DNA from: Pseudomonas sp. GM78
Lineage (GTDB): Bacteria > Pseudomonadota > Gammaproteobacteria > Pseudomonadales > Pseudomonadaceae
DNA: 51,363 nucleotides
Assembly (NCBI RefSeq): GCF_000282475.1
Contig: NZ_AKJF01000196.1
Span: 1 to 51,363, forward strand
Direction of reading: 5' to 3'
Below the pieces are notes generated by a model that saw only the letters and a list, made by a program, of their open reading frames with translations, was not told the DNA's origin and did not search any database. The stretch's first letter is position 1. Each line of letters begins with the position of its first letter. Positions 1 through 51,363 of this stretch are shown here, piece by piece. A program made the position numbers and the translations under genes.

Positions 1-20
1 CCGCAGCAATGGATATGTAC
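1..20 (-). repeat. Dispersed repeat fragment at the left edge
   Basis: The first 20 bases, read on the minus strand, match positions 51318-51337 at 19 of 20 bases (core GTACATATCCATT, then CTGCGG). The repeat runs off the window, so its full length cannot be seen. It lies just downstream of hemB. Confidence 0.6.
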
Positions 21-62
21 CCTGTATTAGACCGCGTCATCGTTCTCTGCCGGCAGTGTTTT

Positions 63-1037
63 TCAGATCCCTGCCTGTGCCAGGTCCATTGCAAAATACG
101 TGAAAATCAGATCAGCCCCCGCCCGCTTGATCGCGCCGAGGCTTTCGCGCACCACGCGATCCTCATCGATGGCCCCGGCCTGGGCAGCGAACTTGATCAT
201 CGCGTACTCCCCGCTCACCTGATACGCCGACAAGGGCAGGCGCGAGGCTTCGCGAATGTCGCGGATGATGTCCAGGTATGCACCGGCCGGCTTGACCATC
301 AGCGCGTCGGCGCCTTCCTGCTCGTCCAGCAGCGACTCACGCACCGCTTCACGGCGATTCATCGGGTTCATCTGGTAGCTTTTGCGGTCGCCCTTGAGCG
401 CGCTGCCGCCGGCTTCGCGGAACGGACCATAGAGTGCCGAGGCGAACTTGGTCGAATAGGCCATGATCGCCGTCTGGGTGAACCCGGCTGAGTCGAGCGC
501 GCGGCGAATGGCCTGGACCTGCCCGTCCATGGCGGCCGATGGGGCAATCACGTCAGCGCCGGCACGGGCGGCGGCCACCGCCTGTTTGCCGAGGTTGAGC
601 AGGGTCTGGTCGTTATCGACCTCATGGTTGTGCATCACGCCGCAATGCCCGTGGTCGGTGTACTCACAAAAACAGGTGTCGGACATCACGATCATTTCCG
701 GCACGGCGTCCTTGGCGATGCGCGACATGCGCGACACCAGGCCGTTGTCGTTCCAGGTGTCGCTGCCGTTGCTGTCCAGGTGATGGGACACGCCAAAGGT
801 CATCACCGACTTGATCCCGGCGCGGGCATAACGCTCGATCTCCCCCGCCAGTTTCGATTCCGGAATGCGCATCACCCCGGGCATGCTCTTGATCGGCACG
901 AAATCGTCGATTTCTTCTTCGACGAAAATCGGCAGTACCAGGTCATTCAAGCTGAATTCGGTTTCCTGGAACAGACTGCGCAGGCTTGCATTGCGGCGCA
1001 GACGGCGGGGGCGTGCTTCGGGGAACTGACTGGACAT
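63..1037 (-). CDS. hemB: Delta-aminolevulinic acid dehydratase (porphobilinogen synthase), zinc type
   Basis: The enzyme condenses two 5-aminolevulinate molecules into porphobilinogen in cytosolic tetrapyrrole synthesis. The protein is 324 residues, the normal family length. The two Schiff-base lysines are visible: K197 in YSTKFAS and K249 in [11 protein letters not shown]. The metal loop at residues 120-133 reads [14 protein letters not shown], with Cys122, Cys124 and Cys132. This is the three-cysteine zinc site of the E. coli and yeast enzymes. The well-known P. aeruginosa HemB is magnesium-dependent and lacks these cysteines, so this may be a second hemB in the genome (inference). Overall it looks close to enterobacterial HemB. 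GAGG lies 8 bases before the ATG. The phzF-like and GST genes lie upstream on the same strand, 135 bp away. Confidence 0.95.
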
Positions 1038-1172
1038 GGAGATGCCTCAAAAACGGGAAACAAGATAAAAGTCGTAGAGGGAGCGAAGCTTATGCCCTGC
1101 AAGGCGCAGGGCACAAATCGCCGGGGAGAAATGACCCTTGCGGCGTCGGCAATAATCGCTGCCAAAAAGGTC

Positions 1173-2021
1173 TCAAAGGCTCAGCGTACCGTCGATACAG
1201 GTCACCACCGCCCCGCCGATCCAGATGTCATCCCCCACCTGTTCCACCTGGATACGCCCGGCGCGCCCCATGGTCAGGCCCTGGCTGACCACGTAGCGAG
1301 AAGGCGCCAGCCCTTCGCCGAGCAGCCATTGGGCAATTCCGGCGTTGAGGCTGCCCGTGGCCGGATCCTCAGGCATACCGTCACCGGAAATGAACGCCCG
1401 CACTTCGAACTGCGCGTCCTCGCCATCGCGTTCCGGGTGCCACGGCGCGATCACACCCACTGCGAGGCCGAGCATCTGCGAATGATCCGGTTGCAAATCC
1501 AGCACTTGCTGGCGATCCGCGAGCATCACCGCCAACCAGCCCGCACCGTTATCGACCCACTGCGCACGAACAATCGCCTCAGGTTCCAGCCCCAGGCCCA
1601 ACCGCACACGCGCCATCAGACCGTCGTCCACCGGCCCGGTCCTGAGCAGTGGCGGCGCGAGGAACGCCAGCTCCGCGCCCTGCCGACGCACCCGCACCAG
1701 ACCGACACCGCACTCCTGGATGATCTCTTCGCCCTTGGGCACACCGCCGGCTTCAAGCCAGGCATGACAAGTGCCCAAGGTTGGATGCCCGGCGAACGGC
1801 AATTCCTTGAGGGTGGTGAAGATGCGCACCCGATAATCGGCACGGGGATCCTGCGGCTCGAGAATGAACGTGGTTTCGCTGAGATTGGTCCAGGTCGCGA
1901 ACGCCGCCATGCGCTCATCGCTGAGCTTGTCGGCGCCGAACACCACCGCCAGCGGATTGCCTTTGAGCGCCGCGCGACTGAAGACATCGACCTGCTTGAA
2001 ATTGAATGTATGCATGGCCAT
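1173..2021 (-). CDS. PhzF-family isomerase/epimerase-like protein
   Basis: A 282-residue protein of the PhzF / diaminopimelate-epimerase fold. The N-terminus (MHTFNFKQVDVFSRAALKGN) and the segment WTNLSETTFI, with the family's catalytic glutamate at residue 49, are typical, as is LPFAGHPTLGTCHAW. The C-terminal lobe repeats the pattern (PATGSLNAGIAQWLL). The substrate cannot be read from sequence. Most such proteins are stand-alone housekeeping enzymes unrelated to phenazine synthesis, and no phz genes are nearby. There are two in-frame ATGs, at 2021 and 2015. Both have purine-rich sequence in front (AGGACCAGGG), so the start is uncertain by two codons. It follows the GST gene by 12 bp and is probably cotranscribed with it. 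Confidence 0.88.
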   Translation of the reverse strand: MAMHTFNFKQVDVFSRAALKGNPLAVVFGADKLSDERMAAFATWTNLSETTFILEPQDPRADYRVRIFTTLKELPFAGHPTLGTCHAWLEAGGVPKGEEIIQECGVGLVRVRRQGAELAFLAPPLLRTGPVDDGLMARVRLGLGLEPEAIVRAQWVDNGAGWLAVMLADRQQVLDLQPDHSQMLGLAVGVIAPWHPERDGEDAQFEVRAFISGDGMPEDPATGSLNAGIAQWLLGEGLAPSRYVVSQGLTMGRAGRIQVEQVGDDIWIGGAVVTCIDGTLSL

Positions 2022-2033
2022 CCCTGGTCCTGA

Positions 2034-2747
2034 TCAGATCGAATCGTTCGGCTTGGGAATTTCCAGCCCGCGCTTGACCGCCGGCCGCGCCAGGAATTTC
2101 TCCAGCACCCGCGTGACGTTAGGGAAATTCTGGATGCCAACCAGATCGCCGGCTTCATAGAAACCGATCAGGTTGCGCACCCAAGGGAAGGTCGCGATAT
2201 CGGCGATGGTATAACGCTCGCCCATGATCCAGTCGCGCCCTTGCAGGCGTGCATCGAGGACGCTGAGCAGGCGTCGGCTTTCTTCGACGTAGCGGTCACG
2301 CGGACGCTTGTCTTCGTAGTCCTTGCCGGCGAATTTATTGAAGAAACCCAACTGGCCGAACATCGGGCCGATGCCACCCATCTGAAACATCAGCCACTGG
2401 ATAGTCTCGTAGCGCGCTGCCGTTTCCTGGGCCAGCAATTGCCCGCTCTTGTCGGCGAGGTAGATCAGAATCGCCCCGGACTCGAACAGCGGCAGCGGCT
2501 GGCCGTCCGGACCGTGGGGATCGAGAATGGCCGGGATTTTGTTGTTGGGGTTCAGCGACAGGAACTCGGGCGACATCTGGTCGTTGGTGTCGAAGCCGAC
2601 GCGATGGGGCTCGTAGGGCAGGCCGATCTCTTCGAGCATGATCGAGACCTTGACGCCGTTAGGGGTCGGCAAGGAGTACAGCTGAATCCATTCCGGGTAC
2701 CGGGCCGGCCATTTGCGGGTGATGGGGAACGCAGACAAATCGGTCAT
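2034..2747 (-). CDS. Glutathione S-transferase family protein (Nu-class, YfcG/YghU-like)
   Basis: A 237-residue thioredoxin-fold GST. The N-terminal half has IQLYSLPTPNGVKVSIMLEEIGLPYEPHRV, and the glutathione-binding FESGAILIYLADK follows the cis-proline loop NKIPAILDP. The C-terminal helical domain starts near residue 110. The TPNGVKV motif is characteristic of the bacterial Nu-class enzymes (E. coli YfcG/YghU), which act as glutathione-dependent disulfide-bond oxidoreductases. That role is inferred from family. The open frame continues 32 codons upstream, but the ATG at 2747 has GGAGG with 6-base spacing and matches the family start. First gene of a likely GST-phzF transcription unit. Confidence 0.92.
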   Translation of the reverse strand: MTDLSAFPITRKWPARYPEWIQLYSLPTPNGVKVSIMLEEIGLPYEPHRVGFDTNDQMSPEFLSLNPNNKIPAILDPHGPDGQPLPLFESGAILIYLADKSGQLLAQETAARYETIQWLMFQMGGIGPMFGQLGFFNKFAGKDYEDKRPRDRYVEESRRLLSVLDARLQGRDWIMGERYTIADIATFPWVRNLIGFYEAGDLVGIQNFPNVTRVLEKFLARPAVKRGLEIPKPNDSI

Positions 2748-3111
2748 GGGAGCCTCCACGAGAAATTGAGACTGCCGATCATAATGGAGATGAGCCGGGC
2801 TGCGGTGTGTGGCGCCATGAATATCGCTGATGGTCATGATCAAGCGAGATCACTGTGCTTGCCTGCCGGCGGGTGTAGGGTGTCCATAATTTCGCAACAT
2901 CCTGTCGATAACCTTTGCTCCAACCCGCTAAAGGTTACCGGTAAAGTGCTGCGCTCTCGGCCGGAATCGAACCAAATGGGCATCAGAGGACTCTGAGATA
3001 CGTCACTTTGATACGGAACGGCTCCACGACATGGAAAACACCCGACGCAGGAAAGTCGCGGTGCAAAGGTTTGTCAGCCTTAACTTAATGCGCTGAAGAA
3101 CCTTTTATTCA
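2748..3111. other. Intergenic region between divergent GST and phosphatase genes
   Basis: 364 bp with no convincing gene. It must hold the divergent promoters for the GST/phzF unit and the phosphatase gene. A 21-codon ATG frame at 3031-3096 and a short tRNA-T-arm-like string near 2962 were considered and set aside. No inverted repeat of the REP type is present here. Confidence 0.5.
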
Positions 3112-3786
3112 ATGATCAATCCCTTGAAATTCACCCGACACTTCAAACACCGCGCGTATTTGTTCCTGCCCGCCCTGCTGGCGACCAGCGCGTTGTTTTT
3201 GGCCCTGGAGTCCAGCGAAAGCCGCGCCCAGCCGGTGGATGGCACCCAGACCCTGGTGTTCCTGCGCCATGCGGAAAAACCCGAGGGCGGCCTGGGCCAG
3301 CTCAATTGCCAGGGCTTGAACCGCGCCATCGACCTCGCCACCCTGCTGCCGGAAAAATTCGGCAAGGCCGACTACGTGTTTGCCGCCAACCCGACGCGCA
3401 ACGTCGAGGAAGGCGAACTGGACAACTCCTACAGCTACATCCGCCCCTTGATGACCATCAGCCCCAGCGCGATCAAGCTTGGCTTGCCGGTGAACATCAA
3501 CTTCTCGGCCAACGACACCAGCGACCTGGCCGATGAACTGCTCCACGACAAGTACCACAACTCGGTCATCTACACCGCCTGGTCCCACGGCTATCTGCCG
3601 GAACTGATCAACAAGGTCGCCGGTGAAGCCGTCGGCAAGAAACAGAAGATCACCGAGGACTGGGAATCCAGCGACTATGACTCGCTGTACGTGCTGACCC
3701 TGACCTGGCACAACGGCAAGGCCAGCCTGCAGAGCCACAGCTACAAGCAGGGGCTGGATAATGGGCGGGAGACTTGCCCGACCTGA
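3112..3786 (+). CDS. Exported histidine-phosphatase superfamily protein
   Basis: 224 residues. Residues 13-40 form a hydrophobic N-terminal segment after a basic start (FTRHFKHRAYLFLPALLATSALFLA), so the protein is exported or membrane-anchored. The next segment, TLVFLRHAEKPEGGLGQLNCQGLNRA, carries the RHxE signature of branch-1 histidine phosphatases. A second conserved histidine lies in YTAWSHGYLPEL. The branch includes phosphoglycerate-mutase-like and SixA-like enzymes. The physiological substrate is unknown, and the periplasmic location makes a general sugar-phosphate or polyphosphate substrate possible. The ribosome site in front of the ATG is weak. A REP element follows directly. Confidence 0.82.
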   Translation: MINPLKFTRHFKHRAYLFLPALLATSALFLALESSESRAQPVDGTQTLVFLRHAEKPEGGLGQLNCQGLNRAIDLATLLPEKFGKADYVFAANPTRNVEEGELDNSYSYIRPLMTISPSAIKLGLPVNINFSANDTSDLADELLHDKYHNSVIYTAWSHGYLPELINKVAGEAVGKKQKITEDWESSDYDSLYVLTLTWHNGKASLQSHSYKQGLDNGRETCPT

Positions 3787-3811
3787 TTTTTGGGTGCCTG
3801 ACAAGAACCCC

Positions 3812-3899
3812 GTAGGAGCCAGGCTTGCCGGCGAAGAACGATGACGCGGTACGACAGATACACCGCGGCGCCTGGTTCGCCGGCAAGCCTGGCTCCTAC
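3812..3899. repeat. REP-type inverted repeat (24-bp perfect arms)
   Basis: Arms 3812-3835 and 3876-3899 are perfect reverse complements (GTAGGAGCCAGGCTTGCC and onward), separated by 40 bp. The repeat lies between the convergent phosphatase and selU genes. The right arm overlaps the selU end: the TAG stop of selU (3896-3898) is part of the repeat's conserved GTAGGAGC tip. Confidence 0.9.
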
Positions 3900-4993
3900 A
3901 GGCGAAGGCGCCGCTGCAAATACTCCAACACCGCCCCCCGCTCCCCGGCAAACTCGATCCGCGCCCCTTTCTTCTCCCGCTGAAACACATACATCGGGTC
4001 GTAGTACTCAACCAGCAACCCCTCGATCCAGCCTCGGTGCAAATCCACCGCACCACTACGCCCCTGCTCCGCCAACGCCTCTTCCATCAGGATCAGCATG
4101 CGCCGGTGCCGCTCGCCGCCCAGACGTTTTTGCACATTATCCAGGCTCGCCAGCAAACGCTCGGAGAACAACACGAAACCTTCATCGCCATGCACGGCGA
4201 TGAACTCGGCACACAAGTCCACCACATAATCGCGCAGGATCCGCTCTATCCGCCCTTGCAGGCTGTCTTCAAGCCAGACCATCGGGAACTGCTGCATGCC
4301 CTGATACAACGGCAACGGCAAGGCACAGCTGCCGACTGCGCGGTTTTCGTCTTCCAGCACGAACTGTTCGATGCCGCGGGCGCGTTTTTTCAGCACGTCC
4401 ACGGCCAGGCGGTTTTCGAAGTCGATGTTGGACGGCTGGCCCGTGACCCGCTTGCCGAAACTGGAGCCGCGATGGTTGGCATGCCCCTCAAGGTCCAGCC
4501 CGTTGTCCAATTGCGTGAGCAGCTCGGTTTTACCGGTGCCGGTCATGCCACCCAATAAAACGAAATCGCACTGGGCCACGGCCTGATCCATGGTTTCCAG
4601 CAGGAAGCTGCGCAGGGCCTTGTAGCCGCCGCCGACCCGCGGATAGTCGAGGCCCGCCTCTTCCTTGAGCCATTGCTGGACGATCTGCGAGCGCAGGCCG
4701 CCGCGAAAGCAATACAACAGGCCATCAGGGTGGGCCCGGGCAAAATCCGCCCAGGCCTGAATGCGTTCGGCCTTGATCGCGCCGGACACCAACTGATGGC
4801 CCAGTTCCAGCGCCGCCTGCTGCCCGTGTTGCTTGTAGCAGGTGCCCACCCGTTGCCGTTCGTGATCATTCATCAGCGGCAAGTTGATCACGCCGGGGAA
4901 CGCGCCCTTGAGAAACTCGACCGGCGCACGCACGTCCATCATTGGCCGGTCATTGAGAAAAATGTCGCGGTAATCGGTGCAGTCGGCAGGCAT
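3896..4993 (-). CDS. selU: tRNA 2-selenouridine/geranyl-2-thiouridine synthase
   Basis: The enzyme (SelU/MnmH/YbbB) replaces sulfur by selenium at the wobble 2-thiouridine of Lys, Glu and Gln tRNAs through a geranylated intermediate, using selenophosphate. The protein is 365 residues. Residues 1-120 are a rhodanese domain with catalytic Cys95 in [14 protein letters not shown]-loop follows at 148-156 (GGMTGTGKT), typical of the C-terminal half. The ATG shares one base with the selD stop (TGATG), so translation is coupled to selD, its selenophosphate donor. The stop codon lies inside a REP element. Confidence 0.95.
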
Positions 4994-6027
4994 CAGGACA
5001 CCTCGACCGCGTGGCCCTGTCGCTCGACCAGCTCGCCGATGGGCGCCAGGTTCAGCCCCAGTTCAAGGGCGACCGCGAGAAACCCGGCGTTGCCCTCGGG
5101 CGTCACGGCGACCAGCAGGCCGCCGCTGGTTTGCGGGTCGCACAGCACGCGCTTGTGTAGCTCCTGGAGACGCCCGAGCTTGCTGGCGTAGCTGTCGTAA
5201 TTGCGCAAGGTGCCACCTGGCACACAGCCCTTTTCGAGGTAATACTCGACACTCGGCAAGCGCGGTACCCGGGCATAGTCGATGCGTGCAGTGAGGCCGC
5301 TGCCATCGGCCATTTCCACCAGGTGCCCGAGCAGGCCGAAACCGGTGACATCGGTCATCGCCGCTACACCGTCCAGCTTGCCGAACCGGCTGCCGGGCTT
5401 GTTCAGGGTGCACATCCAGTCGCGGGCCAGGCCCACATCGGCGCCGCGCAACTTGCCCTGTTTTTCCGCCGTGGTGAGGATGCCGATGCCCAAGGGCTTG
5501 GTCAGGTACAACAGGCAGCCGGCCTTGGCCGTGTCGTTGCGCTTCATGTGGCGTTTTTGCACAAGCCCGGTGACAGCCAGGCCGAAGATCGGCTCCGGTG
5601 CGTCGATCGAATGCCCGCCGGCCAGGGGAATCCCGGCCTCATCACATACCGAGCGCCCGCCGCGAATCACTTCCCGGGCAATCTCCGGCGCCAGCACATT
5701 GACCGGCCAGCCGAGGATCGCGATCGCCATCAATGGATCGCCACCCATGGCGTAGATGTCGCTGATGGCATTGGTGGCGGCAATACGCCCGAAATCGAAA
5801 GGATCGTCGACGATCGGCATGAAAAAGTCGGTGGTCGACACCACGCCACGCTCGTCATCGATGGCGTACACCGCCGCGTCATCGCGCGAGGCATTGCCAA
5901 CCCACAATTTCGGATCAAGATTCTGCGCCCCACTGCCGGCCAGGATCACTTCCAGCACCTGGGGGGAAATCTTGCAGCCACACCCTGCGCCGTGGCTGTA
6001 TTGGGTCAGGCGGATCGGCTCGCTCAT
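4993..6027 (-). CDS. selD: Selenide, water dikinase (selenophosphate synthetase)
   Basis: The enzyme makes selenophosphate from selenide and ATP, the selenium donor for selenouridine and selenocysteine. 344 residues from the ATG at 6027; the frame stays open further upstream, but the family begins [19 protein letters not shown]. The active-site residue is Cys16 with Lys19, so this is the cysteine form and not a selenoprotein. ATP-binding segments include [21 protein letters not shown] and [13 protein letters not shown]. It is the first gene of a two-gene unit with selU. Confidence 0.96.
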
Positions 6028-6190
6028 CGGTGACACCTCACTGGGTCGGATGGGGTCGATTCTAGCAGAGCACTCACTGCCCCTGCGGGAGCTCGAGAAA
6101 CGCTCCCGACAGGCACCGTCCGACAATCCGAATGAATTTTCCGAACGCCCAGGGATCCCTCTATGTACAACAGGGAGGAACAAAGGCTCT

Positions 6191-6418
6191 ATGAACAACG
6201 CAAAACTGTTCGTCATTGAATACACTCTTCATGGCGCCCCCAAGTCGTTCATCATCCGCCTGGACAAGATGGACAACGCGGAGGCCTGGCATTGGGCGAG
6301 CTGCGACGCGGGGGTCGGAAGAATCCCTCGCTTTGGCCGTGAAAAAGTGCAAAAGACCAGCAAACCGATGGCGGAAAAATTCGGCGTGGAAAACGTCAAG
6401 TGGCGGCCGGCCGGTTAG
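6191..6418 (+). CDS. Small conserved Pseudomonas protein (probably DUF6555)
   Basis: 75 residues, soluble, basic C-terminus ([27 protein letters not shown]). The ATG at 6191 is preceded by GGGAGGA at a somewhat long 11-base spacing. I recognise the family only as a small Pseudomonas protein of unknown function, likely DUF6555. The sequence looks like a compact alpha/beta domain ([19 protein letters not shown], then [17 protein letters not shown]). Its position, divergent from selD and 29 bp before the next unknown gene, suggests a two-gene unit of small proteins. Confidence 0.7.
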
Positions 6419-6447
6419 CCCGCAAGCGAAGGATTGGGGGGAATGAA

Positions 6448-6720
6448 ATGACCATCGTCAGCAGCCCTGCACATCTGGACTACGGTCTGGATACGTTATT
6501 CGGCCGCGTTACCAAGAGCACTGAATGCCGGGTCGGCCTGGAATCAGTCGAAGGTGACCCGATGCGCTTCGCGGTGCGCATACCCGCACCACTGCCGGAG
6601 GATCTGGAGCAGGCCAAGACCGTGGTGTTGAGGGTCAATGGCCGCTGCCTGGCAGGCACCGTGCGCCACAGCCAACGGCTCGACGACGACAGCCTGAAAC
6701 TGGAAGTGGAGCCCGACTAG
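6448..6720 (+). CDS. Hypothetical protein, 90 aa
   Basis: I do not recognise this protein. It has 90 residues, no signal peptide and no membrane segment. It is predicted to be mainly beta-rich (RFAVRIPAPLP, KTVVLRVNGRCLAGTVRHS, DSLKLEVEPD), and the pattern is loosely reminiscent of a small barrel. The ATG at 6448 has a GGGGGGAATGAA stretch just upstream. Codon use is normal for the genome. It ends 27 bp before the convergent metallothionein gene. Confidence 0.65.
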   Translation: MTIVSSPAHLDYGLDTLFGRVTKSTECRVGLESVEGDPMRFAVRIPAPLPEDLEQAKTVVLRVNGRCLAGTVRHSQRLDDDSLKLEVEPD

Positions 6721-6747
6721 GCCCCACGTCCCGGTGTGCGGCCAGTG

Positions 6748-6909
6748 TCAGTGGGCACACTTGCAGCCTTCATGCGCGCACTCTTCGCCGTGCTCGTGGT
6801 GCTTGGCGCAGGCTTCACAGCAGTAATGCTTGCCGTGACGCACGATCGGATGTTCGCCGAGCTTGCAGTTGCATTTCGGACAGTCACATTTACTTTTCTC
6901 ATCGGTCAT
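6748..6909 (-). CDS. Bacterial metallothionein
   Basis: 53 residues with ten cysteines (8, 10, 13, 15, 30, 31, 34, 44, 49, 51) and nine histidines. The spacing CDCPKCNC...HYCCEACAKHH...C...CKC is that of the pseudomonad metallothionein family (SmtA/BmtA-like, with a zinc-finger-like core and an open C-terminal tail). It should bind Zn(II)/Cd(II) or Cu(I) in the cytosol and buffer metals. AGGAG lies upstream of the ATG with normal spacing. It sits alone, 103 bp downstream of the antiporter gene. I see no recognisable metalloregulator box. Confidence 0.92.
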   Translation of the reverse strand: MTDEKSKCDCPKCNCKLGEHPIVRHGKHYCCEACAKHHEHGEECAHEGCKCAH

Positions 6910-7012
6910 CACGCTGACTCCTTTGGCAGTGGTCGTCGGCGGGCTGGGTGAGCAGCCCGTTGTACCAGTGTAGGAGTTGATGAGGGGACAGCCAGACCTT
7001 GTCGAGGTGATC

Positions 7013-8329
7013 TCAGAGCACCATCGCCGCCATCCAGCCAAACACCAGCAATGGCAGGTTGTAGTGCAAGAACGTCGGGACCACGGTGTCCCAGATGTGG
7101 TGATGCTGGCCGTCGATGTTCAGGCCGGAGGTCGGCCCCAGGGTTGAATCCGACGCCGGCGACCCGGCGTCGCCCAATGCACCCGCTGTGCCGACGATAC
7201 ACACGATGGCGATCGGGCTGAAGCCCAGCTGCACGCACAGGGGTACGAAAATCACCGCCAGGATCGGCACGGTGGAAAACGACGAACCGATGCCCATGGT
7301 CACCAACAGGCCGACCAGCAACATCAGCAAAGCGCCGACGGCCTTGCTGTGACCAATCCACGAGGCCGAGGTTTCGACCAGCGTCTGCACCTGCCCGGTG
7401 GCCTTGATCACTTCGCCAAAGCCGGACGCGGCGATCATGATGAAGCCGATCATCGCCATCATCTTCATGCCTTCGGTGAACAGGTCATCGGTGTCACGCC
7501 ACTTGACGATGCCCGACACCGAAAAAATCAGGAAGCCCACCAACGCGCCGATGATCATCGAATCGAGCAGCAACTGAATGATGAACGCCGCGGCAATGGC
7601 CACGCCAGCGACCATCAGGCTCAGCGGGTTGTACTGCACCGCGACCTGCTCGACCTGTTCGATCTTTTCCAGGTCGTAGACGCGCTTCTTGCGATAACTG
7701 ACAAACGCGATCAACAGACCCACGAACATACCCAGTGCCGGGATGCCCATGGCATGGGTCACGTTGATGCCGCTGATGTCGACGCCGCTGCGGGCGACGT
7801 TGGCCAGCAGGATTTCATTGAGGAAGATGTTGCCAAAGCCCACCGGCAGGAACATGTACGGGGTGATCAGGCCGAAGGTCATGACGCAGGCGATCAATCG
7901 GCGGTCGAGCTGCAGCCGGGTCAACACGTACAGCAGCGGTGGCACCAGCAACGGAATGAACGCGATATGAATCGGCAGAATGTTCTGGGAAGCGATGGCC
8001 ACCACCCACAACAGGCCGATCAACAGCCATTTGACCTGGCCACCGCCATTGGCATGCTGCCGGTCGACCATCGCCAGGGCCTTGTCCGCCAGGGCATGGG
8101 CCAGTCCAGACTTGGCAATCGCCACCGCGAACGCACCGAGCAACGCATAGGACAACGCCACCGTCGCCCCACCGCCCAGGCCACTGTTGAACGCCTTGAG
8201 GGTTGCGTCGATGCCAAGGCCGCCGGTCAGGCCACCCACCAGCGCCCCGACGATCAGCGCGATCACCACATGCACGCGGGACAGGCTGAGTATCAGCATG
8301 ATGCCGACCGCGGCAATTACTGCATTCAT
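7013..8329 (-). CDS. Na+/H+ antiporter-family inner-membrane permease
   Basis: 438 residues from the ATG at 8329 (MNAVIAAVGIMLILSLSRVHVVIALI). About 11-12 hydrophobic helices are present, with small-residue-rich loops such as GGLTGGLGIDATLKAFNSGLGGGATVALSYALLGA and the family motif GDAGSPASDSTLGPTSGLNIDGQHHHIWDTVVPTF near the C-terminus. This is the Na+/H+ antiporter (NhaC/YuiF-like) group, which overlaps with amino-acid-linked transporters, so the substrate is uncertain. It is probably monocistronic and divergent from the chemoreceptor gene. Confidence 0.82.
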   Translation of the reverse strand: MNAVIAAVGIMLILSLSRVHVVIALIVGALVGGLTGGLGIDATLKAFNSGLGGGATVALSYALLGAFAVAIAKSGLAHALADKALAMVDRQHANGGGQVKWLLIGLLWVVAIASQNILPIHIAFIPLLVPPLLYVLTRLQLDRRLIACVMTFGLITPYMFLPVGFGNIFLNEILLANVARSGVDISGINVTHAMGIPALGMFVGLLIAFVSYRKKRVYDLEKIEQVEQVAVQYNPLSLMVAGVAIAAAFIIQLLLDSMIIGALVGFLIFSVSGIVKWRDTDDLFTEGMKMMAMIGFIMIAASGFGEVIKATGQVQTLVETSASWIGHSKAVGALLMLLVGLLVTMGIGSSFSTVPILAVIFVPLCVQLGFSPIAIVCIVGTAGALGDAGSPASDSTLGPTSGLNIDGQHHHIWDTVVPTFLHYNLPLLVFGWMAAMVL

Positions 8330-8428
8330 TATCGTTACCTCTGGGCAAGCGAAAAGAGTCCGGCCGGCAGTCTGCGAGAGCCGCCAGCGGATAAGGGAAT
8401 GGGTTTTATTAGAGGGCGCGCACTGTGA

Positions 8429-8465
8429 AGCAAGCCGCGGCAAGCTGCAAGCTTCAAGCGACAAG
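8429..8465. repeat. CAAGC/GCTTG short dispersed repeat
   Basis: The string CAAGCCGCGGCAAGCTGCAAG followed by CTTCAAGCGACAAG is a run of CAAGC/GCTGCAAGCTTC units. I recognise it as a short repetitive motif found between genes in fluorescent pseudomonads. It sits in the divergent promoter region of the antiporter and chemoreceptor genes. Confidence 0.5.
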
Positions 8466-8539
8466 ATTTGCCTCAAGAAAGCGGCTTTATGGCCGTTACA
8501 GAGCAAAGTCGCAGATATTTATCGAATAAGGACGCGTCC

Positions 8540-10687
8540 ATGTCGCTCAGACAACTTTCCATCCAATGGAAAATCACCCTGTTGGCCGGGCTGTGCCTCG
8601 CGGGCATCGTGACCCTGCTGGTGGGTCTTTCGCTGTACCGCATGGAGCACAGCTCCGCGCTGGTGAAAGCCTCGAGCGTGCAGATGCTGACCGAAGCCGC
8701 CCAGGCCCGGATCGAGTCGCAGGGTGAAAACCAGGCGCTGATGATCCGCCAGCAGTTCATGGACGCTTATCAATATGGCCACGGTTTTTCTCGCCAGGTG
8801 CTGTTCCTGCGCGACCAGGCCGAAAAACGCTTCCTCGATGCCTTCGACCTGCGCGAAGACATGACCCGCCAGGTCAAGTCGGCCCTGCAAGCCAACCCCG
8901 AGCTGCTCGGCCTGTCCCTGGTGTTCGAACCCAACGCACTGGATGGCAAGGACGATCTGTTCAGCGGCCAGGCCGAACTGGGGAGCAATGACAAGGGCCG
9001 TTTCGCCCTTTATTGGTCGCAGCCGACGCCGGGCAAGGTGACCTCCATGGCGCTGCCCGAAAGCGACATCGCCGACACCCGCACCGGCCCCAGCGGCGAA
9101 CCGGCCAACGCCTGGTTCACCTGCCCGCGCACCCGCCTCACGCCCTGCGTGATAGAACCGTACTTCTATGTGATCGACGGGCAGAACGTGCTGATGACCA
9201 GCATCGTTTTCCCGTTGATGGTCAACGGCAAGGTCATCGCCTCGCTATCGGTGGACATCAACCTCAACAGCCTGCAAGCGATTAGCCAGAGCGCCAGCCA
9301 AAAGCTCTATGACGGCCAGACCAGCGTCAGCATCGTCAGCCCCGCCGGCCTGCTCGCCGGTTACAGCAAGGACGCCAGCAAGCTCAGCCAGCGCCTGGAA
9401 GCCGTGGACACCCGCACCGGCGCCGAGCTGATGCGCATGCTCGCCACCGGCAGCAAGACCGCCAGCCTGCACAGCGCTCAGCAATTGAAGGTACTGTCGC
9501 CGTTCCAGCCGATTCCCGGTGGCAAAGCCTGGGGCGTATTGCTCGACGTGCCGGAAAAAGTCCTGGTCGGCCCGGCCGAGGCCCTGAAAAAACAACTGGA
9601 TGACAGCAACACCGCCGGCACCCTGACCGAACTAGGCCTGGGCATTCTTGCGGCGCTGGTGGGCTTGCTGCTGGTGTGGCTGATGGCGCGCAGCGTGACC
9701 CGACCGATCCTGGGCGTGGCGCACATGCTTGAGGACATTGCCAGCGGCGAAGGTGACCTGACCCGCCGCCTGGCGTATGACAAGCAGGATGAGTTGGGCC
9801 AACTGGCGGGCTGGTTCAACCGTTTCCTCGACAAGCTGCAACCGATCATTGCCGAGGTCAAGCGCTCGGTACAGGACGCCCGCGGCACGGCGGACCAGTC
9901 GTCCGCCATCGCCACCCAGACCAGCGCCGGCATGGAGCAGCAATACCGTCAGGTGGACCAGGTCGCGACCGCCTCCCACGAGATGAGCGCCACCGCCCAG
10001 GACGTCGCCCGCAGCGCTGCCCAAGCGGCACAGGCGGCGCGGGATGCCGATCAGGCTACCCGCCAGGGCCTGACCGTGATCGACCGCACCACCACCAGCA
10101 TCGACAACCTCGCCGCTGACATGAGCGCGGCGATGGTCCAGGTCGAAGGCCTGGCGGCCAACAGCGAGAAAATCGGTTCGGTGCTGGAAGTGATTCGCGC
10201 CATTGCCGAACAGACCAACCTGCTGGCTCTCAACGCCGCCATTGAGGCCGCCCGTGCCGGTGAAGCCGGGCGCGGCTTTGCCGTGGTGGCCGATGAAGTG
10301 CGCAACCTGGCGCGCCGTACCCAGGAGTCGGTCGAAGAAACCCGATTCGTGATCGAACAGCTGCAAAGCGGCACCCAGGACGTGGTCGGCTCGATGGGCA
10401 ACAGCCACCGCCAGGCCCAGGACAGCGTCGAACAGGTTGGCCAGGCCGTGACGGCACTGCAGCAGATCGGCGACGCGGTCACCGTGATCAGCGACATGAA
10501 CCTGCAAATCGCCAGCGCCGCTGAAGAGCAAAGCGCCGTGGCCGAGGAAATCAACCACAACGTGGCGACCATCCGCGACGTCACCGAATCGCTGTCGGGG
10601 CAAGCCAACGAATCGGCGCGGGTGAGCCAGTCGCTCAATCGCCTGGCGAACCAGCAGCAGAGCTTGATGGATCAGTTCCGCGTCTAA
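8540..10687 (+). CDS. Methyl-accepting chemotaxis protein with periplasmic Cache domain
   Basis: 715 residues. TM1 is at about 10-32. A large periplasmic ligand-binding region (about 33-365) looks like a double Cache domain, with a paired-cysteine segment [18 protein letters not shown]2 lies near 378-402, followed by a HAMP domain ([23 protein letters not shown]). The cytoplasmic signalling hairpin has the highly conserved [19 protein letters not shown] and [12 protein letters not shown]. It therefore senses an external small molecule and controls CheA; the ligand cannot be read from sequence. AAGGA lies 8 bases before the ATG. Its position after selU/selD resembles PA1646 in PAO1. Confidence 0.95.
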
Positions 10688-10703
10688 CCAACGCACCGAT
10701 CAA

Positions 10704-10795
10704 CTGTGGGAGCGAGCCTGCTCGCGATGGCGTGGTGTCAGTCAATATTGATGTCGACTGACACGACGCCATCGCGAGCAGGCTCGCTCCCACAG
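10704..10795. repeat. REP-type inverted repeat (30-bp perfect arms)
   Basis: Arms 10704-10733 and 10766-10795 (CTGTGGGAGCGAGCCTGCTC and onward) are perfect reverse complements. The centre contains a further inverted pair, TGTCAGTC and GACTGACA. It directly follows the chemoreceptor stop and could act as a transcript end or block. The rest of the 319-bp gap up to tal should hold the tal promoter. Confidence 0.92.
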
Positions 10796-11006
10796 GTTTA
10801 TCTGTCGTACATGAGATTGCAGCACAACCGGTCAGTTGCCCGGAACCTGCGCGGCGTTTCGGCATCGAATCTACCGATACCGCGCCCCGCCATTCAAACA
10901 GCCGTTTTGCAGTTGTTGCCACCGGGGCCATCGATACACGTACATGCCCTTGAGTGGCTGTCAGCGCTCGGGTAATGTCATCAGACCCATAGGACAGAGC
11001 ACGCCC

Positions 11007-11933
11007 ATGACTTCCAAGCTGGAACAACTCAAACAGATGACCACTGTGGTTGCCGACACCGGCGACTTCGAAGCTATCGCTCGCGTCAAACCCGTGGACG
11101 CCACCACCAACCCTTCGCTGCTGCTCAAGGCGGCGGCCATTCCCGCTTATGCCGAGCTGCTGAACGCATGCGTCAGCGACTGCAAGGGCGATGTGGGCCT
11201 GGCCAGCGACCGTTTTGGCGTCGCCGTCGGGCAGGAAATCCTCAAGGTGATTCCTGGCCGTATTTCCACCGAAGTGGATGCACGCCTGTCGTTCGACACT
11301 GACGCCGTATTGAAGCGCGCGCACCGTCTGATCGAGCTGTACGAAAAGGCCGGCATCGGCCGCGACCGGGTGCTGATCAAGATCGCCTCCACCTGGGAAG
11401 GCATCCGCGCTGCCGAGATCCTGGAAAAGGAAGGCATCCAGACCAACCTGACCCTGCTGTTCTCGTTTGCCCAGGCCGCTGCCTGCGCCGACGCCGGGGT
11501 GTTCCTGATTTCGCCGTTCGTGGGCCGCATCTACGACTGGTACAAGAAAGCCACTGGTAACGACTACGTCGGCGCAGACGATCCGGGCGTGCAGTCGGTG
11601 ACGCGCATCTACAACTACTACAAGGCCAATGACTACAAGACCGTGGTCATGGGTGCAAGCTTCCGCAACCTCGGCCAGATCGAGCAACTGGCCGGCTGCG
11701 ACCGCCTGACCATCAGCCCGGACCTGATCGACAAGCTGGCGGCAGACACCGGCAAGCTGGAACGCAAGCTGGCACCGGGCAGTGCCGGTGAAGCACGCCT
11801 GAACCTCAATGAAGCGCAATTCCGCTGGCTGTCCAACGAGGACGCCATGGCGACCGAGAAACTGGCCGAGGGCATTCGCCAGTTCGCCCGTGACCAGGAG
11901 AAGCTGGAGGCGCTGCTGCAGGCCAAGCTGTGA
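11007..11933 (+). CDS. tal: Transaldolase
   Basis: The enzyme transfers a dihydroxyacetone unit between sedoheptulose-7-phosphate and glyceraldehyde-3-phosphate in the non-oxidative pentose phosphate pathway. 308 residues, typical of the TalB class. The N-terminal motif [14 protein letters not shown] and the Schiff-base lysine segment [12 protein letters not shown] are present, as is the conserved [21 protein letters not shown]. Alternative starts lie upstream in frame, but [10 protein letters not shown] is the family start. A strong terminator follows. The order tal-rssC-rssB-mlaA matches PAO1 PA2796-PA2800. Confidence 0.97.
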
Positions 11934-11950
11934 TCTGAATCGCGTCATGC

Positions 11951-11986
11951 AAAAAGGGCGAACCTTGGTGGGTTCGCCCTTTTTTG
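11951..11986 (+). terminator. Rho-independent terminator after tal
   Basis: AAAGGGCGAACC pairs with GGTTCGCCCTTT around a TTGGT-type loop and is followed by a run of T. It lies 17 bp after the tal stop. Confidence 0.92.
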
Positions 11987-12019
11987 TGTGCGCTACGTTG
12001 TGTTTTGTAGCGAGTGTCA

Positions 12020-12125
12020 GGCCGCCATCGCTGGCAAGCCAGCTCCCACAAGGAATTCTGTTGTGCCCAAGAATGTATGCTTGGCGCAAGACATTGTGGG
12101 AGCTGGCTTGCCAGCGATGGCGGCC
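12020..12125. repeat. REP-type inverted repeat (31-bp perfect arms)
   Basis: Arms 12020-12050 and 12095-12125 are perfect reverse complements (GGCCGCCATCGCTGGCAAGC and onward). The pair lies between the convergent tal and rssC genes, 25 bp from the rssC stop. Confidence 0.92.
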
Positions 12126-12150
12126 TACCAGTCAACATCCCCTTAAGAGA

Positions 12151-12633
12151 TCAATGCCGCTCCAGCGCATTCACCAGGTCATGAAAGGCTTCACGATTGG
12201 AGTCGTTCAGGCCCATGAGGATCTTGTGCGCTTCAAGCACCTTGATCCGCACCACCTCTTCCGACTGATCCTGATCGGGCAGGTCGTCCAGGCACTCCGG
12301 GCATGGCACCGGCTGGTCGACGATGTTGAACACCTGCTCGAACCCCATCGACTGCAACAGTCGGGTGATGTCTTCGTGGGTCGTGACAACGGTGGGCAAC
12401 AGCCCGACCTTCTGCCGCGACAGGATCGAAAGTTTGGCCAACAAGCCCAGGGTCGTGCTGTCGATGCTGCGGGTTTCGGTCAAATCGATCACGATCGCGT
12501 TGAAATTCATCGCGGTGAAGATTTTTTCAATAGTCGCATCCAACGCCGAACACAGGGTCAGGCGAACTTCACCGACGAATTTCAGGACAAAGGTGCCGTC
12601 CTGCTCGGCGAACTGGATTCTACCGGTACTCAT
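12151..12633 (-). CDS. rssC: STAS-domain anti-anti-sigma factor (RssC)
   Basis: 160 residues from the ATG at 12633. The N-terminal 110 residues form a STAS domain of the SpoIIAA type, with the phosphorylatable serine 59 in TRSIDSTTLGLLAKL. A charged tail of about 50 residues follows (CPECLDDLPDQDQSEEVVRI). Such proteins are switched by phosphorylation by an anti-sigma kinase and dephosphorylation by a PP2C phosphatase. The ATG overlaps the rssB stop as TGATG, so the two are translated together, and RssB is the expected phosphatase. The symbol rests on synteny with P. aeruginosa PA2797. The target sigma or anti-sigma factor is not in the window. Confidence 0.85.
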   Translation of the reverse strand: MSTGRIQFAEQDGTFVLKFVGEVRLTLCSALDATIEKIFTAMNFNAIVIDLTETRSIDSTTLGLLAKLSILSRQKVGLLPTVVTTHEDITRLLQSMGFEQVFNIVDQPVPCPECLDDLPDQDQSEEVVRIKVLEAHKILMGLNDSNREAFHDLVNALERH

Positions 12634-13814
12634 CAAAGATTCCTGCTCAACACCAACAGGGCGATATCATCCGGCATCTCCCCTAGCGTGGCCAATCCAA
12701 AAACCTGCCGCAGACCATCCAGGCTGCCGCCTGCCGCCTTGACCCGTTCGGGCAAGGCAGCCTCTTTTTCTTTGAGTGTGGGTTCCGGCAAAAGGTCCAG
12801 AATGCCATCAGACATCAGCGTCAGGCTGAACGTCGGCGGCAATTCCAGCACGTGATCTTCGTAGGTGGCTTCATTGAAGAGGCCTACCGGCAGACCACGC
12901 CCTTGCAGATAACTGACACTGTCGGGTGTGTACAACACAGGCAACGGCAAATGACCACCGATGCTATAGGTCAACAAACCTGTCTCCTCGTCGATGACTC
13001 CACCGACCATTGTGACGTGTTTGCCCAGCTTACAACTGATCAGGCCCCGGTTGATATGCCCAAGGACCTCAGACGGCTTGAATTCCGGCAAGGTGCCGCT
13101 GCGTTTGGACTCGAACAGCAGGCGCGTGGTCATGAATTTCAACAGCACGGTGACGAAGGCTGAAGAGGCACCATGCCCGGAAACATCCGCCAGGTAGAAC
13201 GCCACCCGGCGCTCGTCGACCCGGAAATAGTCGACAAAATCACCCGACAGGTACAGCGACGGGATGATCTGGTGGGCAAACTTGAAGTCGTTGATAGCCC
13301 AGGGGCTGACCGGCAGCATGTTCATCTGCACCTGGCGACCGGCGTTCTGGTCTTCCTGAAGCAGGTTCAGGCTGGCGGCGAGCTCGCGGTTGGCCTTTTC
13401 CAGCTTCTCGCGGTACCGCTGGTTTTCCACCAGCAGGCGCGCACGATCCAGGGCCCGACGCACCGAGTGCTCGAGCACGGCCAGATCTTCGAGAGGCTTG
13501 ATCAGGTAATCCGCCGCGCCCAGGCGCAAGGCCTCGACCGCGTCGTTCATTACGCCGGCACCCGACACCACGATCACCGGCGTTTGCGGCGACAGCTCGG
13601 TGACCTGGCGGATGAGTTCGAGCCCACCCATCTGTGGCATGCGCAGATCGCAGATGACCAAGTCGGGTTTGTCTTGCTCGAATACCTGAAGACCCTGCTG
13701 GCCATTGCTGGCCTGCAAGACGCTGAAACCACTGTCTTCCAAATAGGCCGCGAGGCTCGCGCGCACTACCTCGTCATCATCGATTATCAGCAGCGTGGCA
13801 CTGGTTTTTGGCAT
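12633..13814 (-). CDS. rssB: Response regulator with PP2C-type phosphatase output (RssB)
   Basis: 393 residues. The receiver domain is residues 7-125, with acceptor Asp56 (LVICDLRMP) and acidic cluster IDDDE. A coiled linker follows at 125-160 (ENQRYREKLEKANRELAASLNLL). The SpoIIE/PP2C phosphatase domain has metal aspartates in SGDFVDYF (Asp192), LADVSGHG (Asp210), LMSDGILDLLPE and MPDDIALL, so it is predicted active. The protein ends there, without the C-terminal HATPase kinase domain found in the related HsbR. It likely receives phosphate from a phosphorelay and dephosphorylates RssC. The ribosome site before the ATG is weak. Confidence 0.88.
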   Translation of the reverse strand: MPKTSATLLIIDDDEVVRASLAAYLEDSGFSVLQASNGQQGLQVFEQDKPDLVICDLRMPQMGGLELIRQVTELSPQTPVIVVSGAGVMNDAVEALRLGAADYLIKPLEDLAVLEHSVRRALDRARLLVENQRYREKLEKANRELAASLNLLQEDQNAGRQVQMNMLPVSPWAINDFKFAHQIIPSLYLSGDFVDYFRVDERRVAFYLADVSGHGASSAFVTVLLKFMTTRLLFESKRSGTLPEFKPSEVLGHINRGLISCKLGKHVTMVGGVIDEETGLLTYSIGGHLPLPVLYTPDSVSYLQGRGLPVGLFNEATYEDHVLELPPTFSLTLMSDGILDLLPEPTLKEKEAALPERVKAAGGSLDGLRQVFGLATLGEMPDDIALLVLSRNL

Positions 13815-14143
13815 GTGGGCAAACGGCGCCAGAATTAGGTTGGCGTAGCGGCTCGGATTTTCGCCCGGCTCTGACTACTGGATTCGCTTTCTAGCCTCTC
13901 TGCTGCACTGTTTTCGAGCATTGACCCGATCTACATGTACACCAGAGGTGCCCTTCTAAGGCGCAGACGGTACTCCCATCCGCGAGGCGTTTCAAGCTCA
14001 CACCGATGGTCGCTTGGCGCCCGCACTTTTGAAATCACCGGGAGTTATAAGAACCACCGAAACCGAAACCCAATGAAAGGTCGATCCGGCAATAAAAATG
14101 CAGAAGGCGGCTCGATGGCCGCCTTCTTTTTTACCGGTCGAGA
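13815..14143. other. Intergenic region upstream of rssB
   Basis: 329 bp. It contains the mlaA terminator at its right end and presumably the rssB promoter. In PAO1 a small PilZ gene (PA2799, from memory) lies here; I see no intact PilZ frame in this window. Only tiny minus-strand frames are present, for example 28 codons at 13835-13921. Confidence 0.5.
14094..14132 (-). terminator. Terminator after mlaA (symmetric)
   Basis: AGAAGGCGGC (14102-14111) pairs with GCCGCCTTCT (14118-14127), with A/T runs on both sides, so it can work in both directions. It lies 12 bp after the mlaA stop. Confidence 0.9.
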
Positions 14144-14833
14144 TCAGAAATCGTCTTCGACCTGGCCGTCTTTAACCTTGAATTCACGGTTCTGCAGATA
14201 GGCGTTGCGGATGAAGGTGTACTTGTCGCCCGTGATCAACTTCTCGGAAGACAGCAGGTCCGCCCGGGTATCGACGATGTTCAGGCCGAAAATCGAGTTA
14301 CGCACCGGCACGTCGTGGATGTACGGATAAGGACCGGTGTAGCCATCGACGTATTTGGCCGGCGCATCACGCAGGGTGCTTGGCCCCAGGAGCGGCAGCA
14401 TCACATAAGGCCCGCTGCCAACGCCCCAGTAGCCGAGGGTCTGGCCGAAATCTTCGTCGTTGCGGTGCAGGCCCATCTGGGTGCCGACGTCGAAGAAGCC
14501 CAGCACGCCGAAGGTGGTGTTGAAGATCAGGCGCGCGGTGTCGACACCCGCCGCGGCGGGTTTGACCTGCAGGATATTGTTGGCGAGGTTGGTCACATCG
14601 CCGACGTTGCGGAACATGTTGTGGATGCCATCTTCAAGAAACTGTGGCGTCACGAACTGGTAGCCTTGGGCCAGAGGCTTGAGGGCATAGGTGTCGACGA
14701 CATCGTTGAACTTGAAGATCGGACGGTTGATGCTTTCCCAAGGATCATCTTCCGAGGCTGCCTGGGCAACAAACGGAACCAATAGCGCACTTGCGCACAC
14801 ACAAAGCCGGGCGAGATGATTGCTCCAGCGCAT
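14144..14833 (-). CDS. mlaA: MlaA/VacJ outer-membrane lipid-asymmetry protein
   Basis: 229 residues. MlaA removes surface-exposed phospholipids from the outer membrane and passes them to the periplasmic Mla carrier. The core motifs are present: DPWESINRPIFKFNDVVD, a phenylalanine-rich channel segment, and DFGQTLGYWGVGSGPYVMLPLLGPST. The N-terminus is a signal peptide ending near AQA (residue 25). The usual lipobox cysteine at the cleavage site is missing: the only cysteines, residues 11 and 13, lie inside the hydrophobic core. This form therefore looks periplasmic or barrel-bound, not lipidated. The ATG at 14833 fits the signal peptide; the longer open frame does not. Confidence 0.93.
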   Translation of the reverse strand: MRWSNHLARLCVCASALLVPFVAQAASEDDPWESINRPIFKFNDVVDTYALKPLAQGYQFVTPQFLEDGIHNMFRNVGDVTNLANNILQVKPAAAGVDTARLIFNTTFGVLGFFDVGTQMGLHRNDEDFGQTLGYWGVGSGPYVMLPLLGPSTLRDAPAKYVDGYTGPYPYIHDVPVRNSIFGLNIVDTRADLLSSEKLITGDKYTFIRNAYLQNREFKVKDGQVEDDF

Positions 14834-15031
14834 AGAAAACTCCTTGGAAATGTACTGTCGCAGGGCACATGGCCCGACGCAAAGACCGCTAGTATAAGAC
14901 GGATCGGCCACATTAGGCAGCATTGGGCCCGCACACCGGCAGGATCGACGCCGAATACGCGCCAATCACGGCAGTGTCACTCAACTGTCACCGTCGCGCT
15001 CTAGCCTTGAGGCTATTTCAGGGACGTTGAC

Positions 15032-15652
15032 ATGCCGCACGCCGAAATCACCCCGCAAACCGCGCCGAACCTGACTGCCGTGCTGTTTGGCCTGAGTGGC
15101 TGCCTGGTGGATTTCGGCGCTCGTACGCACCTTCAGGGCAGCCCAGGCGCCGATCACGCGCAGGCCACCCCCGGCGCCCTGGACAGTCTGCACAGCCTGC
15201 AGCACCAGCAGATTCCCTGCGCCTGGCTCGATGAGCTCTCCTCCACCATCAGCCAGGGCCTGGCCATCGGCCTGCCGCAGTGGATCAAATCCTCGCAACA
15301 TTCCGCAACAATCAAACCCTGGCCGGCGCCCGACGCGTGCTGGCAAGCCTTGATGGCGCTGGGCATCGAACGGCTGGATGGCTGCGTGCTGGTCAGTGGC
15401 GAACCGCGGCTACTGCAATCGGGACTCAATGCCGGGTTGTGGACCATTGGCCTGGCCTCCTGCGGCTCGCTCTGCGGGCTGGCGCCTGCGCAATGGCAGG
15501 CATTGTCCGCGCAGGAACGCGACATCAAGCGCAGCAAGGCCACGGTGCAGCTGTTCGGCCTGGGCGTGCACTCGGTGATCGATCACCTGGGTGAACTGGA
15601 CACCTGCCTGGCCGACATCAGCTTGCGTCGACTCAAGGGCGAAAAGCCCTGA
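15032..15652 (+). CDS. HAD-superfamily, phosphonatase-like protein lacking catalytic aspartates
   Basis: 206 residues, homologous in position and style to PAO1 PA2803. Residues 14-30 (LTAVLFGLSGCLVDFGART) align with the HAD motif I pattern FDxDGTLVDFG. The nucleophile aspartate is replaced by Gly20 and the acid/base aspartate by Ser22. Other parts of the phosphonoacetaldehyde-hydrolase-like fold are still recognisable (PGALDSLHSLQHQQIPCAWLDEL; ALMALGIERLDGCVLVSGE). It is probably a non-catalytic binding or regulatory protein (inference). It begins about 200 bp from the divergent mlaA. Confidence 0.75.
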   Translation: MPHAEITPQTAPNLTAVLFGLSGCLVDFGARTHLQGSPGADHAQATPGALDSLHSLQHQQIPCAWLDELSSTISQGLAIGLPQWIKSSQHSATIKPWPAPDACWQALMALGIERLDGCVLVSGEPRLLQSGLNAGLWTIGLASCGSLCGLAPAQWQALSAQERDIKRSKATVQLFGLGVHSVIDHLGELDTCLADISLRRLKGEKP

Positions 15653-15761
15653 TAGAGATCATGCAGGCAACGCGCGAGTGGATTAATCTAAAGGTAAGCC
15701 ATAGACCTTTGGCGCGCCGTCGCGGTCTATGCCAGTGCCTATCGATAAAAGGAAGAACGCC

Positions 15762-16025
15762 ATGTCTGCCCGCGAACTGCAAGACCAGCTCAATGCCCTG
15801 CGCGAGCAATTGGACAAGAATCCCCCGCTGACCGAGGCCGAGCGCGAAGACCTGAACGCGCTGATGCGAAAGATCGAACTTGAGCTTGAGCTCGAAACCA
15901 AAACCAAGGACGTCAACCTCGCCGATAACGTCAATCTGGCTGTCGATCGCTTCGAAATCGAACACCCGACCCTCGCGGCCACCCTGCGCCAGATTGGCAC
16001 AGCCCTGCACAGCATGGGGATCTGA
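15762..16025 (+). CDS. DUF4404 family protein
   Basis: 87 residues, helical and strongly charged. A heptad-like first half (LQDQLNALREQLDKNPPLTEAEREDLNALMRKIELELELE) suggests a short coiled coil. The second half (VDRFEIEHPTLAATLRQIGTALHSMGI) is the conserved signature of the DUF4404 family as I know it. Function is unknown. AAAAGGAAG precedes the ATG. It matches PA2805 in order, between the HAD-like gene and queF. Confidence 0.82.
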   Translation: MSARELQDQLNALREQLDKNPPLTEAEREDLNALMRKIELELELETKTKDVNLADNVNLAVDRFEIEHPTLAATLRQIGTALHSMGI

Positions 16026-16030
16026 ACCCC

Positions 16031-16102
16031 AAGATCGCAGCCTGCGGCAGCTCCTACATTGGAATGCGTTCCCCTGTAGGAGCTGCCGCAGGCTGCGATC
16101 TT
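16031..16102. repeat. REP-type inverted repeat (28-bp perfect arms, second family)
   Basis: Arms 16031-16058 and 16075-16102 (AAGATCGCAGCCTGCGGCAG and onward) are perfect complements around a 16-bp loop. The sequence family differs from the GAGCCTGCTCGC elements elsewhere. It fills the gap between the convergent DUF4404 and queF genes. Confidence 0.92.
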
Positions 16103-16108
16103 TTGATC

Positions 16109-16939
16109 TTACTGACGGACCAGGCGATGGTTCGGCAACTGCACCTCTTCGGTACTGCGATACGGATTGATATCCAGCCCGCCCCGCCGAACATAACGCG
16201 CGTACACCGTCAATTTCTCAGGCTTGAGCAACCGCTGCAGATCAAGAAAAATCCGCTCCACACACTGCTCATGGAAGTCCGAGTGCTGGCGAAAGCTGAC
16301 GATGTATTCCAGCAAACTCGCGTGATCCAGCGCCGCACCACGGTACTCCACCGCCACGCTGCCCCAGTCCGGCTGACTGGTCACCGGGCAATTGGACTTG
16401 AGCAAATGGCTGTGCACACTTTCTTCGACAATGCGTGACTCATCGCACCGCAACAGTTCCGGGCGCGGGTGCTCATAGTTGCTGACGCTGATGTCCAGAT
16501 CGTCAATGCACACACCCGGCAATGCCACCACGCCTTCGGCCTCGACCTCTTTCAGGCTGCGGATGCGCACCCCCACGGCCTTGCCGGCCGCGGCCGAGAG
16601 GTCCTTGGCCATGGTCGCTTCAAGGCTCGCGGTGTCGGCGAATGGCGTCTGGTTCAAGGAATTGAGGTAGAGCTTGAACGACTTGGACTCGATGATGTTC
16701 GGCGAATCCGCCGGGATGCTGAATTCGCCGATCGCCACCACCGGCTTGCCCGACGGCAACAACCACGACAGTTCGAAGCAATTCCAGAAGTCCACGCCCT
16801 TGTACGGCAGTGTCTGGGCCGTCAGGCCGAGCTCGGCCCACTTGGCGGTACGCGGGATCGGAAACAGCAGGGACGGCGTGTACGTGGCGATGTATTCGCT
16901 GGATTTGCCCAGCGGCGAGTGTTCGGCTGCGGGATGCAT
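16109..16939 (-). CDS. queF: NADPH-dependent 7-cyano-7-deazaguanine reductase
   Basis: QueF reduces preQ0 to preQ1 in queuosine synthesis. 276 residues, the long bicistronic-fold (YqfA/E. coli-type) form. The thioimide-forming Cys184 and Asp191 lie in [14 protein letters not shown]. The NADPH-binding QueF signature [17 protein letters not shown] is at residues 84-100, and the C-terminal tunnelling-fold half includes [20 protein letters not shown] lies about 9 bases before the ATG. Confidence 0.96.
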
Positions 16940-17000
16940 GGCGGAAACCTGACTGAAGAATCAGCGGATTCTACCAGCCTTTGCCGCAGCCTTTGAGTGC

Positions 17001-17522
17001 TTACTGACTGACAGTCAATTTGCCCACCATGCCGGCCTGGTAATGACCGGGAATGTTGCAGGCAAATTCGAGACTGCTGGCCTTGTTGAAGGTCCAGGTC
17101 AGCTCGGCGGTCTTGCCCGGTTCTATCAGCACACTGTTGGGGTCGTCGTGCTGCATGGCATGCCCCATGCCGGCCATGCCAGCGTGGTCCATTGGCTTCA
17201 TGCCGGTAGGCGTGAGCATGCCGTTTTGCTGCATCTGCAACATTTCCTGCTGGTGCCTGGCATGCATCGCTGCATCGCCGAGGTTGAATTCGTGCAGCAG
17301 CTGGCCTTTATTCACCAGCACGAAACGCACCGTCTCCCCCGCCTTGATCTCGATAGCCTTGGGGGTGAACGTCATGTCCGCCATGACCACCTCGACGCTG
17401 CGGGTCGCCTTGGCTGCAGGCGCCGGTTGACCGAAATCATAGGTAGCCTTTGAAGCCGCCCACACCGGGGAACCCAGCGCCAACAGGCAGCTGGCCAGCA
17501 ACACGGATTTACGCAAAAACAT
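17001..17522 (-). CDS. Periplasmic cupredoxin with Met/His-rich loop
   Basis: 173 residues with a signal peptide (about 1-23, ending VWAA). It has a cupredoxin fold with type-1 copper ligands His77 (LLHEF), Cys155, His160 and Met165 (CNIPGHYQAGM). Residues 86-125 form an inserted loop rich in Met and His (MHARHQQEMLQMQQ...MKPMDHAGMAGMGHAMQH), which probably offers extra Cu(I) sites. The gene is divergent from copRS across a short shared promoter region and is probably part of the copper-tolerance response, as PA2807 is in P. aeruginosa. GGAG precedes the ATG. Confidence 0.88.
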   Translation of the reverse strand: MFLRKSVLLASCLLALGSPVWAASKATYDFGQPAPAAKATRSVEVVMADMTFTPKAIEIKAGETVRFVLVNKGQLLHEFNLGDAAMHARHQQEMLQMQQNGMLTPTGMKPMDHAGMAGMGHAMQHDDPNSVLIEPGKTAELTWTFNKASSLEFACNIPGHYQAGMVGKLTVSQ

Positions 17523-17589
17523 CGAAGTACTCCAACATGATTAAGGTTCAGCCTGTGGAAAACTCTAAACTGACACCGCTGCCCGTTAC

Positions 17590-17616
17590 CTGACAGCCAG
17601 ATTACAACTTTGTCAG
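17590..17616. promoter_or_regulatory. Candidate CopR box between cupredoxin gene and copRS
   Basis: CTGACA (17590) and GTCAG (17612) form an inverted pair around TTACAACTTTGTCA (17602-17615). That core resembles the TTACA/TGACA half-sites of CusR/CopR-type operators. It sits in the 156-bp divergent promoter region, so one site could serve both directions. Confidence 0.5.
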
Positions 17617-17678
17617 CAAGGCCCGCAGCGTCGTCGCCCACGGTATAACGCTGTCGTTCCATTTAGCCCGAGTCGCCC

Positions 17679-18359
17679 ATGAAACTGCTGATCGTCGAAG
17701 ACCAACCGAAAACCGGCCATTACCTGCGCCAGGGCCTGACCGAGGCCGGGTTCAATACGGAACTGGTGGCCGATGGCAGCACTGGCCAGCAACTGGCGTT
17801 GAGTGGCGACTATGCCCTGCTGATTCTCGACGTGATGCTGCCCGGGCGCGATGGCTGGCAGATCCTGCAAGCGGTGCGCAGCGCCGGCCTCGACACGCCG
17901 GTGCTGTTCCTGACCGCCCGGGATGCCGTGGAAGACCGGGTACACGGCCTGGAACTGGGCGCCGACGATTACCTGGTCAAGCCGTTCGCCTTCTCCGAAT
18001 TGCTCGCCCGGGTGCGCAGCCTGTTGCGCCGGGGCAGCAGCGCCCCTCAGGAAACCAGCCTGCAGCTGGCCGACCTGCGCCTTGACCTGATCCGCCGCCG
18101 GGTCGAGCGCGGCGGCCAGCGCATCGACCTGACCGCCAAGGAGTTCGCCCTGCTGGAAATGCTCCTGCGGCGCCAGGGCGAAGTCCTGCCCAAATCGCTG
18201 ATTGCGTCGCAGGTCTGGGACATGAATTTCGACAGCGACACCAACGTCATCGAAGTCGCGATCCGCCGTTTGCGCCTGAAAATCGACGACGAGTTCCCCA
18301 ACAAACTGATCCATACCGTGCGCGGCATGGGCTATGTGCTGGAAGAGCGTCAGTGCTGA
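17679..18359 (+). CDS. copR: OmpR-family copper response regulator
   Basis: 226 residues. The receiver domain is 1-112, with acceptor Asp51 ([10 protein letters not shown]) and switch lysine in YLVKPF. The winged-helix DNA-binding domain is 128-222 ([47 protein letters not shown]). It belongs to the CopR/CusR/IrlR branch that answers periplasmic copper with the kinase CopS. The copper assignment rests on this branch plus the adjacent cupredoxin gene. Its TGA overlaps the copS ATG. Confidence 0.92.
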
Positions 18360-19708
18360 TGCGCCGGCTGTCCTTGAGCGCTCGCCTGGCCTTGCTGTTC
18401 GCCGCGTGCACCGCCGTGGTTTCGCTGTTCGCCGGCGTGCTGTTCAGCCGCGCCAGCGAGGCGCACTTCATCGAACTCGATCAGCAGTTGCTGGACGGCA
18501 AGCTGACCGGCTTGCGACGGGCGCTGCCGGACATTCAGTCAAGCGAACGTGACGCCCGACTGGCCGACGAATTGAGCCGCCAGGCCGATCTGTCGCTGCG
18601 CATCAGTGGTCGCGATGGCCGCCGCTGGTATGACAGCTCCACGCGCCTGCCGCAGGCCTTGCCGCGTCAGCCCGGTTTGTCCACGGTGAGCCACGACGGC
18701 ACCGACTATCGCGTGCTGAACGCGCCGCTGTACCCCGACAACCCCGATTCACCGCAACTGAGCCTGCTGCTGGACATCACACATCACCAGCATTTCCTGC
18801 AGCGCATGCAACACCTGATCTGGCTGACCGTCGGCCTGTCCGCCCTGGCCACCGCCCTGCTCGGCGCCTGGGCCGCACGCAGCGGGCTACGACCGTTACG
18901 CCGCATGAGCGCAGTCGCAAGCGGTGTCTCGGCGCAATCGCTGAACGCACGCCTGCCGGAAGCAGACATGCCGCCGGAGCTGGCGGAAATGGCGCATCAC
19001 TTCAACGCCATGCTCGGGCGTCTCGACGATTCCTTCCAGCGCCTGTCGGCGTTCTCCGCCGACATCGCCCATGAACTGCGCACCCCGTTGTCGAACCTGC
19101 TGACCCACACCCAGGTCACCCTCACCCGCCCTCGCCCCCTCGAGGATTACCGCGAAGCGCTGCACAGCAACCTCGAAGAGCTGCAATGGATGGCGCAACT
19201 GGTCAACGACATGCTCTACCTGGCCAAGGCCGATCACGGCCTGTTGATGCCCAAGCGCGAACCGCTGGAGCTGGCAGAGGAAGTGGACCTGTTGCTGGAA
19301 TTTTTTGCGCCCCTGGCCGAAGACGCGCGGGTGACACTAAAGCGTGACGGAGATGCCCGTTTGGAAGGCGACCGCAGCATGTTGCGCCGGGCGCTGTCCA
19401 ACCTGCTGGACAATGCGTTGCGCTTTACTCCGGCCGGGGGTGAGGTTCGGGTGCGGATTGTCGATCAGCCCAAGGGCTTGAAGCTGATGGTCGAAAACAG
19501 CGGTGACGGTATTTCAGAAGAGCTGCTGCCGCGCCTGTTCGATCGTTTCTACCGGGCCGATCCGGCGCGCCATGAAGGCAGTAGCGAGCATGCGGGGTTG
19601 GGATTGGCGATTACCCAGTCGATTGTCCGCGCCCATGGTGGGCAGATTCGTTGTGAATCGGAAAAGGGATGGACCAGATTTTTGATCGAGTTACCAAGGG
19701 AAGAATGA
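18359..19708 (+). CDS. copS: Heavy-metal sensor histidine kinase
   Basis: 449 residues from the ATG that overlaps the copR stop (TGATG); a GTG two codons upstream is also possible. TM1 is at about 10-31. The periplasmic sensor region is about 32-142 and contains histidines near its end (LLLDITHHQHFLQRM) that may bind metal. TM2 follows at about 152-176, then HAMP. The H-box is SADIAHELRTPLSNL with His near 238, and the ATP lid motifs are NLLDNALRFTP and HAGLGLAITQSIVRAHGG. It phosphorylates CopR in response to copper, as inferred from family and context. Confidence 0.92.
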   Translation: MRRLSLSARLALLFAACTAVVSLFAGVLFSRASEAHFIELDQQLLDGKLTGLRRALPDIQSSERDARLADELSRQADLSLRISGRDGRRWYDSSTRLPQALPRQPGLSTVSHDGTDYRVLNAPLYPDNPDSPQLSLLLDITHHQHFLQRMQHLIWLTVGLSALATALLGAWAARSGLRPLRRMSAVASGVSAQSLNARLPEADMPPELAEMAHHFNAMLGRLDDSFQRLSAFSADIAHELRTPLSNLLTHTQVTLTRPRPLEDYREALHSNLEELQWMAQLVNDMLYLAKADHGLLMPKREPLELAEEVDLLLEFFAPLAEDARVTLKRDGDARLEGDRSMLRRALSNLLDNALRFTPAGGEVRVRIVDQPKGLKLMVENSGDGISEELLPRLFDRFYRADPARHEGSSEHAGLGLAITQSIVRAHGGQIRCESEKGWTRFLIELPREE

Positions 19709-19729
19709 GGCCGGCAGGTCCGGCCCCTT

Positions 19730-19800
19730 CGCGAGCAGGCTCGCTCCCACATTGGATCTGCGGCGTTCACAAATCCCCTGTGGGAGCGAGCCTGCTCGCG
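19730..19800. repeat. REP-type inverted repeat (22-bp perfect arms)
   Basis: Arms 19730-19751 and 19779-19800 (CGCGAGCAGGCTCGCTCCCACA and its complement) lie between the convergent copS and lolE genes. From memory of the PAO1 map, this is also where gene order jumps from the PA2810 region to the PA2986 region. Confidence 0.9.
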
Positions 19801-19816
19801 ATGACGGTGTAATGGG

Positions 19817-21061
19817 TTACGAATAACGCAATGCGGTAGCCGGCTCGATCTTCGCCGCCCGCCACGCCGGGTAAACCGTGGCCAGGAAGCTCATGACAAA
19901 ACCCGCCGTGCAGATCAGCGCCACATCCGCGCCCTGCAACTCCGATGGCAGGTTGCTGACGAAATACACATCGGAACTGAAGATGTGCTGCCCGCTGACC
20001 CGCTCGACCCAACCGACCATGGCGCTGACGTTCAACGCCGCAATCACGCCCAGCACGCCACCGATCAAGGTGCCGACAAACCCGATCACCGTGCCCTGCA
20101 CCATGAAGATCGCCATGATCTGTCGCGGCGTGGCGCCGATGGTGCGCAGGATCGCGATGTCCGCGCCCTTGTCGTTCACCACCATGATCAGCGTGGCGAT
20201 GATGTTGAACGCGGCCACCGCGACAATCATCAGCAACAACAGGCCAATCATGGTTTTTTCCATCTTCATGGCGCTGAACAGGCTGCCCTGGGTGTGGGTC
20301 CAGTCGTCAGCCTTGTAGGCTGCGCCCAGCCCGCTTGCGACCTCGCCCGACACTTGCGGTGCGGCGTACAGGTCCTTCACCGCCAGGCGCACACTCTGTA
20401 CCTGATTGGGTTCCCAGTGCTGCATTTGCGCCGCGTCGGCGACGTGGATCAGCGCCATCGAACCGTCCAGTTCGGCACCGACCTTGAACACCCCAACCAC
20501 GTTCAGCCGTTGCATGCGCGGGGTGATGCCACCCGGCGCATTGCTGACCTCCGGCACGATCAGGGTGATCTTGTCGCCCACGTTCAGGCGAAAGCGGCGC
20601 GCCGTGATTTCGCCGATCACCACACCGAACTCACCCGGCTTCAGGGCATCCAGCCGCCCCTGGACGATGTGCTTGGCGACGATCGACACCTGGCCTTCCA
20701 GCGCCGGGTCGACGCCACTGACCTGGATCGGCTGCATGGTGCCCTTGTAGGACAGCATGCCTTCCATCTCGGTGAACGGCACGGCGGCAGTGACTTCCGG
20801 GTTTTTCATCGCGGCCGCCGCAACGGGCTGCCAATCGTCGATCGGATTGACCCCGACGATGGTCGCATGCGGCACCATGCCGAGGATGCGTGAGCTCATT
20901 TCGCGCTGGAAGCCGTTCATCACCGACAGCACCACGATCATCGCCAGCACGCCCAGGGCGAGGCCGATCATCGAGGTCATCGAGATGAAGGAAACGAAGC
21001 GATTGCGGCGCTTGGCGCGGGTATAGCGCGTGCCGATAAAGATCGATAACGGTCTGAACAT
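19817..21061 (-). CDS. lolE: Lipoprotein-releasing system permease, LolC/LolE family (second subunit)
   Basis: 414 residues. The LolCDE complex extracts outer-membrane lipoproteins from the inner membrane and hands them to LolA. TM1 is at about 20-45 ([28 protein letters not shown]). A large periplasmic domain follows, then three C-terminal TM segments from about 270 ([57 protein letters not shown]). It is strongly similar to the product of 21819-23069, which shares the N-terminus [20 protein letters not shown]; that shared start selects the ATG at 21061. Which paralog is C or E follows PAO1 order and is not certain. A terminator-like hairpin separates it from lolD. Confidence 0.88.
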   Translation of the reverse strand: MFRPLSIFIGTRYTRAKRRNRFVSFISMTSMIGLALGVLAMIVVLSVMNGFQREMSSRILGMVPHATIVGVNPIDDWQPVAAAAMKNPEVTAAVPFTEMEGMLSYKGTMQPIQVSGVDPALEGQVSIVAKHIVQGRLDALKPGEFGVVIGEITARRFRLNVGDKITLIVPEVSNAPGGITPRMQRLNVVGVFKVGAELDGSMALIHVADAAQMQHWEPNQVQSVRLAVKDLYAAPQVSGEVASGLGAAYKADDWTHTQGSLFSAMKMEKTMIGLLLLMIVAVAAFNIIATLIMVVNDKGADIAILRTIGATPRQIMAIFMVQGTVIGFVGTLIGGVLGVIAALNVSAMVGWVERVSGQHIFSSDVYFVSNLPSELQGADVALICTAGFVMSFLATVYPAWRAAKIEPATALRYS

Positions 21062-21078
21062 TGGCTGGGGCACCGTAT

Positions 21079-21118
21079 AAAAATAAAAGACCCGACGGGC
21101 TTTTCAGCGCCGCCGGGT
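21079..21118 (-). terminator. Terminator-like hairpin between lolD and lolE
   Basis: On the minus strand ACCCGGCGG pairs with CCGTCGGGT (one G-T pair, 11-base loop) and is followed by TCTTTTATTTTT. It sits only about 18 bases before the lolE ATG, so it could act as a partial terminator or attenuator inside the lolCDE operon. Confidence 0.65.
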
Positions 21119-21127
21119 TTCAACCGG

Positions 21128-21826
21128 TCAGATAGGCGTCAGGCAACCTTCCTGCAAGTGCAGGACGCGGTCCATCTGGCGGGCCAGGTTCATGTCGTGG
21201 GTCACCACCAGGAACGCCGTGCGCATCGAAGTGCTGAGTTCCAGCATCAAGTCCTGGATACCCTGGGCGGTGTGGGAATCGAGGTTGCCGGTCGGCTCGT
21301 CGAGCATCACCAGGCCGGGGTTGTTCACCAGGGCGCGGGCGATGGCCACACGCTGGCGTTCGCCACCGGACAGCTCGGCCGGCTTGTGCTCCAGCCGATG
21401 GCCCAGCCCGACCCGCTCCAGCAACGCCGTGGCCCGCTTGCGCGCCTCGGGGATCGCGGTCTTGCCGATCAACAGCGGCATGCAGACGTTTTCCAGGGCG
21501 GTGAATTCCGGCAGCAGGTGGTGGAACTGGTACACGAAGCCCAAGGCGCGGTTACGCAGCAGGCCACGCTTCTTTTCGCTCAGCGCCGACAGTTCTTCGC
21601 CGTCAAGCCAGACGCTGCCCTTGGTCGGCGTATCGAGGCCGCCCAGCAGGTTGAGCAAGGTACTCTTGCCCGAGCCCGACTTGCCGACGATCGCCACACG
21701 CTCGCCCGGGTGCAACTCCAGTTGCAGGCCCGCCAACACTTCCACCGACTCCGGGCCTTCCTCGTAGGATTTGCCCAGGCTGCGGCAGCTCAAGATTGCT
21801 TTATCACTCATGCCCGACTCACTCAT
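21128..21826 (-). CDS. lolD: Lipoprotein-releasing system ATP-binding protein
   Basis: 232 residues; ABC ATPase that drives LolCE. Walker A is [11 protein letters not shown], the Q-loop region is [19 protein letters not shown] (the LolD-type sequence), the signature is LSGGERQR, and Walker B is LVMLDEPTG. The H-loop is VVTHD. The ATG at 21826 overlaps the end of lolC by 8 bases and has GGAGG with 9-base spacing. A second ATG at 21811 is possible but has a poorer site. Confidence 0.94.
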
Positions 21827-23069
21827 AACGTAACGCCTCCGCCGGCTGGGTGCGCGCGGCACGCCAGGCGGGATACAGGGTGGCGAGGAAACTCAGGACC
21901 AACGCCGCACAGCAGACCATGACCACGTCCTGGCTCTGCACCTGCGACGGCAGGTAATCGATGAAATACACGTCGGCGTTGAGGAACTTGTGGCCGATCA
22001 GGCCTTCAAGCGCCGAGATCGCGGCGCTGACGTTGAGCGCGGCGAAAATCCCGACCACCGCGCCGATGGCCGTGCCGACCACGCCGATGACCGTGCCCTG
22101 GACCATGAAGGTGCGCATGATCGTGCCCGGCGTGGCGCCGAGGGTGCGCAGGATCGCGATATCGCCCTTCTTGTCGTTGACCACCATCACCAGCGTGGAA
22201 ATGATGTTGAACGCGGCGACCGCGACGATCAGCAGCAACAACAGGCCGATCATGGCTTTTTCCATGCGGATCGCCTGGTAGAGGTTGCCGTGGGTGCGGG
22301 TCCAGTCGCGGGCGTAGTAACGGTCTTCGCCCAGCTCGCGGGCGATGCTCCACGCCGTGCGCGGCGCCTGGAACAGGTCGTCGAACTTCAGCCGCAGGCC
22401 CTGGACCTGATCCGGTTTCCAGCGATGCAGGCGCGCCAGGTCCTGCAGGTTGGTAATGCCCAGGTAACCATCAAGCTCACCGGCGCCGACATGGAAGATG
22501 CCGACCACGGTGAAGCGCTTCATGCGCGGGAACATCCCGGCGGGGGTCACGGTGACCTCCGGCGCCACGAATGTCAGCTTGTCGCCGACGGCCGCACCAA
22601 GCTTGGCCGCCGCCTTGTCGCCGATGACGATGCCGAACTCGCCCGGCGCCAGGTCGTCGAGTTTGCCCTGCTGCATGAAGTTATCGATGATCGACACCTG
22701 GCGTTCCTGCGCCGGGTCGATGGCATTGAGCAGGATCTTGTTGACCTTGCCGTTGTTGGTCAGCAACCCCTGCATTTGCGTGAACGGCGCTACGGCCGAC
22801 ACCTGCGGGTTCTGCTTGACCTTGGCGGCCAGGCCTTGCCAATCGCTGATCGGCTCGCCGGATTCGAGGGTCGCGTGGGGCACCATGCCCAGCACGCGGG
22901 TGCGCATCTCATGATCGAAGCCGTTCATGACCGACAGCACCACGATCATCACGACCACGCCAAGGGCGAGTCCGATCATCGAGGTCAGGGAAATGAATGA
23001 CACAAAATGATTGCGACGCTTTGCACGGGTATAACGCGTGCCGATAAATACGAAGAGAGGTCTGAACAT
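21819..23069 (-). CDS. lolC: Lipoprotein-releasing system permease, LolC/LolE family (first subunit)
   Basis: 416 residues, a paralog of the product of 19817-21061 with the same four-TM layout: TM1 after residue 20, a periplasmic domain of about 230 residues, and three TMs at the C-terminus ([59 protein letters not shown]). First gene of lolC-lolD-lolE; lolD overlaps its stop. The divergent PilZ gene starts 94 bp upstream. Confidence 0.9.
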
Positions 23070-23163
23070 GTCGGGGCTTGTTCGGAGGGAAAAGGAACGT
23101 CCTTGTGGCGGGGGTCGATAACCAGCTTTACACTCAGACCACCGCCGCTACCATGGGTTCGCC

Positions 23164-23745
23164 ATGTCGACATTAGATGAAGAAGATCGCCGCGAATACT
23201 ACCGTATCGAGGACATGATCGCACTGGAAATTCGGCCCCTGTCAGCCCTCGAAGCCGCCGGGCAGGAAGTGTTGCAGGATGCTTCCCCGCTGTTCAATCT
23301 GCTCAGCGAACTGCACCTGAGCGAATTCGAGTCCCAGCACCTGCTGCGCCAGATCAGCGAGCGCGACCGCACCCTCGCGGCGTTCCTCAAATCCCAGAAC
23401 AAGCGCATCGACCTGCTCAGCCAGGTGGTCGCCATCACCGTGCTCGGGCAAATCGGCGAACCACAGCCGGTGATCATTTCCGAAGGCGGCATCGACTTCC
23501 AGTACCCCTCACCCATCGCCACCGACGCGCGCCTGTCGATCAAGCTGGTGCTGATGCCCCAGGCCCTGGGCCTGTTGCTGCGCGCACGCGTCACCCATTG
23601 CGACCGCAAGGGCGAAGGCTTTGATGTCGGCACCGAGTTCGAACACCTGACCGATGCCCAGCGGCAACTGTTGGCGCGCTACATTTTGCAAAGGCAGGCC
23701 CAGGAACGACGCCTGGCCCGCGAACTGAACGAATCAGGCATTTAA
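23164..23745 (+). CDS. PilZ-domain protein with partly degenerate c-di-GMP motif
   Basis: 193 residues, soluble, homologous in position to PAO1 PA2989. The N-terminal RREYYR (residues 9-14) supplies the RxxxR half of the PilZ motif. A helical segment (about 40-95) links it to a beta-rich part. There PVIISEGGIDF stands where (D/N)xSxxG is expected, so Ser and Gly are kept but the acidic or amide position is Ile. Binding of c-di-GMP is therefore uncertain. The C-terminus is helical and basic (LLARYILQRQAQERRLARELNES). The next gene starts 12 bp downstream. Confidence 0.8.
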   Translation: MSTLDEEDRREYYRIEDMIALEIRPLSALEAAGQEVLQDASPLFNLLSELHLSEFESQHLLRQISERDRTLAAFLKSQNKRIDLLSQVVAITVLGQIGEPQPVIISEGGIDFQYPSPIATDARLSIKLVLMPQALGLLLRARVTHCDRKGEGFDVGTEFEHLTDAQRQLLARYILQRQAQERRLARELNESGI

Positions 23746-23757
23746 AAAGGAACGATC

Positions 23758-24480
23758 GTGACCCTCATCTACGGCCACCGCGGCGCCAAGGGCGAAGCAC
23801 CGGAAAACACCCTGACCAGCTTCCAGCAATGCCTCAAGCACGGCGTGCGCCGTTGTGAACTGGACCTGCACCTGTCCATGGACGGCGAGCTGATGGTCAT
23901 CCACGATCCGACGCTCAAGCGCACCACCGACCGCCGTGGCAAAGTCGTGGAGCACACCGCGGCGGACCTGGTGACCTACGATGCGCGCAAGGGGGGGCCG
24001 GGCTGGATCAAGCCGTGCCCGATTCCGACCCTGGAAGAACTGTTCGAGCAATGCGATTTCGAGCACTGGCAGCTGGAGGTCAAGAGCGCTTCACGCACCC
24101 GCGCCGCCACGACGGTGCTGGCGATTCGCGAAATGGCGCAACGGCATGGCCTGCTGGACAGGATCACCATCACCTCGAGTTCGCGGGAAGTCTTGAGGGC
24201 GGCGCTGGACCTGGTGCCGGACGTGTCCCGCGGCCTGGTGGCCGAATACGCCTGGCTCGACCCATTGAAGGTCGCGCAAGGTTACGGCTGCGAGATCCTG
24301 GCGCTGAACTGGACCCTGTGCACGCCGGAACGCCTGCAGAAGGCGCAGCGCCAGGGGCTGCATGTGTCGGTGTGGACAGTCAACGAACCCGCGCTGATGC
24401 GCAGGCTCGCTGATTTCGGCGTTGACAGCCTGATTACAGACTTTCCCGGTTTGGCCACTGCCACGCTCGAGAATTGCTGA
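23758..24480 (+). CDS. Cytosolic glycerophosphodiester phosphodiesterase
   Basis: 240 residues, GDPD-family TIM barrel. The catalytic His7 lies in YGHRGAKGEAPENT, the metal ligands Glu34 and Asp36 in RRCELDLHLSMDG, and the second catalytic His49 in VIHDPTLKRTT. There is no signal peptide, so it is the UgpQ-like cytosolic form, hydrolysing glycerophosphodiesters to glycerol-3-phosphate plus alcohol. The start is GTG at 23758 with AAAAAGGA upstream. It is probably cotranscribed with the PilZ gene and convergent with sthA. Confidence 0.92.
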   Translation: MTLIYGHRGAKGEAPENTLTSFQQCLKHGVRRCELDLHLSMDGELMVIHDPTLKRTTDRRGKVVEHTAADLVTYDARKGGPGWIKPCPIPTLEELFEQCDFEHWQLEVKSASRTRAATTVLAIREMAQRHGLLDRITITSSSREVLRAALDLVPDVSRGLVAEYAWLDPLKVAQGYGCEILALNWTLCTPERLQKAQRQGLHVSVWTVNEPALMRRLADFGVDSLITDFPGLATATLENC

Positions 24481-24491
24481 AATCGGTCTCC

Positions 24492-24516
24492 CCGGCCGGC
24501 TCAGGCCACCGGCCGG
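24492..24516. terminator. GC-rich hairpin between convergent genes
   Basis: CCGGCCGG (24492-24499) and CCGGCCGG (24509-24516) can form a stable stem in the 42-bp gap between the phosphodiesterase and sthA genes. No long T run follows, so its role as terminator is inferred from position. Confidence 0.5.
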
Positions 24517-24522
24517 AGCCGC

Positions 24523-25917
24523 TCAAAAAAGCCGGTTGAGGCCGTCGTACGCGGCGACCCGATAGGCTTCGGCCATGGTCGGGTAGTTGAACGTGGTGTT
24601 GACGAAGTACTTCAACGTGTTCAACTCGCCCGGTTGGTTCATGATCGCCTGGCCGATGTGCACGATCTCCGAGGCCTGGTAGCCGAAGCAGTGAACGCCC
24701 AGCACTTCCAGGGTTTCACGGTGGAACAGGATCTTCAGCATGCCTTGCGGTTCGCCGGCGATCTGCGCACGGGCCATGCTCTTGAAGAACGCCTTGCCGA
24801 CTTCGTACGGCACCTTGGCCTGGGTCAGCTCCTGCTCATTCTTGCCGATCGAGCTGATCTCCGGAATGGTGTAGATCCCGGTCGGCACGTCATTGACGAA
24901 GCGCCAGCTGCCGTTGTCGACAATGCTGCCAGCGGCCGAACGGCCCTGGTCGTGGGCGGCACTGGCCAGGCTCGGCCAGCCGATCACGTCGCCCGCGCCA
25001 TAGATGTTCTGGATGGCGGTGCGGTACGCCTCGTCGACTTCGATCTGGCCACGGCTGTTGACCTTCACGCCGATGTTTTCCAGGCCCAGCTGATCGGTGT
25101 TGCCCGTGCGGCCGTTGCACCAGAGCAAGGCGTCGGCCTTGATCTTCTTGCCGGACTTGAGGTGCAGGATCACGCCGTTGTCCACGCCTTCGACGCGGTC
25201 GTACTCTTCGTTGTGGCGAACGGTGATGTTGTTGTTGCTGAAGTGGTAGCTCAGGGCCTGGGAAATTTCCGAGTCGAGGAAGCTCAGCAACTGACCGCGG
25301 TTGTCCACCAGCTCAACCAGTACCCCCAGGCCACTGAAGATCGAGGCGTATTCGCAACCGATCACGCCGGCGCCGTAAACGATGAGTTTGCGCGGGGTGT
25401 GGCCGAGGCTGAGGATGGTGTCGCTATCGTAGATACGCGGGTGATGGAAATCGATGTCGGCCGGACGATAAGGTCGCGAGCCGGTGGCGATGATGATGTG
25501 CTTGGCCACCAGTTTTTCGACAACGCCGTTGGCGCAGACCACTTCGATGGTTTGTTCGTCGGCGAAGCTGCCGGTGCCGAAGAACACATCGACGCGGTTA
25601 CGGGCGTAGTAGCCGGTGCGCGAGGCGACTTGCTTGGAGATCACTTTTTCAGCGCTTTTCAACACGTCCGGGAACGAGAACCAGCGCGGTTCACCAATGG
25701 CCCGGAACATCGGGTTGGTGTTGAACTGCATGATCTGCCGGACCGAGTGACGCAGTGCCTTGGACGGGATGGTGCCCAAGTGAGTGCAGTTGCCGCCGAC
25801 CTGGCGACGGCTATCGACCATCGCCACCTTGCGCCCTGCCTTGGCGGCGTTCATTGCCGCGCCTTCCCCTGCCGGGCCGGAACCCAACACCACCACGTCG
25901 TAGTTGTAGACAGCCAT
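24523..25917 (-). CDS. sthA: Soluble pyridine nucleotide transhydrogenase
   Basis: A 464-residue FAD protein that interconverts NADPH and NADH, mainly oxidising excess NADPH. FAD-binding motif: [14 protein letters not shown]. The disulfide-reductase motif is altered to [13 protein letters not shown]: Cys44 remains while the partner cysteine is Thr49, as is normal for SthA. NAD(P)-binding: [20 protein letters not shown]. The C-terminal interface domain ends in [24 protein letters not shown]. The order PilZ-phosphodiesterase-sthA matches PAO1 PA2989-PA2991. Confidence 0.97.
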
Positions 25918-26124
25918 GCGTACTCCTCAGAACAGGCCGCGGCGCCAGCGGCACCTGCGGCTAAATCACGCCAATCTGTGGCATGAAGGAACAATTTGGG
26001 GCCCATGCAGAACCCGGACACAGTCTATAGAAGCGTCAACGCCGCGCACATTAACCCTTGGTCGCGTCGTAGGCTAGTTTTGCCTGCACTACAACGCCAG
26101 GTTTCAATGCCCGGATTGCCGCAA

Positions 26125-27150
26125 TCACTCGGTTTTATTGCCGCTCAGACGCTCAAACGCGTGACTGCTGCGTGTGACGAAACCTGTATCGGCACGCATC
26201 ACAAAAAATGCGCCGATGTCGTGTTTTTCCGCGTAGTCCCACCCCTGCTCCGGGCCGAGAATCAGCAACAGGGTCGATAAGCCATCGGCCATCAACGCTG
26301 AAGGATGAATCACCGTGACGGACGCCAGGCTGTGTGAGACCGGTAAACCTGTGCGGGCATCGAGGGTGTGGGAAAAACGCTGGCCACCCTGCACGAAATA
26401 GTTACGGTAGTCGCCCGACGTCGACACGCCATAGCCGTCGACGGCGATGATGCGCTCGGCCACCTGTTGATCGTCGCGAGGTTCTTCCACAGCGATGCGC
26501 CACGCGGTGCCGTCGGGTTTCCGGCCGGCGGCCTTGAGTTCACCGGTGGCTTCGGCGAGGTAGTCGTGGATGCCCATGGCCTCGAGCCTGGCGGCAATCG
26601 TGTCCACCGTATAACCGGCGGCGATGCTGTTGAAGTCGACTTCGACAGCGGCGTCCTTGCACAGCTTATTGCCGTCAATGCGCAGATGGTCGTGACCGAC
26701 ACGTTGGCGCGCCTCGGCCAGCGCCTGGGCGGTAGGGATTTTTTCTTCACGGGCCTGTGGGCCGAAACCCCAGAGATCGAGCAGCGGTTCGACGGTCAAG
26801 TCGAAAGCGCCTGCGCTTTGCACTGACAGCTGCTCACCCACGCGGACCAACTCCAGGACCGACGCGGGCATTGCCTGACAGTGATTGGCGGGCAAAGCGT
26901 TGAATCGCTCGATGTCCGAATCACTGCGATAGGTCGACAGTTGCCGGTCGATATCCGACAGGATCTTCTCGACCTCGACCTGCACGTCTGCCGGGGCGGG
27001 AAGACCGGCGTGACGTACGTACTTGATCGAATACGTGCTGCCCATGGTGGGGCCGCCGAAGCTTTCCATGGAGTCGCCATTGCCGCAGGCGGACAAGGTG
27101 CCGATCAGCACCAAAAGACCATACCGTCGCCAGGTCAACAAATCCCGCAT
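26125..27150 (-). CDS. apbE: FAD:protein FMN transferase, lipoprotein
   Basis: 341 residues from the ATG at 27150. A lipoprotein signal peptide ends in GTLSAC (Cys22). ApbE moves FMN from FAD onto a Thr or Ser of target proteins, classically NqrB and NqrC. Family motifs: GGPTMGSTYSIKY, AGAFDLTVEPLLDLWGFGP, VEVDFNSIAAGYTVD, EATGELKAAG, and SHTLDARTGLPV. AGAAGG touches the ATG directly, which is poor spacing; a TTG three codons later has ideal spacing and also gives a good signal peptide, so the start is uncertain. In PAO1 the nqr operon follows; here an unrelated operon does. Confidence 0.93.
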   Translation of the reverse strand: MRDLLTWRRYGLLVLIGTLSACGNGDSMESFGGPTMGSTYSIKYVRHAGLPAPADVQVEVEKILSDIDRQLSTYRSDSDIERFNALPANHCQAMPASVLELVRVGEQLSVQSAGAFDLTVEPLLDLWGFGPQAREEKIPTAQALAEARQRVGHDHLRIDGNKLCKDAAVEVDFNSIAAGYTVDTIAARLEAMGIHDYLAEATGELKAAGRKPDGTAWRIAVEEPRDDQQVAERIIAVDGYGVSTSGDYRNYFVQGGQRFSHTLDARTGLPVSHSLASVTVIHPSALMADGLSTLLLILGPEQGWDYAEKHDIGAFFVMRADTGFVTRSSHAFERLSGNKTE

Positions 27151-27203
27151 CCTTCTGAATGACCCCTGACACAACGCCAGGGCCAATCATTATGCGATAG
27201 AAC

Positions 27204-27369
27204 TGTAGGAGTGAGCCTGCTCGCGATAGCGGTATGTCAGCCATATCCGTTTCGACTGACACCCCGCTATCGCGGGCAAGCCCGCCCCCACAGTGATTTG
27301 TGTTTCGCCAAAGATTGCAGATACACCACAAAAACCTGTGGGAGCGAGCTTGCCCGCGATGAGGCCTGA
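27204..27369. repeat. REP cluster (one inverted pair plus a third copy)
   Basis: A TGTAGGAGTGAGCCTGCTCG copy (from 27204) pairs with CGCGGGCAAGCCCGCCCCCACA (to 27293). The two enclose TGTCAG and CTGACA segments. A third copy, CTGTGGGAGCGAGCTTGCCC, lies at 27336-27359 and continues to 27369. The cluster fills the gap between apbE and the polysaccharide operon end. Confidence 0.88.
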
Positions 27370-27384
27370 CCAGACACCGGAGAT

Positions 27385-28824
27385 TCAACGATCCGCCACC
27401 TTCAACGATTGGCTCCACCCTCCCCCCAGTGCCTTGTACAACGTCACCTGGTTGATCTCCCGCGCCAATTCCAGCTGCGCCCATTTCTGCTGCGCATCAA
27501 ACAATGACCGCTGCGCATCCATGGTGGAAAAATAGCTGTCCAGCCCCGACTCGAAACGCAGGCGCGACTGGCGGTAGGCTTCCTGATAATCCCCTACCAG
27601 CTTTTTCTGGTACTCGACCTGGGTGAGCATTTCCTGCCGGGCATTCAGGGCATCGGCCGCTTCGCGAAAAGCATTCTGCACCGTGGCTTCATAGGCCGCT
27701 GCCTGGCCGGCGAAGCGGGCATGACTGGCATCCACTTGCGCGCGCCGCGCGCCGCCGTCGATCAAGGGCAACGAGCCGGCCAGCGCCACCGCCCAGAATT
27801 CCGCCGGGCCGGAAAGCAACTGGGAAAATTCCCCGGTCAGGCTGCCCAGTGCCGACGTCAGGGAAAAGGTCGGGAAGTACGCCGTGCGGGCTGCGCCGAT
27901 ATCCGCGTTGGCTGCGCGCAGCTGCGCCTCGGCCGACATGATGTCGGGCCGTCGCTCAACCAGCGCCGACGGCAACCCCGCCGGCACGTCCAGCGTCGCC
28001 AACTGCTCACCCAGCGCGCCGGTCGGCAGCAACCCCACCGGCACCGGTTGCCCCACCAGCACCCGTAGCGCGTTCATGTCCTGCGCCACTTGCATGCGGT
28101 AGGTATTGACCTGCACCGCCGCCGTGTTGGTTTGTGCATCCGCCTGGTGGACGTCGATCCGCGCACTGGAACCGAGGTTATAACTCTTGCGCAACAGCTG
28201 CCCGTAACGGTCCTGGGATTGCCAGGTGGTCTGCGCCAGGTCGAGCAAATGCTGGTTGGCCTTGAGGCTCAACCAGGTGCTGGCGACTTCGCCGATCAGC
28301 GCCAGCCGCGCCGTCTGGTAATCGGCCTCGGACGCTTCGAATCGCGCCCCGGCTGCATTGCGCTGACTGCGGATGCGACCGAACAGGTCCAGCTCGTAGG
28401 AGGTAAAACCCGCCGTTGCCTGATAGGTGTTGGCGATGCTGCCAGCCGTATCGCCGCCTCCCGGTGTGCGCACCAACGGCGGCAACTTGCTGCGACCGGC
28501 GTAAGTGTCGATGCCGATCGTAGGAAACAGCCCGGAACGCGCACTGTCATACCCGGCCCGCGCCTCCTCGACGCTGGCCGCGAACTGCCGCAGGCTGCGG
28601 TTGTTGGCCAGGGCCATGTCGATCAACTGGCGCAGGCGCTCGTCGACCACAAAACCGCGCCAATCCTTATCGAATGCCTGTTTGCCGCTGCAACATTCAC
28701 CGGCGGTGTTCGCCGGCCATTGCTGGTCGATCGGTGCCTCGGGTTTCTCGTAGGTCGGTTCCAGCGAACAACCGCCGAGCAAAAACAAGGTCATGAAACA
28801 GGAAGTGGGCAAGCAACGGTTCAT
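27385..28824 (-). CDS. NodT/OprM-type outer-membrane channel lipoprotein of the polysaccharide operon
   Basis: 479 residues. A lipoprotein signal peptide with lipobox LLGGC puts the lipid on Cys19. The protein has the internal duplication of TolC-like efflux outer-membrane factors: two helical-hairpin and strand repeats (ALANNRSLRQFAASVEEARAGYDSARSGLFPTI; QLRAANADIGAARTAYFPTFSLT) and the conserved SYELDLFGRIRSQRNAA. It should form a trimeric tunnel through the outer membrane. There is no RND pump next to it. Instead it is the last gene of an operon with a fusion protein and a polysaccharide synthase, so it probably exports glycan. It starts 9 bp after the synthase gene. Confidence 0.9.
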   Translation of the reverse strand: MNRCLPTSCFMTLFLLGGCSLEPTYEKPEAPIDQQWPANTAGECCSGKQAFDKDWRGFVVDERLRQLIDMALANNRSLRQFAASVEEARAGYDSARSGLFPTIGIDTYAGRSKLPPLVRTPGGGDTAGSIANTYQATAGFTSYELDLFGRIRSQRNAAGARFEASEADYQTARLALIGEVASTWLSLKANQHLLDLAQTTWQSQDRYGQLLRKSYNLGSSARIDVHQADAQTNTAAVQVNTYRMQVAQDMNALRVLVGQPVPVGLLPTGALGEQLATLDVPAGLPSALVERRPDIMSAEAQLRAANADIGAARTAYFPTFSLTSALGSLTGEFSQLLSGPAEFWAVALAGSLPLIDGGARRAQVDASHARFAGQAAAYEATVQNAFREAADALNARQEMLTQVEYQKKLVGDYQEAYRQSRLRFESGLDSYFSTMDAQRSLFDAQQKWAQLELAREINQVTLYKALGGGWSQSLKVADR

Positions 28825-28833
28825 GGCGCGTAC

Positions 28834-30984
28834 CTAAAGACGTTGGCCGAGCAAAGCTCGCAAGGGGGAAAGAAGCAGCGACCACAGGCCCGACCGCTCG
28901 GCACTGATGTACGGCACAGCCTGTTTACGCGAACGCACAGTGATCGGCCGCCACCGCGGTGGCGCAACGAAAGCCGGCGTCTTGACCAGCTTAGGAGAAC
29001 GCGGTGCCAGGCGCTTTTCACCGAGTAACGAGCGCTGCAGCAAGGTGCCGAAGGCTTGTGCCGGCTCGGCCTTGCTGACGACGTTGATGGTCGCGTCGCT
29101 GAACAACCGCGCGATCAGGCGCCGGCGCAGCTCTTCATCAAGGTCGGCGAAGCGCAGGCCCAACTGGTCCTCACCGTGATTGCGCATGACCTCGACATCG
29201 AGCCAACCGAGCTTGTCGATCCAGATCTGGCCGCACAGCCCCGGCTTGATCGAGGAGGCGAAGGCGCAATTGAGCGATGCGCCACTGAGGGAAATATCCA
29301 CCAGGCGCCCCGCCAGGACCTTGCCGCCAAAACGAAACCCGGTGGGTTTGTCGAATGGAAAGCGCTCTTCGCCATGCAAGCGTGGGCGGTCGACACAAGC
29401 CACCAGGGTCGCCAGGTTGTAGATCAGCGCGACCACCGTCCAGCAGAGGTTGAACAGCATGTTGCCGTCGAACGCGGCCGCGGTGCTGATGGCGATGTAG
29501 GCGCCAAACTGTGAAAGCAGGGTCAGGGCCAGAAAGAACCCGAACAGCTTCCAGTGCACCATGGTTTTCGTACGGTCGAGGCCCTTGGCGGTGACTTTGA
29601 ACGGTCTTCCGAACGGGCGGATCATCGCGCTGGCGATGGTGGCCGTGACCGAAAGAGAGGCCACGATCTGCGTGACCTCGGTAAAGATCGGCAAGGTTCG
29701 CCGGTCCGTCACCCAGGTCCCGTAGCCCCAGAACGCAATCAGGGCCGGCATGCCGAACGCCAGGAAATCCACCGGATTGGCGTAGAACCCGGCGATGCCG
29801 AAGTACCAGTACAGCACCGGCGACACCAGCATCATCAAGATGAAGGGCTTGGAAAACCAGTGCATCAGCCCGTGGATGTAGTGCAGCCGGTCATTGAGCG
29901 TGTAACCGCTGCCGCGCAACGGCCCTTCCTTGAGCAACGCCACCTGGATCGTGCCCAGGCACCAACGCCCACGCTGATTGATGTACTCGGTCAAGCCTTC
30001 GGCAGACAAACCAATGGACAGGCGCTCATTCAACCAGCGGGTGACATAGCCTTTTTGCAACAACCGGTAGGTGGTGTAGATGTCTTCGCACACCGAGCCC
30101 GTAGGAAAACCGCCGACTTCGGTAATCAGATCGCGCCGTACCACGAAGGATGTGCCGACGCAAAACGCCGCATCCCAGCCATCCTTCGCCGGCTGGAACA
30201 CATCGAAGAACACCCGCTGCTCATCCACCCAACAGGCCGACGTGCCGAGGTTGTGCTGGATCGGATCGGGGTTGTAGTAGAACTGCGGCGTCTGCACCAG
30301 GCCGACCCTGGGGTCATCGAACAGCCCCAGGGTGCGCAGGAGGATTGGTTGTTGCGGCGCAAAGTCGGCATCGAGCACCAGAATGTACGGCGCGTTGCTC
30401 AGGGCCGCCGACTGGCGCAGGCCGTTGTTGAGGTTGCCGGCCTTGGCATGGGAATTGTCGGGGCGCCGCGCATATTGCACACCCATTTCGGCGCAGTAGT
30501 CGCGCAACCAGTCGCGGCGGGTGTCGTCGAGCACCCAGATGGTGAAGTTCGGATAGTCGATCGCCTGGGCGGCAATAATGGTTTTTTCGAGGATTTCCAG
30601 GCCTTCGTTGTAGGTGGCGATGAAGATATCCACCGCCGGCACCGCGTTACCCTGCGCTCGCAAACGTCGTTCGCCGGCATCCGCCTCCTTGCGGTGATCC
30701 GTGCGGCAGAGCATCACCACGATGGAAAACAGCGTGTAACCAATCGCCAGCATCTCGAAAAACAGGAAGGTGTAGGCCCAGACCGTGGCGAATCCGGAAT
30801 GGCCGTCGGGCAAGGTGTCGCGAATCCGCCAGGCCGCATAGTTGACCAGCAGCAACGCGGTGACCGCGCCGAAACCGACCCGCGCGGCCCACTGATCGCG
30901 GTGGGTCAGGCAGGTGAACAGAATCACCGCTGCCAGCGTCCAGAAATTGATTTGCAGCAGTTGCAGCGAGTCCAGTGCCTGCAT
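28834..30984 (-). CDS. Cellulose-synthase-like GT2 glycosyltransferase with C-terminal PilZ domain
   Basis: 716 residues, inner membrane. N-terminal TMs lie at about 10-25, 35-50 and 68-93. The GT2 core (about 118-345) has VDIFIATYNEG, VLDDTRRDW, DxD as LDADF (205-207), CED (299-301) and QRGRW (337-341), which mark a processive beta-glycan synthase. TM helices follow to about 530. A PilZ domain (about 535-640) has DISLSGASL (563-568) matching DxSxxG. The upstream arginine motif reads HGEER, with His537 where RxxxR needs its first Arg. The C-terminal 70 residues are basic and not assigned. It lacks a bcsB partner. The ATG is 1 base after the previous stop (TGACATG). The polymer is not identified; cellulose, mixed-linkage or other beta-glucan are all possible. 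Confidence 0.92.
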   Translation of the reverse strand: MQALDSLQLLQINFWTLAAVILFTCLTHRDQWAARVGFGAVTALLLVNYAAWRIRDTLPDGHSGFATVWAYTFLFFEMLAIGYTLFSIVVMLCRTDHRKEADAGERRLRAQGNAVPAVDIFIATYNEGLEILEKTIIAAQAIDYPNFTIWVLDDTRRDWLRDYCAEMGVQYARRPDNSHAKAGNLNNGLRQSAALSNAPYILVLDADFAPQQPILLRTLGLFDDPRVGLVQTPQFYYNPDPIQHNLGTSACWVDEQRVFFDVFQPAKDGWDAAFCVGTSFVVRRDLITEVGGFPTGSVCEDIYTTYRLLQKGYVTRWLNERLSIGLSAEGLTEYINQRGRWCLGTIQVALLKEGPLRGSGYTLNDRLHYIHGLMHWFSKPFILMMLVSPVLYWYFGIAGFYANPVDFLAFGMPALIAFWGYGTWVTDRRTLPIFTEVTQIVASLSVTATIASAMIRPFGRPFKVTAKGLDRTKTMVHWKLFGFFLALTLLSQFGAYIAISTAAAFDGNMLFNLCWTVVALIYNLATLVACVDRPRLHGEERFPFDKPTGFRFGGKVLAGRLVDISLSGASLNCAFASSIKPGLCGQIWIDKLGWLDVEVMRNHGEDQLGLRFADLDEELRRRLIARLFSDATINVVSKAEPAQAFGTLLQRSLLGEKRLAPRSPKLVKTPAFVAPPRWRPITVRSRKQAVPYISAERSGLWSLLLSPLRALLGQRL

Positions 30985-30985
30985 G

Positions 30986-32230
30986 TCAGTCAGCCTCTTG
31001 CGAACCGGTAAAGGGATTGACGCCGGTGGCGGCAATCGCCGCCCATGCCGTGGCGCCCAGGTGAGGCAGGTGGTAGTAGAAAAAATCGTTGGAGACCGAG
31101 TCCGGGCCTATGGCCAGCCCGGTACTGATGCGCGCCGCCGGGGTTGCGAACAGCCAGCCGTTGCCGGCCTGCTGGGCCAGCAGCACGCTCCACAGCGGTT
31201 GCGCCTTGTCACTCAGGCCACTCAAGCGCGCCACCGCAGCGGCCTGGGCGGTGCCCTCGGTCCACAGGCCATCGGGGTCGCGGTTGAAACCGTAACCTTC
31301 GCCGGCACGGTGAGCGCGGTCGATGAAGGCGAAGACCCGCCGCCAGTCCTTGGGTGGCTCATGCAGGGCAATCAAGGGCCAGATCTGCGCATCCAGCCCA
31401 GAGCGCACGCGGTCCGAGGTCTGGCCATCCGCGCCAGTGCCGATCAGGAAGCGCCCTTCCCCGGCGTCCCATTGGCTCGCGACAAACTGCCGGGCAATGT
31501 GCGCCTGCTTTGCCGAATCCTGGTTCGGCGCCACCGCGTCGAGCGCCGACCAGGCAGCGGCGAGGTCGACGTTATGCTCGGTGGATTTCCAGTTCTGCTG
31601 GACCTGTTGGGAAAAGTACCCGTAGTAGCCACCACTGAAACCGGCGGGCGCTTGCCCGTCGTAGGTGTTGTGCTGCGACCAGTGCAGGGCTTTTCGCGCC
31701 GCCTCCAGGTATGACGCCTCGCCGCTCTGGCGAAACGCTTCGAGCAGCGCCAGTGCCGCCCAGGCCTGATTGCCGGTGGCGCTGCTGACTTGATAGGCGT
31801 CCTGGTTCCAGGCGTTGCGCTCGACACTCCAATAGCCCGGCAACTTCATCGACGGCGCAGCCACCGGGCCTGCGGCGTAGGCGTTGCGCAGGCGCCCGTC
31901 CTGATACTCCGGATCATGGCCGGTGGCGAACGCCAACGCATCGGCAATCCGCCGTGCCGACTCGGCCTTGCCGCAGGCAAACAAGGCAATGCTGGCCAAC
32001 GCGTTGTCATAGGTGAACGCCACGCCGCGCAACGCCAGGATCGGCGCAGGCTGGCCCGCGAGCGGTGGATAACTGGCCACCAGGACCGGACCTGCCGGCT
32101 GCGATGTCACGGCCTGATCCAGCGCCGCACAGGTCATTGCCGCCAATTGCGGCCGGGCTTGCTCTGCCAAGGCGGGCACTCCACTGGCGATCAGCATCAC
32201 GCCCGATATTGCGCGCACAATCCTGTTCAT
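30986..32230 (-). CDS. Exported glycosidase-like (alpha/alpha-toroid) protein of the polysaccharide operon
   Basis: 414 residues with a signal peptide (about 1-23, VPALAEQA). The body is a repeated helix-pair pattern rich in aromatic residues (GVAFTYDNALASIALFACGKAESARRIADAL; WAALALLEAFRQSGEASYLEAARKALHW; HNVDLAAAWSALDAVAP; GLWTEGTAQAAAVARLSGL), typical of six-hairpin glycosidases. I cannot assign a GH family. Acidic candidates for catalysis include Asp in TYDNAL, Glu in TEHNVD and Glu in WTEGTAQ. BcsZ holds the equivalent place in cellulose operons, so trimming or editing of the nascent glycan in the periplasm is likely (inference). The ATG overlaps the upstream stop as ATGA. Confidence 0.8.
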   Translation of the reverse strand: MNRIVRAISGVMLIASGVPALAEQARPQLAAMTCAALDQAVTSQPAGPVLVASYPPLAGQPAPILALRGVAFTYDNALASIALFACGKAESARRIADALAFATGHDPEYQDGRLRNAYAAGPVAAPSMKLPGYWSVERNAWNQDAYQVSSATGNQAWAALALLEAFRQSGEASYLEAARKALHWSQHNTYDGQAPAGFSGGYYGYFSQQVQQNWKSTEHNVDLAAAWSALDAVAPNQDSAKQAHIARQFVASQWDAGEGRFLIGTGADGQTSDRVRSGLDAQIWPLIALHEPPKDWRRVFAFIDRAHRAGEGYGFNRDPDGLWTEGTAQAAAVARLSGLSDKAQPLWSVLLAQQAGNGWLFATPAARISTGLAIGPDSVSNDFFYYHLPHLGATAWAAIAATGVNPFTGSQEAD

Positions 32231-33432
32231 GGTCGCGATACCTCGGCGCTGGCCCACAAGCCCGGGTTGCAGGTCATGGCGCGCTGGTTGTCCGTCAGGT
32301 CCGCGGCAAAGGTGCCGACCACATACACCGAATTCTGCTCGGCATAGGGAAACGGCACGCTGTAGGTATTGGCGCGCATGTCCGAAGCGCTGGACAACAA
32401 CTGCACCACACTGGCCTTGAGGGGCTGGTCGAGGCCGCGGATTTTCACGGTCAGCACGCTGTCGCGGTCGATCTTGCTGGCCATGCGCTCGGGGAACACC
32501 GCGATCACATAGCTCTGCGCGCAATCGGTGGCCCGCAGCAAGGTCGAGCCGGCCTGCACCAGCGTGCCCTGGGGCGCCAGCAGTTCCTGGACGGTCCCGG
32601 GCGAATAGGCCACGACGTCATAGCCGGCCATCAACTTGATCCGGTTCTGTTCGGTCGCGATCAGTTGGTCGAGGTTGTCGAGCTCCTGTTGATAGGTCGC
32701 GCGGTTGCGCGCCTGATTCTCCAGGCTGAGCTTGAGCGTGGTCATTTGCGCGCTGAGATCGAACATGCGCAATTGATCGGGGTCGAGGTAGACCTGCTTG
32801 TTGGCGGCACTGACGTCACCGTCGGTGATCCGCAACTGCGAACGCACCGACTCGGCCGCGCCTTGCAACGAAGCCAGCTGCGCTTTCGACGAAGCCACCA
32901 CCGCACCACTGACCGCCCCCTGGACGAACAACTCGAGATTGCGCTCGACCGTTTCCTGGGCATCGATCAAGCGCGCACTGGCAGCACTGTTCTCGGCTTT
33001 CAGGGCTCTTTGCGTGTACAGCTGGCGGGTATGAAACGCGGCCTGGTAGCGCTGGCTGGTTTTCTCCAGCTCCTCGTAGTAACGCTGATCGTGCTCGGCC
33101 TGGCTGGCCGAAGACGACAGCTGTTGCTCCAGGGTCAGGCGTCGGGTTTGCAGGGTCAGCAAGGTTTCCTGGTTCGCTCGCGGGTTTTCCACCACGGCAA
33201 TTTTCTGGCCCTGGGCAAACGTCACACCGGGCTTGACCGCCAGGGAACTCACCACGCCATCGATCGGTGTGGTCAACAGAATCACCGGCGCATTCAGAAT
33301 CGCCCGGGTAGCAGAGGCCGACACCAGCGGCATGAGCAAGGTCGACAGCAACAACCAGACAATAAACCCCAGCACACCCAAACCCACCAGGCGCGGTAAC
33401 AGCGATAACAACTTCGAGCGTTCTTGCGCCAT
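32227..33432 (-). CDS. HlyD/EmrA-type membrane fusion protein, first gene of the polysaccharide operon
   Basis: 401 residues. There is one N-terminal TM (about 13-36, LVGLGVLGFIVWLLLSTLLMPLV) after a short cytosolic tail. A biotinyl-lipoyl half follows (LTTPIDGVVSSLAVKPGVTFAQGQKIAVV), then long coiled-coil arms (about 85-270), the second lipoyl half (VVAYSPGTVQELLAPQGTLVQAGSTLLR) and a beta-barrel end. This is the adaptor that bridges an inner-membrane transporter and a TolC-like channel. Here the partners would be the GT2 synthase and the NodT protein, as for the BgsB/BgsA pair of rhizobial mixed-linkage glucan (analogy from memory). No Alg44-type PilZ domain precedes the TM. GGGAGAG precedes the ATG. 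The three following genes overlap or nearly touch. Confidence 0.88.
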   Translation of the reverse strand: MAQERSKLLSLLPRLVGLGVLGFIVWLLLSTLLMPLVSASATRAILNAPVILLTTPIDGVVSSLAVKPGVTFAQGQKIAVVENPRANQETLLTLQTRRLTLEQQLSSSASQAEHDQRYYEELEKTSQRYQAAFHTRQLYTQRALKAENSAASARLIDAQETVERNLELFVQGAVSGAVVASSKAQLASLQGAAESVRSQLRITDGDVSAANKQVYLDPDQLRMFDLSAQMTTLKLSLENQARNRATYQQELDNLDQLIATEQNRIKLMAGYDVVAYSPGTVQELLAPQGTLVQAGSTLLRATDCAQSYVIAVFPERMASKIDRDSVLTVKIRGLDQPLKASVVQLLSSASDMRANTYSVPFPYAEQNSVYVVGTFAADLTDNQRAMTCNPGLWASAEVSRP

Positions 33433-33582
33433 GTTCGACTCTCCCGATAGACCAACCGCATATCAGCCAGGCAATAACAGACCATGACCGCGAAATACTT
33501 TTGGCAGGGTGAGAACACGCAATTGATCACTGGACGGCAATTAAGCCGACGCTGATTGATATGATTTTTATTGTGATGTGAG

Positions 33583-33606
33583 CGGGAATGGGATTCCCGT
33601 CTTTTT
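33583..33606 (+). terminator. Orphan plus-strand terminator-like hairpin
   Basis: CGGGAAT-GGG-ATTCCCG (33583-33599) followed by TCTTTTT. It points away from the polysaccharide operon, which starts at 33432 on the minus strand. No plus-strand gene lies upstream, so it could end a small or antisense RNA. Confidence 0.5.
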
Positions 33607-33930
33607 GGAGAGTTGCTGTACAGCGCAGTAGCAGGACTTACCAAACCCGTGGCAGAGCGGGTCTGTTATTGGCGACACTAGATTCAGAGAAATGGAGTGT
33701 CAAGCATCCGCTTCGAACAATTAAATGACGTCAAATATGTAACAGCTCTATAATTGGATCCATCAAAACCACCCAGACACAACTGCTCGCCAACTACCTA
33801 TTTTTATTGGGAGTTTTTTATTTTTAATAATTAAATGAACTTTGTATCGAAATCTAAATAACGCTTAACTGCTTACCAGAAAGATTAAATCGATATAAGT
33901 AATCTAAGATCTGCGGTGGGTTCGAGGGCC

Positions 33931-34039
33931 TCTTCGCGGGCAAGCCTCGCTCCTACAGGGATTGGTGTTTGCCGCAAGATTTGGGCACGACACAATCCTG
34001 TAGGAGCAAGCGAGCGGCGTTCCGACTTGCCCGCGAAGG
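33931..34039. repeat. REP pair with an interrupted right arm
   Basis: The left arm CTTCGCGGGCAAGCCTCGCT (from 33931 to 33958) pairs with CCTGTAGGAGC ... GCCCGCGAAG (33998-34039). The right copy carries extra bases (AGCGAGCGGCGTTCCGACTT) in its middle, so the palindrome is imperfect. Confidence 0.75.
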
Positions 34040-34084
34040 GGCCGATTCAGTCAACACCTTGACGTCCAACAAACTATCAAAACA

Positions 34085-34114
34085 AAAACGCCCCGACCAA
34101 GGTCGGGGCGTTTT
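34085..34114 (-). terminator. Rho-independent terminator after gap
   Basis: AAAACGCCCCGACC (34085-34098) pairs with GGTCGGGGCGTTTT (34101-34114). A/T runs at both ends make it able to act in both directions. It lies 19 bp after the gap stop. Confidence 0.95.
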
Positions 34115-34132
34115 CATGTGCAGCTAAAGAGC

Positions 34133-35581
34133 TTAGCGCGGGAATGCTGGCGGGTTTACACCGGCCATGTCTTCCATCACGCGAACCACCTGGCAGCTGT
34201 AACCGAATTCGTTGTCGTACCAGACGTACAGTACAACGCGGTTATCCTGGGTGATGGTCGCTTCAGCGTCCACGACGCCTGCGTGGCGCGAGCCAACGAA
34301 GTCGGTGGAAACCACTTCCTGCGAATTGACGTAGTCGATCTGCTTGTGCAGGTCCGAGTGCATGGCCATCTGGCGCAGGTACTCGTTGATCTCTTCGCGG
34401 GTGGTGGCCTTTTCCAGGTTCAGGTTCAGGATGGCCATCGACACGTTCGGCGTAGGTACGCGAATCGCGTTGCCGGTCAGCTTGCCCTTGAGCACTGGCA
34501 GCGCCTTGGCGGCTGCAGTGGCGGCACCAGTCTCGGTGATTACCATGTTCAGCGGCGCGGCGCGGCCACGACGGCTGCCCTTGTGGAAGTTGTCGATCAG
34601 GTTCTGGTCGTTGGTGAACGAGTGAACGGTTTCGACGTGGCCGTTGACGATGCCGAACTTGTCATTCACAGCTTTGAGCACCGGCACGATGGCGTTGGTG
34701 GTGCAGGAAGCCGCGGAGATGATCTTGTCGTCAGGGCTGATGTCGCCATGGTTGATGCCGTGCACGATGTTCTTCAGCGCGCCCTTGCCAGGTGCGGTGA
34801 GGATCACGCGGGCAGCGCCCGGGCAGGCCAGGTGCTGGCCCAGGCCGTCAGCGTCACGCCATACACCGGTGTTGTCGACGATCAGTGCGTTCTCGATGCC
34901 GTACTGGGTGTAGTCGACTTCGGTCGGGCTCTTGGCGTAGATAACCTGGATCAGGTTGCCGTTGGCGGTGATGGTGTTGTTGGCTTCATCAATGGTGATG
35001 GTGCCATCGAACGGACCATGAACCGAGTCGCGACGCAGCAGGCTGGCACGCTTGACCAGGTCGTTCTCGGCGCCCTTGCGGACCACAATGGCACGCAGGC
35101 GCAGGCCGTCGCCGCCACCGGTTTTCTCGATCAGGATGCGCGCCAGCAGACGGCCGATACGACCGAAGCCGTACAGGACAACGTCGGTGCCTTTGCGGGC
35201 GGAAGCGTTTTGCTGGCCAACCACGTCGGCCATTTCTTCACGGACGAACTGCTCGGCAGTACGGCCATTGCCTTCAGCCTTGAATTTGGCTGCCAGCTTG
35301 CCCAGGTCTACCGAAGCGGCGCCGAGCTTGAGCTCGCTCATCGCCTTGAGCAGCGGGAATGTTTCGTGGACGGACAGCTCGCTTTCGTCGGACTGACGGT
35401 GACGAGCAAAGCGGTGAGCTTTGAGAATCGCAATGACTGAACGATTGATCAGGCTGCGGCCATAGATCGAGCTCACCACGTTGTTATTGCGGTAGAGCTG
35501 ACCGATAAGCGGAATCATCGCTTCTGCGAGTGCTTCACGGTCGATCCATTCACCAAGACACTGGTCGGGCTTCTGAGTCAC
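34133..35581 (-). CDS. gap: Glyceraldehyde-3-phosphate dehydrogenase with long N-terminal extension
   Basis: 482 residues against about 335 for ordinary GAPDH. Residues 1-130 are an extra, mostly helical, charged region (MTQKPDQCLGEWIDREALAE ... AEQFVREEMADVVGQQ). The NAD-binding GFGRIGR is at 138-144, catalytic Cys293 is in SAASCTTN, and the C-terminal WYDNEFGYS is complete. I chose the GTG at 35581: GGAAGG stands 5 bases upstream, and the family begins MTQKPDQ; the ATG five codons earlier has no ribosome site. The long form corresponds to PAO1 PA3001. In Pseudomonas the several GAPDHs divide glycolytic and gluconeogenic duty; a gluconeogenic role for this one is inference. Confidence 0.95.
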   Translation of the reverse strand: MTQKPDQCLGEWIDREALAEAMIPLIGQLYRNNNVVSSIYGRSLINRSVIAILKAHRFARHRQSDESELSVHETFPLLKAMSELKLGAASVDLGKLAAKFKAEGNGRTAEQFVREEMADVVGQQNASARKGTDVVLYGFGRIGRLLARILIEKTGGGDGLRLRAIVVRKGAENDLVKRASLLRRDSVHGPFDGTITIDEANNTITANGNLIQVIYAKSPTEVDYTQYGIENALIVDNTGVWRDADGLGQHLACPGAARVILTAPGKGALKNIVHGINHGDISPDDKIISAASCTTNAIVPVLKAVNDKFGIVNGHVETVHSFTNDQNLIDNFHKGSRRGRAAPLNMVITETGAATAAAKALPVLKGKLTGNAIRVPTPNVSMAILNLNLEKATTREEINEYLRQMAMHSDLHKQIDYVNSQEVVSTDFVGSRHAGVVDAEATITQDNRVVLYVWYDNEFGYSCQVVRVMEDMAGVNPPAFPR

Positions 35582-35958
35582 GGGAACCTTCCACATGTAG
35601 GGGCAGAAAAAAGGGGCTACATTATGCCGCCGCACGCCTCGTGTAGCAATGCGCGCTTGTCGCACTGTTCGTAACAAATTCTCCTTCAAAAAAATCACGC
35701 CCCGCTGAAGCCCAATGAAACCGGGGCCTCCGGCATCATCAATTTTTTGGGGACAGCGCAACCTTGTCCGTAACCATCCGTAACACTGGTTGGTTTTGCC
35801 ACTACATAATTGCTAATTTCCAGTAAAAAACACCGCAATTTTGTCTTTACCACTACATTTCTCCTTACCCGCGTAATAGACACATCTGCGACTGACAGCC
35901 GGCACCCGAGGCCGCTACAATTACCGACTTTGTCGCAACGCTTGGAGCTCAACCTTCC
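35582..35958. other. Divergent gap/mfd promoter region
   Basis: 377 bp between gap (minus) and mfd (plus) with no supported gene. It contains an AT-rich stretch around 35795-35860 holding the TGTAGTGG direct repeats, and a short tandem TCCGTAAC at 35767 and 35777. Confidence 0.6.
35794..35858 (-). promoter_or_regulatory. Direct repeats ATGTAGTGG(Y)AAA upstream of gap, candidate RccR/HexR-type operators
   Basis: On the minus strand ATGTAGTGGTAAAGACAA ends at 35858 and ATGTAGTGGCAAAACCAA at 35807. The two copies are 51 bp apart, close to five helical turns. The TGTAGT half-site is like those of RpiR-family carbon regulators (RccR, HexR) that control gap, pckA and glyoxylate genes in Pseudomonas. 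This assignment is inference. Confidence 0.45.
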
Positions 35959-38900
35959 GTGCCCGTTCTGCGTCTACCGCTTCTCCCTGCCGCGGCAGGT
36001 AAACAGCACTGGGGCAACCTGCCCGGTGCCGCCCTGAGCCTGGCCATCGCCGAGGCCGCCAGCGCTGCCAAGCGCTTTACCCTGCTGCTCACAGCCGACA
36101 GCCAAAGTGCCGAACGACTGGAACAGGAGCTGAGTTTCTTCGCCCCGGATTTGCCCGTACTGCATTTCCCCGATTGGGAAACCCTGCCCTACGACCTGTT
36201 CTCGCCACATCAGGACATCATTTCCCAGCGCATCTCGGCTCTCTATAGATTGCCGGAGCTGAGTCATGGCGTGCTGGTGGTGCCGATCACCACAGCCCTG
36301 CACCGCCTGGCGCCGACCAAATTTCTGCTCGGCAGCAGCCTGGTGCTGGATGTCGGCCAGAAGCTCGACGTCGAGCAAATGCGCACCCGCCTGGAAGCCA
36401 CCGGCTATCGCTACGTCGATACCGTGTACGAGCACGGCGAATTCACCGTGCGCGGCTCCCTGATCGACCTGTTCCCGATGGGCAGCAAGCTGCCTTACCG
36501 GATCGACCTGTTCGACGACGAAATCGAAACCCTGCGCACCTTCGACCCGGAAAACCAGCGTTCCATCGACAAGGTCGATTCGGTCAAGCTGCTGCCGGCC
36601 AAGGAATTCCCGCTGGAGAAAGAAGCCGTCACTCGCTTCAAGGCACGCTTTCGCGAACGCTTCGATGTCGACTTCCGTCGCTGCCCAATCTTCCAGGACT
36701 TGAACAGCGGGATTACCCCCGCCGGTATCGAGTACTACCTGCCGCTGTTCTTCGAAGAAACCTCGACACTGTTCGATTACCTGCCCCAGGACACCCAAGT
36801 GTTCTCCCTGCCAGGCATCGAACAGGCCGCGGAAAACTTCTGGAACGACGTGCGCAATCGTTATGAAGAGCGGCGTGTCGATCCATCCCGTCCTTTATTA
36901 CCGCCGGCCGAGTTGTTCCTGCCGGTGGAGGACTGCTTCGCGCGCCTGAAAAACTGGCCGCGGGTGGTGGCGAGCCAGCAGGACGTGGAAACCGGTGCCG
37001 GCCGCGAACGCTTCCCCGCGCGTGAACTGCCGAACCTGGCCATCGAAGCCAAGGCCAACCAGCCGCTGGCGGCGCTCTCCAGTTTCCTCGACAAGTTCCC
37101 CGGGCGCGTGCTGTTCACCGCCGAATCCGCGGGCCGTCGCGAAGTACTGCTGGAACTGCTGGAACGCCTGAAGCTGCGACCGAAGACCGTCGACAGCTGG
37201 CCGGACTTTGTTGCCGGCAAGGAACGCCTGGCGATCACCATCGCACCGCTGGACGAAGGCCTGGTGCTCGACGATCCGGCCCTGGCGCTGGTCGCCGAAA
37301 GCCCGCTGTTCGGCCAGCGCGTGATGCAGCGCCGGCGCCGCGAGAAACGCGCCGACGCCAACAACGACGCCGTCATCAAGAACCTCACCGAGCTGCGCGA
37401 AGGCGCGCCGGTGGTGCACATCGACCACGGTGTCGGTCGCTACCTCGGCCTCGCGACGCTGGAAATCGACAGCCAGACCGCCGAGTTCCTCGCCCTGGAA
37501 TACGCCGAGGGCGCCAAGCTGTACGTGCCGGTGGCCAACCTGCACCTGATCGCCCGCTACACCGGCAGCGACGACGCCCTCGCCCCGCTGCATCGCCTGG
37601 GCTCCGAGACCTGGCAAAAGGCCAAGCGCAAGGCCGCCGAACAGGTGCGCGACGTCGCGGCCGAATTGCTCGACATCTATGCGCGCCGCGCCGCGCGTGA
37701 AGGTTATGCCTTCGCCGACCCGAAAGCCGATTACGCCACCTTCAGCGCCGGCTTCCCGTTCGAAGAAACGCCCGACCAGCAAACCACCATCGAAGCGGTG
37801 CGCGAAGACATGCTCGCGCCCAAACCGATGGATCGCCTGGTGTGCGGCGACGTCGGCTTCGGCAAGACCGAAGTGGCCATGCGTGCGGCGTTCATTGCGG
37901 TGCACGGCGGTCGCCAGGTGGCGATCCTGGTACCGACCACCCTGCTCGCCCAGCAACACTACAACAGCTTCCGCGACCGCTTCGCCGACTGGCCGGTGAG
38001 CGTGGAAGTGATGAGCCGCTTCAAGTCGGCCAAAGAAGTGAATGCCGCAGTCGCGGACCTCGCCGAAGGCAAGATCGACATCGTCATCGGCACGCACAAG
38101 TTGCTGTCCGACGACGTGAAAATCAAGAACCTGGGCCTGGTGATCATCGACGAAGAACACCGCTTCGGTGTGCGCCAGAAAGAACAGCTCAAGGCCCTGC
38201 GCAGTGAAGTCGACATCCTCACCCTGACCGCCACGCCGATTCCGCGCACGCTGAACATGGCCGTGTCGGGCATGCGCGACCTGTCGATCATCGCCACGCC
38301 GCCGGCCCGTCGCCTGTCGGTGCGCACCTTTGTCATGGAGCAGAACAAGAGCACGGTCAAGGAAGCCCTGCTGCGTGAGCTGCTGCGTGGCGGCCAGGTC
38401 TATTACCTGCACAACGACGTCAAGACCATCGAGAAATGCGCCGCCGACCTCGCCGAGCTGGTGCCGGAAGCGCGGATCGGCATCGGCCACGGGCAGATGC
38501 GCGAGCGCGAGCTCGAACAGGTGATGAGCGACTTCTACCACAAGCGCTTCAACGTGCTGATCGCCTCGACCATCATCGAGACCGGCATCGACGTGCCGAG
38601 CGCCAACACCATCATCATCGAGCGCGCCGACAAGTTCGGCCTGGCACAACTGCATCAGCTGCGTGGTCGCGTCGGTCGCAGTCACCACCAGGCCTATGCG
38701 TACCTGCTGACACCGCCGCGCCAGCAGATCACCGCGGACGCGGAAAAGCGCCTGGAAGCGATCGCCAACACCCAGGACCTCGGCGCGGGCTTCGTGCTCG
38801 CCACCAACGACCTGGAAATCCGCGGCGCCGGCGAATTGCTCGGCGACGGCCAGAGCGGGCAGATCCAGGCGGTCGGCTTCACGCTGTACATGGAAATGCT

Positions 38901-39408
38901 CGAGCGCGCGGTGAAGTCGATCCGCAAGGGTGAACAACCCAACCTCGATCAACCGCTGGGTGGCGGTCCGGAAGTCAACTTGCGCGTACCGGCGTTGATT
39001 CCCGAAGACTACCTGCCGGACGTCCATGCCCGCCTGATTCTCTACAAGCGCATCGCCTCGGCCACCGACGAGGAAGGCCTCAAGGATCTGCAGGTAGAGA
39101 TGATCGACCGTTTCGGCCTGTTACCGGAGCCGACCAAGAACCTGATGCGCATCACCTCGCTGAAATTGCAGGCCGAGTTGCTGGGCATCAAGAAAGTCGA
39201 CGGCGGCCCGCAGGGTGGTCGAATCGAGTTTGCGACACAGACCCCGGTCGATCCGCTGACCCTGATCAAGCTGATCCAGAGCCAGCCCAAACGCTACAAA
39301 TTCGAAGGGGCCACGATGTTTAAATTCCAGGTCCCGATGGAGCGCTCGGAAGAACGCTTTAATACTGTAGAGGCGCTGTTTGAGCGTCTCATCCCGAAAA
39401 CTGCTTGA
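35959..39408 (+). CDS. mfd: Transcription-repair coupling factor
   Basis: 1149 residues. Mfd removes RNA polymerase stalled at lesions and recruits UvrA. Domains in order: UvrB-like region (about 1-340), RNAP-interaction domain (about 470-545, VVHIDHGVGRYLGL), RecG-like motor with Walker A GDVGFGKTEVA (about 629) and DEEH (about 730, IIDEEHRFGVRQKEQ), motif VI QLRGRVGRSHHQAYAYL, and the C-terminal autoinhibitory domain (about 1000-1149). The start is GTG at 35959. csiV begins 10 bp downstream. Confidence 0.97.
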   Translation: MPVLRLPLLPAAAGKQHWGNLPGAALSLAIAEAASAAKRFTLLLTADSQSAERLEQELSFFAPDLPVLHFPDWETLPYDLFSPHQDIISQRISALYRLPELSHGVLVVPITTALHRLAPTKFLLGSSLVLDVGQKLDVEQMRTRLEATGYRYVDTVYEHGEFTVRGSLIDLFPMGSKLPYRIDLFDDEIETLRTFDPENQRSIDKVDSVKLLPAKEFPLEKEAVTRFKARFRERFDVDFRRCPIFQDLNSGITPAGIEYYLPLFFEETSTLFDYLPQDTQVFSLPGIEQAAENFWNDVRNRYEERRVDPSRPLLPPAELFLPVEDCFARLKNWPRVVASQQDVETGAGRERFPARELPNLAIEAKANQPLAALSSFLDKFPGRVLFTAESAGRREVLLELLERLKLRPKTVDSWPDFVAGKERLAITIAPLDEGLVLDDPALALVAESPLFGQRVMQRRRREKRADANNDAVIKNLTELREGAPVVHIDHGVGRYLGLATLEIDSQTAEFLALEYAEGAKLYVPVANLHLIARYTGSDDALAPLHRLGSETWQKAKRKAAEQVRDVAAELLDIYARRAAREGYAFADPKADYATFSAGFPFEETPDQQTTIEAVREDMLAPKPMDRLVCGDVGFGKTEVAMRAAFIAVHGGRQVAILVPTTLLAQQHYNSFRDRFADWPVSVEVMSRFKSAKEVNAAVADLAEGKIDIVIGTHKLLSDDVKIKNLGLVIIDEEHRFGVRQKEQLKALRSEVDILTLTATPIPRTLNMAVSGMRDLSIIATPPARRLSVRTFVMEQNKSTVKEALLRELLRGGQVYYLHNDVKTIEKCAADLAELVPEARIGIGHGQMRERELEQVMSDFYHKRFNVLIASTIIETGIDVPSANTIIIERADKFGLAQLHQLRGRVGRSHHQAYAYLLTPPRQQITADAEKRLEAIANTQDLGAGFVLATNDLEIRGAGELLGDGQSGQIQAVGFTLYMEMLERAVKSIRKGEQPNLDQPLGGGPEVNLRVPALIPEDYLPDVHARLILYKRIASATDEEGLKDLQVEMIDRFGLLPEPTKNLMRITSLKLQAELLGIKKVDGGPQGGRIEFATQTPVDPLTLIKLIQSQPKRYKFEGATMFKFQVPMERSEERFNTVEALFERLIPKTA

Positions 39409-39418
39409 AGGACGCCGC

Positions 39419-39985
39419 ATGCGCCTGTTTCGCTCACTGACCTTGTTGATAACCCTGGTCGCCCCTTCGGTGTTTGCCGATGATCTGTATCAGATTGAAA
39501 TGATTCTGGTGCGGCAGAATGCCGTGCCGGCGATTGTCAGCCGTGCCGCGCCGGAAGACTGGGCCGCAGGCGCGCAAACCGTCAGCCCCGACAGCCTGCG
39601 CACGCCGAGCCTCAACAGCGAAGTGGAAAAACTCACCGCCAGCAATGAGTACAGCGTGCTGCTGCACAAGGCGTGGCAGCAGACGCTCGGCGAGACACCG
39701 GTCAAGGTGGCAGTCAGCGACGGCAAGGAACAGTTCGGCCAATACCCGATTGAAGGCACACTGAACCTGACTCTGGGACGCTTCACCGATGTAGACGCCG
39801 ATTTCTATGTCAACCAGTTCAACGACGAAGGCCTGGTCACCGCCAGCGAACGCCTGAAACAGGAAAGCCACACCAAGAACGGCCAGCTGAACTTTCTCGA
39901 CAACGGCCACCTGGGCCTGCTGATCAAGATCACCTCACTGACGGCGCCCGCTCCCCGGGAAGCCCCTGAAGTCGTCCCGGACTGA
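39419..39985 (+). CDS. csiV: CsiV-family exported protein
   Basis: 188 residues with a signal peptide (about 1-20, TLLITLVAPSVFADD). The conserved start of the mature protein, LYQIEMILVRQNAVP, and the ending GHLGLLIKIT match the CsiV family as in PAO1 PA3003. Vibrio CsiV is a periplasmic protein that supports LdcV/penicillin-binding-protein processes; the role in Pseudomonas is not established. It lies 10 bp after mfd and 11 bp before the helicase gene, so the three form one unit. The ATG at 39419 gives the clean signal peptide. Confidence 0.82.
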   Translation: MRLFRSLTLLITLVAPSVFADDLYQIEMILVRQNAVPAIVSRAAPEDWAAGAQTVSPDSLRTPSLNSEVEKLTASNEYSVLLHKAWQQTLGETPVKVAVSDGKEQFGQYPIEGTLNLTLGRFTDVDADFYVNQFNDEGLVTASERLKQESHTKNGQLNFLDNGHLGLLIKITSLTAPAPREAPEVVPD

Positions 39986-39996
39986 TTGAGCCCCCC

Positions 39997-42690
39997 ATGT
40001 CCGCGACCCTGAGCAAACCCCTGGCACCTTCCTGGGTCAGCCGATTCAAGGAACAGAGCCTGGAGCGCGGTCGCCGGTATGCACTGGAGAACCGCGTCAG
40101 GATAGTCGAGGTCGGCGACGCGACGATCACCGCGGCGTGCGAAGGCTCTGGCGGTAACGTTTACCGTCAGACCATTCGCCTGCGCGAGTCGGCCAAAGGC
40201 ACCTTGCTGATGGTCGACGCCATCTGCTCCTGCCCAGTGCACAGCAACTGCAAACATTGCGCGGCGGTACTCCTGCAAATCCAGGAAACCCTCGACTACC
40301 CCGCCGCCGCCAAAGACGCCGAACTCCTGGAAAAACTCCAGGCGGTGCTGGAAAACCGTAGCCCCAAGGCGCCACCGCAAGTAATGGTGGATAACGTGCA
40401 ACCGGTACCGCGCCTGTGGCTGGCGAGCATCGAGTTCAGCGCCTTCGAGCCGCGCAACGGGCGGATGCAACGTTACATCCAGCATCGCGCCGCGCTGTCT
40501 TTCGGCTATCTGGATGAGTACGTTTCGGGCCAGAAGAACTCCGACATCCTGATTCGCCAGGAGACCCAGACTCTACGGATAAAACGCCACCCGGACGTCG
40601 AACAGTCCTACCGGGAACAGCTGCGAATCCTCGGCTTCAAGATCGCCACCCGGCAAAGCAAGGCCCTGCCGGAAAGCGCAGGCGAACTGTTCGAGATGGT
40701 CAATGACAGCGCCTGGCTGACCTTCACCCTCAATGAACTGCCGAAGTTGCGCACCCAGGGCTGGGAGCTGCAGATAAACGAGGACTTCGGCTTCGACCTG
40801 ACCGCCGTGGACGACTGGTACGCCACGGTCGAACAGGTACCGGAGCGCGACTGGTTCGACCTGGAGCTGGGGATCATCGTCAATGGCGAGCGGCTGAGCC
40901 TGTTGCCGATCCTGTTGAACCTGATGCGCTCCCACACCGAACTGCTCAACCCGGAACGCCTCGCCCGCCGGCGCGACGACGAGCTGATCCTGGTCAACAT
41001 TCCCAACCGGCCGAACGCCGAGCACGGCCCCTTGCAAGTCGCCCTGCCCTTCGGCCGCCTGAAACCGGTACTGGCGACGCTTGGCGAGTTCTATCTTCAA
41101 GAACCTGGCGAAACCACACTGCGCCTGAGCAAGGCCGACGCCACGCGCCTCAACTCGCTGGAAGACCTGCCGCTGCTCTGGGAAGGTGGCGAGCAGATCC
41201 GCAGCTTTGCCCAACGCCTGCGCGACATCAAAGACTACACCGCCACGGCACCGGACGGCTTGAACGCGACACTGCGCCCTTATCAGCTCGAAGGCCTGAG
41301 CTGGATGCAGTCGTTGCGCCAACTGGAAGTCGGCGGCATCCTCGCGGACGACATGGGCCTGGGTAAAACCCTGCAGACCCTGGCGCACATCCTCAGCGAG
41401 AAAAACGCCGGTCGCCTCGATCGCCCGTGCATGGTGGTGATGCCCACCAGCCTGATTCCCAACTGGCTCGACGAAGCGGCGCATTTCACCCCGCAACTCA
41501 AGGTGCTGGCGCTGTATGGCGCCAGCCGCAAAAAGCATTTCGACAACCTGGCCGATTACGACCTGATCCTGACCACCTATGCGTTGCTGCCCAAGGATGT
41601 CGAACGCCTGGCGAAGCAGCCATTACACGTGCTGGTGCTGGACGAAGCGCAATACATCAAGAACCCCAACAGCAAGGCCGCCCAGGCCGCCCGCGAGCTC
41701 AATGCCCGCCAGCGCCTGTGCCTGAGCGGCACGCCGCTGGAAAACCACCTGGGCGAACTGTGGTCGCTGTTTCACTTCCTGCTGCCGGGCTGGCTCGGCG
41801 ACGTCAAAAGCTTCAACAGCGATTACCGGGTGCCCATCGAAAAGCGCGCGAGCGAAGTCCGGCTTCAGCACCTCAACAGCCGGATCAAACCCTTCCTGCT
41901 GCGTCGCACCAAGGAACAGGTGGCGACCGAATTGCCGCCCAAGACCGAGATCATCCATTGGGTCGAGCTCAACGAAACCCAGCGCGACCTGTACGAAACC
42001 ATGCGCCTGGCCATGGACAAGAAAGTCCGCGACGAAATCACCCGCAAAGGCGTGGCCCGCAGCCAGATCATCATCCTCGAGGCGCTGCTCAAGCTGCGCC
42101 AGGTGTGCTGCGATCTGCGCCTGGTCAATGAAGCCCCCATTCCGACTCGGGGCAGTACCTCGGGCAAGCTCGACAGCCTCATGGAAATGCTCGAAGAGCT
42201 GTTCGAGGAAGGCCGCAAGATTCTGTTGTTTTCGCAGTTCACCTCAATGCTGGCATTGATCGAAGAAGAGCTGAACAAGCGCGGCGTGCCCTACGCACTG
42301 CTGACCGGACAGACCCGCGACCGTCGTACACCGGTGAAGGAATTCCAGAGCGGCAAGCGTCAGATCTTTCTCATCAGCCTGAAGGCCGGTGGTGTCGGCC
42401 TGAACCTGACGGAAGCGGACACCGTGATTCATTACGACCCCTGGTGGAACCCGGCAACGGAAAACCAGGCCACCGACCGCGCTTATCGCATAGGACAGGA
42501 GAAGCCGGTGTTCGTCTATAAGCTAATCGCGCGCGGCACGGTGGAAGAGAAGATCCAGCACCTGCAAAAGGAAAAATCCGACCTGGCGGCGGGTGTGCTG
42601 GATGGACGGCAGGCCGGGGACTGGAAGTTGCAGAGCGATGATATCGAGGCGTTGTTTGCGCCGTTGCCGGACAAGTTGGAGAAGCGTTGA
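39997..42690 (+). CDS. SWIM zinc-finger SNF2-family helicase (897 aa)
   Basis: 897 residues. A SWIM finger lies at about 76-88 (CSCPVHSNCKHC, the CxC...CxH pattern), followed by a family-specific middle region. The SNF2 motor has Walker A ADDMGLGKTLQ (about 450), DEAQ (about 549, VLDEAQYIKNPNSK), LSGTPLENHLGELW, and the C-terminal lobe with GLNLTEADTVIHYDPWWNPA and TDRAYRIGQ (about 827). Such proteins are DNA-dependent ATPases that remodel protein-DNA complexes, often RNA-polymerase-linked; the specific role is unknown. A second, longer paralog lies tail to tail 123 bp downstream. The ribosome site is weak, so translation may depend on csiV. Confidence 0.92.
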   Translation: MSATLSKPLAPSWVSRFKEQSLERGRRYALENRVRIVEVGDATITAACEGSGGNVYRQTIRLRESAKGTLLMVDAICSCPVHSNCKHCAAVLLQIQETLDYPAAAKDAELLEKLQAVLENRSPKAPPQVMVDNVQPVPRLWLASIEFSAFEPRNGRMQRYIQHRAALSFGYLDEYVSGQKNSDILIRQETQTLRIKRHPDVEQSYREQLRILGFKIATRQSKALPESAGELFEMVNDSAWLTFTLNELPKLRTQGWELQINEDFGFDLTAVDDWYATVEQVPERDWFDLELGIIVNGERLSLLPILLNLMRSHTELLNPERLARRRDDELILVNIPNRPNAEHGPLQVALPFGRLKPVLATLGEFYLQEPGETTLRLSKADATRLNSLEDLPLLWEGGEQIRSFAQRLRDIKDYTATAPDGLNATLRPYQLEGLSWMQSLRQLEVGGILADDMGLGKTLQTLAHILSEKNAGRLDRPCMVVMPTSLIPNWLDEAAHFTPQLKVLALYGASRKKHFDNLADYDLILTTYALLPKDVERLAKQPLHVLVLDEAQYIKNPNSKAAQAARELNARQRLCLSGTPLENHLGELWSLFHFLLPGWLGDVKSFNSDYRVPIEKRASEVRLQHLNSRIKPFLLRRTKEQVATELPPKTEIIHWVELNETQRDLYETMRLAMDKKVRDEITRKGVARSQIIILEALLKLRQVCCDLRLVNEAPIPTRGSTSGKLDSLMEMLEELFEEGRKILLFSQFTSMLALIEEELNKRGVPYALLTGQTRDRRTPVKEFQSGKRQIFLISLKAGGVGLNLTEADTVIHYDPWWNPATENQATDRAYRIGQEKPVFVYKLIARGTVEEKIQHLQKEKSDLAAGVLDGRQAGDWKLQSDDIEALFAPLPDKLEKR

Positions 42691-42717
42691 GACTGGCGGC
42701 GCCTAGTAGATTGCTTT

Positions 42718-42778
42718 CGCGAGTAGGCTCGCTCCCACAGGAATGTCACCGAACCTGTGGGAGCGAGCCTGCTCGCGA
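42718..42778. repeat. REP-type inverted repeat between the two SNF2 genes
   Basis: Arms CGCGAGTAGGCTCGCTCCCACAGG (42718-42741, written here in part as GCTCGCTCCCACAGG) and CCTGTGGGAGCGAGCC to 42778, with one mismatch (T/C in the loop side of the arm). It is centred in the 123-bp gap of the tail-to-tail pair. Confidence 0.9.
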
Positions 42779-42813
42779 TGGGGTCAACCCGGATTAACTG
42801 ATGTAATGCCTAG

Positions 42814-45800
42814 TCAGGACCTGGCAGCAGGCAACGGCGCAAACAGCGCCTCGATATCACTCTGTTCAAGCTTGAACCCGCCAGTCGTCCCGCCCTCAAG
42901 TACTGCCCCCGCCAGCGCTGCCTTCTCTTGCTGCAGTGCCTGTATTTTTTCTTCCACCGTACCGCGGGCGATCAGCTTGTAGACGAACACCGGCTTATCC
43001 TGGCCAATCCTGTAGGCACGGTCCGTGGCCTGGTTTTCAACTGCCGGATTCCACCATGGATCGAAATGAATCACGGTATCCGCTGCAGTCAAATTGAGCC
43101 CTGTGCCACCAGCTTTCAGGCTTATCAGGAACAACGGGACCTTGCCGTCCTGGAACTCCTTGACTGGCGTACGCCGATCCGTGGTTTCGCCCGTCAAAAG
43201 CGAATAGCCGATACCCCGCTGCTGCAATTCTTCTTCGATCAAAGCCAGCATCGAAGTGAACTGCGAGAACATCAATATCTTGCGACCTTCACTGAGCAGC
43301 TCTTCAAGCATTTCCATCAGGCTGATCAGCTTGCCACTGCCGGCGCGCAGTGCCTTTGCCGTCAGCGGCATTTTGATCAAGCGCAAGTCGCAGCACACCT
43401 GACGCAACTTCAGCAACGCGTCGAGGATGATGATCTGGCTACGCGCCACACCGCTACGGGCTATCTCGTCACGCACTTTCTTGTTCATCGCCACACGCAC
43501 GGTTTCATACACATCGCGCTGCCCGTCACTGAGCTCAACCCAATGCACAATCTCTGATTTTGGTGGCAACTCGGTGGCGACTTGCTCTTTCTTGCGCCGT
43601 AGCAGAAAGGGCTTTATCCGGGCTGTCAGGTGCTGCATCCGCTGGCTATCGCCATGCTTCTCGATCGGGGTGCGGTAGTCGCGATTGAACGTTTTGCTGT
43701 CACCCAGCCATCCGGGCAACAGGAAGTGAAAGAGTGACCACAGCTCGCCGAGATGATTTTCCAGCGGCGTGCCGGACAGGCACAAACGCTGTCGGGCCTG
43801 CAGGTCTCGGGCTGCTTGAGCGGCTTTACTGACTGGATTCTTGATGTTCTGCGCCTCATCGAGAATCAGCACGCTCCAGACCTGTAGCTGCAAAACCTCA
43901 AGATCACGCGGCAACAATGCGTACGTTGTCAGCACCAGATCGTATTCGACAAGGCTGACGAAATCTTTGTGCCGCGTGGCGCCATGCAGCGCGAGGACTT
44001 TCAACTGCGGCGTGAAGCGTGCCGCCTCATCGAGCCAATTGGGAATCAAGCTGGTGGGCATCACCGCGAGCGCAGGCAGATCCAGGCGTCCCGCCTGTTT
44101 TTCCAATAACAGATGGGCCAGGGTTTGCAGGGTCTTGCCCAAGCCCATGTCATCGCCAAGGATACCGCCGACTTCCAGCTCACGAAGGGTTTGCATCCAG
44201 TTCAGACCTTCAAGCTGATAAGGACGCAATGTGGCGTTGAGCCCCCGGGGAGCGGCAACGTTCTGATGAGTCGATTCACGCAAGCGCCTGGCAAAACCGC
44301 GTAAACGCTCGCCACCCTGCCAGACCAACGGCAGTCCTTCCAACTCACCCAATCGCGCTGCGTCCGGGCCGCCCAAGCGAAGGGATGCGCCGGTGCCCTG
44401 GCCCAGATACAACTCACCAAGAGTCGCCATCAAAGGCTTGATCCGCCCGATGGACAGCGCAACTTTCAGGCCTGGTTTGGCAGCCCATTGGCCGTGATTG
44501 AGGTCGATCATCACCTGCTCATCATCGTCGCGCGAGGCCAGCTCTGCCGGGCTTAACAATTGCGGCTGTCTATGCAACAACTGAAGCAGAATCGGAAGCA
44601 AACTGTGGCGCTCACCATTGACCACGATGCCTAATTGCAGGTCGAACCACTCACGCCCTGGAGACTCTTCGACATCGGCGAACCATTGCTCTACGGGCTG
44701 CAGATTGAAATGAAAGCTGTCGTCGATATCGATCCGCCAATTGGCCGCCCTCAGGAGCGGTATACCGGCCTGCATGAAAGCCAGCCATGTCGAGTCATCG
44801 GGCAATGCGAACATTTCACCTGCACTATCAGGCAGCGCCTCACTCTTGCGCATGGCTTTCTTGAAGCCTTGTTTTTGCAAGTCTTGACGCAGGCGTTTTT
44901 CGGCGGCCGTATTGCGTTGGATGCGCTGGGTTTCCGTACCTGACAGAATCAGAACCTCCGAAGATTTCCTGTCTGCCGCCATGTGGCCGTTGTAGATGAA
45001 CGCCAGCGCTGCGCGGTGTTCTTTTTCATACCTCCTGCGCCAGGAAAGACTGGTACTGGCGAGTGTCAGAACCGCTTGTGGTTCGATGTCATCAACTATT
45101 CGTTCGGTTAATGCATGCGGTGGAAGCACGGCGCGAGTCACCGCACTCAAGCGATGGCTGAACTGCATCGCCTGGCGTGCTGGAATGGCAGGCACCAATG
45201 ACAGGTGGCTGGCCAGTTTCTCGTCCAGCCCACTTTGCAGCAACCCAATCTCCAGCCGTTCGCGGTCCAGATAGTACAAAGGTTGCAGGGCAAGAATCGT
45301 CTCTTCGGATGCTTGCTCGCTACGCCATTGAGGCCGGAAGCTGCCGCTGGCTTGCTCAGCCCAGGCAAACTGTCCTGCCCTGCTCGCCCCGGGCACAAGG
45401 ACCTGCAATGGATCGAAGTCGAGAAACAGCCTTGAGGTTTTCAAAGCCAATTGCAGGACTTCGGCACCACCGCTGCCTTGCAACGGGTAATTGCTGTACA
45501 TCGAGTGATGGGAGTGGATGGCGACCAGCAACCGGGCTATACGCAAGTCGAGTTCGGACAAATAACCTGGCTCTCGCATCAGTGCTTCGGACAGTGAATA
45601 CACCGGCTTGATGTCCTGCAAACGACCATCCTTGAGCTGACGCGCCTTGCAAATGCTGAGGAACCATTTGCCAGCAGTCTGCGTTGCTTCAAGCTTATAG
45701 ACCCAACAGGTCCCGGTACTTTGAACAGCTCCATCGGAATGCGCGAGCGCGTCGGGAACGTCATTGAGCCAGCGTTCCAGATCGCGATTGAGCGGTGTCG

Positions 45801-46119
45801 GGGCCTCACTTTCAAACGAGTCCGCTGGAAGCTTTTGCAGGCTATAAAGGACGGTTGCGCAGTGCTTGCAATCGATCGAAACGGGGCAGGAGCAAATGCA
45901 ACTCAGCTCAAAATCGCCGCTTAGGTCTTCGATGAGTGCAATGATCTGCCCATAGACATTTCCTTCGGAGCCTTTGCAACTCGCAGTAATAGTGTTGTCG
46001 CTCAGCTCGTGAATCTGCACTCGATCCTGATTGGCATATTTACGCGCCTTTTCCAGAGCGCGATGACTGAAAGCCTCCGACCAAGGCAGCTCCTGAAGTT
46101 GCTCAATGATTGTCAGCAT
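42814..46119 (-). CDS. SWIM zinc-finger SNF2-family helicase (1101 aa)
   Basis: 1101 residues, a paralog of the product of 39997-42690. SWIM finger: Cys76, Cys78, Cys84, His86 ([11 protein letters not shown]). A middle region about 200 residues longer than in the other copy precedes a shared segment ([23 protein letters not shown]). The SNF2 motor has [11 protein letters not shown] (about 655), DEAQ ([15 protein letters not shown]), [36 protein letters not shown]. Base composition looks less GC-biased at third positions than its neighbours (by eye), which may point to a different history. It lies 39 bp downstream of the phosphorylase gene on the same strand. The ribosome site is weak. Confidence 0.92.
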   Translation of the reverse strand: [1101 protein letters not shown]

Positions 46120-46158
46120 GAAATCAACGCGTCTCGAAATGATTGAAGTTTAAAGGCA

Positions 46159-47920
<1,762 letters not shown>

Positions 47921-47924
<4 letters not shown>

Positions 47925-48034
47925 AGCAATTCCTTGATAACGATAAACCCGGTGCGCAACGATGCGCCGCCCTGGGCTGTACCCGGGAGGTCGGCGATCA
48001 TCAGTGGGAACGGGTTCAGAACGAGAGTCGGCAT
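47921..48034 (-). CDS. Possible 37-aa leader peptide coupled to nagZ
   Basis: An uninterrupted frame from ATG at 48034 to TGA at 47921. It encodes 37 residues (begins MPTLVLNPFPLMIADLPGTA, ends FIVIKELL), and its stop overlaps the nagZ start as ATGA. No good ribosome site is visible upstream of its ATG. I do not recognise the peptide. It may be a real small gene, a coupling leader, or chance; the exact four-base overlap is the only positive sign. Confidence 0.35.
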
Positions 48035-48082
48035 GGGCGGCTAGCTTATCGGATGTCAGCTGCCGCGCCCACCCATGAGCGG

Positions 48083-48790
48083 TTAAACCTTGGCGGCAAC
48101 CGGAGTCGATTTGCTACGAGGACGCAGTTGCGCGGTGGCCATGGCCGAGTCGGTGACACCGGATTCGGCACGCATGCCGGCCGCCAGGAACGGCACCATC
48201 AGGCGCATGACCTGCTCGATGGAGGTGTTGACCCCGAAGTCGGTTTCGGCGATGGCGCGCAAGGCCTTGATACCGGACATGCTGAACGCCGCCGCCCCCA
48301 GCATGAAGTGCACGCGCCAGAACAGTTCGATCGGTGGGATGCGCGGGGCAGCCTCGTTGACTAGCATCATGTAGCGGCGAAACACCTTGCCGTACATGTC
48401 TTCCAGATAACGGCGCAAATGCCCCTGGCTCTGGCTGAAGGCCAGCCCCAGCAAACGCATGAAAATCGACAGGTCGTTGCCGCTGCGCGGCTGCACCACC
48501 AAGGCTTGCTCGACGAGGATTTCCAGCAGTTCTTCAAGGGAAGGCTTGTTTTCAGGCCTGGCCTGGCGCCGCTCCAGCTCTTTGTCGAGGCTGATGCAGA
48601 ACGGCCCCAGGAAACGCGAGAAGACCGCCTGGATCAGCGCCTTCTTGGAACCAAAGTGATAGTTGACCGCCGCCAGGTTGACACCCGCCTTGCTGGTGAT
48701 CAGGCGCAACGAGGTTTCGGCGAAACCTTTTTCCGCGAACAACTGCTCGGCAGCATCGAGAATGCGTTCAACGGTTTCCGACTGGGCCAT
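48083..48790 (-). CDS. psrA: TetR-family regulator PsrA
   Basis: 235 residues. The N-terminal helix-turn-helix (ERILDAAEQLFAEKGFAETSLRLITSKAGVNLAAVNYHFGSKKALIQAVF) is that of PsrA, the long-chain-fatty-acid-responsive regulator that activates rpoS and represses fatty-acid oxidation genes and itself. The C-terminal ligand domain has the PsrA-type RIPPIELFWRVHFMLGAAAF. The ATG at 48790 is chosen; the upstream open frame would run through the operators. Two PsrA operators stand 15-42 bp before the start. Divergent from lexA, as in PAO1. Confidence 0.95.
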   Translation of the reverse strand: MAQSETVERILDAAEQLFAEKGFAETSLRLITSKAGVNLAAVNYHFGSKKALIQAVFSRFLGPFCISLDKELERRQARPENKPSLEELLEILVEQALVVQPRSGNDLSIFMRLLGLAFSQSQGHLRRYLEDMYGKVFRRYMMLVNEAAPRIPPIELFWRVHFMLGAAAFSMSGIKALRAIAETDFGVNTSIEQVMRLMVPFLAAGMRAESGVTDSAMATAQLRPRSKSTPVAAKV

Positions 48791-48805
48791 GGCTACTCCG
48801 CCTGA

Positions 48806-48832
48806 CAAACACTTGTTTGAAACATACGTTTC
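48806..48832. promoter_or_regulatory. Two overlapping PsrA operators
   Basis: CAAACACTTGTTTG (48806-48819) and GAAACATACGTTTC (48819-48832) both match the PsrA consensus (G/C)AAAC-N4-GTTT(G/C). They share one base and are offset by 13 bp, so autoregulation of psrA is expected. Confidence 0.9.
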
Positions 48833-48974
48833 AGCCCGTGCGTTGTCAAGTCTGGCAGTTCGTTTCGGGAATGGTCGGTCATGCATTTAACCACACAACC
48901 GCAAAGCTTCCATCAGCCGGTTGAGCGACCGTCTGGCGGCACACAAAAAAAGGGGCATTGCCAAGACCGTTCCA

Positions 48975-48990
48975 CTGTATATAATCCCAG
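48975..48990. promoter_or_regulatory. LexA box 1 (imperfect)
   Basis: CTGTATATAATCCCAG, a CTGT-N8-(C)CAG match with one deviation in the right half, 30 bp before the lexA ATG. Confidence 0.8.
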
Positions 48991-48993
48991 TCA

Positions 48994-49009
48994 CTGTATA
49001 AAAAGACAG
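48994..49009. promoter_or_regulatory. LexA box 2 (perfect)
   Basis: CTGTATAAAAAGACAG, an exact CTGT-N8-ACAG site ending 11 bases before the lexA ATG. It lies over the expected core promoter and ribosome site region. Confidence 0.92.
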
Positions 49010-49019
49010 AGCGATCAAT

Positions 49020-49628
49020 ATGCTAAAGCTGACGCCACGCCAAGCCGAGATTCTGGCCTTCATCAAACGTTGCCTTGAAGACAACGGCTACCCGCCGACC
49101 CGCGCGGAAATCGCTCAGGAACTGGGTTTCAAATCGCCCAACGCGGCAGAAGAACACCTCAAGGCGCTGGCCCGCAAGGGTGCGATCGAGATGACGCCGG
49201 GCGCTTCGCGCGGCATTCGCATTCCGGGTTTCGAGGCCAAGGCCGACGACTCCAGCCTGCCGATCATTGGCCGCGTCGCAGCCGGCGCGCCGATCCTCGC
49301 CCAGCAACACGTTGAAGAGTCCTGCAACATCAACCCTGCGTTCTTCCACCCGCGCGCCGATTACCTGCTGCGGGTACACGGCATGAGCATGAAGGATGTG
49401 GGCATCTTCGACGGCGACCTGTTGGCCGTCCACACCACCCGCGAAGCCCGCAACGGCCAGATCGTGGTGGCGCGGATCGGCGACGAAGTCACCGTCAAGC
49501 GCTTCAAGCGCGACGGCAGCAAAGTCTGGCTGCTGGCCGAAAACCCTGAGTTTGCCCCTATCGAAGTGAACCTTAAAGATCAGGAACTGGTGATCGAAGG
49601 CTTGAGCGTCGGCGTCATTCGTCGTTAA
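49020..49628 (+). CDS. lexA: SOS repressor LexA
   Basis: 202 residues. Winged HTH N-terminus ([44 protein letters not shown]). Self-cleavage occurs at Ala88-Gly89 in GRVAAGAPI; the catalytic dyad is Ser123 (HGMSMKDVG) and Lys160 (EVTVKRF). Two LexA boxes precede it, so it is autoregulated. sulA follows 11 bp downstream in the same unit. Confidence 0.98.
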
Positions 49629-49639
49629 AAGGAGGCTTT

Positions 49640-50116
49640 ATGCAGTTCCCACACACATCACAGCAAGCCCAACTGCCGCTTCAGTTCGAGGCGTTCATGG
49701 CACAGCCATTGGCGCCGATCCTGAAGGAAGTGGTCGAGTCGCCCTGGAGCGCCGAACCCGAGGTCTTCAGTGAACTGTCGCTGCGTGGTGCTGCCGGGAA
49801 CTGCCTGAACCTACTGGCGCCGATCCTGCGGGAACTCAGCCAGGACCAGGATGCTCGCTGGCTGACCCTGATCGCTCCACCCGCCAGCTTGACCCAGGCC
49901 TGGCTGCGGGACGCCGGGCTCAATCGCGAACGCATCCTGCTGCTGCAACCACGCGGCGCCCAAAGCGCCCAGCAACTGACTTGCGAGGCCCTTCGCCTTG
50001 GCCGCAGCCACACGGTGGTCAGTTGGCTCAACCCGTTGAGCAAAATCTCACGGCAACAGCTGATCAGCGCCGCCCGGACCGGGGACGCTCAAAGCCTGAA
50101 TATTCGACTGGGTTAA
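49640..50116 (+). CDS. sulA: SOS cell-division inhibitor SulA
   Basis: 158 residues. SulA binds FtsZ and blocks Z-ring formation during DNA damage. The core ARWLTLIAPPASLTQAWLRDAGLNRERILLLQPR and the C-terminal VVSWLNPLSKISRQQLISAA are those of the Pseudomonas protein. AAAAGGAGG precedes the ATG. It is cotranscribed with lexA and so controlled by the same boxes. Confidence 0.95.
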   Translation: MQFPHTSQQAQLPLQFEAFMAQPLAPILKEVVESPWSAEPEVFSELSLRGAAGNCLNLLAPILRELSQDQDARWLTLIAPPASLTQAWLRDAGLNRERILLLQPRGAQSAQQLTCEALRLGRSHTVVSWLNPLSKISRQQLISAARTGDAQSLNIRLG

Positions 50117-50199
50117 CGGCGCACGCTGAACGCGCAGGGCTTCTGCAAGGATAGAGAAGCCTATTGGAGGCAGTGCCGGTAAAAACCGACAGGCGGGGG

Positions 50200-50433
50200 T
50201 CAATGAAGGACCCGCGGTCCCTCTTCCTTTTCGAATTCGCCTTCAACCATGCGCCCCGCCATCTGCACGCCGACGCTCAACATCGCCTTGGCGACTTCTA
50301 CGTGCTGGCCTTGCAAGAACGCTTTGGCGTCCTCGGAGAAATCCAAAGTAACCAGAGAACCCTCGTCCTCAGCCCTGCGCAGCTCGATTCGGCCGTCTGG
50401 TAACTCGACAATTTCTAGAAAGGACGTTGGCAT
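50200..50433 (-). CDS. Small conserved protein (PA3009-like)
   Basis: 77 residues. MPTSFLEIVELPDGRIELRR and the acidic LDFSEDAKAFLQGQHVEVAKAMLSVGVQMAGRMV are recognisable as the small protein that follows sulA in Pseudomonas. It has no membrane segment or signal. The function is unknown. The start at 50433 has GGAG 11 bases upstream; an ATG ten codons earlier is possible. It is convergent with sulA across 83 bp. Confidence 0.75.
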   Translation of the reverse strand: MPTSFLEIVELPDGRIELRRAEDEGSLVTLDFSEDAKAFLQGQHVEVAKAMLSVGVQMAGRMVEGEFEKEEGPRVLH

Positions 50434-50574
50434 AAAGGTCTGTTCTCCACGAAAGGCCAGCATTATATAGGCATCGGTCAGGCTTCGCTCGGGATCTTGA
50501 CCAGATACCCTCGCGAAAACGGCTCAGCAGCCGAGCAAACAACCCAAAGGTCGTTCGCTGCGCTGCTCAGTCCC

Positions 50575-51099
50575 TCAGCACTCGTTCAAGCCTTCGCGAA
50601 AACGGATGGCCAGGCTTTTCAGATTTTGCCGCCAGCTCTCCAGCTCCTCGCGACCCAGCTCCTGAGGCGCCTCTTCTTCATCGAGGTTTACCGCCAGGAT
50701 CAACGGCTGCGTCACATCGCCTTTAGGCTTGTGCGGCGCCCGTGGCGGCTGGAACAACGCCGCATGGGCAGCCAGCAACTTGGCCAGCCAGGTTTCCGGG
50801 TTGTTGGCCAGCTCGACCATCTCGGCCATTTCCGGGATAGCGATACTTTCCAGCACTTCGCGAGTCAGCAACGATTCGGCCCGGGAGGCATTGGCCTGGG
50901 GCAAGCGATAGAAGCCGGCAATCTCATGGCACAGGCCCAGCAAGGCGCCGTACAGGTGAAACAACGTCGATTCCCGCCCCGCCTGAATCAGCGCCAGGGA
51001 ATTCATCGCCCGCCCCTCTTCGGCTTTGGCGAGCGCTTCCAGCGACAGGCCGGCGAAATAGATCTTCTGGTTGGTACGGGTATAGAGTTCGTGGGCCAT
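50575..51099 (-). CDS. Conserved hypothetical protein (DUF6586-like, PA3010-like)
   Basis: 174 residues, mostly alpha-helical and soluble. The N-terminus MAHELYTRTNQKIYFAGLSLEALAKAEEGR is strongly conserved in pseudomonads. The middle is LFHLYGALLGLCHEIAGFYRLP, and the C-terminus ends in ELESWRQNLKSLAIRFREGLNEC. Function is unknown. GGAGG lies 8 bases before the ATG at 51099, which rules out the longer frame. In PAO1 it lies between sulA-PA3009 and topA. Confidence 0.8.
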   Translation of the reverse strand: MAHELYTRTNQKIYFAGLSLEALAKAEEGRAMNSLALIQAGRESTLFHLYGALLGLCHEIAGFYRLPQANASRAESLLTREVLESIAIPEMAEMVELANNPETWLAKLLAAHAALFQPPRAPHKPKGDVTQPLILAVNLDEEEAPQELGREELESWRQNLKSLAIRFREGLNEC

Positions 51100-51317
51100 G
51101 ACGGCAGCCTCCACAACGAAATAATTGCTTCACGCAGGTCAGACAGTGTCGTGGATCAACTCCTCCTCCCGCAAGCATTGTCTGATCCTGAATGACACTC
51201 CCACTCAATAAATCGCCACCACCCTTCTGAACGAAACGGCTCCTTGGAGAAAAAACGCACGACTCCCGATCAGGCCGGCCGACCCCGCGTCAAAGCCTGT
51301 GGGAGATGGTTGTCTGA

Positions 51318-51363
51318 GTACATATCCATTCCTGCGGTAACGGCCACTTATGGTTTCGCCCTT
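51318..51363 (+). repeat. Dispersed repeat fragment at the right edge
   Basis: GTACATATCCATTCCTGCGG and the following bases up to the window end. The first 20 bases match the inverted copy at 1-20 with one mismatch. I recognise the string as a commonly repeated intergenic sequence of fluorescent pseudomonads, cut off here. Confidence 0.6.

Follow-up and report, generated by a model that had tools for sequence, protein, structure and literature searches.

Within the window, i.e., the whole stretch of 51,363 nucleotides from Pseudomonas sp. GM78 that was analysed, four closely packed genes are encoded on the minus strand. In the order of reading, they comprise a HlyD/EmrA-type periplasmic adaptor (32227..33432, 401 aa), a glycosidase-like protein (30986..32230, 414 aa), a GT2 synthase with a C-terminal PilZ domain (28834..30984, 716 aa), and a NodT-type outer-membrane channel of the TolC superfamily (27385..28824, 479 aa). 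The adaptor and glycosidase-like genes overlap in an ATGA, a single base separates the latter from the synthase gene (TGACATG), and 9 bases lie between synthase and channel genes. Coordinates and junctions, re-read directly from the sequence, agree with those of a first-pass annotation of this DNA. The list of open reading frames gives the synthase a TTG start at 31035, upstream of the ATG used here (30984).

The intergenic region located 5′ of the adaptor gene (33433..34132, minus strand) is the presumed promoter region, in which promoter and terminator scans remained at chance level. A FleQ-box-like match with 3 mismatches is found ∼297 bases before the adaptor start codon. Using the P. putida motif presented in PMC8125075, boxes with up to three mismatches have been found in 23 of 36 upstream regions (window and 35 Pseudomonas-group loci) vs 98 of 792 background windows of 720 bases, and with up to two mismatches in 3/36 vs 6/792. 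As these upstream regions are A+T-richer (G+C 0.48 vs 0.61 for the loci) and PMC6120874 describes the FleQ consensus as unreliable for P. fluorescens F113, nothing about FleQ control has been drawn from the box matches.

The encoded proteins

The adaptor matches HlyD_3 (Pfam, E 1.5e-9) and, judged by eye, has a single N-terminal membrane helix and two lipoyl halves (∼55-85 and 271-303) flanking a hairpin of ∼185 residues. At residue 164, the window protein carries the tip motif R-x3-L-x6-S, a pattern that is a mark of docking on TolC-type channels. Among 78 adaptor rows (the window, 68 named-species loci with an adaptor match, three from the phylum set and six from plasmids), the strict R-x3-L-x6-S/T pattern has been seen in 53, vs 61 of 1560 segments drawn at random from these proteins; the 25 adaptors from which it is absent are mostly of Burkholderiales. 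The channel is recognized by OEP (Pfam, E 4e-51) and by outer_NodT (NCBIfam, 371.5 bits vs a cut-off of 210), and is presumed to be a lipoprotein with an LGGC lipobox (by eye). One operon hence combines the components by which a tripartite exporter is recognized, namely a HlyD-type adaptor with the tip motif and a TolC-family channel, which usually serve drug or protein export.

The synthase shows a GT2 domain (E 9e-21) and a PilZ domain (E 2e-9) in Pfam, and contains LDD, LDADF, CED, QRGRW, and the gating loop FKVTAK. The families initially proposed, i.e., a GT2 with processive motifs, a HlyD-type, and a NodT-type protein, are thereby borne out by Pfam, NCBIfam and motifs. Since the CelA model (TIGR03030, NCBIfam) scores the window GT2 at 380 bits with a cut-off of 699.1, it is not accepted as BcsA; the next best frame in the whole genome reaches 112.6 bits. 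LDD, LDADF, QRxRW, and FxVTxK each occur in all 66 four-gene loci described below, as does [TC]ED (65 by pattern search, L079 reading CEDL on inspection). In this synthase group, the acceptor-site motif is FC[VI]GTS vs FFCGS in BcsA and the DxD region is LDADF vs FD[AC]DH, and consequently the sugar or linkage may differ from that of cellulose.

In the PilZ domain of the window protein, the first Arg of RxxxR is replaced by His (HxxxR), and DxSxxG is kept as DISLSG. The same His is found in all 34 readable sequences of the Pseudomonas group (n = 35), with RxxxR in none and the second motif intact in all of them. RxxxR is present in 8/10 Rhodanobacteraceae and in 10/10 readable sequences of Burkholderiaceae and others, the unreadable L075 and L131 being left out of these counts, and none of the 10 Variovorax synthases has either PilZ motif. 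Control by c-di-GMP is therefore doubtful, given the His in the Pseudomonas group and the missing motifs in Variovorax. In PMC10374906, BgsA is described as a c-di-GMP-binding enzyme that lacks a PilZ domain.

The glycosidase-like protein bears a Sec signal peptide (by eye) and is hence read as exported. It matches no Pfam family above the cut-off and no NCBIfam family, and similarity is confined to weak, sub-threshold relations with alpha/alpha-toroid enzymes (GH76, cellobiose 2-epimerase, GH127); a profile compared with the PDB gave 5e-4 at best, for an alpha-1,6-mannanase, via short toroid repeats only. E218 and E325 are invariant in 37/37 rows. The export signal in the initial description as an exported glycosidase-like protein thus stands, and glycosidase activity does not follow from sub-threshold toroid similarity. 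GH8 has been considered as its identity and rejected, with no GH8 match in Pfam across 37 members and 0.1% in hhalign to one GH8 protein; for GH8 or DUF3131 the hhalign probability is ≤0.2%, where single templates are weak tests.

Across the entire genome (7.29 Mb, 235 contigs), no match was obtained for BcsB (PF03170), the BcsC C-terminal domain (PF05420), or GH8, in searches in which an E. coli positive control was matched for CelA, BcsB, BcsC and GH8. The absence of BcsB and BcsC, originally claimed for the operon, therefore holds genome-wide by these models, and a bcsB elsewhere, which would have spoken against the claim, was not found.

Distribution and joint absence

Of 199 genomes of the genus, 12 carry the glycosidase-like gene, counting that of the window, and all 11 other carriers hold the four genes together (two of them fused in L048), as a proposed gene-order search across Pseudomonas has brought out. 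Because every other carrier of the genus shares it, the arrangement is beyond chance. In the phylum set, 11 of 398 genomes carry the gene, again own included, one as a weak match with stops. Of the nine other loci, L037 and L038 hold the complete set (with a fusion in L038), L039 and L042 have adaptor, glycosidase-like, and synthase genes and no channel, and the remaining five show the glycosidase-like gene by itself within the stretch examined, one of these loci (L045) ending at a contig edge.

When 84,980 named species were scanned with the glycosidase-like protein, 449 relatives were returned, the best 80 of which were analysed. Among these 80 loci, 66 show the order adaptor, glycosidase, synthase, channel and 12 the glycosidase-like gene alone; L111 holds glycosidase-like and channel genes with a weak adaptor match, and L126 is devoid of a channel. 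Sorted by us on the basis of record titles, the 66 comprise 35 loci of Pseudomonas and kin, 10 of Rhodanobacteraceae, 10 of Variovorax, and 11 of Burkholderiaceae and others. As retrieval was by the glycosidase-like protein and restricted to the best 80, coverage is low for distant arrangements and for operons lacking that gene. Among 72,556 plasmid records, no synthase is more than 60% identical, the top-ranked ones reaching 43-45%; one cyanobacterial plasmid match (H94) is a DUF3131-linked GT2. The four-gene system is real and conserved. Within the literature searched, which lies largely outside subscription journals, no title describes this locus.

In Rhodanobacteraceae, the operon lies between phoH and corC in 8/10 four-gene loci. 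Seven other phoH-corC loci hold the glycosidase-like gene only, with adaptor, synthase, and channel absent, and their genomes contain no close synthase copy, the best match being 28-30% identical to the Dyella flava synthase. At the phoH-corC site of L111, a locus catalogued under an Eremiobacteraeota MAG, the glycosidase-like and channel genes are present, and its MiaB, PhoH, and CorC share 92-94% identity with the Dyella acidiphila proteins. In the seven loci, this site accordingly lacks adaptor, synthase, and channel jointly, and the glycosidase-like protein can be retained by itself, as it is in other contexts in five further loci of the best 80. For Dyella, it has also been considered that three genes were inserted around a glycosidase-like gene already in place; loss would be the simpler reading because other families share the same four-gene order.

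Synthase phylogeny, channel-less relatives and gene fusions

The synthase tree comprises 47 GT2 rows: the window, 26 of the 66 named-species four-gene loci, two from the phylum set, and 18 others, namely six from alphaproteobacterial cassettes, one GH8-linked, five presumed BgsA-type, and six BcsA. The 29 four-gene synthases form one clade (99/98), to which those of alphaproteobacterial adaptor-glycosidase-synthase cassettes are nearest (joint group 100/99); which cassettes stand closest is less sure (82/77). The BgsA-type rows fall outside this joint group, and a 100/100 branch splits the six BcsA rows from all others. The window GT2 is thus not located inside BcsA in a tree including BcsA and BgsA, as the first-pass annotation had proposed to build. 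A faster reconstruction, in which three long outgroup rows were included, again yields the clade of four-gene synthases (99) as well as the joint group (100), and shifts the pair of S. meliloti and R. etli to the BcsA side (86). Long-branch warnings apply to L024, this pair, and BcsA. Among the six BcsA rows, L149, L152, and L154 are unannotated and named by similarity, and the other three bear a bcsA annotation and are followed by BcsB; for S. meliloti and R. etli, the assignment to BgsA is presumptive and based on replicon and similarity, to which R. etli adds an annotated HlyD neighbour, in line with the description in PMC9495663.

On plasmids of Agrobacterium (pAspH13-3a), Phyllobacterium, and Nitrobacter, the synthase, glycosidase-like, and adaptor genes are adjacent, with identities to the window of 44-48, 42-44, and 25-27%, respectively; Bradyrhizobium, Allorhizobium, and A. 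pusense show adaptor and synthase. A channel relative was found in none of the six alphaproteobacterial cassettes and at none of six loci of the BgsA type or GH8 kind (tblastn, E 1e-3, stretches of 7.5-17 kb). Since 0/6 cassette stretches hold a channel gene, a linked channel is apparently not needed in the alphaproteobacterial kin. Pacificitalea has a GH8-HlyD-GT2 gene set whose synthase groups with adaptor-synthase pairs outside the four-gene clade; as GH8 sits beside adaptor and synthase, an endoglucanase-type family appears to fill the glycosidase role there.

Synthase and channel constitute one open reading frame in 12 of the 66 four-gene loci, i.e., in 10/10 Variovorax and two Pseudomonas (L063, L087), and also in L038 of the phylum set, giving 13 distinct fused loci. 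The two Pseudomonas fusions come from one draft genome each, L048 and L063 being taken as one genome. With 7 of the 13 fused loci included, the tree requires three changes of this trait, most simply three fusions. The lipobox and the preceding hydrophobic stretch are kept at the joint in 13/13, and the best internal Shine-Dalgarno-like match there covers 3 or 4 of 6 positions in 11/12 loci and 5 of 6 in L119. A through-translated product is expected because 11/12 lack a strong internal ribosome site, and a second product may arise from an internal start at the joint. As judged from these sequences, repeated fusion is good evidence that synthase and channel would work together, and the lipobox kept at the joint suggests that the fused chain is cut there. 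The fusion poses a sorting question, as a cytoplasmic-membrane synthase and an outer-membrane lipoprotein are made as one chain. One might tentatively, and with little short of even confidence, picture a dedicated type-I-secretion-like conduit, encoded in one operon and fed by a processive GT2, with the Variovorax polyprotein split by LspA at the internal lipobox.

Proposed export model and comparison with known systems

The operon probably encodes a synthase-adaptor-channel export machine that would make and export a linear glycan, most likely a beta-glucan. Its reading as one machine is supported by the synthase-channel fusions and the joint absence, which the sequences show directly, as they do gene order, homology, and the synthase clade. 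Also in favour are the adaptor tip pattern, the GH8 enzyme of Pacificitalea in the glycosidase role, and the mixed-linkage beta-glucan of BgsA-type relatives; against the model stand the 25/78 adaptors devoid of the strict pattern, the alphaproteobacterial cassettes with no channel gene in the stretches examined, the PilZ changes, the motif differences from BcsA, and the glycosidase-like genes that occur by themselves (12 of the best 80 loci and 5 of the nine from the phylum set). In the mechanism that we infer, including the polymer, the direction of transport, the contacts, and the enzyme activity, the GT2 would polymerise sugar at the cytoplasmic side and push the chain through its own membrane pore, as its conserved motifs suggest and as BcsA does. 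The HlyD-type adaptor would stand in for BcsB, collect the chain, and dock tip-to-tip on the NodT-type channel, which in turn would replace BcsC/AlgE. The exported alpha/alpha-toroid-like protein could trim or edit the chain or clear stalled chains, as BcsZ/CcsZ/XcsC, and the PilZ domain may regulate the synthase, possibly via c-di-GMP. The product would be a cellulose-like or mixed-linkage beta-glucan. The export question becomes directly testable here, as a single operon encodes all parts and is present in cultured Pseudomonas as well as other bacteria, and the occurrence of the set in several proteobacterial groups suggests a candidate dedicated route for sugar-polymer export.

Regarding the polymer, a mixed-linkage (1,3;1,4)-beta-glucan like that of the rhizobial BgsBA system is conceivable, if on the doubtful side. 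BgsA-type synthases, described as making mixed-linkage beta-glucan in PMC9495663, are the nearest characterised relatives compared (∼36-39% identity), have a HlyD-type partner, and share LDADF/FDADF with the window synthase; however, the distance is large, and no glycosidase-like or channel gene lies beside the BgsA-type rows examined. Furthermore, the discussion of linkage in PMC10374906 describes the plant switch motif as absent from the bacterial enzyme studied and gives no settled bacterial linkage motif. Plain cellulose, which would make the locus a proteobacterial equivalent of Xcs, the cyanobacterial type IV system, with only the export parts unlike Bcs, appears rather unlikely. A GT2-PilZ with HlyD, putative hydrolase, and TolC-like channel fits the Xcs model, the CelA model gives 380 bits, and the best PDB relatives are cellulose synthases, but the GT2 misses the CelA cut-off, deviates from BcsA in the acceptor and DxD motifs, and lies across the 100/100 branch, nearer to the BgsA-type synthases among the rows compared.

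It is very improbable that the adaptor-channel pair is a conventional conduit for efflux or secretion that just happens to be co-transcribed with the synthase. NodT-type channels, according to NCBIfam names, often serve drug or metal pumps, yet there is no pump among the four genes, the order is kept in 66 of the 80 best loci from several proteobacterial families, fusion of synthase and channel accounts for three changes on the tree, and three of the genes are absent together. The export machine for a glycan remains the preferred reading.

Compared with Bcs (BcsA-BcsB-BcsC-BcsZ), the locus has in common the catalytic motifs, gating loop, PilZ, and a gene at the hydrolase position in the operon, but it has adaptor and NodT-type channel in place of BcsB/BcsC, its glycosidase-like protein is not GH8, and its GT2 stands outside the BcsA clade with ∼27-31% identity. 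BgsB-BgsA of Sinorhizobium/Rhizobium, to which an analogy had been drawn at the outset, is indeed the nearest characterised system comparable by sequence: it likewise combines a HlyD-like adaptor and a processive GT2 (presumed BgsA 37-39% identical), but consists of two genes only, with no channel or glycosidase-like gene beside the rows examined; BgsA is reported without PilZ in the passages on it in PMC10374906, and the window GT2 lies outside the BgsA clade. The alphaproteobacterial HlyD-glycosidase-GT2 cassettes hold three homologous genes side by side; they differ in the lack of a channel gene in the stretches examined, in the Agrobacterium order with the glycosidase last, and in a PilZ that is not recognized in the two synthases scanned.

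For Xcs, which is compared here by published description, a review depicts XcsA (GT2-PilZ), XcsB (HlyD-like), XcsC (endoglucanase), and an unlinked TolC; in S. elongatus and N. punctiforme, XcsA-XcsB-XcsC share an operon (PMC12430437). As outlined there, it resembles the window locus in the GT2-PilZ, the HlyD-like adaptor, a gene at the hydrolase position, a proposed TolC-like exit, and the lack of BcsB, and is unlike it in that TolC lies outside the operon and XcsC is called an endoglucanase. The window protein, in comparison, belongs to no sequence family. By working principle, the locus would therefore be closest to the cyanobacterial XcsAB-TolC model; by descent, among those compared, it appears closest to the uncharacterised alphaproteobacterial cassettes, then to the BgsA-type pairs. 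The type-I-secretion-like glycan route initially postulated is thus distinct from Bcs, as seen in the tree and the lack of BcsB/BcsC, but as an idea it is preceded by XcsAB-TolC as described in PMC12430437. Likewise, the cassette is less singular than assumed, as alphaproteobacteria share adaptor, glycosidase-like protein, and synthase; new here is the complete operon with its encoded channel, together with the synthase-channel fusions.

Reduced gene content between phoH and corC

At the site between phoH and corC, the glycosidase-like gene has been found as the sole operon member left in seven Rhodanobacteraceae-type loci (L094, L096, L101, L109, L116, L118, and L127), and together with the channel gene in L111, of the same type and site; relatives of these reduced loci carry the complete operon there. 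A solitary glycosidase-like gene has also been observed in L040 (1981-10302), adjoining an aromatic amino acid lyase-like gene and ~3 kb from a membrane-bound diguanylate cyclase gene.

Fused and split synthase frames

A single ORF spans GT2 synthase and NodT-type channel in Variovorax (L105, L113, L114, L115, L117, L119, L120, L123, L125, and L136), Pseudomonas (L063 and L087), and locus L038, with the lipobox located at the joint. The fused product may be a polyprotein cut by the lipoprotein signal peptidase LspA. The GT2 frame of Pseudomonas sp. TH10 (L075:3807-5968) is divided between two overlapping frames, reflecting either a pseudogene or an assembly error.

Plasmid-borne GT2 clusters

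A further glycan-like cluster pairs a cellulose-synthase-like GT2 with DUF3131 proteins on Nostoc (L146:3503-7963, with a PIG-L deacetylase) and Pantoea (L155:2911-7383) plasmids. The consecutive GH8, HlyD-type adaptor, and GT2 genes on a Pacificitalea plasmid (L147:3530-7899) form a related cassette whose hydrolase belongs to a different family (GH8).
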